DNA from: a virus
Reading direction: 5' to 3' (one strand)
DNA length: 43,654 bases
IMG/VR virus record: IMGVR_UViG_3300021137_000030
Span: 1 to 43,654 of that record
Of the stretch, positions 1 to 43,654 are shown piece by piece. The position numbers and the translations under genes are program-made. How positions within the stretch are numbered: position 1 is the first letter of the stretch; each line of letters starts with the position of its first letter. The notes beneath the pieces are model-generated. The model was not told the DNA's origin. It saw only the letters and a program-made list of their open reading frames with translations, and did not search any database.

Positions 1-741
1 ATTCGCAACTGACAATATCTGATCTGGACCACCTAGAGTGTCCGAAAAGGTAATGGAGTTAGAACCAACATATATTGAATCCCAGCGATTTGTTGTATTG
101 CCAATAGTATATGTTAGAGTCGTCGCTGGTATAATATCAGAGGCGACATTCAATAAGTTTGGACTGGAAACTGGATCGTCAAACACAAACTTCTTTGTGG
201 CTGCATCGTAGCGAAGATAGAGACCGTCAGCGATAGAAGATCTATTGACGTCATCTAATCTTGCTAACTTGACTTCACCACCACCACCCATTTGAGATGC
301 ACGTGATGCGTAACGGTGAAGATCAGTAACAGTTTTCTTTAAAATATCAATTTCTTTACGAACACTGTTCGGTATAGCATCGACAGCCGCTACGTATTCA
401 TCTCTCGATTTTTGCGATAAAGTATCAACTGATCTGGTAATTAAATCTTTATGAGGAAGCTGTGGTAATGGTTGTGCACCAAGAGGAATTGGTTTTGGCT
501 CATTTGGTTTTGACGCTGGAGCTGGCAATCCAACTGGAATATCTTCAGTAATTAATGATACTGGTTCTTTAAAGTTTTCTTCAACAACTAGCTTCTCACC
601 AACCGTTAATTTGGTAAGTGCATTATTTAAACCTTCAAGAAGATTCTTCTCATTTATCTTCTTCTGTTCGATCTCATCAAGAACATTTTCCGCGCCGAGG
701 GCCTTGGCAAAACTTTTTAGAAGCTTCTCTTCGTTTATCAT
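1..741 (-). CDS. Tail-fibre/virion structural protein, C-terminally truncated by window edge
   Basis: The ATG at 741 opens a minus-strand frame that runs off the window with about 247 codons and no stop. The N-terminal part is helical and charged, followed by a Pro-rich linker. The last visible part reads TLTYTIGNTTNRWDSIYVGS, the repeated motif of T4-type and cyanophage tail-fibre or baseplate-associated proteins. The start lies 2 nt beyond the stop of the HAD gene, so it is the last visible member of a late structural operon. The role is inferred from the repeat motif; the adhesin part is not visible. Confidence 0.6.
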   Translation of the reverse strand, partial: MINEEKLLKSFAKALGAENVLDEIEQKKINEKNLLEGLNNALTKLTVGEKLVVEENFKEPVSLITEDIPVGLPAPASKPNEPKPIPLGAQPLPQLPHKDLITRSVDTLSQKSRDEYVAAVDAIPNSVRKEIDILKKTVTDLHRYASRASQMGGGGEVKLARLDDVNRSSIADGLYLRYDAATKKFVFDDPVSSPNLLNVASDIIPATTLTYTIGNTTNRWDSIYVGSNSITFSDTLGGPDQILSVAN

Positions 742-743
742 TG

Positions 744-1349
744 TTAGGCCTTGTAGTGGTCCATCGTCACGCCATCGGGTCCGTGCTTCACGTGGTGACC
801 GTGAAACTCGACGTCAGGGTGATCTTTCTTGAGATCGAGCATAGCCTGGATGTTAGGCATGTGGTCGTCGTACAGGTGAACTTTCTTGTATCCGTTCTTC
901 TTGATCTGGTCAGAGATGATCTTGGCCTTGGCCTCGTGCGTCGGAAGCTTGATGTTTCCTGCGCGTCTGACGTGTGTCTGTCCCGGACCGATGTCGACGC
1001 CGAATGACTTCCACTTCTTAGCGAACTTGTCCTTGTCGTCGAAGTCTGCGCGGGCAGTCAAGATCTCGGTCTTGCCACCGTTCTTCTTGATGGCCTTCAT
1101 CTTGGCAAGCACCTTACGGATAGGCTTAGCCGACTTAGCAAACTTTTCAGACGACCCAAACTCATGGAAGTCGTAGCTGTGTCCCGGCTTGAGCTTGTGG
1201 TGATTGTACTCCTGCGGGTCGAGCTTCTCTACTGTGTTGCCGTGCTCGTCCTTGACGTGGACGTGCGTGTTACCGGTGTCCATGAGGGTCTTGTCGACGT
1301 CGAAGAAGTGGACGCTGTTCTCAGCGATGTATTCGTTAAATCTCTTCAT
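744..1349 (-). CDS. HAD-superfamily phosphatase-like protein
   Basis: 201 aa. Residues 15-22 read FFDVDKTL, the HAD motif I DxDx[TV] nucleophile loop. TARAD near residue 99 fits motif II and LYDDHMPN near residue 159 fits motif IV. Such proteins hydrolyse phosphate esters; the substrate is unknown. The first residues, MKRFNEYIAEN, resemble those of the next three upstream proteins and T4 capsid-targeting peptides. The start overlaps the stop of the 72-aa gene by 4 nt. With the adjacent nucleotidyltransferase and ligase it could form an end-processing set, which is inference. Confidence 0.75.
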   Translation of the reverse strand: MKRFNEYIAENSVHFFDVDKTLMDTGNTHVHVKDEHGNTVEKLDPQEYNHHKLKPGHSYDFHEFGSSEKFAKSAKPIRKVLAKMKAIKKNGGKTEILTARADFDDKDKFAKKWKSFGVDIGPGQTHVRRAGNIKLPTHEAKAKIISDQIKKNGYKKVHLYDDHMPNIQAMLDLKKDHPDVEFHGHHVKHGPDGVTMDHYKA

Positions 1350-1564
1350 TTCTTCTTCTTGTCTCCTCTATGTAGATCCGTGTGATATTTCTTTATGATC
1401 TTGAACAGAAGGTTGTTTCGCTGGTCTGAGTCGACGACGTTACCACCTATATAGTCGGTCCCGTCTCCGGTGGTATCGGAGCTGCCGCCGAAGCCCATTC
1501 CGGCTACGGCACCAGACGACGAGGTGTTGTCCTCACTCATAACGTATTCGCGAAACGTCTTCAT
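1346..1564 (-). CDS. Small conserved phage protein with capsid-targeting-like N-terminus
   Basis: 72 aa. It has three parts: MKTFREYVMSED, which matches the N-terminal pattern of its neighbours; a low-complexity Gly/Ser/Asp middle; and a basic C-terminus ending in KIIKKYHTDLHRGDKKKK. It overlaps both neighbours by 4 nt (ATGA-type coupling), so it is translated with them. No enzymatic motif is visible. It may be a DNA-binding or packaged accessory protein; the function is unknown. Confidence 0.6.
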   Translation of the reverse strand: MKTFREYVMSEDNTSSSGAVAGMGFGGSSDTTGDGTDYIGGNVVDSDQRNNLLFKIIKKYHTDLHRGDKKKK

Positions 1565-3045
1565 CTCTTTAACGGGATCTTTCCAGATAGGATCCCAGAC
1601 TTGATCTTGCTCTTGATGTTGTTTGACTCGTCACGGCTGAACATCGGTCCTAGGTGACGATGGAACTCTTTCTCTGCAGCATCGCCGTCCTCGTTGGCAG
1701 CAGCCCTCATCTTGGTGCCGCTCATGCCGTGTGTCCTCTCGGTGTCTTCGGGATAGTGGATGTGGATCTCATCAAACTTGCGACCCTCCATCTCCTTGAT
1801 CTTACCCTGCTCGAGCGACCTCTTGAGACCCTCGGCGAAGGATGCCCTGTCCTTGCCTACCAGTATATGTAGGATCTTTCTTCCAGGACCGGTCATCGAG
1901 TCGTGGGCTCTCCTGATCGTCTCGCCTGCGCCGCTGACGATGTGGATATGGTTGTTGTCGGTGTCGCCCCACTGTCTACCGAGGATCGACTTTCTCTCTT
2001 CAGGAGTAAACGCGTCAGCCTTAGATGAGATGCCGATGTGCTTTGATCCAGGAAGCTTCTTCAAAGCCCCTCCGAGGTCCTGTGCGTGGCCCATGTGGGA
2101 GATAGGGCTGAACCCTACCATAGGGATGGCCGAGGCGTGCTGGTCACCCATGCTCTCCTCGCTGACGGCGTCCTTGACGTCTAGTTCTTTTCTAAGAAGG
2201 GCGAGCGCGGCTGCGTGGTCCGTACCCTTCATCTTGCTGACGCTGTCCCTGAACTTCTCGTAGATGGCCTGATGCTGTTCTTTAGGGATGTGCTTCTTGA
2301 TGAGCTGGGTTACTCCGTGGAACGAGGTAACCTGATTCGGATCGGCCTTGTCGCCGAACAGACCTTTGGTGACTTGATCGGGCTCCTTGACTCCCATGTC
2401 TGAGTCGTCAGTCCTAGACCTGAGTCCGTGGCTGATCGAGAACTTATGATGGTCGAGACCGACGGCGTTCAGGAGCACCTTGTGGTGCAGACCCTTGATG
2501 CCTGCCTTGGTGTCTTCCCATGATGAGTTGTGGAGGAGCTGCTCGCCAGGAGTAGGCTCGTCGTTGTTGTAGTGAACAGGCTCGAAGTCGATCTGGTGAT
2601 GCTCACCGTTCTCGTGTCTCAGAACTGCCGAGACCTCGGTGCCGTGCTTCCTCGTGCCGACTACGGTGTACTTACCGAACTTGCGTCCAGGAGTCAGGTG
2701 TGCGACAAGCTTATCCTTATGCTCTGCTGGGAACTGAGCGTCGATGTCACCGACGGTAGGCTTGTGCTTCTTGAACTCTTCGTCGGAAATACTGGAGTCC
2801 ATGAACTGGTTAGTAGAGCCGGCAAACATTGACCCAGAAGTAAGGGCCTTCTTACCCTTGCCAAAGAGTGGCTGACCGTGCTCTTTCTCGAAGGAGTCGT
2901 GGATCTCACCGAGTGCGTCTCTGACGTCTCCAGCCTGCTGTGACCTGTTCTTTACCCTGAACGGCGCAGCGGCGACTTCTCCTTCAGGAGTCTTGATCTT
3001 GATGTTGCCGCCTTCTTTGAGTATGAAGTTCTTAAATGAGATCAT
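1561..3045 (-). CDS. Two-domain nucleotidyltransferase (pol-beta-like plus cytidylyltransferase-like)
   Basis: 494 aa. The N-terminal half has SGS near residue 71 and VGDIDAQF near residue 98, a pattern like the GS...DxD core of pol-beta-type nucleotidyltransferases. The C-terminal half has GFSPISHMGHAQDL (about residues 312-325), an HxGH motif, and MSGTKMR (about residues 441-447), resembling the ISSTxxR motif of cytidylyl/adenylyltransferases. The N-terminus MISFKNFILKEGG again fits a capsid-targeting peptide. It overlaps the ligase gene upstream by 4 nt. Two nucleotidyltransferase folds in one phage protein is unusual; substrates are unknown. Confidence 0.65.
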   Translation of the reverse strand: MISFKNFILKEGGNIKIKTPEGEVAAAPFRVKNRSQQAGDVRDALGEIHDSFEKEHGQPLFGKGKKALTSGSMFAGSTNQFMDSSISDEEFKKHKPTVGDIDAQFPAEHKDKLVAHLTPGRKFGKYTVVGTRKHGTEVSAVLRHENGEHHQIDFEPVHYNNDEPTPGEQLLHNSSWEDTKAGIKGLHHKVLLNAVGLDHHKFSISHGLRSRTDDSDMGVKEPDQVTKGLFGDKADPNQVTSFHGVTQLIKKHIPKEQHQAIYEKFRDSVSKMKGTDHAAALALLRKELDVKDAVSEESMGDQHASAIPMVGFSPISHMGHAQDLGGALKKLPGSKHIGISSKADAFTPEERKSILGRQWGDTDNNHIHIVSGAGETIRRAHDSMTGPGRKILHILVGKDRASFAEGLKRSLEQGKIKEMEGRKFDEIHIHYPEDTERTHGMSGTKMRAAANEDGDAAEKEFHRHLGPMFSRDESNNIKSKIKSGILSGKIPLKR

Positions 3046-3989
3046 TGCTTTGGTGTCCTTGACTTGAACTTCAGGGCGTTCTCAGGGTCAGCCTTGTACT
3101 CCCTGAACGCGTCCGATGTGACCTTGAACCTCGGTGCTGTCGAGCCCTTAGGCGGGTGGACTACGATACCTTCGGATCCTGAACCCCACTTAGGAGAGAA
3201 GCCGCGAGACTTGATGTGAGCGTCGACCTTGTCGGATACCCTCTTCTTGATCTCCATCAGCTTCTGAGTCTCGGCTTCCTTGGCTGCCTTGTTCGTGGGG
3301 GTGGTCCTTGATGAGAGGAGCTCCCTGTTCACGCCCTCAAGGTCCTTGGCTTCCTTGGCGACGTCGACCTCGCTGGGTGAGAAGCCGTTGATGTTGTCGT
3401 CGTCGAAGTTGAGTCCCGGCGTAGACAGCTCGTTCTTGAACTTCTCGACGTCGTGGCCTTGGTTCTCTGGAAGCTTGGTATGGATGACAAACTTGCCGAC
3501 GCTGCCCATGTGGCTAGGGTCGTAGGACGTTCCGACGAACTTGATCTCGCCTGGAGTCTCTGACGGTCTGGATAGTCTCTTTGAGAACAGCTCACCGCGG
3601 ACCTTGGTCTCGCCGCCGGACTCTTGGGCCCTCTGCTTTAGGTGATCTGTAAGTCTCTTGTTGGCCTGCATCTGTGCATGGGCCTCGGCAAACGCGTTAG
3701 CAGCGGTCAAGTCGAGAGGCTTACCCGTCTGCTCAGCTCGTCTCTTGGCTCTATCGATGTAGTCGGCTGGCTCCCTCATCCTCTCGTCACCAGAACCGGA
3801 ACTCTGTGTATAGAACCCGTGCTCGTCGTGTCCCATCATCATGGTAGAGCCGTCGGTCTTCTCAGTCGCCTGATCGATCCTGACTTTTCCACCCTGAACC
3901 AGATCGCTTATCTGGTTATGGTCCATGGTAGTGATGTGTGGAAGGCCTTGTCTTATACCCTCAGTGATAAAGCTCTTAAAAGACTTCAT
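3042..3989 (-). CDS. ATP-dependent RNA/DNA-ligase-like nucleotidyltransferase
   Basis: 315 aa. TEKTDGS at residues 42-48 is ligase motif I (KxDG, with the adenylated Lys). KVRGELF near residue 133 fits motif III/IIIa, SEGIVVHPP near residue 277 is motif IV, and PRFKVTSDAFREY near residue 290 is motif V. The motif order supports a covalent nucleotidyltransferase of the ligase family, probably an RNA ligase given the size. The start has an AGGA at about 8 nt. It is the first gene after a terminator and a near-consensus late promoter (4023-4030), and begins with MKSFKSFITEG. Confidence 0.72.
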   Translation of the reverse strand: MKSFKSFITEGIRQGLPHITTMDHNQISDLVQGGKVRIDQATEKTDGSTMMMGHDEHGFYTQSSGSGDERMREPADYIDRAKRRAEQTGKPLDLTAANAFAEAHAQMQANKRLTDHLKQRAQESGGETKVRGELFSKRLSRPSETPGEIKFVGTSYDPSHMGSVGKFVIHTKLPENQGHDVEKFKNELSTPGLNFDDDNINGFSPSEVDVAKEAKDLEGVNRELLSSRTTPTNKAAKEAETQKLMEIKKRVSDKVDAHIKSRGFSPKWGSGSEGIVVHPPKGSTAPRFKVTSDAFREYKADPENALKFKSRTPKQ

Positions 3990-4022
3990 GCTTAATCCTA
4001 TTAGCTCATAGCCGCGATATGG

Positions 4023-4030
4023 TATTTATT
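4023..4030 (-). promoter_or_regulatory. Probable T4-type late promoter (AATAAATA)
   Basis: The minus strand reads AATAAATA, one mismatch from TATAAATA. It lies just past the terminator at 4031-4065 and about 34 nt before the ligase ATG, so it would start the late operon 3989-1. Confidence 0.45.
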
Positions 4031-4065
4031 CAAATAAAAAAGGGAAGCCCTCTCGAGCTTCCCTT
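4031..4065 (-). terminator. Rho-independent terminator
   Basis: A perfect 9-bp stem (AAGGGAAGC / GCTTCCCTT, 4040-4048 with 4057-4065) with an 8-nt loop is followed on the minus strand by a T-rich tract ending at 4031. It ends the replication operon and the short late RNA that begins near 4189. Confidence 0.85.
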
Positions 4066-4189
4066 ACTTTACAACGCGGACAGGAGGAACCCCACCTACC
4101 TAGAAGGCGACCTGTCAATTCCAATCCTTACGGCTTGCCACTTGTGCTGCAGACACAAACACGTCGAGATGATCAAAAAATATAATCAT
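4031..4189 (-). ncRNA. Possible short late RNA (promoter-to-terminator unit)
   Basis: A perfect TATAAATA at 4202-4195 (minus) is followed after 5 nt by an ATG at 4189 and, about 125 nt later, by the terminator at 4065-4031. The only ORF from that ATG is 24 codons with no Shine-Dalgarno. The segment holds an inverted repeat (GACAGG/CCTGTC). A non-coding RNA of about 150 nt is the simplest reading; a leaderless micro-protein is the alternative. There is no other gene between 3990 and 4193. Confidence 0.4.
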
Positions 4190-4193
4190 GAAG

Positions 4194-4409
4194 TTATTTA
4201 TACGAGTCTCTCGTATTTTCTAGCTCGTCTACATTTATTTTTTGCAAAATAAAGAAGGGAGTCCAGCCATCGAACCCTCCACCCATGTTGAGGAACCTAG
4301 CATAGTTCTTTGCATCCTTTTGATTAGTAAAGTCAGATAAGATGCACTCAGTCCTCTTCTCGAGTACGGAGAACTTACGGTCGTTCCACTTGACTACTTC
4401 GCAGTTCAT
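4194..4409 (-). CDS. Hypothetical protein, last gene of replication operon
   Basis: 71 aa, starting MNCEVVKWNDRKFSVLEKRT. The start overlaps the helicase stop by 4 nt, indicating translational coupling. It is followed by a late promoter that overlaps its stop codon and then a terminator. No domain is recognised. Conserved Trp and Phe positions suggest a small beta-rich fold, but the role is unknown. Confidence 0.6.
   Translation of the reverse strand: MNCEVVKWNDRKFSVLEKRTECILSDFTNQKDAKNYARFLNMGGGFDGWTPFFILQKINVDELENTRDSYK
4195..4202 (-). promoter_or_regulatory. T4-type late promoter TATAAATA
   Basis: Perfect TATAAATA on the minus strand, overlapping the stop of the 71-aa gene. An ATG follows after exactly 5 nt, the same spacing as at 28602 and 31773. 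Confidence 0.6.
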
Positions 4410-5809
4410 TTGAATCCCTCAAACTTTGACTTGTCGAACTTCTTACCCTTCTTGCCGCGCTCGCTGTCCTCGTCGCCGAACTTAGACGAGTCGAACACTG
4501 GACCGTCGAGAAGGTCCTCCTGCGCGGACTCCTCTACGTCGTAGAGCCTCATCTTAGACCTATCTATGCCGACAACGAACTTTCGGTTCTTGGCGGGGTC
4601 GTTGAACCTGTTCTTGAGCTGCTTGACCAGCAGCTGACTCAGGTCGGCCAGCTTCTCGTTGGAGACTAGGGCGAACATGAAGTCGGCAGTCGCCGGAAGA
4701 CCAAACGACTCAGACGTGTCGGTCAACTCGACATCGCTCGAGGCGTAGCCGGAACGAGTCGTCTGGGTAGCGGTGACGATCGGGACGTTGAACTCGACGG
4801 CCAGACCACGAAGCTCCTCGGCGATTGCCTTGACGTAGGTGTAGGAGTTGACGTTGGCACTGAGCTTGAGACGAGACGACAGACAGATGTTTAGGTAGTC
4901 GATGTAGATGATGTCCGGCGTGAAGTTCTTCTTGATCTTGAGCTCGTTGAGCAGGTGCCTGAAGTTAGCAGAACCCGCACCGGCAGTCGGGTACTCCTTG
5001 ATGATGAGCTTGCCGACCGTCTTAGCCCTTACCTTTGCCACCTTCTTGTCGTATAAGTCCTTGGGAAGCAGCGAGAGCTCGTCCATCGTCACATCGAGAA
5101 GGTTAGCATCGACGCGCTTTGCTATCTCCTTCTCAGCCATTTCCATAGTGATGTAGAGCACTCGCTGTCCCTTGGTCAGGTTGCCTGCGGCACAGTGACA
5201 CATAAACAAAGACTTACCCACGCCTGTACCGGCTAGAGCAACGTTAAGTGTTTTGTTCGGCAACCCTCCGTTCGTTATCGTGTTGAAGTACTCGAGATCG
5301 AACGGAACCCTGTTTAGTTTTTGGTGATAGAAGTCAAATCGCTCGGTGGCGTCCTCGATGAAGTCGTGGCCGATGTTCGTGTCGAAGCTTACACCCAGTG
5401 CGTCGCTGAGGAGTTGGGGGATGGTCCCCGGCGACAGCTTACCCGTCTTGTCGTCGATGATCTGGATAGACGCCATGATCGCGTTGTAGACCGCCTTGTC
5501 CTTGCAGAACTTCTCAGTCTGGTCTACGAGCCAGTCGACGTTGGTCTCGCCCGTGACGTCGAGTGACTCGACAGTCTCCTTGATTGACTTGTATTGGTTC
5601 TCACCGACTCCCGACTTGTTCGAGAGCTCGATGAGAAGCGCTTCCTTGGAAGGGAAGCCGTTGTACTTGTTGACGTACTCGTTGATGACGTCGAATACTA
5701 CCCGATCACCGTGGTCGAGAAAGTACTCAGACTTAAGGAATGGGATTACCTTCCGTCCGAATCCCTCCGTCGCCAGCAGGTTCGCGAAGATCACCTTCTC
5801 TATCGACAT
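4406..5809 (-). CDS. 41: Replicative DNA helicase, T4 gp41/DnaB family
   Basis: 467 aa, close to T4 gp41 (475 aa). The Walker A is GTGVGKS at residues 194-200; the Walker B region reads DIIYIDYLNI near residue 303. An arginine-rich RecA-like core follows (TATQTTRSGY). The N-terminus with SEYF near residue 27 matches the gp41 family. It is a hexameric 5'-3' helicase that unwinds the fork ahead of the gp43-type polymerase and partners a primase not in this window. The start is preceded by GGGGA at a suitable distance; the previous small gene overlaps its first 77 nt. Confidence 0.92.
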   Translation of the reverse strand: MSIEKVIFANLLATEGFGRKVIPFLKSEYFLDHGDRVVFDVINEYVNKYNGFPSKEALLIELSNKSGVGENQYKSIKETVESLDVTGETNVDWLVDQTEKFCKDKAVYNAIMASIQIIDDKTGKLSPGTIPQLLSDALGVSFDTNIGHDFIEDATERFDFYHQKLNRVPFDLEYFNTITNGGLPNKTLNVALAGTGVGKSLFMCHCAAGNLTKGQRVLYITMEMAEKEIAKRVDANLLDVTMDELSLLPKDLYDKKVAKVRAKTVGKLIIKEYPTAGAGSANFRHLLNELKIKKNFTPDIIYIDYLNICLSSRLKLSANVNSYTYVKAIAEELRGLAVEFNVPIVTATQTTRSGYASSDVELTDTSESFGLPATADFMFALVSNEKLADLSQLLVKQLKNRFNDPAKNRKFVVGIDRSKMRLYDVEESAQEDLLDGPVFDSSKFGDEDSERGKKGKKFDKSKFEGFK

Positions 5810-5996
5810 TCAGAATCCCCAGTGTAAAGTTCTCAGCTACGTCACGCGCCCACCAGATACTCTTACCTGAACATGATTGGACGCCAATCAATCTATTATC
5901 CTCAAAGAAGAGGCAGACGTAGACGTCGCCGTCTGCTCTGACCTCACCCTTGCGCTTTCGGTCTAGACTATAGAAGACCTCATTCGTCAGTCTCAT
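5733..5996 (-). CDS. Hypothetical protein between uvsX and helicase
   Basis: 87 aa from ATG 5996, with GGAGAG 6 nt upstream. It starts inside the last 17 nt of uvsX and its 3' end overlaps the helicase start by 77 nt, a long out-of-frame overlap. The protein starts MRLTNEVFYSLDRKRKGEV and contains a beta-rich stretch (VYVCLFFEDNRLIGVQS). The last 25 residues are low complexity and lie in the overlap. The good ribosome site and coupling support a real gene; the function is unknown. Confidence 0.6.
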   Translation of the reverse strand: MRLTNEVFYSLDRKRKGEVRADGDVYVCLFFEDNRLIGVQSCSGKSIWWARDVAENFTLGILNVDREGDLREPAGDGGIRTEGNPIP

Positions 5997-7053
5997 TGAT
6001 CTCTCCAGTCTCAGGGTCATACTTGACTGGCTCTTCACCGGAGCCGTAGCGGAACTCTTTGTTGGCGGCGACCTCGAGCATGGCCATCACGTCCTTGGTG
6101 AAGTACTTCTCGGGGTTGTCGTTGATTGTCTTGCCGAAGACCTTAGTCCCGTCAGGCATCTCGAAGCGAGTGCTGACCTTCTTGAACACGCCGTGGCGCT
6201 CAGCCAGCTCGAGAAGACCGTACCAGCGATCGAGACCGTCCTTGTAGGTAAGGAGCACGTCGACCATCTTGTTCTCCTTGGAGAGACGAGACTTGTACAT
6301 CTTGACGTGGACGATGTTGCCGATGACCTCGTTGCCGTCCTTCTCCTTGCGCTTCGAGAGCATGGCGATGGTGGAGGCCGAGTACTTGAGGCCCGAGCCG
6401 CCGGCCATCTCGTTGGTCGGGAACATCGATCCCATCGCGGCGTAGACGTGGTTAGTGACAAGCAGCGGGACGCCGACCTTTGCGAGGCGGAGAGTCAAGA
6501 CGCGGAAGGCTGCCTTGATGATCTGTGCCTTGGTCATGTCGCGGGTCTCCTTGCCCTCAGCGGTGTCTTCCATTTCCTTGGTAGACGACAGCTGACCGAG
6601 CGAGTCGAGGATGAACATCATCGGAGGACGCTCCTTCTCCTTGACCTTCTCGTACGAGTCGATCATCTTGAGAGCGTGGTGACGGAACTTCTGGACTGTG
6701 TCGACCTCGGCGATGACGACTCGATGTGTGTCGATGCCGCGCTCCTCCATCATGTTCTTGGTGACGGCAGCCTCGGTGTCGTAGTAGACCACGCCGGCAT
6801 TGGGGTTCTGATCAAGGAACGACTTGACGATGCCGAGCACGAAGAACGTCTTGCCGGTAGCCGACTCACCAGCGAACGCAGTGATCTTGTTGTTTGGGAT
6901 GCCGCCATACAGACTTCCAGACAGGACGGCGTTCATGATGTAGCTGCCGGTATCGATGGTTCCACTGAACTCAGCCGAGCCCTTACCGTCGGCCATGATC
7001 GACGTGTCATCGTCCTTGATCTGCTCAACGAAGTTACGAAAGAAATTACTCAT
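5980..7053 (-). CDS. uvsX: UvsX, RecA-like recombinase
   Basis: 357 aa. The Walker A is GESATGKT at residues 62-69. The Walker B is MMFILDSLG near residue 148, and VTNHVYAAMG lies near residue 206 in the DNA-binding loop region. Length and motif order match T4 UvsX (391 aa) and its cyanophage relatives. It forms filaments on single-stranded DNA and drives strand exchange for recombination-dependent replication and repair. It overlaps the membrane-protein gene upstream by 4 nt and sits in the same operon as helicase and polymerase. Confidence 0.95.
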   Translation of the reverse strand: MSNFFRNFVEQIKDDDTSIMADGKGSAEFSGTIDTGSYIMNAVLSGSLYGGIPNNKITAFAGESATGKTFFVLGIVKSFLDQNPNAGVVYYDTEAAVTKNMMEERGIDTHRVVIAEVDTVQKFRHHALKMIDSYEKVKEKERPPMMFILDSLGQLSSTKEMEDTAEGKETRDMTKAQIIKAAFRVLTLRLAKVGVPLLVTNHVYAAMGSMFPTNEMAGGSGLKYSASTIAMLSKRKEKDGNEVIGNIVHVKMYKSRLSKENKMVDVLLTYKDGLDRWYGLLELAERHGVFKKVSTRFEMPDGTKVFGKTINDNPEKYFTKDVMAMLEVAANKEFRYGSGEEPVKYDPETGEINETDE

Positions 7054-7904
7054 GGCTTCTCCTTGTCTATGAACTGCGTAATGTTGTTATTGTCAATCTT
7101 TAATATATTATCACGTTTTGGCTTATTTGTCAACTGTTTCTTTTTAGGTTTAACTTCTTCCTCGTCTTGGTTGCGAGCCAGTCCACTGTTGGCTGCGATA
7201 AGCAGCACTACGGCTAGAGGGTCGAACACGATCACCAAGAGAAGAATGACACCTCTAATGGCTCTCTCGAGATTCTCGCTGCCAGCGTCTGTAAATATAA
7301 GCTGCGCGATGTACTTGATTGGTCCGACCTCAGCCTCCATCTTCTTGAGACTCGACTCAAGAGGTATCTTCTCTTCCCTGAGTGTAGATACTGTCTCTGA
7401 GTGTGCATTCTTTTGTTTAGTGAGATCATCGCGAAGCTTCCTCTGTTTTTCTGCAGCGTTCAGCGACGACTGGGCCTGTCCCTTGTCGGTCATCTTTGTG
7501 ACTGCGTTGTCGATCTGTGATATTCGAAGGTCGAGGTCCTTGATGACTTGGCTCTCGGCCTCGATCTTGGTATCGATTATCGATATCTGGTCAGCGTTGC
7601 CCGTAGTCAAGTTTACCTGTTGATCGATGTGTGCCTTTGACAGGAACCCAAAGATGCCCATACTCGTGATGATCATCAAGACTATCACGGCCAGCGTGAG
7701 GTATGACTTTAAGAAGAGCGGGGCCGTCTTCCAGTTGCGGTAGAGCCAGGAAGCTGAGACGAGCTTACCCGCCTCGAGCACACAGCCCATTACCACGACT
7801 GGCCAGAAAGAAGCAGAGAAGATGCTAGTCAACCCGATGATTGAGTAGTATCCCGAGACTGCTGAGACCGAGAGGGCTACTAGCAGAGCGATGTAGTCGA
7901 TCAT
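7050..7904 (-). CDS. Membrane protein with central coiled coil
   Basis: 284 aa. Hydrophobic segments lie near residues 5-30, 33-50 and 66-89 (LTLAVIVLMIITSMGIFGFL), and another near residue 220 (VILLLVIVFDPLAVVLLIAA). Between them is a charged, heptad-like region (about 100-190) predicted as a coiled coil. A basic tail with KPKKKQLTNKPKR follows. It overlaps uvsX and the 92-aa gene by 4 nt each. Its place in the replication operon suggests membrane anchoring of replication or a host-membrane role; this is inference. Confidence 0.7.
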   Translation of the reverse strand: MIDYIALLVALSVSAVSGYYSIIGLTSIFSASFWPVVVMGCVLEAGKLVSASWLYRNWKTAPLFLKSYLTLAVIVLMIITSMGIFGFLSKAHIDQQVNLTTGNADQISIIDTKIEAESQVIKDLDLRISQIDNAVTKMTDKGQAQSSLNAAEKQRKLRDDLTKQKNAHSETVSTLREEKIPLESSLKKMEAEVGPIKYIAQLIFTDAGSENLERAIRGVILLLVIVFDPLAVVLLIAANSGLARNQDEEEVKPKKKQLTNKPKRDNILKIDNNNITQFIDKEKP

Positions 7905-8179
7905 TTCTCATCCACGAAGGCGTTGATCTTGTTAATGAATGCTTGGATCTTGGCTGCACGGTCCGGCCACAGGATGTACTCCTTGGCTGGATCCTTTGAC
8001 AGGTTGTTGAGAAGGGGCATGATCATGTCGCGAAGCGTGTGGATCTTGTCCTTAGCGTCCTTAGAGGTCTTCTCGACTACTCGAGACTGTTCCTCGACCT
8101 TCTTCTTAAGCGTCTCCTCGTGAGCCTTGAGCTCAGTCTCAGATACTAGTGAGAATCCAAAGTCGTCGTCGATCTTCAT
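7901..8179 (-). CDS. Small conserved coiled-coil phage protein
   Basis: 92 aa. The start at 8179 is chosen because AGGAAA lies just upstream and MKIDDDFGFSLVSETEL is a typical T4-type N-terminus; the longer frame upstream is antisense-like and overlaps the polymerase. It is mostly helical with Lys/Glu heptads (EETLKKKVEEQSRVVEKTSK). It overlaps the membrane gene by 4 nt and starts 10 nt after the polymerase stop. Function unknown. Confidence 0.7.
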   Translation of the reverse strand: MKIDDDFGFSLVSETELKAHEETLKKKVEEQSRVVEKTSKDAKDKIHTLRDMIMPLLNNLSKDPAKEYILWPDRAAKIQAFINKINAFVDEK

Positions 8180-8189
8180 CTGTATTTCC

Positions 8190-10706
8190 TTATCCAAAGA
8201 AGTCTTCAAGAGTCGACTTCTTCTCAGTCGACCAGCCGATAGCCTCGAGAATTGACCGCATAGGTTCAAGGAACCCCTTGTCAAACTGCATGTCGCGGTC
8301 GAGATACTTGTTGAGATCAAACTCATCAGGCATCTCATCAGGTACCGCGATGACCTGCTCATGAACGATGTTGGGGACCTTGAGGTATGCAAACTTTACC
8401 TTATCACCGTCCGCGATCGGCATGTACTTGTTGCCGAACTTTTGGACGAACTTATTATATATCAGGGCGCCCTTGACCTGAATAGGAGTCGCCTTCTTGT
8501 AGATCGTCAAGCTGTCACGATACTTGTTCATGTTCTTGATGCCGCGAGGGAAAGCGATCTCCTCGAACGGAAGCGTCTCGAACTCTTCCCTGAACTTCGC
8601 GATGAACTCGATGATCGACTCCTCATCCTCGTTCATGATCTTGGTGATGCCGATCTCGAGGGCCGAGCGACACGAAGACGGTGTAGAAGACCTGACGGAC
8701 GCGATGCCCATTACCTTCTGCTTTGGCTTGTCGTAGCGTACGCCCTCGATGTCCCAAGCGTTGAGCATGTACATCTTCTTGGCGATCCAGATCCCCTTGT
8801 CGGCGATCGTCTCACGCTTCATCTTCATCTTCTGCTGACGAGCGTTCATATGGTCGGCGAGGTCTTGATACGTCTTGTCCATGAACGGCTGGATCTTAGC
8901 CTCGATGAACTTGTCGAGGGCGTCGACGATCTTAGGCTTGTCGGTCTCGCCGGGAAACACCGAGTTGACCAGCGGCTCGAGGTTGACGTAGATCGAGTCG
9001 GTGTCGGAGGCGATGACGAAGTCGAAGCCCTCGGTCTTAAGAAGCTTGTTGAGGAACTCGTTCATACGCTTCTCGATCCAGCGAATGGACAGCTGACCGG
9101 AAGTGGTGATGGCCTCGGCGTGGTTGAAGTTGAACCAGCGGAAGTAGGCGTTGCCGAGTGCACCGTAGGCCGAGTTGAGCTGGATCTTCTTGGCAAGCTG
9201 AAGGTTGTGGTATCGAGCGATGTCGTTCTCGTCTTTGCGGGAGTGAGTCTCCTCGTACCTCTTCTTTGCCTCGATCATCATGACCTTGTACTTGGCGCGA
9301 TCGTCGTACATCTTCTGCATGAGCTCGGGAAGGAACCCAAGCTTGTCGCGACGGTACACACAACCGTTGGCAGCGTAGGACCACTCATTGTTGTACTCGT
9401 AGTCGGTCGACCTGTCGAGCAGGGCATCGATGCTTGGGAAGGAGTCGAGCTTCTCGACGAACGTCTCAGGCGAGATGTTGTACTGCATGATCAAGTGAGG
9501 GTAGAGCGAGTTCAAGTCAAAGGACGCGACCCACTTGTGCATCCCGAGCTGAGGTTCCTTGACGTGACCGCCGACGAGGTTGAAGTCGTCGTCACCCTTC
9601 TCGAACTGTGGGATGACGGTCTTCTTGCTCATAAGGTAGTTGTGGATGATGACGTCCCAAGGGCGCACGGTGGTCAAGACGTCGACGTAGTTCACCTTGG
9701 CGTCGTAGGCCATGGCGAACACCTGCTTGATGAGGCCGAGCTTCTCCTCGAGTCTGTCTACCAAGACGACGTCGTGGATGTTGTAGTCGATGAAGAGCTC
9801 GTAGTTCTTCTCATAGAGGTCGTTGAGTGAGCCGTACTCAGAGTAGTCCAGCTTCCTCTCACCGAGCTCGACGTTGGCGATGTGGTCGAGCTTGTAGGAC
9901 GCTTGGTTCTTAAACGAGAACTTCTTGTACAGTTGAAGGTAGTCGAGTACCGCGATGCCGACCATGTCGTAGACGTGCTCCACGCGACTGTCGAGGTCCT
10001 TGCCTGAGTTGGAGGAGGACTTGCCGCGGATGATCTCACGCTCGTGGACACGACCCCAAGGCGACAGCATCTTAGCGTTCTTCTCGCCGAGCACTACTCG
10101 GATGCGGTTGTAGATGTACGGGATGTCGAACATCTCGACGTTCCATCCGGTCACGACGTCGGGAGCCCAGTCCTCGTGAGTCCACACGACGAGGAACTTG
10201 CTGAGCAGGTCCTTCTCGTCCTTGCACATCCTGTAGGTGACGTCGTTGGACTTTGACTTATAGAAGCGAGTACCCAAGACGATCTTCTTGCCGTTCTTGG
10301 ATATCGAGATAGCGGTGATCGCCTTGTCGGCTTCCCTGATGTTAGGGAACCCACCGCTCGAGTCGGTCTCGATGTCGAGGCTTACTACCGAGATCTGGCT
10401 CGGGTCGTACTCAAGCTCGCCTGGATACTCGTCGTTGAGGAAGACGTACTGGAAGTTAGTGAGCCCGTAGACTCGCTTGCCCATCGTGTCTTTGTAGAGC
10501 TCGACGTAGTCCTTGGCCTCGCGCATGGACTTGAAGGAAATCTTCTCGGCGGGCTTGCCGGCGAGGGTAGAGTATTCTGACTTACGGCCTGTGACCTCGA
10601 AGAGGTACGGCTCATAGTCGATAGTTTCCTGAACGCGCCTTCCATTGGAATAGCCGCGGAGGTAGATCGAGTCTCGCATAACGTGGACGTGTGTATAGAA
10701 ATTCAT
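8190..10706 (-). CDS. 43: DNA polymerase, family B (T4 gp43 type)
   Basis: 838 aa (T4 gp43 is 898). The 3'-5' exonuclease has LDIETDSSGG from residue 110. Polymerase motif A is FDLNSLYPHL near residue 394; motif B is the LNSAYGALGN region; motif C is IASDTDSIY near residue 567. It is the replicative polymerase with proofreading. The ATG has no Shine-Dalgarno and lies 6 nt after the -10 box of the promoter at 10713-10741, so its early mRNA may be leaderless. All catalytic carboxylates are present. Confidence 0.95.
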   Translation of the reverse strand: MNFYTHVHVMRDSIYLRGYSNGRRVQETIDYEPYLFEVTGRKSEYSTLAGKPAEKISFKSMREAKDYVELYKDTMGKRVYGLTNFQYVFLNDEYPGELEYDPSQISVVSLDIETDSSGGFPNIREADKAITAISISKNGKKIVLGTRFYKSKSNDVTYRMCKDEKDLLSKFLVVWTHEDWAPDVVTGWNVEMFDIPYIYNRIRVVLGEKNAKMLSPWGRVHEREIIRGKSSSNSGKDLDSRVEHVYDMVGIAVLDYLQLYKKFSFKNQASYKLDHIANVELGERKLDYSEYGSLNDLYEKNYELFIDYNIHDVVLVDRLEEKLGLIKQVFAMAYDAKVNYVDVLTTVRPWDVIIHNYLMSKKTVIPQFEKGDDDFNLVGGHVKEPQLGMHKWVASFDLNSLYPHLIMQYNISPETFVEKLDSFPSIDALLDRSTDYEYNNEWSYAANGCVYRRDKLGFLPELMQKMYDDRAKYKVMMIEAKKRYEETHSRKDENDIARYHNLQLAKKIQLNSAYGALGNAYFRWFNFNHAEAITTSGQLSIRWIEKRMNEFLNKLLKTEGFDFVIASDTDSIYVNLEPLVNSVFPGETDKPKIVDALDKFIEAKIQPFMDKTYQDLADHMNARQQKMKMKRETIADKGIWIAKKMYMLNAWDIEGVRYDKPKQKVMGIASVRSSTPSSCRSALEIGITKIMNEDEESIIEFIAKFREEFETLPFEEIAFPRGIKNMNKYRDSLTIYKKATPIQVKGALIYNKFVQKFGNKYMPIADGDKVKFAYLKVPNIVHEQVIAVPDEMPDEFDLNKYLDRDMQFDKGFLEPMRSILEAIGWSTEKKSTLEDFFG

Positions 10707-10712
10707 AGTCTT

Positions 10713-10741
10713 AATATATCACTCTTTTCTATATTTGTCAA
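10713..10741 (-). promoter_or_regulatory. Early sigma70-type promoter for DNA polymerase
   Basis: TTGACA, 17-bp spacer, TATATT on the minus strand. The -35 overlaps the endolysin stop codon and the predicted start of RNA coincides with the polymerase ATG. Confidence 0.85.
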
Positions 10742-11349
10742 CTAAAGATGGTAAGCGCTTCCTTGTAGAGTGCTTCTCGCTGGTCGAGTCCGATGGTCCC
10801 GCCGTTGATCCTCTTCGTGCACGTCAGTACGTCTTCTTCATCTGCGAAGTGGTTGAGGTCTCGAGAGTTCCAGTACCATCCCGCAGACATGCAGGCACCG
10901 AGAGGCGTCTGAAGGTATTCGACAGTCTGGTCAAGCTCGTACCCTAGAGCGTGTGCTAGAGCCTCGTAGTTGTACTTTCCGGTGATCTGGATCAGACCGC
11001 GACCACGAAACTTCCAGCCGTCGCCTGAAGCCTCGTCTCCGTTGCCCATCCTGTTCTTATAGACGCGGTCGGCGATCTTCTCAGGGCTGTGAGCGTAGTC
11101 GTTCGGATCAACGGTCTTAAAGTATTTTGGAAAAGTACGAACGAGACCTTCTGCACTGTAGTCGAGGTTCTCCTCGATCTCACGAAAGCCACCTGACTCG
11201 ACTCCTACTTGAGCCAAGAACATCGAGATCCTGTATGGGTTGTTGACGTGAAAGGTAGTCATCACAGTATTGAGAGGGTCGATGTATGCCTGAAGAGTCT
11301 CGTCAGGCGTGTCTTCAAAGAAAGAGTTCATCTGTTGAATAGTTATCAT
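10738..11349 (-). CDS. Endolysin, glycoside hydrolase family 19 (chitinase-like)
   Basis: 203 aa. FLAQVGVESGGF (about residues 44-55) holds the catalytic Glu of GH19; RGRGLIQITGKYNY (about 115-128) is the second family signature. LDYSAEGLVRTFPKYF is also typical of phage GH19 lysins. It cleaves the glycan strand of peptidoglycan. No signal peptide is visible, so it needs a holin or the spanins at 13852-14513 to complete lysis. GGAG precedes the ATG by about 7 nt. A second, CHAP-like lysin is encoded at 37911-38429. Confidence 0.9.
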   Translation of the reverse strand: MITIQQMNSFFEDTPDETLQAYIDPLNTVMTTFHVNNPYRISMFLAQVGVESGGFREIEENLDYSAEGLVRTFPKYFKTVDPNDYAHSPEKIADRVYKNRMGNGDEASGDGWKFRGRGLIQITGKYNYEALAHALGYELDQTVEYLQTPLGACMSAGWYWNSRDLNHFADEEDVLTCTKRINGGTIGLDQREALYKEALTIFS

Positions 11350-11360
11350 TTAGATTCTCC

Positions 11361-11389
11361 AAAAGAAAAGAGGGGGAAGATCCCCCTCT
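11361..11389 (-). terminator. Rho-independent terminator
   Basis: A 9-bp stem (AGAGGGGGA / TCCCCCTCT) with a 3-nt loop is followed on the minus strand by TTTTCTTTT. It separates the Hsp20-DUF1127 unit from the endolysin gene. Confidence 0.88.
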
Positions 11390-11391
11390 GA

Positions 11392-11439
11392 TTACTTACC
11401 GTTTATGATTACCAGTTCTTCTACAGTGTAGGGCCACAT
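11392..11439 (-). CDS. Possible 15-aa peptide MWPYTVEELVIINGK
   Basis: An ATG at 11439 lies 1 nt beyond the DUF1127 stop, with a strong GGAGG 8 nt upstream. The frame has 15 codons and ends just before the terminator. The ribosome site and neat packing between gene and terminator suggest translation, but the length gives no codon statistics. No relative is recognised. Confidence 0.35.
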   Translation of the reverse strand: MWPYTVEELVIINGK

Positions 11440-11440
11440 G

Positions 11441-11593
11441 CTAGGCCTCCTTAGCGATTCTGTAGATATCGGACCTGTTGACGCCGATGTCTGCTAGTTC
11501 TCTGTCGTTTAGACAAGAGAGCTCATGGATAGTCTTTCGTACTCGCTCCTGGCGTCTAAGCCAAGAACGAACGTTCTTGATTATGTCGGACAT
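11441..11593 (-). CDS. DUF1127-family small protein
   Basis: 50 aa. The C-terminal core LNDRELADIGVNRSDI is the DUF1127 signature ([LS]xDRELxDIGxxRxDI), preceded by a basic Arg/Trp-rich helix (VRSWLRRQERVRK). DUF1127 proteins are abundant in Alphaproteobacteria and some, such as YjiS-like proteins, are linked to RNA binding and phosphate or small-RNA metabolism. The ATG directly follows the Hsp20 stop (TAAATG), so the two are coupled. A phage copy points to an alphaproteobacterial host and may mimic or titrate the host protein. Confidence 0.85.
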   Translation of the reverse strand: MSDIIKNVRSWLRRQERVRKTIHELSCLNDRELADIGVNRSDIYRIAKEA

Positions 11594-12133
11594 TTATCTT
11601 ACCTTATCTTCGTCTGTGTACGGCTGCTTTGCGCGGTAGAGGTCGGACTTAGACTTAGTCGTCTCCTCGTCGGTGATGTCGATCTTCTTGGGCTTCTTAT
11701 CCTCGGGGATAATGTGTTCAAGCCAGATCTTAAGCAGGCCATTTACGAGTGCCGCGTTGTTAACGACGACGTTGTCAGCGAGGGTGAAGGTACGAGTGAA
11801 TGGGCGGTCGGAGATGCCCTTGTGGAGGAAGGTCTGGTCGATACCGTCGGCTACGAGGTTGTCGATTGTAGTCTTTCCGTTGACGATGAGCTTGTTATCT
11901 TCAAGAGTCATCTCGAGATCGTTCTTACCGAATCCGGCTACGGCCATCTCGATAACGTACGTGTTCTCTTCTGTCTTCTTTAGATTGAAAGGGGGATATG
12001 CGGTGTTGACTGCGGTGTTGGCGAGCTGACTGACTGCGTCGTTCCAGCGCTCCGAGAACTTATCACTTCCGACAAAGAACTTGTTGAACTTGTCGAACTC
12101 AGCAAAAGTGTGATCAAAAAACTTATTAGTCAT
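11594..12133 (-). CDS. Hsp20/alpha-crystallin small heat-shock protein
   Basis: 179 aa from ATG 12133 with GGAGG 6 nt upstream. The alpha-crystallin domain spans about residues 45-140 (YPPFNLKKTEENTYVIEMAV ... FTRTFTLADNVVVNNAALVN) and ends with a family-type GLLKI motif. It is an ATP-independent chaperone that holds partly unfolded proteins; T4-like cyanophages carry related genes. The 5' leader contains a perfect 11-bp inverted repeat. It is followed without gap by the DUF1127 gene. Confidence 0.92.
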   Translation of the reverse strand: MTNKFFDHTFAEFDKFNKFFVGSDKFSERWNDAVSQLANTAVNTAYPPFNLKKTEENTYVIEMAVAGFGKNDLEMTLEDNKLIVNGKTTIDNLVADGIDQTFLHKGISDRPFTRTFTLADNVVVNNAALVNGLLKIWLEHIIPEDKKPKKIDITDEETTKSKSDLYRAKQPYTDEDKVR

Positions 12134-12161
12134 ATAGACCTCCTGTAAGGCAAGGTTGAAT

Positions 12162-12194
12162 GTATTATGGGTCCCGAAAGGCAACCCATAATAC
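12162..12194 (-). repeat. Perfect 11-bp inverted repeat in the hsp20 leader
   Basis: GTATTATGGGT (12162-12172) and its complement (12184-12194) flank an 11-nt loop, about 30 nt upstream of the hsp20 ATG. No T-tract follows, so it is not an obvious terminator; a leader RNA structure or an operator is more likely. Confidence 0.6.
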
Positions 12195-12227
12195 TATTTA
12201 GTCATCTCTAGTAAAAAGTCAATAGTC

Positions 12228-12437
12228 TCAGTTCAATTTTTTATTGAACGTTTCCTTAGCGACACAGTAGACGTACTTGTTATCTGTGTCAAGCAGAAAC
12301 AGGGGAGTCATGTCTGCTTCCCTATACTCGTCCGCGATACCCAGCATCCTAGTGAAGGAGCTGTTTCCTCCAAGGAACTCAGCTGCCTGTACGACGATGT
12401 CCTCGTCGATGATCTGGATATTGCTTACTCGAGCCAT
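12228..12437 (-). CDS. Hypothetical protein
   Basis: 69 aa from ATG 12437 (MARVSNIQIIDEDIVVQAAE), with GAGGA close upstream. The longer frame is rejected because it runs antisense-like into the next gene. The ATG is 4 nt after the 220-aa gene stop. C-terminal FLLDTDNKYVYCVAKETF suggests a compact alpha/beta fold. Function unknown. Confidence 0.6.
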   Translation of the reverse strand: MARVSNIQIIDEDIVVQAAEFLGGNSSFTRMLGIADEYREADMTPLFLLDTDNKYVYCVAKETFNKKLN

Positions 12438-12441
12438 TTCC

Positions 12442-13104
12442 TCAGTCCCAAAGACCACGATAGTACTTTCCGAATAAACGAAGACCGTTTGCGATCTTGT
12501 CGTTGTACTCTTTGTATTTATCGGGATTGAACTTTCCGCGCTCGCGGGCTTCTTCTTTGGTCTCGATGTACTTGTCACCGACCTTTACGCGACTGACTTC
12601 TTCGTCTGGCTCGTACTTGTCGTAGTAGGTCTCTTCACCGTTGGTCCACTCTTTAGAGATCTGCTCAAAGGCCCAGATCATCTCGTCCATTATCCACGCC
12701 CAGCGCTCCTGGGCTAGGGTATCGGAGTGACCGAAGTCTTCTTCTTCACCCTTGCCGATAGTAGGGGCGTCTTCGGGGTCCGTGATCTGGAAACCGTGGT
12801 TGGTCGCCTTGAGCTGCTTGAGCATCGGCACGATGATCAGGGCAAGGGTATGGTCCATGCTCCAAGTATCGTAGTAGTCGATGCGGACCTTCTCACGACG
12901 ACCGCGCCAAATGATGAACTTGTTGATAGTAGCGTCTAGGACGACCTGCCAAGCGTCGAGGACCTTCTCGATGATGAGGTCAAAGCCATCGGTGTCTTCG
13001 TCTTCAATGCTCCACATGTATTCGTCGTAGCGCCACTCGAGCCATCTCCTATAGGTATTATAGGTGCTCCATACAGAGGCGTACGGTCCAATATCTACGC
13101 GCAT
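12442..13104 (-). CDS. Conserved T4-type phage protein, Trp/Tyr-rich
   Basis: 220 aa from ATG 13104 (AAGGAG 7 nt upstream); the ATG overlaps the HNH stop as TAATG. It is strikingly rich in Trp and Tyr in its first third (ASVWSTYNTYRRWLEWRYDE). I recall similar proteins of unknown function in other large phages. The acidic middle and YYDTWSMDHTLALIIVPML suggest a helical protein. No catalytic motif is recognised. The HNH gene has inserted directly upstream without damaging it. Confidence 0.65.
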   Translation of the reverse strand: MRVDIGPYASVWSTYNTYRRWLEWRYDEYMWSIEDEDTDGFDLIIEKVLDAWQVVLDATINKFIIWRGRREKVRIDYYDTWSMDHTLALIIVPMLKQLKATNHGFQITDPEDAPTIGKGEEEDFGHSDTLAQERWAWIMDEMIWAFEQISKEWTNGEETYYDKYEPDEEVSRVKVGDKYIETKEEARERGKFNPDKYKEYNDKIANGLRLFGKYYRGLWD

Positions 13105-13595
13105 TATTTTTTCTCCTTGCAATTATCAAAATGCCAGCGCTTCATTGCTGGGTTTCCACCTGTTCTTCCACAATGTGGACACTGAAATTTAGGTTTAGAT
13201 ATATCTTTTAATGCTTTAGATCTTTTTTCATTAGCTTCAGGAGTAAGATTTTTTGTATCCCAAGTAAGTTTTCTTCCTTTTCTCGTCTGCGACATTTTGA
13301 TTCGAGTTTCTTTAGAAATTACCTGTTTTTTTCTTGCTTCTTTAATCTTTTGAATAGATATATCAGAGTGTTTTCTTCCAGTCCAAGTAACTATTGAAGC
13401 TAATTTTCTTGCATCATCCGAATTTATCTGACCACTTAAAGTTTTCCAAGCTATTAAGTCTTGCCAGTTTCCTAATTCTTCATATAATTTACGATGTGCT
13501 TCAGCATGTTCTTCAACGCTCAATTCTATCAAGTTGGATGGATCATTTGATCCACCCATATATTTTGGTATGATATGATGAATGTGTTTACCCAT
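13104..13595 (-). CDS. HNH homing endonuclease with C-terminal zinc finger
   Basis: 163 aa. MGKHIHHIIPKYMGGSNDPS holds the HH of an HNH nuclease, with SNLIEL and EHAEAHRKLY completing it. NUMOD3-like DNA-binding repeats follow (IKMSQTRKGRK). The C-terminus CPHCGRTGG...H...C is a zinc finger, shared with the HNH at 37009. It is far more AT-rich than its neighbours, indicating recent transfer. The start lies in a 7-bp inverted repeat overlapping a TATAGATA late-type element, suggesting late-only translation. Confidence 0.9.
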   Translation of the reverse strand: MGKHIHHIIPKYMGGSNDPSNLIELSVEEHAEAHRKLYEELGNWQDLIAWKTLSGQINSDDARKLASIVTWTGRKHSDISIQKIKEARKKQVISKETRIKMSQTRKGRKLTWDTKNLTPEANEKRSKALKDISKPKFQCPHCGRTGGNPAMKRWHFDNCKEKK

Positions 13596-13619
13596 AGATA
13601 ATCTTTTTAGAATATCTAT
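13594..13619 (-). promoter_or_regulatory. Late-type promoter (TATAGATA) inside inverted repeat at HNH start
   Basis: Minus-strand TATAGATA (13620-13613) is one mismatch from the late consensus. Its bases form a 7-bp inverted repeat (13594-13600 with 13613-13619) whose second arm covers part of the ATG, so longer transcripts could hide the start. Confidence 0.45.
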
Positions 13620-13637
13620 AAAGTCTTGACTTCAATA

Positions 13638-13808
13638 TCAACCTTCATCTGCGTCCTCCCTACGAGGGTTGAACTCGTCTTCCTCGATCGCCTTCTTGAG
13701 TGCATAGATGATGCCGTAGCGGGCAAAGATCTTGATCTCTTCTGCGGTCAAGTCGAACTGAAATACGCCGCTTCCGTCTTCATTTTCACTGATCTCAACT
13801 ACTTCCAT
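13638..13808 (-). CDS. Small acidic protein
   Basis: 56 aa from ATG 13808 (AGGAG 7 nt upstream): acidic N-terminus, then FDLTAEEIKIFARYGIIYAL, a short helical element. It lies between the HNH gene and the divergent spanin operon. Function unknown. Codon use matches the GC-rich phage background. Confidence 0.6.
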   Translation of the reverse strand: MEVVEISENEDGSGVFQFDLTAEEIKIFARYGIIYALKKAIEEDEFNPRREDADEG

Positions 13809-13818
13809 TTGCTTCTCC

Positions 13819-13826
13819 TATAAATA
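13819..13826 (+). promoter_or_regulatory. T4-type late promoter TATAAATA for spanins
   Basis: Perfect TATAAATA on the plus strand 26 nt before the i-spanin ATG, with GGAGG in between. Confidence 0.7.
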
Positions 13827-13851
13827 TCCGGTCTGAGACACGGAGGTTATC

Positions 13852-14232
13852 ATGTTTAAGTTCTTATTAGGCTTCATTAACTTTGGTAAGATACAGCTGT
13901 ATCTAGCCATAGGTACTTTCTTGATCGGTATGCTCACGATAGGGTACGTCGGTTGGAAGCACCAGATCGAGGCCGCGGCACTGTCCGACTACAACCAGAG
14001 GCAGCTGGAACAGGTAATCCAAGACCAGCAAGACTTTCAGAACAAGATGAAGACCATCGAGGATACTGAGAAGTCGTTGTCCGATAATCTAGCCCAGCAG
14101 AACGAAGCTATCACGAAGAAGTTCAACAACATCGATGCTTTCTTATCTTCTCCTGAGGCTCAGAAGTCAAACAGACCTGCTTCGACGGTACTCAAGAATA
14201 CTATCAAGCAGCTGAGTGGAGAAGTACAATGA
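13852..14232 (+). CDS. Inner-membrane spanin (Rz-like)
   Basis: 126 aa. A single N-terminal membrane segment (LYLAIGTFLIGMLTIGYVGW, about residues 17-36) is followed by a long, Gln/Glu-rich periplasmic coiled coil to about residue 100. This is the i-spanin layout. The stop overlaps the start of a lipoprotein gene by 4 nt, the arrangement of Rz/Rz1 pairs. It spans the periplasm with its partner to disrupt the outer membrane at lysis, so the host is Gram-negative. It is under a late promoter. Confidence 0.85.
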   Translation: MFKFLLGFINFGKIQLYLAIGTFLIGMLTIGYVGWKHQIEAAALSDYNQRQLEQVIQDQQDFQNKMKTIEDTEKSLSDNLAQQNEAITKKFNNIDAFLSSPEAQKSNRPASTVLKNTIKQLSGEVQ

Positions 14233-14513
14233 AGAAGCTTCTGTTAATATCACTTCTCTTATCATTAGCAGCCTGTCAGAGTACTCCGGGAACTCAAGTA
14301 ATCACTACTCAGAAGTTCACCGTAGTCGAGCCACCTGCCGGAATGTACAACTGCCCAGTGATGGCTAGCTATCCAAAGGTAGAGACGCTGACGGACGTCG
14401 AGGTTGCTCAGATTATCGTTACTCTGCAGAGAAACAACAGGACTTGTAAAGTAAGCATCGAGTCGATTAAGTCATACATCGGCAGTGCCAAGAAGACTAT
14501 CGAGAATCAGTAG
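14229..14513 (+). CDS. Outer-membrane lipoprotein spanin (Rz1-like)
   Basis: 94 aa. MKKLLLISLLLSLAAC is a lipoprotein signal with lipobox LAAC (Cys16). The mature part is short and Pro-containing (VVEPPAGMYNCPVM), then helical. It overlaps the i-spanin stop by 4 nt. It is predicted to be anchored in the outer membrane and to bind the i-spanin C-terminus. Its 3' end overlaps the convergent 113-aa gene by 7 nt. Confidence 0.85.
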   Translation: MKKLLLISLLLSLAACQSTPGTQVITTQKFTVVEPPAGMYNCPVMASYPKVETLTDVEVAQIIVTLQRNNRTCKVSIESIKSYIGSAKKTIENQ

Positions 14514-14848
14514 TCGTAGCAGGCCTTACCGTTGGCCGCATAGTCGTTAGCGATCTCGAGGGCCTCTGCTTCTGTGAAGCAGTTTAGGTCTTCCTCGTCG
14601 ACGTACGTTCCCATGTCGTACTCGTACTCATCTTCTATGTTCTCGACGTAGTAAGTGATAGCAGTGTCGCGCTCGGTGATCTGGATCTGAACGTCTACGA
14701 TCTTCTTCTGCTTGACGAATGGGCTATACGTGGTCTTGATGTGCTCGTACTCGAGACCGTCGATGACCGACGTCAACCGCTCGTGACTTTCCTTCACGCG
14801 AGGGACGAAGAACGTAGTACCGATGTTATACTTGTACTGTGCCTGCAT
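14507..14848 (-). CDS. Hypothetical protein
   Basis: 113 aa, beta-rich in the first two-thirds (YKYNIGTTFFVPRVKESHER) and ending in an acidic helix (EDLNCFTEAEALEIANDYA). The stop region overlaps the convergent o-spanin gene by 7 nt and its ATG overlaps the last base of the next gene upstream. It is probably an early gene transcribed from the promoter at 15073-15101. Function unknown. Confidence 0.6.
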   Translation of the reverse strand: MQAQYKYNIGTTFFVPRVKESHERLTSVIDGLEYEHIKTTYSPFVKQKKIVDVQIQITERDTAITYYVENIEDEYEYDMGTYVDEEDLNCFTEAEALEIANDYAANGKACYDY

Positions 14849-15042
14849 TATAAGTTCTCCAAGATCGGCTTTCCGATCAGCTGTTCACCAGACAACACTT
14901 TAGCCTGAATACGCATTGCAAACTTAGTAGCCGACGAGACGTCGGGGAACTTGCACTCCTTAGTCACGATGACCCCATAGAGGCTGTGCTTAGGAGTTGT
15001 AAACTTGACGTCCCACTTGACTGCGTACTTGTATCCAGACAT
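14848..15042 (-). CDS. Hypothetical protein
   Basis: 64 aa from ATG 15042 with GGAGG 6 nt upstream (MSGYKYAVKWDVKFTTPKHS). The longer frame reaches into the promoter and is rejected. It is first in a two-gene early operon. A short beta-rich protein, function unknown. Confidence 0.62.
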   Translation of the reverse strand: MSGYKYAVKWDVKFTTPKHSLYGVIVTKECKFPDVSSATKFAMRIQAKVLSGEQLIGKPILENL

Positions 15043-15072
15043 ATTGACCTCCACACGATTGATCATACTATC

Positions 15073-15101
15073 AATATATATCAAAAAGAATTAAATGTCA
15101 A
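15073..15101 (-). promoter_or_regulatory. Early sigma70-type promoter
   Basis: TTGACA TTTAAT..., 17-bp spacer, TATATT on the minus strand; drives 15042-14507. Confidence 0.85.
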
Positions 15102-15103
15102 CC

Positions 15104-15388
15104 CTAGATATCGCGAATCGTCGCAAAATAATGTCTGACTAGGTTCTCTTCGACGTGCATTCCGAGATATATGTCGTCGTAGTCGACGTGTCTGTTGGGT
15201 CCTGGGTACGCGAGCTTGATAGTCCACTCCTCTTTGTCGCGAGAGTTGGGTTCTAGGAACCAAGCGACGATGTTTCCGAGGTGATCCGTCGAGAACTCAA
15301 GGAATTTCGAGTTAGAGGGCACGACGATCGTCGTCTTTCCAGCTGCGCTGTACGGTTCTATCTTGATTATGTGTTTTACGACGTTCAT
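15104..15388 (-). CDS. Hypothetical protein, DUF7352-like
   Basis: 94 aa. The N-terminal half (IIKIEPYSAAGKTTIVVPSN ... HLGNIVAWFLEP) resembles the short beta-rich phage family in which an interaction with pressure-like 'KILSV..Q.G....WA.VDP' repeats is seen (DUF7352); I place it there only tentatively. GAGAGG precedes the ATG. It lies just after the terminator at 15404-15446, so its own promoter is not obvious. Confidence 0.5.
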   Translation of the reverse strand: MNVVKHIIKIEPYSAAGKTTIVVPSNSKFLEFSTDHLGNIVAWFLEPNSRDKEEWTIKLAYPGPNRHVDYDDIYLGMHVEENLVRHYFATIRDI

Positions 15389-15403
15389 TCGGCCTCTCTA
15401 GGT

Positions 15404-15446
15404 CAAAAAATGCGTGAAAACACGACTTTTGTCGCAAAATCACGCA
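15404..15446 (-). terminator. Structured terminator of small-gene operon
   Basis: TGCGTGA (15411-15417) pairs with TCACGCA (15440-15446), with an inner CGAC-TTTT-GTCG hairpin (15423-15434). On the minus strand a run of six T follows. It ends the operon whose last gene stops at 15485. Confidence 0.7.
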
Positions 15447-15484
15447 CTTTTCATCTTAAAAAGCGTCAGAAAGTCATCTTCTAC

Positions 15485-15892
15485 CTATTTATCGTGCTTA
15501 GAATGAGCAAAACACGTGCGACGATACCTAGACTCACCCTCTGGAGTGGTTTGTGGCCACCCGCAAGAGGCAGTCATAAAGCATCCAGGCTCGTCACACA
15601 GCTCAAGAAGAGGTTTTAGCTCTTCTATCCGCTTATCTCTCACGACTTCTCTGAGTTCTTTGTCTCTAGTGAGGTCGAACTCGTTAGTGATGGTCATCCC
15701 GCCCGCCATGTAGAGCGGGACGTAGGCGTCCATGCCGAATCCAAGGCGATCGTAGATCATGTGACGAAAGGAACCTCCCTCGTTTGCATGGTCTACGACG
15801 TTCTTGAACACCCAAGCAGTGACCGCGAGCCTAGTCTGGTAGTCGCAGGCCTCGACGAGCTTGAGATCCTCCTCGTCTACTTCGTCGCTCAT
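15485..15892 (-). CDS. Hypothetical protein with Cys-rich C-terminus
   Basis: 135 aa. The C-terminal region has four or more Cys/His (LCDEPGCFMTASCGW ... RRTCFAHSKH) and may bind zinc. The N-terminus is acidic and helical. It is the last gene of a small-ORF operon; its ATG overlaps the next gene by 4 nt. Function unknown. Confidence 0.6.
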   Translation of the reverse strand: MSDEVDEEDLKLVEACDYQTRLAVTAWVFKNVVDHANEGGSFRHMIYDRLGFGMDAYVPLYMAGGMTITNEFDLTRDKELREVVRDKRIEELKPLLELCDEPGCFMTASCGWPQTTPEGESRYRRTCFAHSKHDK

Positions 15893-16101
15893 ATCGCGTG
15901 ACCGTCGACGAGCTCGAGGTGACGACCGTCGGTGACGTATCCCATGGCGTTGAGTAGGTCCTGGAACTTACGAAGCATGACGCCCATGTGCGCGTCGGTG
16001 GCGTCAAAGGTGATCGACACTCGGTTGCTGGGAAAGTCGGGATCGTCGCTTCGAGAAGTGGCGATCATGGTTACTGTAGTCTCAAATTCTTCGTCGAACA
16101 T
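15889..16101 (-). CDS. Hypothetical protein
   Basis: 70 aa. A beta-rich start (ETTVTMIATSRSDDPDF) is followed by a helix (MGVMLRKFQDLLNAMGY). It is 15 nt downstream of the 104-aa gene and coupled to the 135-aa gene. Function unknown. Confidence 0.55.
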   Translation of the reverse strand: MFDEEFETTVTMIATSRSDDPDFPSNRVSITFDATDAHMGVMLRKFQDLLNAMGYVTDGRHLELVDGHAI

Positions 16102-16116
16102 CTCGTGTCTCCTGAT

Positions 16117-16431
16117 TTAGTCGTTGATCTTTACGTCGGCTACTTCCTTGGCTCGACGACGCCACTCGTCTCGCTGAAACTTGACCATCTCGGGCGCTAC
16201 ATCAAGCTCCTCCGTAGAGATAGAGAACAGGACGTTGTAGAGCTTTCGATGCTCCTGCTCCAAGAACTTGCAGTACTCCGAGTCTGCCCAGACCGCGGTC
16301 TGAGTCTTGCTTATCCAGAGGTCGCGGTCGGCTCGAGTCACTCGAAGCTCGTTCACGATCTCACGAATATCTTCATCTAGTGGGCCCTCGCACTGTTCTG
16401 CCCACGCTTCTAGTCGATCTGTAATGTCCAT
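16117..16431 (-). CDS. Hypothetical helical protein with FQRDEWRRR motif
   Basis: 104 aa from ATG 16431 (GAGGAAG upstream). Helical throughout, with VKFQRDEWRRRAKEV near the C-terminus. The same motif (WQRDDWKKR) occurs in the 78-aa protein at 17878, so the two are probably paralogues. Function unknown. Confidence 0.58.
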   Translation of the reverse strand: MDITDRLEAWAEQCEGPLDEDIREIVNELRVTRADRDLWISKTQTAVWADSEYCKFLEQEHRKLYNVLFSISTEELDVAPEMVKFQRDEWRRRAKEVADVKIND

Positions 16432-16479
16432 CTGTCTTCCTCTGTTACCACATAGATGTGCGGAAATTTTTTGGAGCAC

Positions 16480-16707
16480 TTACTCCATGTAGTCCAAGAC
16501 TTCCTTGAGGTCCCTGATGGGGATTGCCCCAGAGGCGACTGCCTTTCCGGCGACCGACACCGTGGTCACCAGACAGACCTGCTTCTTACCGTGCCCCGTG
16601 ATCGAGACTCTCTCTATATGATGAGAGATAGTCAAGTCGGCGAGCATGTCCATTACGGCATACTTACCTTGCTTGTAGGCTATCTCCTTGACCTCACTCT
16701 TCTCCAT
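16480..16707 (-). CDS. Hypothetical protein
   Basis: 75 aa, starting MEKSEVKEIAYKQGKYAVMD with alternating helix and strand (ERVSITGHGKKQVCLVTTVS). The start overlaps the coiled-coil gene upstream by 14 nt. Function unknown. Confidence 0.55.
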   Translation of the reverse strand: MEKSEVKEIAYKQGKYAVMDMLADLTISHHIERVSITGHGKKQVCLVTTVSVAGKAVASGAIPIRDLKEVLDYME

Positions 16708-16873
16708 CTCGGAGGCCCTCCCTGAGCTTCTGTGTCAGACGGTAGATCTCGTCTTCCTTGTCGGAGATGGTCTGCTTGAGGTCCATGAGAGACCGCTCGA
16801 GGTACCTGTTACGAGAGACGAGCTCCGCAACCTCCTCCCTCAGGGCCAGAGTGTCGACGTACTCCTCGGTCAT
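16694..16873 (-). CDS. Small coiled-coil protein
   Basis: 59 aa from ATG 16873, nearly all heptad-like (LREEVAELVSRNRYLERSL ... DKEDEIYRLTQKLRE). The start overlaps the exported-protein stop by 4 nt. Probably a dimeric early accessory protein; no known family. Confidence 0.55.
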   Translation of the reverse strand: MTEEYVDTLALREEVAELVSRNRYLERSLMDLKQTISDKEDEIYRLTQKLREGLRDGEE

Positions 16874-17166
16874 TCCGTCACCACTCGCTTCCACTGACCG
16901 CCCTTAGACTTGAGCCAGAGCATGCCGTCGTCACCCACCGCCATCGCCACGGACTTGTTAGGGTCGACAGGTAAGTTAAGGTTAAAGGCAGGGCCGCTGC
17001 TGAGGTACATGAGATCGTTCTGTTTCTTCTCCTTCTCGGCGGTACCCATGAGGGTGAGGTTCACCGCGTGCTCGGGAGGGGCACCAGTGACCTCCTCCTT
17101 AGCGAAGGCAGCCGCTGCCATGAAGGGTGAGAGGGCAATTGCTCCAAACAGGCTTCGACGGTTCAC
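16870..17166 (-). CDS. Exported protein with Tat-like signal peptide
   Basis: 98 aa from a GTG at 17166 (AGGAG 8 nt upstream). MNRRSLFGAIALSPFMAAAA is a twin-arginine-type signal (RRxLF), followed by AxA-type cleavage near residue 22. The mature part ends in GDDGMLWLKSKGGQWKRVVT, a compact beta element. An exported protein within an early operon suggests a lysogeny-independent 'moron' acting in the periplasm, such as blocking superinfection; this is inference. Confidence 0.6.
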   Translation of the reverse strand: MNRRSLFGAIALSPFMAAAAFAKEEVTGAPPEHAVNLTLMGTAEKEKKQNDLMYLSSGPAFNLNLPVDPNKSVAMAVGDDGMLWLKSKGGQWKRVVTE

Positions 17167-17187
17167 TTGTGATTCTCCTGAGAAAGA

Positions 17188-17201
17188 TAAAACATGTTTT
17201 A
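17188..17201. repeat. 14-bp perfect palindrome
   Basis: TAAAACATGTTTTA just upstream of the exported-protein gene, in a 122-bp gap without a strong promoter. It could be an operator. Confidence 0.45.
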
Positions 17202-17288
17202 TACTTTGACTTGCAATAGGGAAGAAGTAAAGCGGATTTGCTTTTTGAAGGCAGATTTAATGTAGGATGAGATGAATGCAATCATAGT

Positions 17289-17585
17289 TTACCACTCCGT
17301 TCCTGAGGTCATACCTGTGTTCTCGTATACGTAGCTGAAATCGACGCCGTAGGCTGGACATACCAAGATGTTGTCGGGCATGCCGTTCTTGTCCTTCTTG
17401 CCTAAGATGCCTGAGATGAACAGCGTGTCGGGATGCGTCTCGGGAGTCAGTCGACGGAGGATGTTTGCCTGCATGTCGCACTTATCACGGAGGCGAGCAA
17501 ACTCATCCTTCAGCAGCTTGAGGCTCTTGTAGTCGAAAGGCATGCTGTCGACCCAGATTACGGTCTTCTGTTCAGTCTCGTCCAT
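17289..17585 (-). CDS. Hypothetical protein
   Basis: 98 aa. The ATG at 17585 overlaps the previous stop as TGATG. Helical centre (LLKDEFARLRDKCDMQANIL) followed by ETHPDTLFISGILGKKDKNG. Possibly related to small phage proteins with a 'PDxxFISG' turn. Function unknown. Confidence 0.55.
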   Translation of the reverse strand: MDETEQKTVIWVDSMPFDYKSLKLLKDEFARLRDKCDMQANILRRLTPETHPDTLFISGILGKKDKNGMPDNILVCPAYGVDFSYVYENTGMTSGTEW

Positions 17586-17758
17586 CACTCAGTGTCCTTG
17601 TTGTACTTGTAGTGCATCTTCTCTAGGAAGTCGATGATCTTGTCGTCGAGCTCTACCCAGTCCTCGTCCTTGAGCTTTAAGAAGAGGGTTCGATACATCT
17701 CGACTACTCGCTGGGATACTTCAACCTGTAGCTGACTACCCTCAAACCGATTGTCCAT
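17585..17758 (-). CDS. Small helical protein
   Basis: 57 aa from ATG 17758 (MDNRFEGSQLQVEVSQRVVE). It overlaps the genes on both sides (TGATG downstream). Acidic helix with LDDKIIDFLEKMHYKYNKD. Function unknown. Confidence 0.52.
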   Translation of the reverse strand: MDNRFEGSQLQVEVSQRVVEMYRTLFLKLKDEDWVELDDKIIDFLEKMHYKYNKDTE

Positions 17759-17897
17759 TACCGATCTCCTCGATCAAGTCACGGACGAACTGGCGCCAGT
17801 GCTCCTTCTGTTCCTCAGTATAGTGAGTAGCCCACTCGCCACCGTTGTTGCCTAGGGCTAGTCGTATGGCGAACTTCTCAATCGTTTCTTGTGACAC
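17742..17897 (-). CDS. Small protein with GTG start
   Basis: 51 aa from GTG 17897, with GAAGGA about 9 nt upstream. It overlaps the upstream stop by 20 nt and the next start by 17 nt. The C-terminal YTEEQKEHWRQFVRDLIEE is a motif seen in many small phage early proteins. It is easy to miss because of the GTG start. Function unknown. Confidence 0.58.
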   Translation of the reverse strand: MSQETIEKFAIRLALGNNGGEWATHYTEEQKEHWRQFVRDLIEEIGNGQSV

Positions 17898-18114
17898 TGT
17901 ATCGTCCTTCGGTGCTGTAGTACTCTTCGAGGGCCCGAACGCAGCGCTTCTTCCAGTCGTCCCGCTGCCACTGAGCCTTCTCGTAGCTGAGCTCGATGTA
18001 GTCGTTGCGGATGAACGTCACCAGGTCCTTGAACTTGTTGAGACGCTCGATCTCGTCCTCGTAGATCATGGACACCACCGCCTTGAGAGGGAGCTCCTCG
18101 TACGCGTCACTCAT
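17878..18114 (-). CDS. Hypothetical helical protein with WQRDDWKKR motif
   Basis: 78 aa from ATG 18114. Its AQWQRDDWKKRCVRALEEYY resembles the motif in the 104-aa protein at 16117. The start overlaps the previous stop (TGATG). Function unknown. Confidence 0.57.
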   Translation of the reverse strand: MSDAYEELPLKAVVSMIYEDEIERLNKFKDLVTFIRNDYIELSYEKAQWQRDDWKKRCVRALEEYYSTEGRYSVTRND

Positions 18115-18623
18115 CACTCAGACTCCCGCCAAGCGACCACGTTCTTGGGGTCGTCGGGATAGTCCTTCACGGGGACCCGAGTGCGCTCCATCTTAGTCAC
18201 CACCTCGCCGTCCGCGAGCATGACGTCGATGAGCCTGCCGCTGACGGCGAAGAATGCGGGGCTGTTATGGTCCGTCGTGTGGACCATCGGGCGCCACAGA
18301 CGGGGCTTCTTGTCGGGGAGCGAGTCGACCTTGTCGGAGATCTTCTTGAGGAGGGCCTCGATCTCACCGAGCTGCCTACGAACTTCATTGTCCACTTTCT
18401 TGACCTTTCTTAGAACAGGGTGCGGCATACCCTCGCTAGAGATGACTTCTACCTTGCCATTGATGACCTGCCAGTCCAGCACGTTGTCGATGGCATAAAA
18501 ACTAACGTGAACGTCATTGGTGTTCAATTCATTAAAGATGTTCTCGCGAGTGAACGTCCGATCATCTCGCAGCATGTCGATCCAGTGCACTACCCGCCGC
18601 GCCTCTTCAATTCCAGTGTCCAT
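18114..18623 (-). CDS. Hypothetical protein, first gene of early operon
   Basis: 169 aa from ATG 18623 with GGAG upstream. N-terminal segment HWIDMLRDDRTFTRENIFNE looks like a winged-helix or HTH-type unit, followed by a coiled coil (RRQLGEIEALLKKISDKVD) and a beta-rich C-terminus. It is 27 nt after the promoter -10 region. A regulator is possible, not shown. Confidence 0.6.
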   Translation of the reverse strand: MDTGIEEARRVVHWIDMLRDDRTFTRENIFNELNTNDVHVSFYAIDNVLDWQVINGKVEVISSEGMPHPVLRKVKKVDNEVRRQLGEIEALLKKISDKVDSLPDKKPRLWRPMVHTTDHNSPAFFAVSGRLIDVMLADGEVVTKMERTRVPVKDYPDDPKNVVAWRESE

Positions 18624-18649
18624 CACAAGTCTCCATTACCAATATAGCC

Positions 18650-18678
18650 ATACTACACCAGTATCTATTATTTGTCAA
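18650..18678 (-). promoter_or_regulatory. Early sigma70-type promoter
   Basis: TTGACA, 17-bp spacer (AATAATAG...CTGGTG), TAGTAT on the minus strand; drives the operon 18623-15485. Confidence 0.83.
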
Positions 18679-18683
18679 CCCGC

Positions 18684-19301
18684 TCACGCCACGCTCCACT
18701 CGTACTCGTCCTGTGTGACCACAGTCTCCATCCCGTCGTACTCCTCTATGCGGTACAGCGTACCAGAAGGGAGCTCTTCGATCAACAGAGTAGTGAAGTC
18801 GCCTGCGTCCTCGCCCATCTCCTCGACTACCTGTACTAGGAAGGGGTCCGTGCGCTTCAGATCATGCTCAGACCAGTAGTCACCCTCGGGAGTCTCCCAG
18901 TGAAGCGACTGTTCTAATCCGGAGAAAGACCTCTGAACCAACCCAAGGCCAGCCAAGTCACTGTACCGCTGCACTGCCTTATCGGACAGGCCGAACCCTC
19001 CGTAGCTGGCGTTGTATACTATCTTAGTCATAGGCCTGGCCTCCTCGTACATCTCCTCGAAGATCTCTCGCCTGTTGAACCAGAACTCACCCTTGGGACC
19101 CCTGATGAGGTAGTCGCCTTCGTCGGCCACCATCATCCCCTCTAGGGTAAGGATACAGAGACTATGCTTGTCGACGCTCATCTTGATCTTACGACTCTTC
19201 AGCGCCTCGTGCACCCATACAGGGTAGTTCCCCTGATGCTCGATCTCCAGAGTGTCGATCTGCCACGCGTCGACTGGGATGGGCTTCTTGACGTACTTCA
19301 T
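18684..19301 (-). CDS. Fusion of two small phage domains
   Basis: 205 aa from ATG 19301 (GGAG upstream). Residues 1-90 (KYVKKPIPVDAWQID ... LEGMMVADEGDYLIRGPKGE) match the common phage domain with the GDYLIxGxxGEF signature. Residues 92-205 begin MTKIVYNASYGGFGLSDKAV, which is the usual N-terminus of a separate phage family. The internal Met supports a gene fusion. Roles of both domains are unknown. It is the only gene behind the promoter at 19328-19356 before the next promoter. Confidence 0.65.
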   Translation of the reverse strand: MKYVKKPIPVDAWQIDTLEIEHQGNYPVWVHEALKSRKIKMSVDKHSLCILTLEGMMVADEGDYLIRGPKGEFWFNRREIFEEMYEEARPMTKIVYNASYGGFGLSDKAVQRYSDLAGLGLVQRSFSGLEQSLHWETPEGDYWSEHDLKRTDPFLVQVVEEMGEDAGDFTTLLIEELPSGTLYRIEEYDGMETVVTQDEYEWSVA

Positions 19302-19327
19302 CACTTCTTCTCCATGAACATGTCTAT

Positions 19328-19356
19328 ATCATATCACACAGTCGAATTTATGTCAA
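19328..19356 (-). promoter_or_regulatory. Early sigma70-type promoter
   Basis: TTGACA, 17-bp spacer with CGACTGTG, TATGAT on the minus strand; drives 19301-18684. The -35 overlaps the end of the upstream gene. Confidence 0.85.
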
Positions 19357-19631
19357 CTGTGGCCGACGTACTCACCGCAGAAGTCCGTCTTGTCCTTCTT
19401 GACAGACTCGGGAAAGCGATGGCACGTGATCATATTCTTAGACTCTTTGACCTTACGCTCGAGCTCAGAGATGCCGACCACGTACATGCCCTCCACGTAG
19501 AAGTTGCGACTCATGGTCGGCTCCATTTGAAGCTCGGCGAATCGCTCTCGCTTTCTCTCGATGAGGGACTCGATAGAGTCGACGTCGACCTCGATCTCCC
19601 TTGAATATATGCAGCGCTCACATTCATTCAC
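19353..19631 (-). CDS. Small protein with Cys pairs
   Basis: 92 aa from GTG 19631, which overlaps the previous stop (GTGA). The N-terminal CERC and the later C...FC could form a zinc site. Central helix VDSIESLIERKRERFAELQM, then a TMSRNFYVEGMYVVG turn. Function unknown. Confidence 0.55.
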   Translation of the reverse strand: MNECERCIYSREIEVDVDSIESLIERKRERFAELQMEPTMSRNFYVEGMYVVGISELERKVKESKNMITCHRFPESVKKDKTDFCGEYVGHS

Positions 19632-19939
19632 TTCTCGTCAATCCTCATCTTGTCTTGGAGAGCCATCAGCCTGTCGCTGACCTCACTGCGCATCCGATAG
19701 CTGCCGTCGCCCCACAGCATGGCGTTGATGTCGCTCAAATCCTTGATGTACTCGCCGAACACCTCGTGTATCAGCTGCTTGCGACTGTTGGAGACGACGC
19801 GGTCGATGTACCCATCCAAGGAGGCATCGTGATAGTGTATCTTCGTCCTGCATTGGAACTTCAGAGAGGCGTCGACCTGTGCCGACCCGCCCGCGAACCT
19901 ATGTACGCTAGTCTCGATCGCCTTGGACAGCTTACTCAT
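19628..19939 (-). CDS. Hypothetical protein
   Basis: 103 aa from ATG 19939, overlapping the 40-aa stop as TGATG. C-terminal GSYRMRSEVSDRLMALQDKM is helical and basic. Function unknown. Confidence 0.55.
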   Translation of the reverse strand: MSKLSKAIETSVHRFAGGSAQVDASLKFQCRTKIHYHDASLDGYIDRVVSNSRKQLIHEVFGEYIKDLSDINAMLWGDGSYRMRSEVSDRLMALQDKMRIDEK

Positions 19940-20061
19940 CACTCACTCACCACTGCATGCCAGACAAACCCAGCGCCGTCGATGACAGTGCCGACGTACT
20001 CACCCTCAAAGTCCGCGCCCTGAAGTTTAAGTAGGGTGTTGATTTTATCGATGCTATCCAT
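19939..20061 (-). CDS. 40-aa protein in a coupled gene chain
   Basis: ATG at 20061 overlaps the stop of the 75-aa gene and its own stop overlaps the next ATG. It starts MDSIDKINTLLKLQGADFEG and ends in TVIDGAGFVWHAVVSE. Its reading frame is held in place by overlaps on both sides, which supports it despite its size. Confidence 0.55.
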   Translation of the reverse strand: MDSIDKINTLLKLQGADFEGEYVGTVIDGAGFVWHAVVSE

Positions 20062-20288
20062 CACTCTACTCCAAAGTGTTGCCTGATCAGATCCATTGCT
20101 AAATCGATATCGGAGTTCCAGAACTTTTTATCCATTACCTTCAGGCATTCCTTCACGATCAGCTCAGCGAACCTATGAACGTCATCGAGGTCTGCATGAC
20201 CATGGATGAAGACCTCACGAGGAGTCTCATGGTCGATGTAGTTCAGCAGCCCCGCCTCCAGTCCCAGTTCATCAATCTTCTTGTTCAT
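20061..20288 (-). CDS. Small FAELIVKEC...FGVE-family protein
   Basis: 75 aa from ATG 20288 (GGAGGAAG upstream). HRFAELIVKECLKVMDKKFW and the C-terminus IRQHFGVE define a widespread small phage family. A paralogue is at 21572. Function unknown. It is coupled to neighbours on both sides. Confidence 0.65.
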   Translation of the reverse strand: MNKKIDELGLEAGLLNYIDHETPREVFIHGHADLDDVHRFAELIVKECLKVMDKKFWNSDIDLAMDLIRQHFGVE

Positions 20289-20553
20289 CTTCTTCCTCCC
20301 TACCAAAGAGCACGCTCCGAGCTTTTTCCACCGCCATCGCCTCCACTCCGTGGATTACCGTTCGCATCAGCTGAGACTCGATGGTCATGCCTCCCGCTCC
20401 CATCTCAACCCACCTGCCCGCATCACAGGCAGCGATGAGATTTGCCAACGCCTCCTCCAACTGCTCGACCCTATCGCGAAGATCTTTATTGTCATCGACG
20501 ACGTTCTGCATGCCAGTGCTCAGTGCCTTGATCATGTCCTCTACATCACTCAT
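20272..20553 (-). CDS. Coiled-coil hypothetical protein
   Basis: 93 aa. MSDVEDMIKALSTGMQNVVD then a heptad-like LRDRVEQLEEALANLIAAC, ending in an acidic tail (REEEDEQED). It overlaps both neighbours. Function unknown. Confidence 0.57.
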   Translation of the reverse strand: MSDVEDMIKALSTGMQNVVDDNKDLRDRVEQLEEALANLIAACDAGRWVEMGAGGMTIESQLMRTVIHGVEAMAVEKARSVLFGREEEDEQED

Positions 20554-20707
20554 TGTTCTTCTCCTCAGCGATCATCTCGTCTATGTCCTCCACCAGCATG
20601 TCCAGCGCCTGCATCGTCTTGTATGGCACCTCTATGGAAGTGGCGACTACGTAGAGGTCCTCCGCCTCCTCGAACGGCACGTGGACTAGTCTGTAGCTCT
20701 TGTTCAC
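20546..20707 (-). CDS. 53-aa protein with GTG start
   Basis: GTG at 20707 overlaps the upstream stop (GTGA), with GGAG in the upstream gene end. The protein starts MNKSYRLVHVPFEEAEDLYV and is acidic and helical to its end. The stop overlaps the next ATG by 8 nt. Function unknown; the tight packing supports it. Confidence 0.57.
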   Translation of the reverse strand: MNKSYRLVHVPFEEAEDLYVVATSIEVPYKTMQALDMLVEDIDEMIAEEKNNE

Positions 20708-20931
20708 GGCTCTACTCCAAACTCTCTCTTCACGATGAACTTAAAGAGGTCCACGTATTCGCCCTCGCTTCTCTCTAGGGCGTCCATGACCCGCTTGAGG
20801 GTGTCGTGCTCCACGCGCCTGGCGAAGATCTTAAGCCGCGACTCCCACTTCTCCCTGTCGTGTCCAAGGGCGTAGATGTCTAGCCAGCTGTCGCTGGCGT
20901 GGCGACGGAGGGTGTCCATATAGAGGCTCAT
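20704..20931 (-). CDS. Hypothetical protein with C-terminal FGVEP
   Basis: 75 aa from ATG 20931 (AAGGAGAAGGA upstream). Arg/Lys-rich helices, ending FKFIVKREFGVEP, the C-terminal motif shared with the FAELIVKEC proteins. Function unknown. Confidence 0.6.
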   Translation of the reverse strand: MSLYMDTLRRHASDSWLDIYALGHDREKWESRLKIFARRVEHDTLKRVMDALERSEGEYVDLFKFIVKREFGVEP

Positions 20932-21086
20932 ATGTCCTTCTCCTTGATGTTGCCCCATTGATCCTGCATCACGTAGCGGACGCCGTTTGGCATACTATTT
21001 TCATCACCTCTTTTATAGAGGCCATGTTTGCTTATGATCGTCCACCGAGTGCGAGTGAACAGGAGGTCCCATATCCATCGAAGCAT
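20928..21086 (-). CDS. Small basic protein
   Basis: 52 aa from ATG 21086, starting MLRWIWDLLFTRTRW, followed by NGVRYVMQDQWGN. The start overlaps the previous stop. The amphipathic aromatic N-terminus may touch membranes. Function unknown. Confidence 0.57.
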   Translation of the reverse strand: MLRWIWDLLFTRTRWTIISKHGLYKRGDENSMPNGVRYVMQDQWGNIKEKDI

Positions 21087-21253
21087 CACCTCACCCCTAC
21101 GTTGAGGGCCGACCATGCCATGACAACCCCTAGGACCAACCCTATGACGGCGTTGACGTAGTTGCCCGCGAGGAACCCGAGCGCCGCGCCGACGAAGTTG
21201 ATGAGGGCGATGCCCAACCCTATCTTGACCTCGTTCTTAAAGAACCATTCCAT
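21086..21253 (-). CDS. Small membrane protein (two TM segments)
   Basis: 55 aa from ATG 21253 (AAAGGAG upstream). Two hydrophobic stretches (IGLGIALINFVGAALGFLAG and VIGLVLGVVMAWSALNV). Likely an inner-membrane protein; role unknown. The stop overlaps the next ATG (TGATG). Confidence 0.6.
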   Translation of the reverse strand: MEWFFKNEVKIGLGIALINFVGAALGFLAGNYVNAVIGLVLGVVMAWSALNVGVR

Positions 21254-21290
21254 CGTGTATCTCCTTTATCAGTCCTTGTATGGATCGAAC

Positions 21291-21365
21291 TCACCCGCGC
21301 CCGCCATGCAGACGACGATGCCATTCCTGTTCTTCTTCTTTTGTAAGACCTGCTTGCAAACGCAT
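21291..21365 (-). CDS. Possible 24-aa peptide
   Basis: ATG 21365 with GGAG about 8 nt upstream gives MRLQAGLTKEEEQEWHRRLH and four more residues. It fills a gap between the 67-aa gene and the membrane gene. An alternative frame ends in MAGAGEFDPYKD but lacks a good start. Uncertain. Confidence 0.3.
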   Translation of the reverse strand: MRLQAGLTKEEEQEWHRRLHGGRG

Positions 21366-21368
21366 CAC

Positions 21369-21572
21369 TCAACTCCAACATTTTTCATTTTTGTCGCGAG
21401 GTATGAGATTCTTAGAACAGAGAAGAATCTCAAATGCCTCTCTCTTACTCACACCGCTCCAGTCTTTATTCTCGTGACTGTCATGTACCCAGTTATCAGG
21501 GTTCCACAGATCAGACCACCCGTTGGCTCTCAGGGCGACGTCAATCATCTCATCATCAAATGAGAACGACAT
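21369..21572 (-). CDS. Hypothetical protein
   Basis: 67 aa from ATG 21572, overlapping the previous stop. Acidic start MSFSFDDEMIDVALRANGW, then Trp-rich (LWNPDNWVHDSHENKDW). Function unknown. Confidence 0.55.
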   Translation of the reverse strand: MSFSFDDEMIDVALRANGWSDLWNPDNWVHDSHENKDWSGVSKREAFEILLCSKNLIPRDKNEKCWS

Positions 21573-21868
21573 CACTCGACTCCAAATCTCTGGCGCAGAA
21601 GATCAGAGGCCCGCCAGAGCGCTGCTCCATTATGACCAGCCAGTAAGTCCTCGCTCAGCTTCTTCTCTGATTTACCGAAAACGTCACCGTTCTCTAAATC
21701 ACTACCAAATTCGTCGATGAAGTCTGTGCACTCCTTGACGATCAGCTCAGCGAACTCACGCGCCCAGATCTCACTGGGCATTCTAATTTCTAATTTCTCA
21801 CCGGTGAAATTCTTTGCCGCGGCATTAATTGCAGCCTGCTCAGCCAACTCCCTGATCTTTAAGTTCAT
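21572..21868 (-). CDS. FAELIVKEC...FGVE-family protein
   Basis: 98 aa. MNLKIRELAEQAAINAAAKN, then REFAELIVKECTDFIDEFG and the C-terminus LRQRFGVE, as in the 75-aa protein at 20061. A central insertion (GKSEKKLSEDLLAGHNG) distinguishes it. The ATG lies 1 nt past the previous stop. Function unknown. Confidence 0.65.
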   Translation of the reverse strand: MNLKIRELAEQAAINAAAKNFTGEKLEIRMPSEIWAREFAELIVKECTDFIDEFGSDLENGDVFGKSEKKLSEDLLAGHNGAALWRASDLLRQRFGVE

Positions 21869-21869
21869 A

Positions 21870-22445
21870 TCACATCACTCCCAGTTCGCGGAGGTCGAGA
21901 CGCTCATCCTGCTCCTCGATGGCGTCGAAGGAGGGGAGGACGTCCTGCTCGTCGCCCTTGAGCCGAGCCGAGACCTTCTTCATGAGCTCGAGGTTGCGGG
22001 CGCGGATGGCCTGCTTCTCCGAGAAGTTCTTGCCGACCACCTTGAGGATCGACGTCATCTTGACCGTCTTGGGAGCGGCGGCCTTGGGAGCCTTCTCCTT
22101 AGGGGCCTTAGCGGCCTTAGCCTTGAAGGGAGTCACCGCGCCGACCTCGTGGGCCAGACGGATGAACGAGGCGACGACCTCAGACGAGCCCGAGACGCCC
22201 ATTGCAGGGATCGCGATGACCGTCCAGCCCTTGTTGCGGGAGACGATCGTCCAGTCCGTCAGGGCGTCCGTGATGGCTGCCAGTGGGGCGCCGGCGATGA
22301 CCTTGAACGTACCGGAGTTGCAGTTGAACTCGACCTTGACCGAGCCGACCTTGACGAAGTAGATGGAGTCCGACTGCTTGACGGGGGTGAGGCCGGCAGC
22401 GATGACCTGATCCGCGAAGAGGGAGTAGGGGGTGGAGAGCTTCAT
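21870..22445 (-). CDS. Hypothetical protein with Ala/Lys/Pro linker
   Basis: 191 aa from ATG 22445 (AAGGAAAGGA upstream). The N-terminal domain (about 1-105) is alpha/beta with SDSIYFVKVGSVKVEFN. A linker of repeated AKAPKEKAPKAAAPKT resembles histone-H1-like DNA-binding tails. The C-terminal part is helical. The longer in-frame ORF starts inside the promoter hairpin and is rejected. It is first in the operon 22445-19353 and may bind DNA (inference). Confidence 0.62.
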   Translation of the reverse strand: MKLSTPYSLFADQVIAAGLTPVKQSDSIYFVKVGSVKVEFNCNSGTFKVIAGAPLAAITDALTDWTIVSRNKGWTVIAIPAMGVSGSSEVVASFIRLAHEVGAVTPFKAKAAKAPKEKAPKAAAPKTVKMTSILKVVGKNFSEKQAIRARNLELMKKVSARLKGDEQDVLPSFDAIEEQDERLDLRELGVM

Positions 22446-22473
22446 GGGGTAGTCCTTTCCTTGATTATGATTT

Positions 22474-22502
22474 AATATACCATGGATCTGGTTATTTGTC
22501 AA
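22474..22502 (-). promoter_or_regulatory. Early promoter with upstream stem-loop (PeSL-like)
   Basis: TTGACA, 17-bp spacer ending CATGG, TATATT. A 7-bp stem (GAGGTAT/ATACCTC, 22525-22545 region) sits just upstream, as in T4-type promoter/stem-loop cassettes. Confidence 0.85.
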
Positions 22503-22534
22503 CCCATTCTGGGCATGGGAGGTATACCGAAAAG

Positions 22535-22699
22535 TCATACCTCGATCTTCAACCAGTCGACGTGGTAGCGGATGAGGGTGGCGACCATGGGCTCAGTCAG
22601 GGGACCACCCTTGAGAAGCCCCTGGACGTAGTACTCGAGGTCGAGGTTGCGGGAGGCGCAGTAGTCCACCACGAGCTCGGCTAGACGGTCGTAACCCAT
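22535..22699 (-). CDS. Hypothetical protein
   Basis: 54 aa from ATG 22699 (TGATG overlap with the previous stop). MGYDRLAELVVDYCASRNLD, then LKGGPLTEPMVATLIRYHVD. Small helical protein; function unknown. Confidence 0.55.
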   Translation of the reverse strand: MGYDRLAELVVDYCASRNLDLEYYVQGLLKGGPLTEPMVATLIRYHVDWLKIEV

Positions 22700-22860
22700 C
22701 ACTTGCCCCTCAGCGAGACGACGATGGAGACGAGCACGCCCGCTACGAGGAACTCGATCCAGATGGGGGCCAGCACCCACAGCCACGACCAGTCGACGTA
22801 CCCTACGAGCTTGAGGGTGATGAACACTATGGCTAGGAGGCTTGTGAACGTGAGCTTCAT
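22699..22860 (-). CDS. Transmembrane 'Fragile-X-F'-type small phage protein
   Basis: 53 aa. ITLKLVGYVDWSWLWVLAPI is the hallmark of the small phage family annotated 'transmembrane Fragile-X-F protein'. Two hydrophobic segments, the second LVAGVLVSIVVSL. Membrane-located, function unknown. First gene after a perfect promoter. Confidence 0.72.
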   Translation of the reverse strand: MKLTFTSLLAIVFITLKLVGYVDWSWLWVLAPIWIEFLVAGVLVSIVVSLRGK

Positions 22861-22890
22861 GCTGATTCCTTTGTCACTGCTGATAGATCT

Positions 22891-22918
22891 ATTATACCAC
22901 AGTCTGGGTATTTGTCAA
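22891..22918 (-). promoter_or_regulatory. Consensus early promoter
   Basis: TTGACA, 16-bp spacer ending CTGTGG, TATAAT on the minus strand; both hexamers are perfect. Drives 22860-22535. Confidence 0.9.
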
Positions 22919-23079
22919 CCCACGACCGCGTTCCAGCGGTCGTCGAAGTCGAGGACCATCATGTGGCATGAGCTCGGGGTGGCCCCGCTCGAGCGGTCGT
23001 GGTAGATGACCAGACCGTAGTTGTACTCAGGCCCGTACCACGGGGTGAAGGGGATGAAGGAGGTGCGGTAGCGGTTCAT
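22915..23079 (-). CDS. Hypothetical protein
   Basis: 54 aa from ATG 23079. Aromatic start MNRYRTSFIPFTPWYGPEYN, then VIYHDRSSGATPSSCHMMVL. Its stop overlaps the -35 of the next promoter. Function unknown. Confidence 0.57.
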   Translation of the reverse strand: MNRYRTSFIPFTPWYGPEYNYGLVIYHDRSSGATPSSCHMMVLDFDDRWNAVVG

Positions 23080-23105
23080 AGGGAGTCCTTTTCTGATCAT
23101 GATTT

Positions 23106-23134
23106 AATATACCATGGGATCGAATTATTGTCAA
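23106..23134 (-). promoter_or_regulatory. Early sigma70-type promoter
   Basis: TTGACA, 17-bp spacer ending CCATGG, TATATT on the minus strand; drives 23079-22915. Confidence 0.86.
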
Positions 23135-23382
23135 TGGGCTGTCTCGTCCATCAAGACCGTCAGGAAGAGGTACGCCCCCTTCTGCTTGAACTTGAGGGAC
23201 TCCATACCCGCGAAGTTCGTGACGGCCACGAGCTCGAAGGGGTTGCCGTTGGTCCCGAGACCGTCGACCTCGACCAAGTCGGGCTGAAAGTCAGGGTTCC
23301 AGTTGAGCTCGGAGGCGAGGGCCGCGAACTGAGCGTAGCCCGTGGTCCGGACCGCGGTCATAGGGATGGCTGTCTTGATCAT
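23131..23382 (-). CDS. Hypothetical protein
   Basis: 83 aa from ATG 23382 (AAGGAAA upstream). MIKTAIPMTAVRTTGYAQFA, then a beta-rich C-terminus (LKFKQKGAYLFLTVLMDE). It is the first minus-strand gene beside the divergence point. Function unknown. Confidence 0.58.
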   Translation of the reverse strand: MIKTAIPMTAVRTTGYAQFAALASELNWNPDFQPDLVEVDGLGTNGNPFELVAVTNFAGMESLKFKQKGAYLFLTVLMDETAH

Positions 23383-23412
23383 CTGTTTTTCCTTTGTCTT
23401 TATCATAAGAAT

Positions 23413-23441
23413 AATATACCACGCCCACCATTAAATGTCAA
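23413..23441 (-). promoter_or_regulatory. Early promoter at divergence point
   Basis: TTGACATTTAAT, 17-bp spacer ending CGTGG, TATATT on the minus strand. It shares an upstream stem-loop (23463-23477) with the opposite promoter at 23488. Confidence 0.87.
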
Positions 23442-23462
23442 CCCCCTAACGGTATACCTCCT

Positions 23463-23477
23463 ATGACAAAAAGTCAT
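23463..23477. repeat. Shared stem-loop ATGACAAAAAGTCAT
   Basis: A 5-bp stem with an A5 loop between two divergent promoters. The identical 15-mer recurs at 24248-24262, also just before a promoter, and a variant is at 25843-25861. Confidence 0.65.
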
Positions 23478-23487
23478 GGCTCAGGGG

Positions 23488-23516
23488 TTGACAAATATCC
23501 CATCCCATGGTATATT
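23488..23516 (+). promoter_or_regulatory. Early promoter at divergence point
   Basis: TTGACA, 17-bp spacer ending CCATGG, TATATT on the plus strand; drives 23543-23875. Confidence 0.87.
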
Positions 23517-23542
23517 AAATCATGATCAGAAAGGAACCTCAA

Positions 23543-23743
23543 ATGTCTCAGACCGCCATGTCCGCCATCTACTCCGACCCCACCCTCCTCGTCTCCTACC
23601 GGATCGGGGTCATCGACACCCGCCTGACCGCCCTCGACACGTACTCCCGTCCCACCGAGGCCCAGATCACCGAGATCAACTGCCTCGACGACGAGCTCAC
23701 CACCCTCTTCCTCCTCCGCGACCTCCTCACGAAAGGTAAGTGA
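23543..23743 (+). CDS. Hypothetical helical protein
   Basis: 66 aa from ATG 23543 (AAAGGAA upstream). MSQTAMSAIYSDPTLLVSYR, then an acidic helical C-terminus (EINCLDDELTTLFLLRDLL). First plus-strand early gene. Function unknown. Confidence 0.6.
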   Translation: MSQTAMSAIYSDPTLLVSYRIGVIDTRLTALDTYSRPTEAQITEINCLDDELTTLFLLRDLLTKGK

Positions 23744-23746
23744 CCA

Positions 23747-23875
23747 ATGGTTAAGATCTTCATCGCCGTCAGCATCCTCGCCTCCGTCTACCTCGTCATG
23801 CAGGACGACGTCGCCATGTCCCAGTGCGAGGTCAGCCACTCCCATGGAACGTGCCTCTACTCGCTCTCGCGATAG
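23747..23875 (+). CDS. Small exported or membrane protein
   Basis: 42 aa. MVKIFIAVSILASVYLVMQD is a membrane segment or signal, followed by DVAMSQCEVSHSHGTCLYSL with two Cys. Similar small proteins occur in phages of Alphaproteobacteria. The ATG is 3 nt after the previous stop. It may act in the envelope; function unknown. Confidence 0.62.
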   Translation: MVKIFIAVSILASVYLVMQDDVAMSQCEVSHSHGTCLYSLSR

Positions 23876-23928
23876 AACGCAGGGTTCTACACGGGCTAGC
23901 CATGGTACCCTACCCAAAGCACTGCAAT

Positions 23929-24037
23929 GCAGGGTTTCTGGACTTGCCTCAAAAATGGCCTAAAAACTGCCCTCGAAACCCTGCTTTCAGGGCGACAAGT
24001 GGGCTTTTCAGGGCTGTTTTCTGACGATTTTTGAGGC
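23929..24037 (+). ncRNA. Nested structured RNA candidate
   Basis: No convincing ORF lies in 23876-24341. This segment contains an 11-bp perfect stem (23946-23956 with 24027-24037), an inner 10/11 stem (23963-23973 with 24010-24020), and two competing hairpins (23969-23978 with 23985-23993; 23929-23938 with 23975-23984). Strand cannot be proven; it lies downstream of the plus early promoter at 23488. Confidence 0.4.
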
Positions 24038-24072
24038 CTCTCTCCAGAACACATTCTATCGCGTGGGTGGGG

Positions 24073-24101
24073 TTGACATTTAATCGTTTCTGTGATACTA
24101 T
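24073..24101 (+). promoter_or_regulatory. Early promoter without clear ORF
   Basis: TTGACATTTAAT, 17-bp spacer ending CTGTGA, TACTAT (TATAAT 3 bp further). A ribosome-site-like AAGGAAAGACGAGG follows but leads only to an ATA codon, so its product may be a short RNA or a decayed gene. Confidence 0.8.
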
Positions 24102-24194
24102 AATCTTAATCCAAAGAAGGAAAGACGAGGATAAGAACGCTGGACCTGCGCGCTTCACGAACTGGCACCATCCACCGCACCGGCTCTGGCCCCA

Positions 24195-24223
24195 TTGACA
24201 AATATTCTTTCTTATGATATAAT
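24195..24223 (+). promoter_or_regulatory. Consensus early promoter
   Basis: TTGACA, 17-bp spacer, TATAAT. It is followed by a 21-codon frame from ATG 24231 without ribosome site and then the stem-loop and promoter at 24286. Confidence 0.85.
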
Positions 24224-24247
24224 GGTTCTGATGCGCGCTTCCGGAGC

Positions 24248-24314
24248 CATGACAAAAAGTCATACCACCTATGCCCAAAAGGTGGTTTACATTTAATGAG
24301 AACCGTGATAGATT
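24248..24314 (+). promoter_or_regulatory. Stem-loop plus early promoter cassette (PeSL-like)
   Basis: ATGACAAAAAGTCAT stem-loop (24248-24262), an ACCACC/GGTGGT stem, then TTTACATTTAAT (-35 variant TTTACA at 24286), 17-bp spacer, TAGATT (24309-24314). Drives 24342. Confidence 0.7.
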
Positions 24315-24341
24315 TAATCATAATCAAGGAAAAGATTACCC

Positions 24342-24560
24342 ATGAAGCTCGACTTTACTCTCTCCGTCTCCATCCCCGTCCACGTGAGTACTCTGACTAT
24401 TCACAACGACGCCAAGTATAACTTCGACGACTACTATGAGGAGCACCTAAGGGAAACCCTCGAAGACATGGTCAAAGCTTTCCTCACAGAGAAGATGCAC
24501 AGTATTGTCGTAGAAGCCTCCAAAGAGGTCGAGGAAAATATGTCTGAGATGATGGGTTGA
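24342..24560 (+). CDS. Hypothetical protein
   Basis: 72 aa, ATG preceded by AAGGAAAAGA. Beta-rich start (MKLDFTLSVSIPVHVSTLTI), then an acidic helical end (IVVEASKEVEENMSEMMG). Its stop overlaps the -35 of the next promoter. Function unknown. Confidence 0.6.
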   Translation: MKLDFTLSVSIPVHVSTLTIHNDAKYNFDDYYEEHLRETLEDMVKAFLTEKMHSIVVEASKEVEENMSEMMG

Positions 24561-24584
24561 CATTTATTCCAATCCGTGTATAAT
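24557..24584 (+). promoter_or_regulatory. Consensus early promoter
   Basis: TTGACATTTATT, 16-bp spacer ending CCGTG, TATAAT; drives 24615. Confidence 0.88.
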
Positions 24585-24614
24585 AGCTATATCGAACAAA
24601 CAAAGGACACACAC

Positions 24615-24956
24615 ATGGCCAATCGTACACCTGCATACCGCTTCACCGCGGCCACTGACGAAGACGCCCGCATCGCCGAGCTTCGAGTCAAGGCCCGTCT
24701 CATGGGTCTCGAGCAGAAGGCCACTGAGATAGTCGCCGAGTCGAAGGGTAAGCCCAAGATGTACACCAAGCGGTTCCGTGTAGTAGTGCGGGCTCGTCTC
24801 GGCAAGGACTCACCCTTTGCTTCTCTCTACCGTCGTGGTGGTCAGTTCTACCGCTGGTCTTCTCAGGACATTCGCGCGGAGCACGGCTCTCGGTTCGACG
24901 TATACTTGCAGGAAGTCTTGGCCCCTACCAAGTACTCGAAGTACTACCGCCGCTGA
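24615..24956 (+). CDS. Basic hypothetical protein
   Basis: 113 aa from ATG 24615 (AAAGGACACAC upstream). Rich in Arg/Lys (MYTKRFRVVVRARLGKDSPF), C-terminus YLQEVLAPTKYSKYYRR. A nucleic-acid-binding early protein is plausible. The gene is followed by a 183-bp gap with an inverted repeat (TGGCCGC/GCGGCCA, 24997-25029) and a late-type element at 25090. Confidence 0.6.
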   Translation: MANRTPAYRFTAATDEDARIAELRVKARLMGLEQKATEIVAESKGKPKMYTKRFRVVVRARLGKDSPFASLYRRGGQFYRWSSQDIRAEHGSRFDVYLQEVLAPTKYSKYYRR

Positions 24957-25089
24957 TCTGGTCGGACTCTAGGTAACGCTAGTCAGCTCAGGCTGCTGGC
25001 CGCTATATAGGTGTGCTCTCTGGCGGCCAATTTGGCTCTGGGCTGCCGCAGGCATAGTCATACTAGTATTACAAACTTTGGCCTTTTTT

Positions 25090-25097
25090 AATAAATA
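25090..25097 (+). promoter_or_regulatory. Possible late promoter (A)AATAAATA
   Basis: AATAAATA, one mismatch from TATAAATA, downstream of a T-tract. It could serve the RHH-like gene at 25206. Confidence 0.35.
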
Positions 25098-25205
25098 GGT
25101 CGGAGAATAGGCCCAACTGTAGGTCTCTATACTGGTCTAATGGCTGGTATTGATGCTGGTCTATACTCTGATCGTTTAATCCTTTACTATCGAATGGAAG
25201 ACTAT

Positions 25206-25541
25206 ATGCGTAAGAGGGAAGATAAGCCTAGGAAGCATCGAAAGCACGACGAGGCTACTACTTTCTATACTAATAAGAGAGGTATGGAGAATAGGATCGT
25301 ATCCTTTAGAATGAACGAGATCTTGTACGAGAGGCTGTATGACTATGCGGTGTCTATTGGTAAGGATCCTTCTGCTTGTATTCGTGAAGCTGTCGGTGTA
25401 TATCTTCGGGAAAGGTACAGTGCAGGTCGTGAGCCGGGTAGTGTTCCGGGTCGATTGTCAGCTCCGCCGGTAGGTCATACTCGTAGGTCGGAAGACCTGA
25501 TGGGTTGGACTGCAGTCAGTAGGAAGCTCTTAGATGAGTAG
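25206..25541 (+). CDS. Ribbon-helix-helix-like DNA-binding protein
   Basis: 111 aa from ATG 25206, chosen for GGAAG 6 nt upstream; an in-frame ATG at 25140 would add 22 aa. ENRIVSFRMNEILYERLYDY, followed by SIGKDPSACIREAVGVYLRE, fits an Arc/CopG ribbon-helix-helix (strand, two helices). The N-terminus is very basic. It could be a repressor of late or early genes. The C-terminal 35 residues look disordered. Base composition is less GC-biased than its neighbours. Confidence 0.6.
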   Translation: MRKREDKPRKHRKHDEATTFYTNKRGMENRIVSFRMNEILYERLYDYAVSIGKDPSACIREAVGVYLRERYSAGREPGSVPGRLSAPPVGHTRRSEDLMGWTAVSRKLLDE

Positions 25542-25551
25542 TCTACTGGTA

Positions 25552-25605
25552 GTGAGTCACCTGATGCTGGTCTTCTACTTGGTCACTACTCTGGTCAGGG
25601 GCTAG
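25552..25605 (+). CDS. Hydrophobic micro-ORF, repeat unit 1
   Basis: 17 codons from GTG 25552, with an internal ATG at 25564 giving MLVFYLVTTLVRG. It is one copy of a 66-bp tandem repeat whose second copy is 25630-25671, with GGTC every 12 bp, so Leu-Val recurs every four residues. Possibly a single-pass membrane micro-protein; translation is unproven. Confidence 0.35.
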   Translation: MSHLMLVFYLVTTLVRG

Positions 25606-25703
25606 GTCATGGTACAGGTGCTTGAGTGTATGCTGGTCTTCTTGCTGGTCGTGGTATTGGTCATAGGGTAGGTCGAGATGAAGAAGAAGAGATTGGTCAG
25701 GTC
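25564..25703 (+). repeat. 12-bp periodic GGTC repeat array within a 66-bp tandem duplication
   Basis: GGTC occurs at 25569, 25581, 25593, 25605, then (phase-shifted) 25635, 25647, 25659, 25671 and 25695, all exactly multiples of 12 within each block; GGTG at 25617 continues the first block. ATGCTGGTCTTC recurs at 25564 and 25630. Confidence 0.8.
25609..25671 (+). CDS. Hydrophobic micro-ORF, repeat unit 2 (membrane peptide)
   Basis: 20 codons, MVQVLECMLVFLLVVVLVIG, almost wholly hydrophobic. The last 13 residues align with unit 1 (MLVF-LV..LV.G). The stop TAG lies in GGTAGGTCGAGATG, so it may be coupled to the 56-aa gene. Translation is unproven. Confidence 0.4.
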   Translation: MVQVLECMLVFLLVVVLVIG

Positions 25704-25848
25704 TAGGGATACGTTCACGGAGGCTCAGGGTCATGCCTACCTTGCGATGCTCATCCGTAAGTATAACGTCAAGCCGCTGACACTACCTACCTACATGGGG
25801 AAGCCCAGCCCTGTCGGGTACTGGGTGTTTACGTTCGAGGAGCCATGA
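25678..25848 (+). CDS. Small basic protein
   Basis: 56 aa, ATG 6 nt after the micro-ORF stop. MKKKRLVRSRDTFTEAQGHA, then KYNVKPLTLPTYMGKPSPVG and WVFTFEEP. GC-rich normal phage codon use. A small nucleic-acid- or membrane-associated protein; function unknown. A CCATGAC...GTCATGG stem-loop begins at its stop. Confidence 0.58.
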   Translation: MKKKRLVRSRDTFTEAQGHAYLAMLIRKYNVKPLTLPTYMGKPSPVGYWVFTFEEP

Positions 25849-25909
25849 CTTCTCGTCATGGCAGGTATGCCTAGAATGAGTTGACAAAAAATCGTTCTCA
25901 TGATAATAT
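25842..25909 (+). promoter_or_regulatory. Stem-loop plus early promoter cassette (PeSL-like)
   Basis: CCATGAC-TTCTC-GTCATGG stem-loop, then ATGCC.AGAATGAG and TTGACA (25881-25886), 17-bp spacer ending CATGA, TAATAT. Drives 25939. Confidence 0.8.
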
Positions 25910-25938
25910 AATATCATAATCAAGGAAGGGCTACCGAC

Positions 25939-26133
25939 ATGACCTACTACATCCTCACGTTCCACAAGATCGGCACCGACCGGTCGTTCGGCCGCATGAT
26001 CGGTAAGCCGATGGTGTTCGACTCATGGGCTGGTGCCCACGACTACGGCCGTCACCACGTCGACTATACCCGCACGAACTTTCGCATCACCGAGACGGTG
26101 CTCTTCTCGTCGCCAAGGACGGTTGACATTTAA
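25939..26133 (+). CDS. Hypothetical protein
   Basis: 64 aa, AAGGAAGGG upstream. MTYYILTFHKIGTDRSFGRM, then AHDYGRHHVDYTRTNFRITE. Its last codons overlap the next promoter. Function unknown. Confidence 0.6.
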   Translation: MTYYILTFHKIGTDRSFGRMIGKPMVFDSWAGAHDYGRHHVDYTRTNFRITETVLFSSPRTVDI

Positions 26134-26151
26134 TCCTACCTGTGATAATAT
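26123..26151 (+). promoter_or_regulatory. Early sigma70-type promoter
   Basis: TTGACATTTAATCC, 17-bp spacer ending CTGTGA, TAATAT; drives 26182-26915. Confidence 0.88.
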
Positions 26152-26181
26152 ATTCTTATGATGACAACTAGGAAAAACACC

Positions 26182-26496
26182 ATGACCGACTTCAATACCG
26201 TTCTCTCCTTCGTCACCCTCGACGCCACCCATGACCAGATCCAGACACTCGTGGAGGCGATGAAGTTCCGCCGCGAGTGTCTCGCTAAGCTTGCAAAGTA
26301 CTCCTTCAAGGCCGGCATGACCGTCGTCTTTACTCACAAGGGCGTCACCTACAACGGTACCCTTAAGTCTGTCAAGGTAAAGAAGGCCGTGGTCGAGTGT
26401 CTCATGCCCAACACTCGAGCATACAACTCCAAGATGCAGCCGGTCCCTGCGACTGTACTGTACAACGTTCCCCTCAACATGCTGAAGGCTGCCTGA
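26182..26496 (+). CDS. Hypothetical SH3/KOW-like protein
   Basis: 104 aa from ATG 26182 (AGGAAA upstream). Helical N-terminal half, then GMTVVFTHKGVTYNGTLKSV ... YNVPLNMLKAA, a pattern like small KOW/SH3-type beta barrels found in several phages. Nucleic-acid binding is possible. Two nt separate it from the next gene. Confidence 0.55.
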   Translation: MTDFNTVLSFVTLDATHDQIQTLVEAMKFRRECLAKLAKYSFKAGMTVVFTHKGVTYNGTLKSVKVKKAVVECLMPNTRAYNSKMQPVPATVLYNVPLNMLKAA

Positions 26497-26498
26497 TC

Positions 26499-26915
26499 AT
26501 GTCAACACGCTCGATGATTGCTTTCGACAACGGCTCGAACATCACCGCCATCTACTGCCACTTCGATGGATACATCGAGGGCGTAGGCATGACGCTCCTC
26601 CGCCACTGGAACACACTCGAGAAGGTCGAGTCCCTGATGGAGCTCGGCGACCTCTCCGTCCTAGGTTCCGAGATAGGTCAGAAGCAGGACTTCAACCTGC
26701 CGACCGACAAGACTTGGTGTCTGGCCTACGGTCGCGACCGAGGTGAGTCCAACGTCGGCTCTCGAGACTTCCACTCCCTCCACTATGCCGAGGGTAACTA
26801 CGGGGACGTCGACTACCTCTACGTGTTCGACGGTACTTACTGGTCGTTCAAGCGCAGGGGAGCCAAGGAGTACACCGACCTCGGTCAGTACGCTCTCGAG
26901 GAACTATTCGGTTGA
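26499..26915 (+). CDS. Conserved phage protein ('MSTRSMIAxxx...YCHxDGYxEGVG' family)
   Basis: 138 aa. MSTRSMIAFDNGSNITAIYC followed by HFDGYIEGVGMTLLRHWNT is the start of a widespread phage family with a conserved HxDGYxxGVG motif and LGDLSVLG further on. It is present in many large phages; no activity has been shown that I can recall. The ATG lies 2 nt after the previous stop. Confidence 0.72.
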   Translation: MSTRSMIAFDNGSNITAIYCHFDGYIEGVGMTLLRHWNTLEKVESLMELGDLSVLGSEIGQKQDFNLPTDKTWCLAYGRDRGESNVGSRDFHSLHYAEGNYGDVDYLYVFDGTYWSFKRRGAKEYTDLGQYALEELFG

Positions 26916-26940
26916 CATTTAATTCGAACTGTGGTACTAT
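26912..26940 (+). promoter_or_regulatory. Early sigma70-type promoter
   Basis: TTGACATTTAATTC, 17-bp spacer ending CTGTGG, TACTAT; drives 26968. Confidence 0.87.
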
Positions 26941-26967
26941 CTTCTTATGATGATGAAAGGACAACAG

Positions 26968-27189
26968 ATGAGCAGATACTCAGACCTCACGGTGGACCAG
27001 ATCCGCTACTCCCTCTCCTTCATGGAGAAGTCCTACGGGATAGCCATGGAGGCCGAGGCCTATGGGTTGGCCAACGCCCTCATGGACAAAGTCGAGGGCC
27101 TCCGTGAGGCTCTGGTGAGCCGCATCCGTGCCGTGGATCCCTACACGTCCGAGGCCGACATCCGCTTCTTCGAGGGATTGGCCTATTGA
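26968..27189 (+). CDS. Hypothetical helical protein
   Basis: 73 aa from ATG 26968 (AAAGGAC upstream). MSRYSDLTVDQIRYSLSFME and helical onward, ending EADIRFFEGLAY. Its stop overlaps the next -35. Function unknown. Confidence 0.6.
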   Translation: MSRYSDLTVDQIRYSLSFMEKSYGIAMEAEAYGLANALMDKVEGLREALVSRIRAVDPYTSEADIRFFEGLAY

Positions 27190-27214
27190 CAATAATTCGA
27201 TCCCATGGTATATT
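27186..27214 (+). promoter_or_regulatory. Early sigma70-type promoter
   Basis: TTGACAATAATTCG, 17-bp spacer ending CCATGG, TATATT; almost identical to the minus promoter at 23106-23134. Confidence 0.87.
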
Positions 27215-27242
27215 TAATCATGATCAGGAAAGGGATAACGCA

Positions 27243-27449
27243 ATGACAGTCAATGAAGCAGTGGACGTCGCCGAGCGTCTCGAGTCTCTCGTCCGCCGCT
27301 CACGTACGTACTTCTACGATGTGGACGACCTCCGCTATGAGATCCGCAAGATCGCGAGCGAGTACCGCAAGATCGCTGACGAGCTTGACCTCGAGATGTC
27401 GACGTTCGCCGAGGAACAGTACCTCGATAAGATGGTGGCCGCCGCATAA
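27243..27449 (+). CDS. Hypothetical coiled-coil protein
   Basis: 68 aa from ATG 27243 (AGGAAAGGGAT upstream). MTVNEAVDVAERLESLVRRS, then IRKIASEYRKIADELDLEMS. Helical; function unknown. The in-frame upstream extension starts inside the promoter and is rejected. Confidence 0.58.
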   Translation: MTVNEAVDVAERLESLVRRSRTYFYDVDDLRYEIRKIASEYRKIADELDLEMSTFAEEQYLDKMVAAA

Positions 27450-27454
27450 AGGGG

Positions 27455-27483
27455 TTGACAATAATTCGTTCTTATGATAAGAT
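27455..27483 (+). promoter_or_regulatory. Early sigma70-type promoter
   Basis: TTGACAATAATTCG, 17-bp spacer ending TATGA, TAAGAT; drives the AAA-ATPase gene at 27513. Confidence 0.86.
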
Positions 27484-27512
27484 CTTAATATAGTCAATCA
27501 GGAGTCTATCTC

Positions 27513-28346
27513 ATGCCACGTGGTGTCTACGCTCGCAAGTCCCAGTCCAAGTCGGTTCCGTCCTTCACCAACGTCGTCAAGTTCGAGTCTGACGAACAGA
27601 TCTCAAAGCGTATCGGTGAGCGGTTCGAGGTTCTGTCGACCTTCACCGAGGCCTGTGCCATGGGCTCCTGCCGCTCCATGATCGTCTCGGGTCCGGCCGG
27701 CCTCGGCAAGTCCCACACGGTCGAGCAGGTCCTCAACGAGATCGACCCTACTGGCGAGCGCTACACCTTCGTCAAGGGCTTCGTCCGCGCCACCGGCCTC
27801 TACAAGCTCCTGTACCAGCACTCCAACGAGGGTCAAGTGTTGGTGCTCGACGACGCCGACTCGGTGTTCTTCGACGACATCAGCCTCAACCTGCTCAAGG
27901 CGGTATGCGACACCACCGGTGTCCGCCGTGTCGGCTGGCGCGCTGAGGGTTCCCTGATCGACGAGGATACCGGTGAGCGCATGCCTCGGTCGTTCGCTTT
28001 CAACGGCACCGTGGTGTTCATCACCAACCTCGACTTCGATGCCCTGATCGACAAGGGCCACAAGCTGGCCCCTCACCTTCAGGCCCTCGTGTCTCGGTCG
28101 CACTACATCGACTTGGCCATGAAGACCAAGCGTGACTATCTGGTCCGCATCAAGCAGGTCATCGATGCAGGTCTCCTGTCAGGTCTCGACGCTGGTCAGC
28201 GGTCCGACGTCGTGTCCTTCATCGAGGAAGAGCAGGACCGCCTCCGCGAGCTCTCGCTCCGGATGGTCATCAAGATCGCCGACGTCCGTAAGATGGGCGC
28301 CGCCAACTTCCGCAAGGTGGCCCGAGTCACCTGCTGCAAGAACTGA
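27513..28346 (+). CDS. AAA-type ATPase
   Basis: 277 aa. Walker A GPAGLGKSHT near residue 65 and Walker B VLVLDDADS near residue 110. A sensor-like FITNLDFD follows near residue 171. This is a known single-domain phage AAA family. The start MPRGVYARKSQSK is basic. It could remodel host or phage complexes during takeover; the partner is unknown. The AGGAG upstream is good and it is the longest early plus-strand gene. Confidence 0.82.
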   Translation: MPRGVYARKSQSKSVPSFTNVVKFESDEQISKRIGERFEVLSTFTEACAMGSCRSMIVSGPAGLGKSHTVEQVLNEIDPTGERYTFVKGFVRATGLYKLLYQHSNEGQVLVLDDADSVFFDDISLNLLKAVCDTTGVRRVGWRAEGSLIDEDTGERMPRSFAFNGTVVFITNLDFDALIDKGHKLAPHLQALVSRSHYIDLAMKTKRDYLVRIKQVIDAGLLSGLDAGQRSDVVSFIEEEQDRLRELSLRMVIKIADVRKMGAANFRKVARVTCCKN

Positions 28347-28357
28347 GGAGAGAGAAG

Positions 28358-28600
28358 ATGAGTGAAGAGTACAAAGACGGGTACCGCGACGGGTTCAAGG
28401 ACGGGTATCTCGAGGGCTTGGGTATAAAGCCACAGCTCCCTCCAGTTCCCTTCCCGAGCATCCCTGCCTATCCGACCAGCCCTGAGATGCAGGCCTGCTG
28501 TCGGGTATGCGGCAAGTCGTTCACTGACTCGATGGGTCGTACTATTGCTTTAAGCATGGTGTGTAACCACTCACGGTGTCCTAGCGCCGTCACCTGCTGA
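28358..28600 (+). CDS. YKDGYxDGF-repeat protein with CxxC
   Basis: 80 aa. The N-terminus has the glycine-zipper-like EEYKDGYRDGFKDGYLEG repeat seen in small phage proteins. A Pro-rich linker (PQLPPVPFPSIPAYP) leads to CCRVCGKSFTDS and a later CNHSRC, a likely zinc site. GAGGAGAGAGAAG precedes the ATG. Cellular role unknown. Its stop abuts a TATAAATA. Confidence 0.65.
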   Translation: MSEEYKDGYRDGFKDGYLEGLGIKPQLPPVPFPSIPAYPTSPEMQACCRVCGKSFTDSMGRTIALSMVCNHSRCPSAVTC

Positions 28601-28601
28601 G

Positions 28602-28609
28602 TATAAATA
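28602..28609 (+). promoter_or_regulatory. T4-type late promoter TATAAATA
   Basis: Perfect TATAAATA followed after 5 nt by ATG, as at 31773 and 4202 (minus). Confidence 0.65.
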
Positions 28610-28614
28610 AAATT

Positions 28615-28789
28615 ATGTCGGACCTAAAGAGCCGACTAGCTAGACTGCTGCACTCCCTAGCGGCTGTCTGGGACCTGGGCCCGCCCAGCTTGTCGGGGAG
28701 TGCTGTGCGGCTGCGTGGGGGTCGTGCTTAAGACAACGGGAGTCTCCAGAGACGAGCGTAGCCCACGCCAAATTAGATAGGTGGTGAAG
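28615..28789 (+). ncRNA. Possible late structured RNA or leaderless 38-codon ORF
   Basis: From ATG 28615 a 38-codon frame runs to 28731 without a ribosome site. The segment carries strong hairpins: GCACTCCC (28650-28657) with GGGAGTGC (28696-28703), and CTGGG/CCCAG inside. A leader or small RNA is as likely as a peptide (MSDLKSRLARLLHSLAAVWD). Confidence 0.35.
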
Positions 28790-34444: not shown

Positions 34445-34518
34445 TGTCCTATAGCTCAATGGGAGAGCACGCGACTGATAATCGCGAGACCTTGGATCGT
34501 AACCAAGTAGGACAACCA
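34445..34518 (+). tRNA. tRNA-Ile (GAT)
   Basis: 74 nt, anticodon loop CTGATAA, acceptor TGTCCTA/TAGGACA, T-loop ATCGTAA, ACCA end. Confidence 0.9.
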
Positions 34519-34519
34519 T

Positions 34520-34589
34520 GACGCGAAAGCTCACGTGAGCACCGCACTGATAAGGCGGAGGAATGGTTAAATTCCATTTAGCGTCGCCA
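34520..34589 (+). tRNA. Second tRNA-Ile (GAT), short D-loop
   Basis: 70 nt starting 1 nt after the previous tRNA. Anticodon loop CTGATAA again, T-stem AATGG/CCATT, GCCA end. The D-loop is only 4 nt and the acceptor and anticodon stem each have a mismatch, so function is uncertain. Confidence 0.65.
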
Positions 34590-34590
34590 T

Positions 34591-34665
34591 GCTGTCTAAG
34601 TGTTAAAGGTTGCACACGAGTTTGTGGCACTCGTAGAACTGGATCGATACCAGTAGACAGTACCA
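34591..34665 (+). tRNA. tRNA-His (GTG)
   Basis: 75 nt, anticodon stem CGAGT/ACTCG with loop TTGTGGC, acceptor GCTGTCT/AGACAGT, T-stem ACTGG/CCAGT, ACCA end. No extra G-1/C73 pair is evident. Confidence 0.82.
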
Positions 34666-34670
34666 ACAAC

Positions 34671-34745
34671 GCAGGTAGGTCGGCAAGGTGTCGAGGAGTC
34701 CTCATAAGGCTTTCAAGGTTGGTTCGACTCCAACTTCCTGCACCA
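34671..34745 (+). tRNA. tRNA-Met (CAT)
   Basis: 75 nt, anticodon loop CTCATAA, acceptor GCAGGTA/TTCCTGC, T-loop TTCGACT, ACCA end. Elongator Met or Ile2 cannot be told apart from sequence alone. Confidence 0.9.
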
Positions 34746-34786
34746 ATATATAAACTAGTGACGACAACGCTAGACGAGGATTGATC

Positions 34787-35539
34787 ATGAAGGCCTACAT
34801 CTTATACATTGACAAGGGTGACTCCAAGAAGTACGCTCTCGACACGCTCGCCTCATGCGAGGAACACGGTGTCGATGCTGAGCTCTTTCGCGGAGTGCAC
34901 GGACTACTCAACGCCGACATCACGAAGAAGTACGGGTACACCATGGGTCGTCCCGGAACCTTCGACGACGATCGTCAGTATCATAGAGAGTTCTGCTGCT
35001 CACTCGGTCACATGTTTATCTGGATGAAGATCATTCAAGAGAACCAGCCAGCAGTGGTACTCGAGCACGACGCGGTGGTCAAGGCACCACTCAACGACAT
35101 CAAGGTCAACGACGGCGAGATCCTATGGCTGGGACCGCGCGTATGGAACCGAGACGACTACTCAGTACCTAACGAGAGGGTATCTTTCAAGAAGGTAGAC
35201 CACTTCGAGGGTACACACGCCTACGCCATCACGCCTATGACGGCTAGGAAGATGCTCGGCGCTATATTCTACACCAACCACATCACTATGAACGTGGACG
35301 GTCTTATGGGAGTCAACAACTCCTTCGGCATGAACCTCATGGCAGTCGACCCTCCACTGGTCGTCGCCGAGGTAGGTGACAGGGATACGTATGCTCAGGC
35401 CCCCGAGAAGGGGAACGCTGAGACGAACTGGGAGAACCTTCCTGGATTCTTGAGAGGTCTTAGACAGGGTGTCAAGCCGTTCAAGACTACCAGCGAGGCG
35501 GTGAAGAAGCAGTCACCGGTGTTCTCCTACAAAGCTTAA
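34787..35539 (+). CDS. Glycosyltransferase family 25-like protein
   Basis: 250 aa from ATG 34787 (GAGG 8 nt upstream). It opens MKAYILYIDKGDSKKYALDT, and has AVVLEHDAVVKAPLND near residue 90, the ED-type sugar-nucleotide motif of GT25 (LPS biosynthesis) enzymes. SLGHMFIWMKIIQ precedes it, as in the family (GCxxSHxxxWxxI). It would transfer a sugar to a surface glycan or virion protein. The gene starts 41 nt after tRNA-Met and tRNA-Trp follows its stop directly. Confidence 0.72.
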   Translation: MKAYILYIDKGDSKKYALDTLASCEEHGVDAELFRGVHGLLNADITKKYGYTMGRPGTFDDDRQYHREFCCSLGHMFIWMKIIQENQPAVVLEHDAVVKAPLNDIKVNDGEILWLGPRVWNRDDYSVPNERVSFKKVDHFEGTHAYAITPMTARKMLGAIFYTNHITMNVDGLMGVNNSFGMNLMAVDPPLVVAEVGDRDTYAQAPEKGNAETNWENLPGFLRGLRQGVKPFKTTSEAVKKQSPVFSYKA

Positions 35540-35614
35540 ATCGGTCAGGGAAAGTGGTAATCCGCAGGTCTCCAAAACCTTGAGAACTCAGTTCGATTCT
35601 GAGGACCGGTGCCA
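35540..35614 (+). tRNA. tRNA-Trp (CCA)
   Basis: 75 nt, starts right after the GT25 stop. Anticodon loop CTCCAAA, acceptor ATCGGTC/GACCGGT, T-loop TTCGATT, GCCA end. Confidence 0.92.
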
Positions 35615-35635
35615 GCATCTTAAACAGAGAACTAT

Positions 35636-36292
35636 ATGAACAAGAAGATCGCGCTATTCATAGACCATCCATACTGCTCGATCCACGGTGTCAACGGCAT
35701 ACTGAACGTGCTTCAACCGTACTACCAGTTTAAGATCTTTACTAGACAAGATATTCTCTATGATGACTGGTTCGACGACGTCGAGATGATAGCAGTTCCT
35801 GGAGGTCTAGGCGACGCGTCTAAGTTCAGCATGATCATGAGGTGGCATATACCGGTGATAAGAGACTTCATCTTACACAGAGGAGGTCGCTACCTCGGCA
35901 TATGCATGGGTGCCTACTGGGCCGGAAAAGAATACCTAGACATCCTAGATGATCGCGACTGCGTACAGTACCTTGCTCGTCCTAATACGGATACGAGAAG
36001 GCCGCATGCCAAGCATCTAGAAGTCACGTGGAAAGACGAGAAAGAGAAGATGTTCTGGTACGACGGCTGCAGCATCGTCGGCGACGGCAGGTTCGACGTG
36101 GTCGCTAGATATGGAAACGGTGACGTGATGGCCGGCTATCAAGACAGGATAGGTCTCATAGGTTCCCACCCTGAAGCTCAGAGGCACTGGTACACCGAGT
36201 ACGGCTGGATGAGGAAGGAATGGGACGAAGACAGGGAGAAGAAGAACCACGGTCTATTGCTAGACTTTGTAGAGGAACTAATGAAGAGATAA
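35636..36292 (+). CDS. Class I glutamine-amidotransferase-like / BPL_N-like protein
   Basis: 218 aa. Flavodoxin-like core with VPGGLGDASKF near residue 55 and a nucleophile elbow GRYLGICMGAYWA near residue 88 (putative Cys). GSHPEAQRHWY near residue 180 could supply His. This arrangement is that of the 'biotin-protein ligase N-terminal' class of GATase-1-like proteins. The reaction is unknown. Located between tRNA-Trp and tRNA-Phe, whose first base follows its stop codon. Confidence 0.65.
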   Translation: MNKKIALFIDHPYCSIHGVNGILNVLQPYYQFKIFTRQDILYDDWFDDVEMIAVPGGLGDASKFSMIMRWHIPVIRDFILHRGGRYLGICMGAYWAGKEYLDILDDRDCVQYLARPNTDTRRPHAKHLEVTWKDEKEKMFWYDGCSIVGDGRFDVVARYGNGDVMAGYQDRIGLIGSHPEAQRHWYTEYGWMRKEWDEDREKKNHGLLLDFVEELMKR

Positions 36293-36368
36293 GCTTGGGT
36301 AGCTCAGTTGGTAGAGCAGTGGTTTGAAGAACCACGTGCCGGCGGTTCGATCCCGTCTCCAAGCACCA
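36293..36368 (+). tRNA. tRNA-Phe (GAA)
   Basis: 76 nt, anticodon loop TTGAAGA, acceptor GCTTGGG/TCCAAGC, T-loop TTCGATC, ACCA end. Confidence 0.93.
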
Positions 36369-36372
36369 TAAC

Positions 36373-36449
36373 GGACACGTAGCTCAACTGAATAGAGCGC
36401 CGCGCTACGAACGCGGAGGTTAGGGGTTTGAGTCCTCTCGTGTCCACCA
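36373..36449 (+). tRNA. tRNA-Arg (ACG)
   Basis: 77 nt, anticodon loop CTACGAA, acceptor GGACACG/CGTGTCC, T-loop TTTGAGT, ACCA end. Confidence 0.92.
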
Positions 36450-36470
36450 TATATAAGACAGGAGGCAGCA

Positions 36471-36956
36471 ATGAAGAAGATCGACGTCAACGAAGTGAAA
36501 GAGTTCCTAGATACTATGGGACCTGAGACGAAGATCTACATCGGCTGCGACTCCGAGAGGTTCCCCATCAAGGGTCAGTGGCACGCCGACTACACGCTGG
36601 TAGTGGTGGTGCACATGGACGGTAAGAGGGGATGCAAGATATTCGGAGAGATCCAACGTGAGCGCGACTACGACACCATAAAGGGTAAGCCTAGGCTGCG
36701 TCTCATGAATGAAACTTTTAAAATTGCTGATCTTTATATGAAGTTAGCTGAAGTTTTAGAAGATCGACATGTAGAAGTGCATTTGGATATTAATCCTGAT
36801 GAACATCACGGTTCATCATGTGTAATTAATGAGGCTACAGGGTATATTAGAGGTATGTGTAACGTGATTCCTATGGTAAAACCAAATGCTTGGGCTGCCA
36901 GCTACGCCGCAGACCGCATGAAAGAAATTTTATACAACCAACAAAAGACAGCATAA
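36471..36956 (+). CDS. DUF458/YkuK RNase H-like protein, with AT-rich 3' half
   Basis: 161 aa. IYIGCDSER (Asp in the first strand), VVVVHMDGKRGCKIFGEI and VEVHLDINPDEHHGSS follow the RNase H-like layout of the DUF458 (YkuK) family. Likely a nuclease or nuclease-related protein acting on nucleic acid. The first 240 bp are GC-rich like the phage, but about 36711-36895 is AT-rich (for example AAACTTTTAAAATTGCTGAT) before GC-rich codons return. This fits gene conversion with the HNH gene that follows. Confidence 0.72.
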   Translation: MKKIDVNEVKEFLDTMGPETKIYIGCDSERFPIKGQWHADYTLVVVVHMDGKRGCKIFGEIQRERDYDTIKGKPRLRLMNETFKIADLYMKLAEVLEDRHVEVHLDINPDEHHGSSCVINEATGYIRGMCNVIPMVKPNAWAASYAADRMKEILYNQQKTA

Positions 36957-36961
36957 TCAAA

Positions 36962-36998
36962 ATCAGCATTCTTATAAATAAAATATAAGAATGCTGAT
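36962..36998 (+). promoter_or_regulatory. Late promoter embedded in 15-bp inverted repeat before HNH gene
   Basis: TATAAATA at 36973-36980 overlaps the 5' arm and loop of a perfect 15-bp inverted repeat (36962-36976 with 36984-36998). GGAG (36999) and ATG 37009 follow. Late RNA would begin in the 3' arm and lack the hairpin. Confidence 0.8.
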
Positions 36999-37008
36999 GG
37001 AGATATAA

Positions 37009-37614
37009 ATGAATTATTTAAAAATATATAGTCAAATAATTGATAGGGCAAAAAACAATTTAAGAGAAGGTTATTTAGAAAAACATCATATTGTTCCAAA
37101 GTGTATTGGTGGTGATGATACTTTATCAAATTTGGTTCTTTTAACTGCAAGAGAACATTATATTTGTCATTGGTTATTAGCTAAACATTATAAATTAAAA
37201 CCTCTATGGGCTGCTTTTGCTATGATGAATGTATCATCGATTAAACATAATAGATTAAATGGTAGTCGATATTTTGAAAGAGCTAGAATAGCTAGATCTT
37301 ATGCCATGTCAGGTGAAGGTAATCCTAGATTTGGCACTCCTTCTTCGTGTATTAAACATACCGAAGAAACAAAACAAAAAATTAGAGAATCAAAATTAGG
37401 TAAAAAGAGAGCTCCTTTTAAAAGATCATCACCTAATGAAGAAACTAGAAATAGAATATCACAAGCCAATAAAGGTAAAGCAGCTTGGAATAAAGGTATA
37501 GAAACTGTTAAAGAAGAATGTCCGCATTGTAATAAAATGGTTGATAGGTTAAATATGAAAAAATGGCATGGTGATAAATGTAAACTATCACCTCTTAATA
37601 GGAGTATATTATGA
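37009..37614 (+). CDS. HNH homing endonuclease with NUMOD3 repeats and zinc finger
   Basis: 201 aa. EKHHIVPKCIGGDDTLSNLV carries the HH of the HNH motif and REHYICHWLLAKHY completes it. NUMOD3-like DNA-binding repeats follow (ETKQKIRESKLGKKRA, ETRNRISQANKGKA). The C-terminal CPHCNKMVDRLNMKKWHGDK is a zinc finger also found in the HNH at 13104. Very AT-rich. A late promoter in an inverted repeat precedes it. The DUF458 gene upstream and the 71-aa gene downstream carry AT-rich tracts. Confidence 0.92.
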   Translation: MNYLKIYSQIIDRAKNNLREGYLEKHHIVPKCIGGDDTLSNLVLLTAREHYICHWLLAKHYKLKPLWAAFAMMNVSSIKHNRLNGSRYFERARIARSYAMSGEGNPRFGTPSSCIKHTEETKQKIRESKLGKKRAPFKRSSPNEETRNRISQANKGKAAWNKGIETVKEECPHCNKMVDRLNMKKWHGDKCKLSPLNRSIL

Positions 37615-37826
37615 CATTGATGTCACCGGAAGATGTTGAATATCACCAAACCAAACTTGATCGTATTATTCAAAAAGATACGATTGATTCTTGGACTTAT
37701 GTTAAAGTTCTTCAACATGAAATTGAATATCTAAAAAGTCAATTTCAAGATCATGATACAGGTCATCTTAGGACAGCAGTCAGTGTTCTCGAGAACCGTG
37801 TAAGAGAACTACGTATACATATGTAA
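37611..37826 (+). CDS. Hypothetical protein, partly AT-rich
   Basis: 71 aa, overlapping the HNH stop by 4 nt. MTLMSPEDVEYHQTKLDRII and helical onward with YLKSQFQDHDTGHLRTAVSV. The first two-thirds are AT-rich and the last third GC-rich, matching a conversion tract that ends near 37780. Function unknown. Confidence 0.6.
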   Translation: MTLMSPEDVEYHQTKLDRIIQKDTIDSWTYVKVLQHEIEYLKSQFQDHDTGHLRTAVSVLENRVRELRIHM

Positions 37827-37834
37827 TTATAATT

Positions 37835-37909
37835 GCGGGTGTAGCTCAGTGGTAGAGCTTCAGTTTTCCAAACTGACTGTCGAGGGTTCGATCCCCTTCG
37901 CCCGCTCCA
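37835..37909 (+). tRNA. tRNA-Gly (TCC)
   Basis: 75 nt, anticodon loop TTTCCAA, acceptor GCGGGTG/CGCCCGC, T-loop TTCGATC, TCCA end. Confidence 0.93.
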
Positions 37910-37910
37910 G

Positions 37911-38429
37911 TTACTGTTCGTTAGTAGACGGGTTGTCGTCGTCGGCACTGAGCTGGACGGGACCCGTATACTGAAGATCATAGTCGGAAGGCCAGCGAAT
38001 AGAGTGAAGCCTACTCTTCGACACCCTAGCCCTGCAGACCATGTTGTTCTGGTTTCCACCTAGGATGTGGTAGGCTTCCTCGTCGTCCTCGCCGAGGTAG
38101 AACCCTACGTGTCCGCCGCCGTTCCTAGTGAACACCATGACTGCGCCGACCGACGGTTCAGAGAGCCCCTGTCCCCAGTTACCGTACTCGAGCGCGCTCA
38201 GCGGGTTCTTAGGTACCATGAGACCGTTCTCGGACATGCAGTGGGCAATGAACAGTCCACACCAAGGAATGTCGTCGTGCTGGTAGTACTTGGCAGCGTA
38301 TCCGCCCAGTGCCTCTGCCCAGCTGATGATCTGCGGGTTGCTAGGCTCATCGGGATGGTGCCTAAGGTCGACTCTGAAGCGCTCGACGCCGATCAGACTC
38401 TCAGCGGTATTCATCCATGGTAGAGACAT
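37911..38429 (-). CDS. CHAP/NlpC-type peptidase-like lysin
   Basis: 172 aa. WAEALGGYAAKYYQHDDIPW, then CGLFIAHCM (nucleophile Cys), GGHVGFYLGEDDE (His) and HILGGNQNNMV fit the TIGR02594-type CHAP amidase/endopeptidase. It would cut peptidoglycan cross-links and complement the GH19 endolysin. GGAGG precedes the ATG. It is the only minus-strand gene in the region after 34 kb, and ends 2 nt beyond tRNA-Gly. Its promoter is not clear. Confidence 0.75.
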   Translation of the reverse strand: MSLPWMNTAESLIGVERFRVDLRHHPDEPSNPQIISWAEALGGYAAKYYQHDDIPWCGLFIAHCMSENGLMVPKNPLSALEYGNWGQGLSEPSVGAVMVFTRNGGGHVGFYLGEDDEEAYHILGGNQNNMVCRARVSKSRLHSIRWPSDYDLQYTGPVQLSADDDNPSTNEQ

Positions 38430-38473
38430 GTTTTCCTCCTATGCTCTCTCCTACAAACATATATATCTTTAAT

Positions 38474-38548
38474 GCGGACGTAACTCAGGGGTAGAGTTTT
38501 TGCTTGCCAAGCAAAATGTCGTGGGTTCGAATCCCATCGTCCGCTCCA
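38474..38548 (+). tRNA. tRNA-Gly (GCC)
   Basis: 75 nt, anticodon loop TTGCCAA, acceptor GCGGACG/CGTCCGC, T-loop TTCGAAT, TCCA end. Confidence 0.93.
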
Positions 38549-38567
38549 ATCTTTTGGAGTGTTCGTT

Positions 38568-39536
38568 ATGAAGAGACTACTGTACGTCGTACACAGGTAC
38601 GCGCCGTTTCCTGGAGGCTCTGAGAACTACGTCAGGGATATGGCCGAGGAGTCGGTAAGGAGAGGCCATGAGGTCTGGGTCTTCACCGGCACTCACAAGG
38701 GAAACAACATCAACGGAGTCAACGTCACCAGTGACTCAAGCATCCTCGGCACACCTTTCGACCTGATCATCGTACACGGCGGCGACGTCGGTGTACAAGA
38801 CTTCGTGCTCAGACAAGCACAGCACATACCCTCTCCCATCCTCTTCATGCTCATCCTACCGTCGAACAGCGACCTATACAAGCGGGCCAGTAAGAACGTC
38901 GCTTTCGTTGGATGCTCTACTGAAGAGGACTGGGAGTGGGTAGACGCCAACTGTCAAGGCAGGGGCGTGCAGGTCCGCCACGGCATCGACATGAAGAAGG
39001 CAATCGGCGTCGACGGCTTCAAGAAGAAGTTCGGCATCGACACGGAGTACATGTTCCTGTCGTGCGGAGGGTACTGGCAGAACAAGGCCATGAAGGAGCT
39101 GGTCGACCTGTTCAACCAACTCGGTCGCACAGACGTCACCATGGTGACCACGGGGTACGCCCTCGACCCGAGCCTGATACCACAGGACTCTAGGTACGTC
39201 AAGAACCTAATACTCGACGACCGTCAAGACGTACTCAACGCCCTCTTAGAGGCTGACTTATACGTCATGCACTCCTTCAAGGAGGGATTCGGTCTAGTAC
39301 TGCTCGAGGCTATGGTCAACCTTACGCCTTGGGCTGCTAGGTACAATGCAGGCGCTCGACTCATGCGTGACTACGGCTTCACCTACAAGGAAGACCAACA
39401 GCTGCTGCAGTTCATGCGCGACTACAGGACACCAAAGAACTACGACGTCCTGATACCTCGCAAGCGATACGCCATGGAGAACCACCTTATAAGTAACACT
39501 GTGGACGATATTATGAGGTTGATAGATGACAAATAA
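38568..39536 (+). CDS. GT4-type glycosyltransferase
   Basis: 322 aa from ATG 38568 (GGAG 8 nt upstream). LYVVHRYAPFPGGSENYVRD is the N-terminal GT-B motif of GT4; the C-terminal half has GYWQNKAMKELVDLFNQL and SFKEGFGLVLLEAMVN, the EGFGLxxxEA nucleotide-sugar motif (E-x7-E). It transfers a sugar from a nucleotide donor. It overlaps the HAD-nucleotidyltransferase gene by 11 nt, so the two act together. Confidence 0.85.
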   Translation: MKRLLYVVHRYAPFPGGSENYVRDMAEESVRRGHEVWVFTGTHKGNNINGVNVTSDSSILGTPFDLIIVHGGDVGVQDFVLRQAQHIPSPILFMLILPSNSDLYKRASKNVAFVGCSTEEDWEWVDANCQGRGVQVRHGIDMKKAIGVDGFKKKFGIDTEYMFLSCGGYWQNKAMKELVDLFNQLGRTDVTMVTTGYALDPSLIPQDSRYVKNLILDDRQDVLNALLEADLYVMHSFKEGFGLVLLEAMVNLTPWAARYNAGARLMRDYGFTYKEDQQLLQFMRDYRTPKNYDVLIPRKRYAMENHLISNTVDDIMRLIDDK

Positions 39537-40899
39537 GCTGCTGATACTGGACCTCGATGGGACGCTCATCGAGTCACGCGACATCCACTTTGAAGCGCTC
39601 AACGACGCGCTCAGGGAAGTCGGAGAGGAGTACGTCATATCAAGGGACGAACACCTCAGCACGTACGACGGACTAAACACTACCAAGAAGCTTGAGATGC
39701 TCTCGACTAGGAAGGGTCTCGACCGTAGGTACTTCGACCAGATCTGGAAGAAGAAGCAGGAGGCTACGTTCCACCACCTGTCTAGGCTCGGTCCAAACTA
39801 CGCTGCACAGTCCATCATCACTACCGCAAAGGGTCGTGGGTGGAAGGTAGCAGTGGCGAGTAACTCTATACGTGAGACCATCCGCATCGCACTCAACGCG
39901 ATCGGAGTCCTCCCGATGGTTGACTATATAATGAGTAATGAGGACGTCAAGTATACCAAGCCGTTCCCCGAGATGTACTGGCGCTGCATGATAGCGCTGA
40001 ACGCCCTGCCGAAGAACACCCTCATCATAGAGGACTCTCACATCGGTCGCAGGGGTGCTCTCGACTCAGGCGGTCACTTGCTTCCCGTGGAAGACTCATA
40101 TGATCTCAGCGTAGAGAAGGTGATTAACAAGATGAACGAACTCGAGAGTGAATTTACAGAAGTCAACGTGCCGTGGCGCGACTCAAAGCTCAACGTACTC
40201 ATCCCAATGGCTGGTGCGGGTTCTAGGTTCGCAGCTGCTGGCTACACGTTCCCCAAGCCGCTCATCGAGGTGCACGGCAAGCCGATGATCCAAGTGGTCG
40301 TCGACAACCTGAACATGCAGGCCAACTACGTCTTCATCGTCCAGCGCGAACACTACGAGAAGTACAACCTCAAGTACGTGCTCAACCTCATCGCCCCTAA
40401 CTGCAAGATCGTTCAGGTCGATGGGTTGACCGAGGGAGCTGCGTGTACTACGCTCCTTGCCAAGGAGTTCATCGACAACGACGAGCACCTAATCATCGCC
40501 AACAGTGACCAGTTCATTGAGTGGGACTCCAACGAGGCCATGTACGCCTTCGGTGCCGACGACATCGACGCGGGCATCTTGACTTTCAAGTCTACCCACC
40601 CTAAGTGGTCGTACGCGAGCCTAGACGAGAACGGCTTCGTCGCCGAGGTAGCAGAGAAGAAGGTCATCTCGGACCACGCTACTGTCGGCGTGTACTACTG
40701 GAACAAGGGATCCGACTACGTCAAGTACGCAGAGCAGATGATCGCCAAGGACATCAGAGTCAACAACGAGTTCTACGTGTGCCCGGTGTTCAACGAGGCC
40801 ATTCAAGACGGCAAGCGAGTACGCATCAAGGAAGTAAAGAAGATGTGGGGCATCGGTACGCCTGAGGACCTCGGCTACTTCTTGGAGCACCACAAATGA
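39526..40899 (+). CDS. HAD phosphatase fused to sugar-nucleotide transferase
   Basis: 457 aa. Residues 1-200 are HAD (LLILDLDGTLIESRDIHFEA; VASNSIRETI; IIEDSHIGRRGAL). Residues 220-457 are a nucleotidyltransferase (LNVLIPMAGAGSRFAAAGYT, then FPKPLIEVHGKPMIQVV; VGVYYWNKGSDYV) of the sugar-phosphate NTP-transferase class. Such fusions make an NDP-sugar or polyol from a phosphate precursor, as in capsule pathways. The HAD could remove a phosphate and the transferase activate a sugar phosphate. It overlaps the next gene by 4 nt. Confidence 0.85.
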   Translation: MTNKLLILDLDGTLIESRDIHFEALNDALREVGEEYVISRDEHLSTYDGLNTTKKLEMLSTRKGLDRRYFDQIWKKKQEATFHHLSRLGPNYAAQSIITTAKGRGWKVAVASNSIRETIRIALNAIGVLPMVDYIMSNEDVKYTKPFPEMYWRCMIALNALPKNTLIIEDSHIGRRGALDSGGHLLPVEDSYDLSVEKVINKMNELESEFTEVNVPWRDSKLNVLIPMAGAGSRFAAAGYTFPKPLIEVHGKPMIQVVVDNLNMQANYVFIVQREHYEKYNLKYVLNLIAPNCKIVQVDGLTEGAACTTLLAKEFIDNDEHLIIANSDQFIEWDSNEAMYAFGADDIDAGILTFKSTHPKWSYASLDENGFVAEVAEKKVISDHATVGVYYWNKGSDYVKYAEQMIAKDIRVNNEFYVCPVFNEAIQDGKRVRIKEVKKMWGIGTPEDLGYFLEHHK

Positions 40900-41600
40900 A
40901 CAACCTATACAACAACAAGTCGAGCATCCACTCTAACCAGAACATCTACGACGCGTTCAACAACTTCATCTTCAGTCAGGACCGCAACGTATTCAACAAG
41001 CTGGTCTCGAAGATCGAGTTCTACAAGATGACTCAGCACCTCAACGGCGACATCGTCGAGTGCGGCGTGTTCAAGGGTTCGGGCATGCTGGCGTGGCTCA
41101 AGCTCATCGACCTCTTCGAACCCAACTCACTCAAGAAGTGCGTAGGCTTTGACTTCTTCGGTGATGAGTTCGTCGACGAGCTGAAGAACGACATCGACCG
41201 TGAGACCATGAGACAGGTGTTCACTCGCGACAAGAACATCAAGCAGGACGACGTCTCGATTGAAGGCATCAGGAACAAGATCCTGTCTGCCGGAATCAAG
41301 GAGAACAAGTTCGAGCTCATCGGCGGCGACATCGGCGAGACGAGCTTTACAGCTACCAAGGAGCGTCCTGGATTCAGGATCAGCGTACTGAACCTAGACC
41401 TAGACCTCGAGGAGCCTACCTACGCTACCCTCGTCAACCTATGGGACAACGTGGTCTCGGGCGGCGTGGTGATCTTTGACGAGTACGGCTACCACAGCTG
41501 GAGCGAGTCGAACGCAGTAGACAGGTTCACCCGTGAGAAGGGACTGAGTCTCAAGAGCACCATCATGCAGGCGCCGACGGCGTACATCGTCAAGCCATGA
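40896..41600 (+). CDS. TylF/MycF-type SAM-dependent methyltransferase
   Basis: 234 aa. GDIVECGVFKGSGMLAWLKL (about residues 51-70) is the SAM-binding motif of the TylF family, and FDFFGDEFVDEL and VLNLDLDLEEPTYATLVNLW match the metal-binding part. These enzymes methylate hydroxyls of sugars. In this gene set a sugar O-methylation of a surface glycan is likely. It is overlapped by 4 nt on both sides. Confidence 0.82.
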   Translation: MNNLYNNKSSIHSNQNIYDAFNNFIFSQDRNVFNKLVSKIEFYKMTQHLNGDIVECGVFKGSGMLAWLKLIDLFEPNSLKKCVGFDFFGDEFVDELKNDIDRETMRQVFTRDKNIKQDDVSIEGIRNKILSAGIKENKFELIGGDIGETSFTATKERPGFRISVLNLDLDLEEPTYATLVNLWDNVVSGGVVIFDEYGYHSWSESNAVDRFTREKGLSLKSTIMQAPTAYIVKP

Positions 41601-42292
41601 AGACGGCCATACTGCTCACGGGGAACGTCAGGACTTGGGACCAGACCAAGCAGAGCTTCATCGATACCTTTGGTCCGATGGACCCCGCCGTCTTCCTCGC
41701 GACATACAACAAGCGGTACAACTACCACCCCTACATACAGGGTAAGTTCGGGTTCACCGACGACGACCACGTCGAGACTCAGGAGATACTCGACCTGTTC
41801 TCGGGAGTCAACCTCCGCGGCTTGTACGTAGACGAGAACAGCTCTAACTATACAGTACCCGACGACGTGCACCATAAGTTCAAGGATCTCGAGTCGACCT
41901 ACTACCAGTACATCAAGCTGGCTCAGGCGGTCGAGATGATGAAGAACCAAGAAGAGGCGAGCGGCAGGTATGACGTGGTCATACGCACTCGATGCGATCT
42001 GGTGTACACTGGAATCGACATAAGTAGTTTGACAGAAAATGAAAAGTCGATTATAGTAGACTCTGGTAACATGTTCCCCAACGACGTACTGATCGCGTCG
42101 AGCAGGGACAACATGGTGAGACTGACTGAGTTTATAGTGAACGAGTTCTACAACCCTGTCGACCCCGACAGCCACTTGACTCCTCCGCACGGGTTAGTCC
42201 ACGCGGGCATGAAGCATCTGGGTCTAGATATAAAGTCACAGAAGATCATCGATCACGTTCTGAGAAGAAATGATCAGAAACACTATTACTAA
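41597..42292 (+). CDS. Putative glycosyltransferase with RTRCDL motif
   Basis: 231 aa. MKTAILLTGNVRTWDQTKQS is typical of WavE-like or related proteins. RYDVVIRTRCDLVYTGID near residue 124 has the RxRxDL motif that occurs where DxD-type donor sites would be. The gene is in the surface-glycan operon (4-nt overlap with the methyltransferase). The acceptor and donor are unknown. Confidence 0.6.
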   Translation: MKTAILLTGNVRTWDQTKQSFIDTFGPMDPAVFLATYNKRYNYHPYIQGKFGFTDDDHVETQEILDLFSGVNLRGLYVDENSSNYTVPDDVHHKFKDLESTYYQYIKLAQAVEMMKNQEEASGRYDVVIRTRCDLVYTGIDISSLTENEKSIIVDSGNMFPNDVLIASSRDNMVRLTEFIVNEFYNPVDPDSHLTPPHGLVHAGMKHLGLDIKSQKIIDHVLRRNDQKHYY

Positions 42293-42301
42293 GGACCCGA
42301 C

Positions 42302-43654: not shown

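Follow-up and report, generated by a model that had tools for sequence, protein, structure and literature searches.

A T4-like phage has four adjacent genes that share a putative capsid-targeting peptide and encode a predicted RNA-repair set

The internal proteins IPI, IPII and IPIII of phage T4 are packaged and injected, and have only a leader in common (PMC12373910, PMC3012670, PMC5694885). The four genes described here resembled IPI–III (MKTYQEFIAE/A; a slash marks a known or predicted cut point throughout) in the length of the leader, the M-K-x-[FY]-x-x-F-[ILV]-x-E pattern and the [LI]xE cut site, and likewise encoded unrelated proteins with the leader alone in common. The T4 internal proteins known to date are small and inhibit GmrSD-type nucleases (PMC12373910), whereas the predicted cargo of the present locus was composed of catalytic nucleotidyl/ligase/phosphatase enzymes; the largest had 494 aa (906 aa in a relative), and some were multi-domain and carried [LIV]xE in internal linkers. 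T4 Alt, like other head-packaged ADP-ribosyltransferases, is also a packaged enzyme active at the start of infection, but the chemistry differs. In giant phages of the phiKZ/SPN3US type, a gp21-like protease removes a propeptide after Glu from injected head proteins; these propeptides are long (often >100 aa) and carry another cleavage motif, S/A-x-E (PMC5694885), unlike the leaders described here. Phage RNA-repair sets, composed of an Rnl1/Rnl2 ligase, an RlaP Pol-beta nucleotidyltransferase and a PNK-HAD phosphatase (PMC7824862), contain the same kinds of enzyme side by side. No kinase domain was seen in the present operon. No report of capsid-targeting tags on RNA-repair sets was found in the open-access literature searched.

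The window, which was the whole 43,654-base viral record, came from a T4-like phage and is probably a fragment of the phage genome. The four genes were located on the minus strand in a single run with end-to-start overlaps and ATG starts throughout (Table 1). Genes of a DnaB-like helicase, a UvsX-like recombinase and a T4-type DNA polymerase lay directly upstream of the operon, and 22 tRNA genes were found to its right. No head genes were identified within the 43.7-kb window.

Table 1. Coordinates of the operon, its predicted products and its putative targeting and cleavage elements
Feature	Position	Strand	Basis
RNA-ligase-fold protein, 315 aa	3042..3989	-	Invariant KTDG (K44, D46, G47), GE (132-133), EG (273-274), RFK (287-289); fold
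Ligase tag MKSFKSFITE, predicted cut before G11	3960..3989	-	Motif, profile, domain-edge comparison
494-aa fusion: Pol-beta-type nucleotidyltransferase (~12-293) and HxGH adenylyl/cytidylyltransferase (~297-494)	1561..3045	-	Conserved residues, fold
Double nucleotidyltransferase tag MISFKNFILKE, predicted cut before GGN	3013..3045	-	Motif, homologue comparison
Predicted internal cleavage site VSE296/E, linker between both transferase domains	2158..2166	-	E296 invariant in 13 homologues; linker 294-299 pLDDT < 50
72-aa Gly/Ser-rich protein, Lys-rich C-terminus	1346..1564	-	Composition
72-aa protein tag MKTFREYVMSE	1532..1564	-	Motif, profile; lowest score among four
HAD-family phosphatase (DVDKT motif)	744..1349	-	Invariant residues; related, by a weak match, to phrog_415 (phage polynucleotide kinase phosphatase)
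HAD protein tag MKRFNEYIAE	1320..1349	-	Motif, homologues, profile
Operon leader	3990..4070	-	Stem-loop repeat resembling a terminator, followed by AATAAATA at 41 nt upstream of the ligase ATG; possible late promoter (suggestive only)

The initial annotation had proposed that four neighbouring enzymes share one N-terminal pattern resembling the T4 capsid-targeting peptide. The N-termini, MKSFKSFITE/G, MISFKNFILKE/G, MKTFREYVMSE/D and MKRFNEYIAE/N, indeed followed the pattern as quoted, and these four were its only strict matches among all ATG, GTG and TTG starts of frames of at least 40 aa on both strands. The genes were neighbours; the description of all four products as enzymes did not hold, since the 72-aa product was a small Gly/Ser-rich, Lys-tailed protein. 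Among 85 non-overlapping ORFs of the window, four matches were obtained against 0.15 expected from shuffling residues 2–15 (maximum of 3 in 500 shuffles), and none of 285 internal Met positions, used as a control, matched. The regular expression was designed after the data had been seen, and independent tests therefore weigh more. The codons differed among the four tags where the residues agreed; the tag is thus a pattern at the protein level and no DNA repeat. A leader of about 10–20 residues, M-K-x-[FY]-x-x-F-[IL]-x-E, as in T4-type capsid-targeting sequences, was thereby found on otherwise unrelated proteins (ligase, NTase, CTase, HAD, zincin-like, Acb1 and small proteins, when relatives are included). 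In the AlphaFold model of the ligase, residues 1–14 were the sole N-terminal stretch with a pLDDT below 50; elsewhere, such values were restricted to residues 1–12 and the linker 294–299 of the NTase and to the final four ligase residues.

For an independent test, 48 tags from IMG/VR relatives were combined into a profile, with both the T4 and the window sequences excluded. In the window, the four genes ranked 1–4 of 1025 start codons. In a 45-kb stretch of T4, IPIII, IPII and IPI ranked 1–3 of 64 annotated genes; the chance of three named genes filling the top three places is about 1 in 41,664. The leaders thus matched those of IPI–IPIII, and a corresponding [LI]xE was present in the capsid pre-sequences of relatives. 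The earlier grading of the cleavage sites was also borne out: ITE, LKE and IAE at the leader ends fitted [LI]xE, and the weaker MSE belonged to the tag with the lowest profile score.

The tags of relatives were found on unrelated proteins, and four long relatives each contained 3–8 tagged ORFs against 0.28–0.47 expected. When the HAD protein of the window was compared with a 93%-identical homologue, the tag had changed from MKRFNEYIAENS to MKSFSEYIIENS at free positions only, and the anchor residues were kept. In NTase homologues, [LIVMF]xE stood immediately before GGN in 37 of 38 distinct sequences, and the 38th held IME/GGN within a fusion; in a smaller NTase set the motif adjoined the domain in 19/19. 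In ligases, [LIVM]xE was located at most 2 residues from the domain start in 18/20, and the spacing from MxxFxxF to the cleavage site varied from MKSFKSFITE to MLRFKTFINESFNLITE. The HAD genes of two relatives (L018 and L019) kept the F..F pattern and lacked the Glu of the cleavage site. Judged from these comparisons, the cleavage motif is a property of the domain edge and the F..F part one of the N-terminus. The tag was absent from distant homologues (Vibrio phage Va1, Xanthomonas phage X1, and L149/L150), and packaging is therefore not required for these enzymes as such. The untagged NTases of Va1 and X1 started M-GGN, which is the predicted cut point of the tagged ones (...[LI]xE/GGN). In isolated phages, no DNA-level or tblastn relatives of the ligase and HAD genes were found, and the NTase had only distant relatives.

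The fission and fusion of genes provided a further comparison. The two transferase domains were fused in most relatives, and the linker contained a near-constant [VILM]xE (VSE, IKE, IRE, LNE and a few AxE) and no F..F. Where the C-terminal domain was a separate gene, a full tag occupied the position of the VSE296 linker site, in 6/6 cases (L012/L143, L022, L130, L132, L134 and L142). In L014, the ligase and both transferases formed a single 906-aa protein with the joints IME/GGN and LNE/E and the remnant VPFMKYIEE/E, and in L027 a whole tag (MPFGAFLAE/A) was located between ligase and transferase. The HAD protein was also found fused behind a zincin-like protein, with IFE/N or IFE/S at the joint; in L023 the two were separate and each was tagged. 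The HAD tails of L008 and L025 were linked through LNE/D and VAE/N to small domains, and similar domains were found elsewhere as separate tagged genes. The background rate of [LIVM]xE in such proteins was just 11% of 12-residue stretches. The arrangement of one tag per polypeptide, with [LI]xE-type joints, would be expected if an [LI]xE-acting protease matures these proteins. The reading of the leader end as a cleavage site was thus also backed by its fixed place at the domain edge and by tags that track gene fission and fusion.

The corresponding head machinery was found in relatives. An S77 prohead protease was present in 4/8 relative records, including a 150-kb record with a 94%-identical ligase, and the genes of portal, protease, scaffold and capsid protein were arranged in T4 order. 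The capsid pre-sequences held [LI]xE-type sites, LLGE/AAPTN, ILAE/AGGSN and TLTE/TAS, with cut points predicted from T4 gp23. Together with the match to IPI–III, the protease and these pre-sequences upheld the proposed likeness to the T4 capsid-targeting peptide. Tagged genes were also found in the prohead-core slot beside the prohead protease: one in G006, whose 92-aa product matched phrog_3503 (head scaffolding, E=0.012), and one at 48831-49076 of Xanthomonas phage X1. The NTase of Campylobacter CP220 (MKLSELMFILE/GGN) was absent from the 11 identified virion bands in published data, for which strong bands alone were cut.

The ligase and the double nucleotidyltransferase named in the initial annotation were supported by their folds. 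Motifs I (KxDG), III, IV (EG) and V (K) of the ligase superfamily were all invariant, as in ATP-dependent RNA ligases, and the nearest solved folds were RNA ligases (Z 9.8–8.2), among them Naegleria Rnl (Z 9.8), T4 Rnl1 (Z 8.9) and TbREL1 (Z 8.7); T4 DNA ligase matched lower (Z 6.5). The fold supports an RNA ligase with a predicted RNA substrate. In the Pol-beta-type domain, G76-S77, D100/D102 and D153, corresponding to the GS, DxD and third Asp of Pol-beta nucleotidyltransferases, were conserved, and PolX was the best Foldseek hit. There was no Pfam match to an RlaP-type family at E <= 0.1, and a match to phrog_19290 (unknown function) at 3.6e-15; the domain may be called RlaP-like by context. 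In the HxGH domain, H317/G319/H320 and S442-T444/R447 (SGTxxR) were invariant, as in HxGH nucleotidylyltransferases, and the folds of NadM and CoaD were equally near (Z 12.2 and 12.0). The HAD phosphatase was borne out by the invariant residues D17, D19, T21 (DxDx[TV] motif I) and D161-D162 (further acidic motif) in 10 homologues, and by a weak PNK-family match. The PDB sequence search with the ligase and HAD profiles returned nothing, and the assignment of both proteins therefore draws on their folds, their motifs and weak hits to profiles. No known-family match was found for the 72-aa protein; small tagged proteins of similar make-up were present in L013, L017, L018 and L019, and the phage collection gave no match for two of the small tagged proteins found in relatives.

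From the sequence comparisons, it is very likely that the four genes of this T4-like phage encode internal head proteins that are prohead-targeted, protease-matured and injected, with a predicted RNA-repair set among them. During assembly, the 10–11 residue peptide (M-x-x-F-x-x-[FY]-[ILV]-x-E) on each polypeptide would bind to the core of the prohead. A prohead protease of the gp21/S77 family would then cut after [LI]xE, freeing the enzyme within the head, and would probably cut the inter-domain linker of the double transferase as well. The RNA ligase, the two nucleotidyltransferases and the phosphatase are very probably packaged into particles, and the matured RNA ligase, Pol-beta nucleotidyltransferase, CoaD/NadM-like adenylyltransferase, HAD phosphatase and small basic protein would be injected with the DNA. 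Packaging, cutting and injection are here all inferred from sequence. Once injected, and ahead of any phage gene expression, the set would most likely mend RNA (tRNA) that nucleases of the host's defence have cut. This role at entry is proposed because a ligase, an RlaP-type NTase and a HAD phosphatase form a described phage RNA-repair combination (PMC7824862); the chance that the cargo repairs tRNAs cut by host defence is about even.

The shared N-termini might instead reflect a translation-start or mRNA-level feature, or be remnants of gene duplication, with no role in the protein. The end-to-start overlap of the four genes in one operon would suit this, since coupling could shape N-terminal codons; it is nevertheless very improbable, because the codons differ where the residues agree, the remaining parts of the proteins belong to unrelated folds or families, relatives also carry tags on isolated genes in other places, and the shuffles yielded only 0.15 hits. 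A peptide that acts as a localisation or assembly signal for another target (e.g. the membrane, the replication complex or the baseplate of the tail) and that escapes cutting by the prohead protease is unlikely but deserves more weight. An amphipathic F..F helix could suit many targets, and the operon comes after the DnaB, UvsX and DNA polymerase genes and not after head genes. Against this, the same tag is found on T4 IPI–III, which are proven packaged proteins, and on genes in the prohead-core slot, and [LI]xE is retained at domain edges and fusion linkers even where F..F is lost.

A different question is what the packaged cargo would act on. It is possible, though somewhat doubtful, that it serves DNA-end repair, restoration of NAD/CoA-like cofactors or chemical modification of host factors and not broken RNA. 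The HxGH domain is as near to NadM as to CoaD (Z about 12), and relatives carry other tagged effectors, namely Acb1 (PF23474, 3.8e-28), an ART-like protein and a zincin-like protein. The nearest folds of the ligase, however, are RNA ligases, with T4 DNA ligase lower, and the RNA ligase, Pol-beta NTase and HAD phosphatase match the described RNA-repair combination (PMC7824862). RNA (tRNA) is likelier than DNA as the repair target.

The targeting principle is already known from T4; the enzymatic and cleavable multi-domain cargo, which probably amounts to a polyprotein strategy, appears to be new. In a wider proposal, which may prove right or wrong with about equal probability, environmental T4-like phages in large numbers would share a single modular code for address and cleavage. 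By it, many unrelated enzymes would be loaded into the head: RNA-repair enzymes, Acb1 (an anti-CBASS nuclease), and proteins of ART-like and zincin-like type. Some would be multi-domain precursors, to be cut into separate enzymes by the prohead protease in the capsid, and counter-defence would act before phage gene expression. If true, the range of injected anti-defence proteins would widen from small inhibitors such as the T4 IPs to a ready-made RNA-repair kit, which would explain how tRNA-cleaving defences are countered ahead of the phage's own translation. The tag with [LI]xE would also provide a sequence rule by which injected proteins could be recognised in genomes without other data; T4 IPI–III were already recovered blind by the profile, which pointed to a tagged Acb1 as well.

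A contig (L002) that was 100% identical to positions 1–11442 of the window extended 4.2 kb beyond its left end and contained two further tagged genes (13069-13485 and 13482-13637 of the contig). As a test for late promoters, TATAAATA-like sites were counted and were not enriched before tagged genes (2/21 vs 83/957). The AATAAATA element, at 41 nt from the start, was common only to the head of the operon and the capsid gene of G001, and no more than suggests late transcription of the operon.

A homologue of the anti-CBASS protein Acb1 was encoded immediately downstream of the major capsid gene in a relative's locus, L042, and was represented by five near-identical loci. Its N-terminus, MKTFLEYVTE/G (slash, predicted prohead protease cut), was the same tag as in the window genes, and this homologue may therefore be packaged into the head.

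Further tagged proteins were found around the window and in its relatives. The L002 contig, which was 100% identical to window positions 1–11442, carried two more tagged genes of the same phage. The tagged zincin-like protein was joined to the HAD-family phosphatase in two phages and standalone in a third, and the ART-like protein of L017 was adjoined by a tagged small Gly-rich protein. In L018 (10960-12528) and L019 (10960-12786), the linker joining the two transferase domains held an inserted DPCWKGYxMIGKKKKNGKEVPNCVP, and a tagged DUF6321 protein (L015:15486-15989) contained a CWKGY segment resembling this insert. In T4, 57B ranked fourth among 64 genes by the tag profile, and its N-terminus, MMEFKDF, is perhaps a vestige of a head-import tag.

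Features identified in the window and related loci
Feature	Location	Strand	Remarks
Acb1 homologue	L042:11486-11938 (IMGVR_UViG_3300017722_002988, 49486-49938)		Anti-CBASS; PF23474, E=3.8e-28
Tagged genes of the window's phage	L002:13069-13485, L002:13482-13637		Outside window, past left end
Tagged 102-aa protein	L017:18903-19211		MIPFANFIAE/S; weak PARP/RNA 2'-phosphotransferase match (ART-like)
Tagged zincin-like protein	L015:4686-5663, L020:3015-3983, L023:9477-10001		HELAHHKQ
Late-promoter-like sites, TATAAATA	Window 13819, 30441, 36973, 42988	+	
Late-promoter-like site, TATAAATA	Window 4202	-	
Homing-endonuclease-like ORF	Window 43029-43649	+	N-terminus MKYLIYKITNLVNRKYYIGKH; GIY-YIG-like
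Homing-endonuclease-like ORF	Window 37009-37614	+	

The minus-strand late-promoter-like site had no nearby downstream ORF start, and all four plus-strand sites were located 33–41 nt upstream of ORF starts. The two window ORFs that look like homing endonucleases were interspersed with the tRNA genes.
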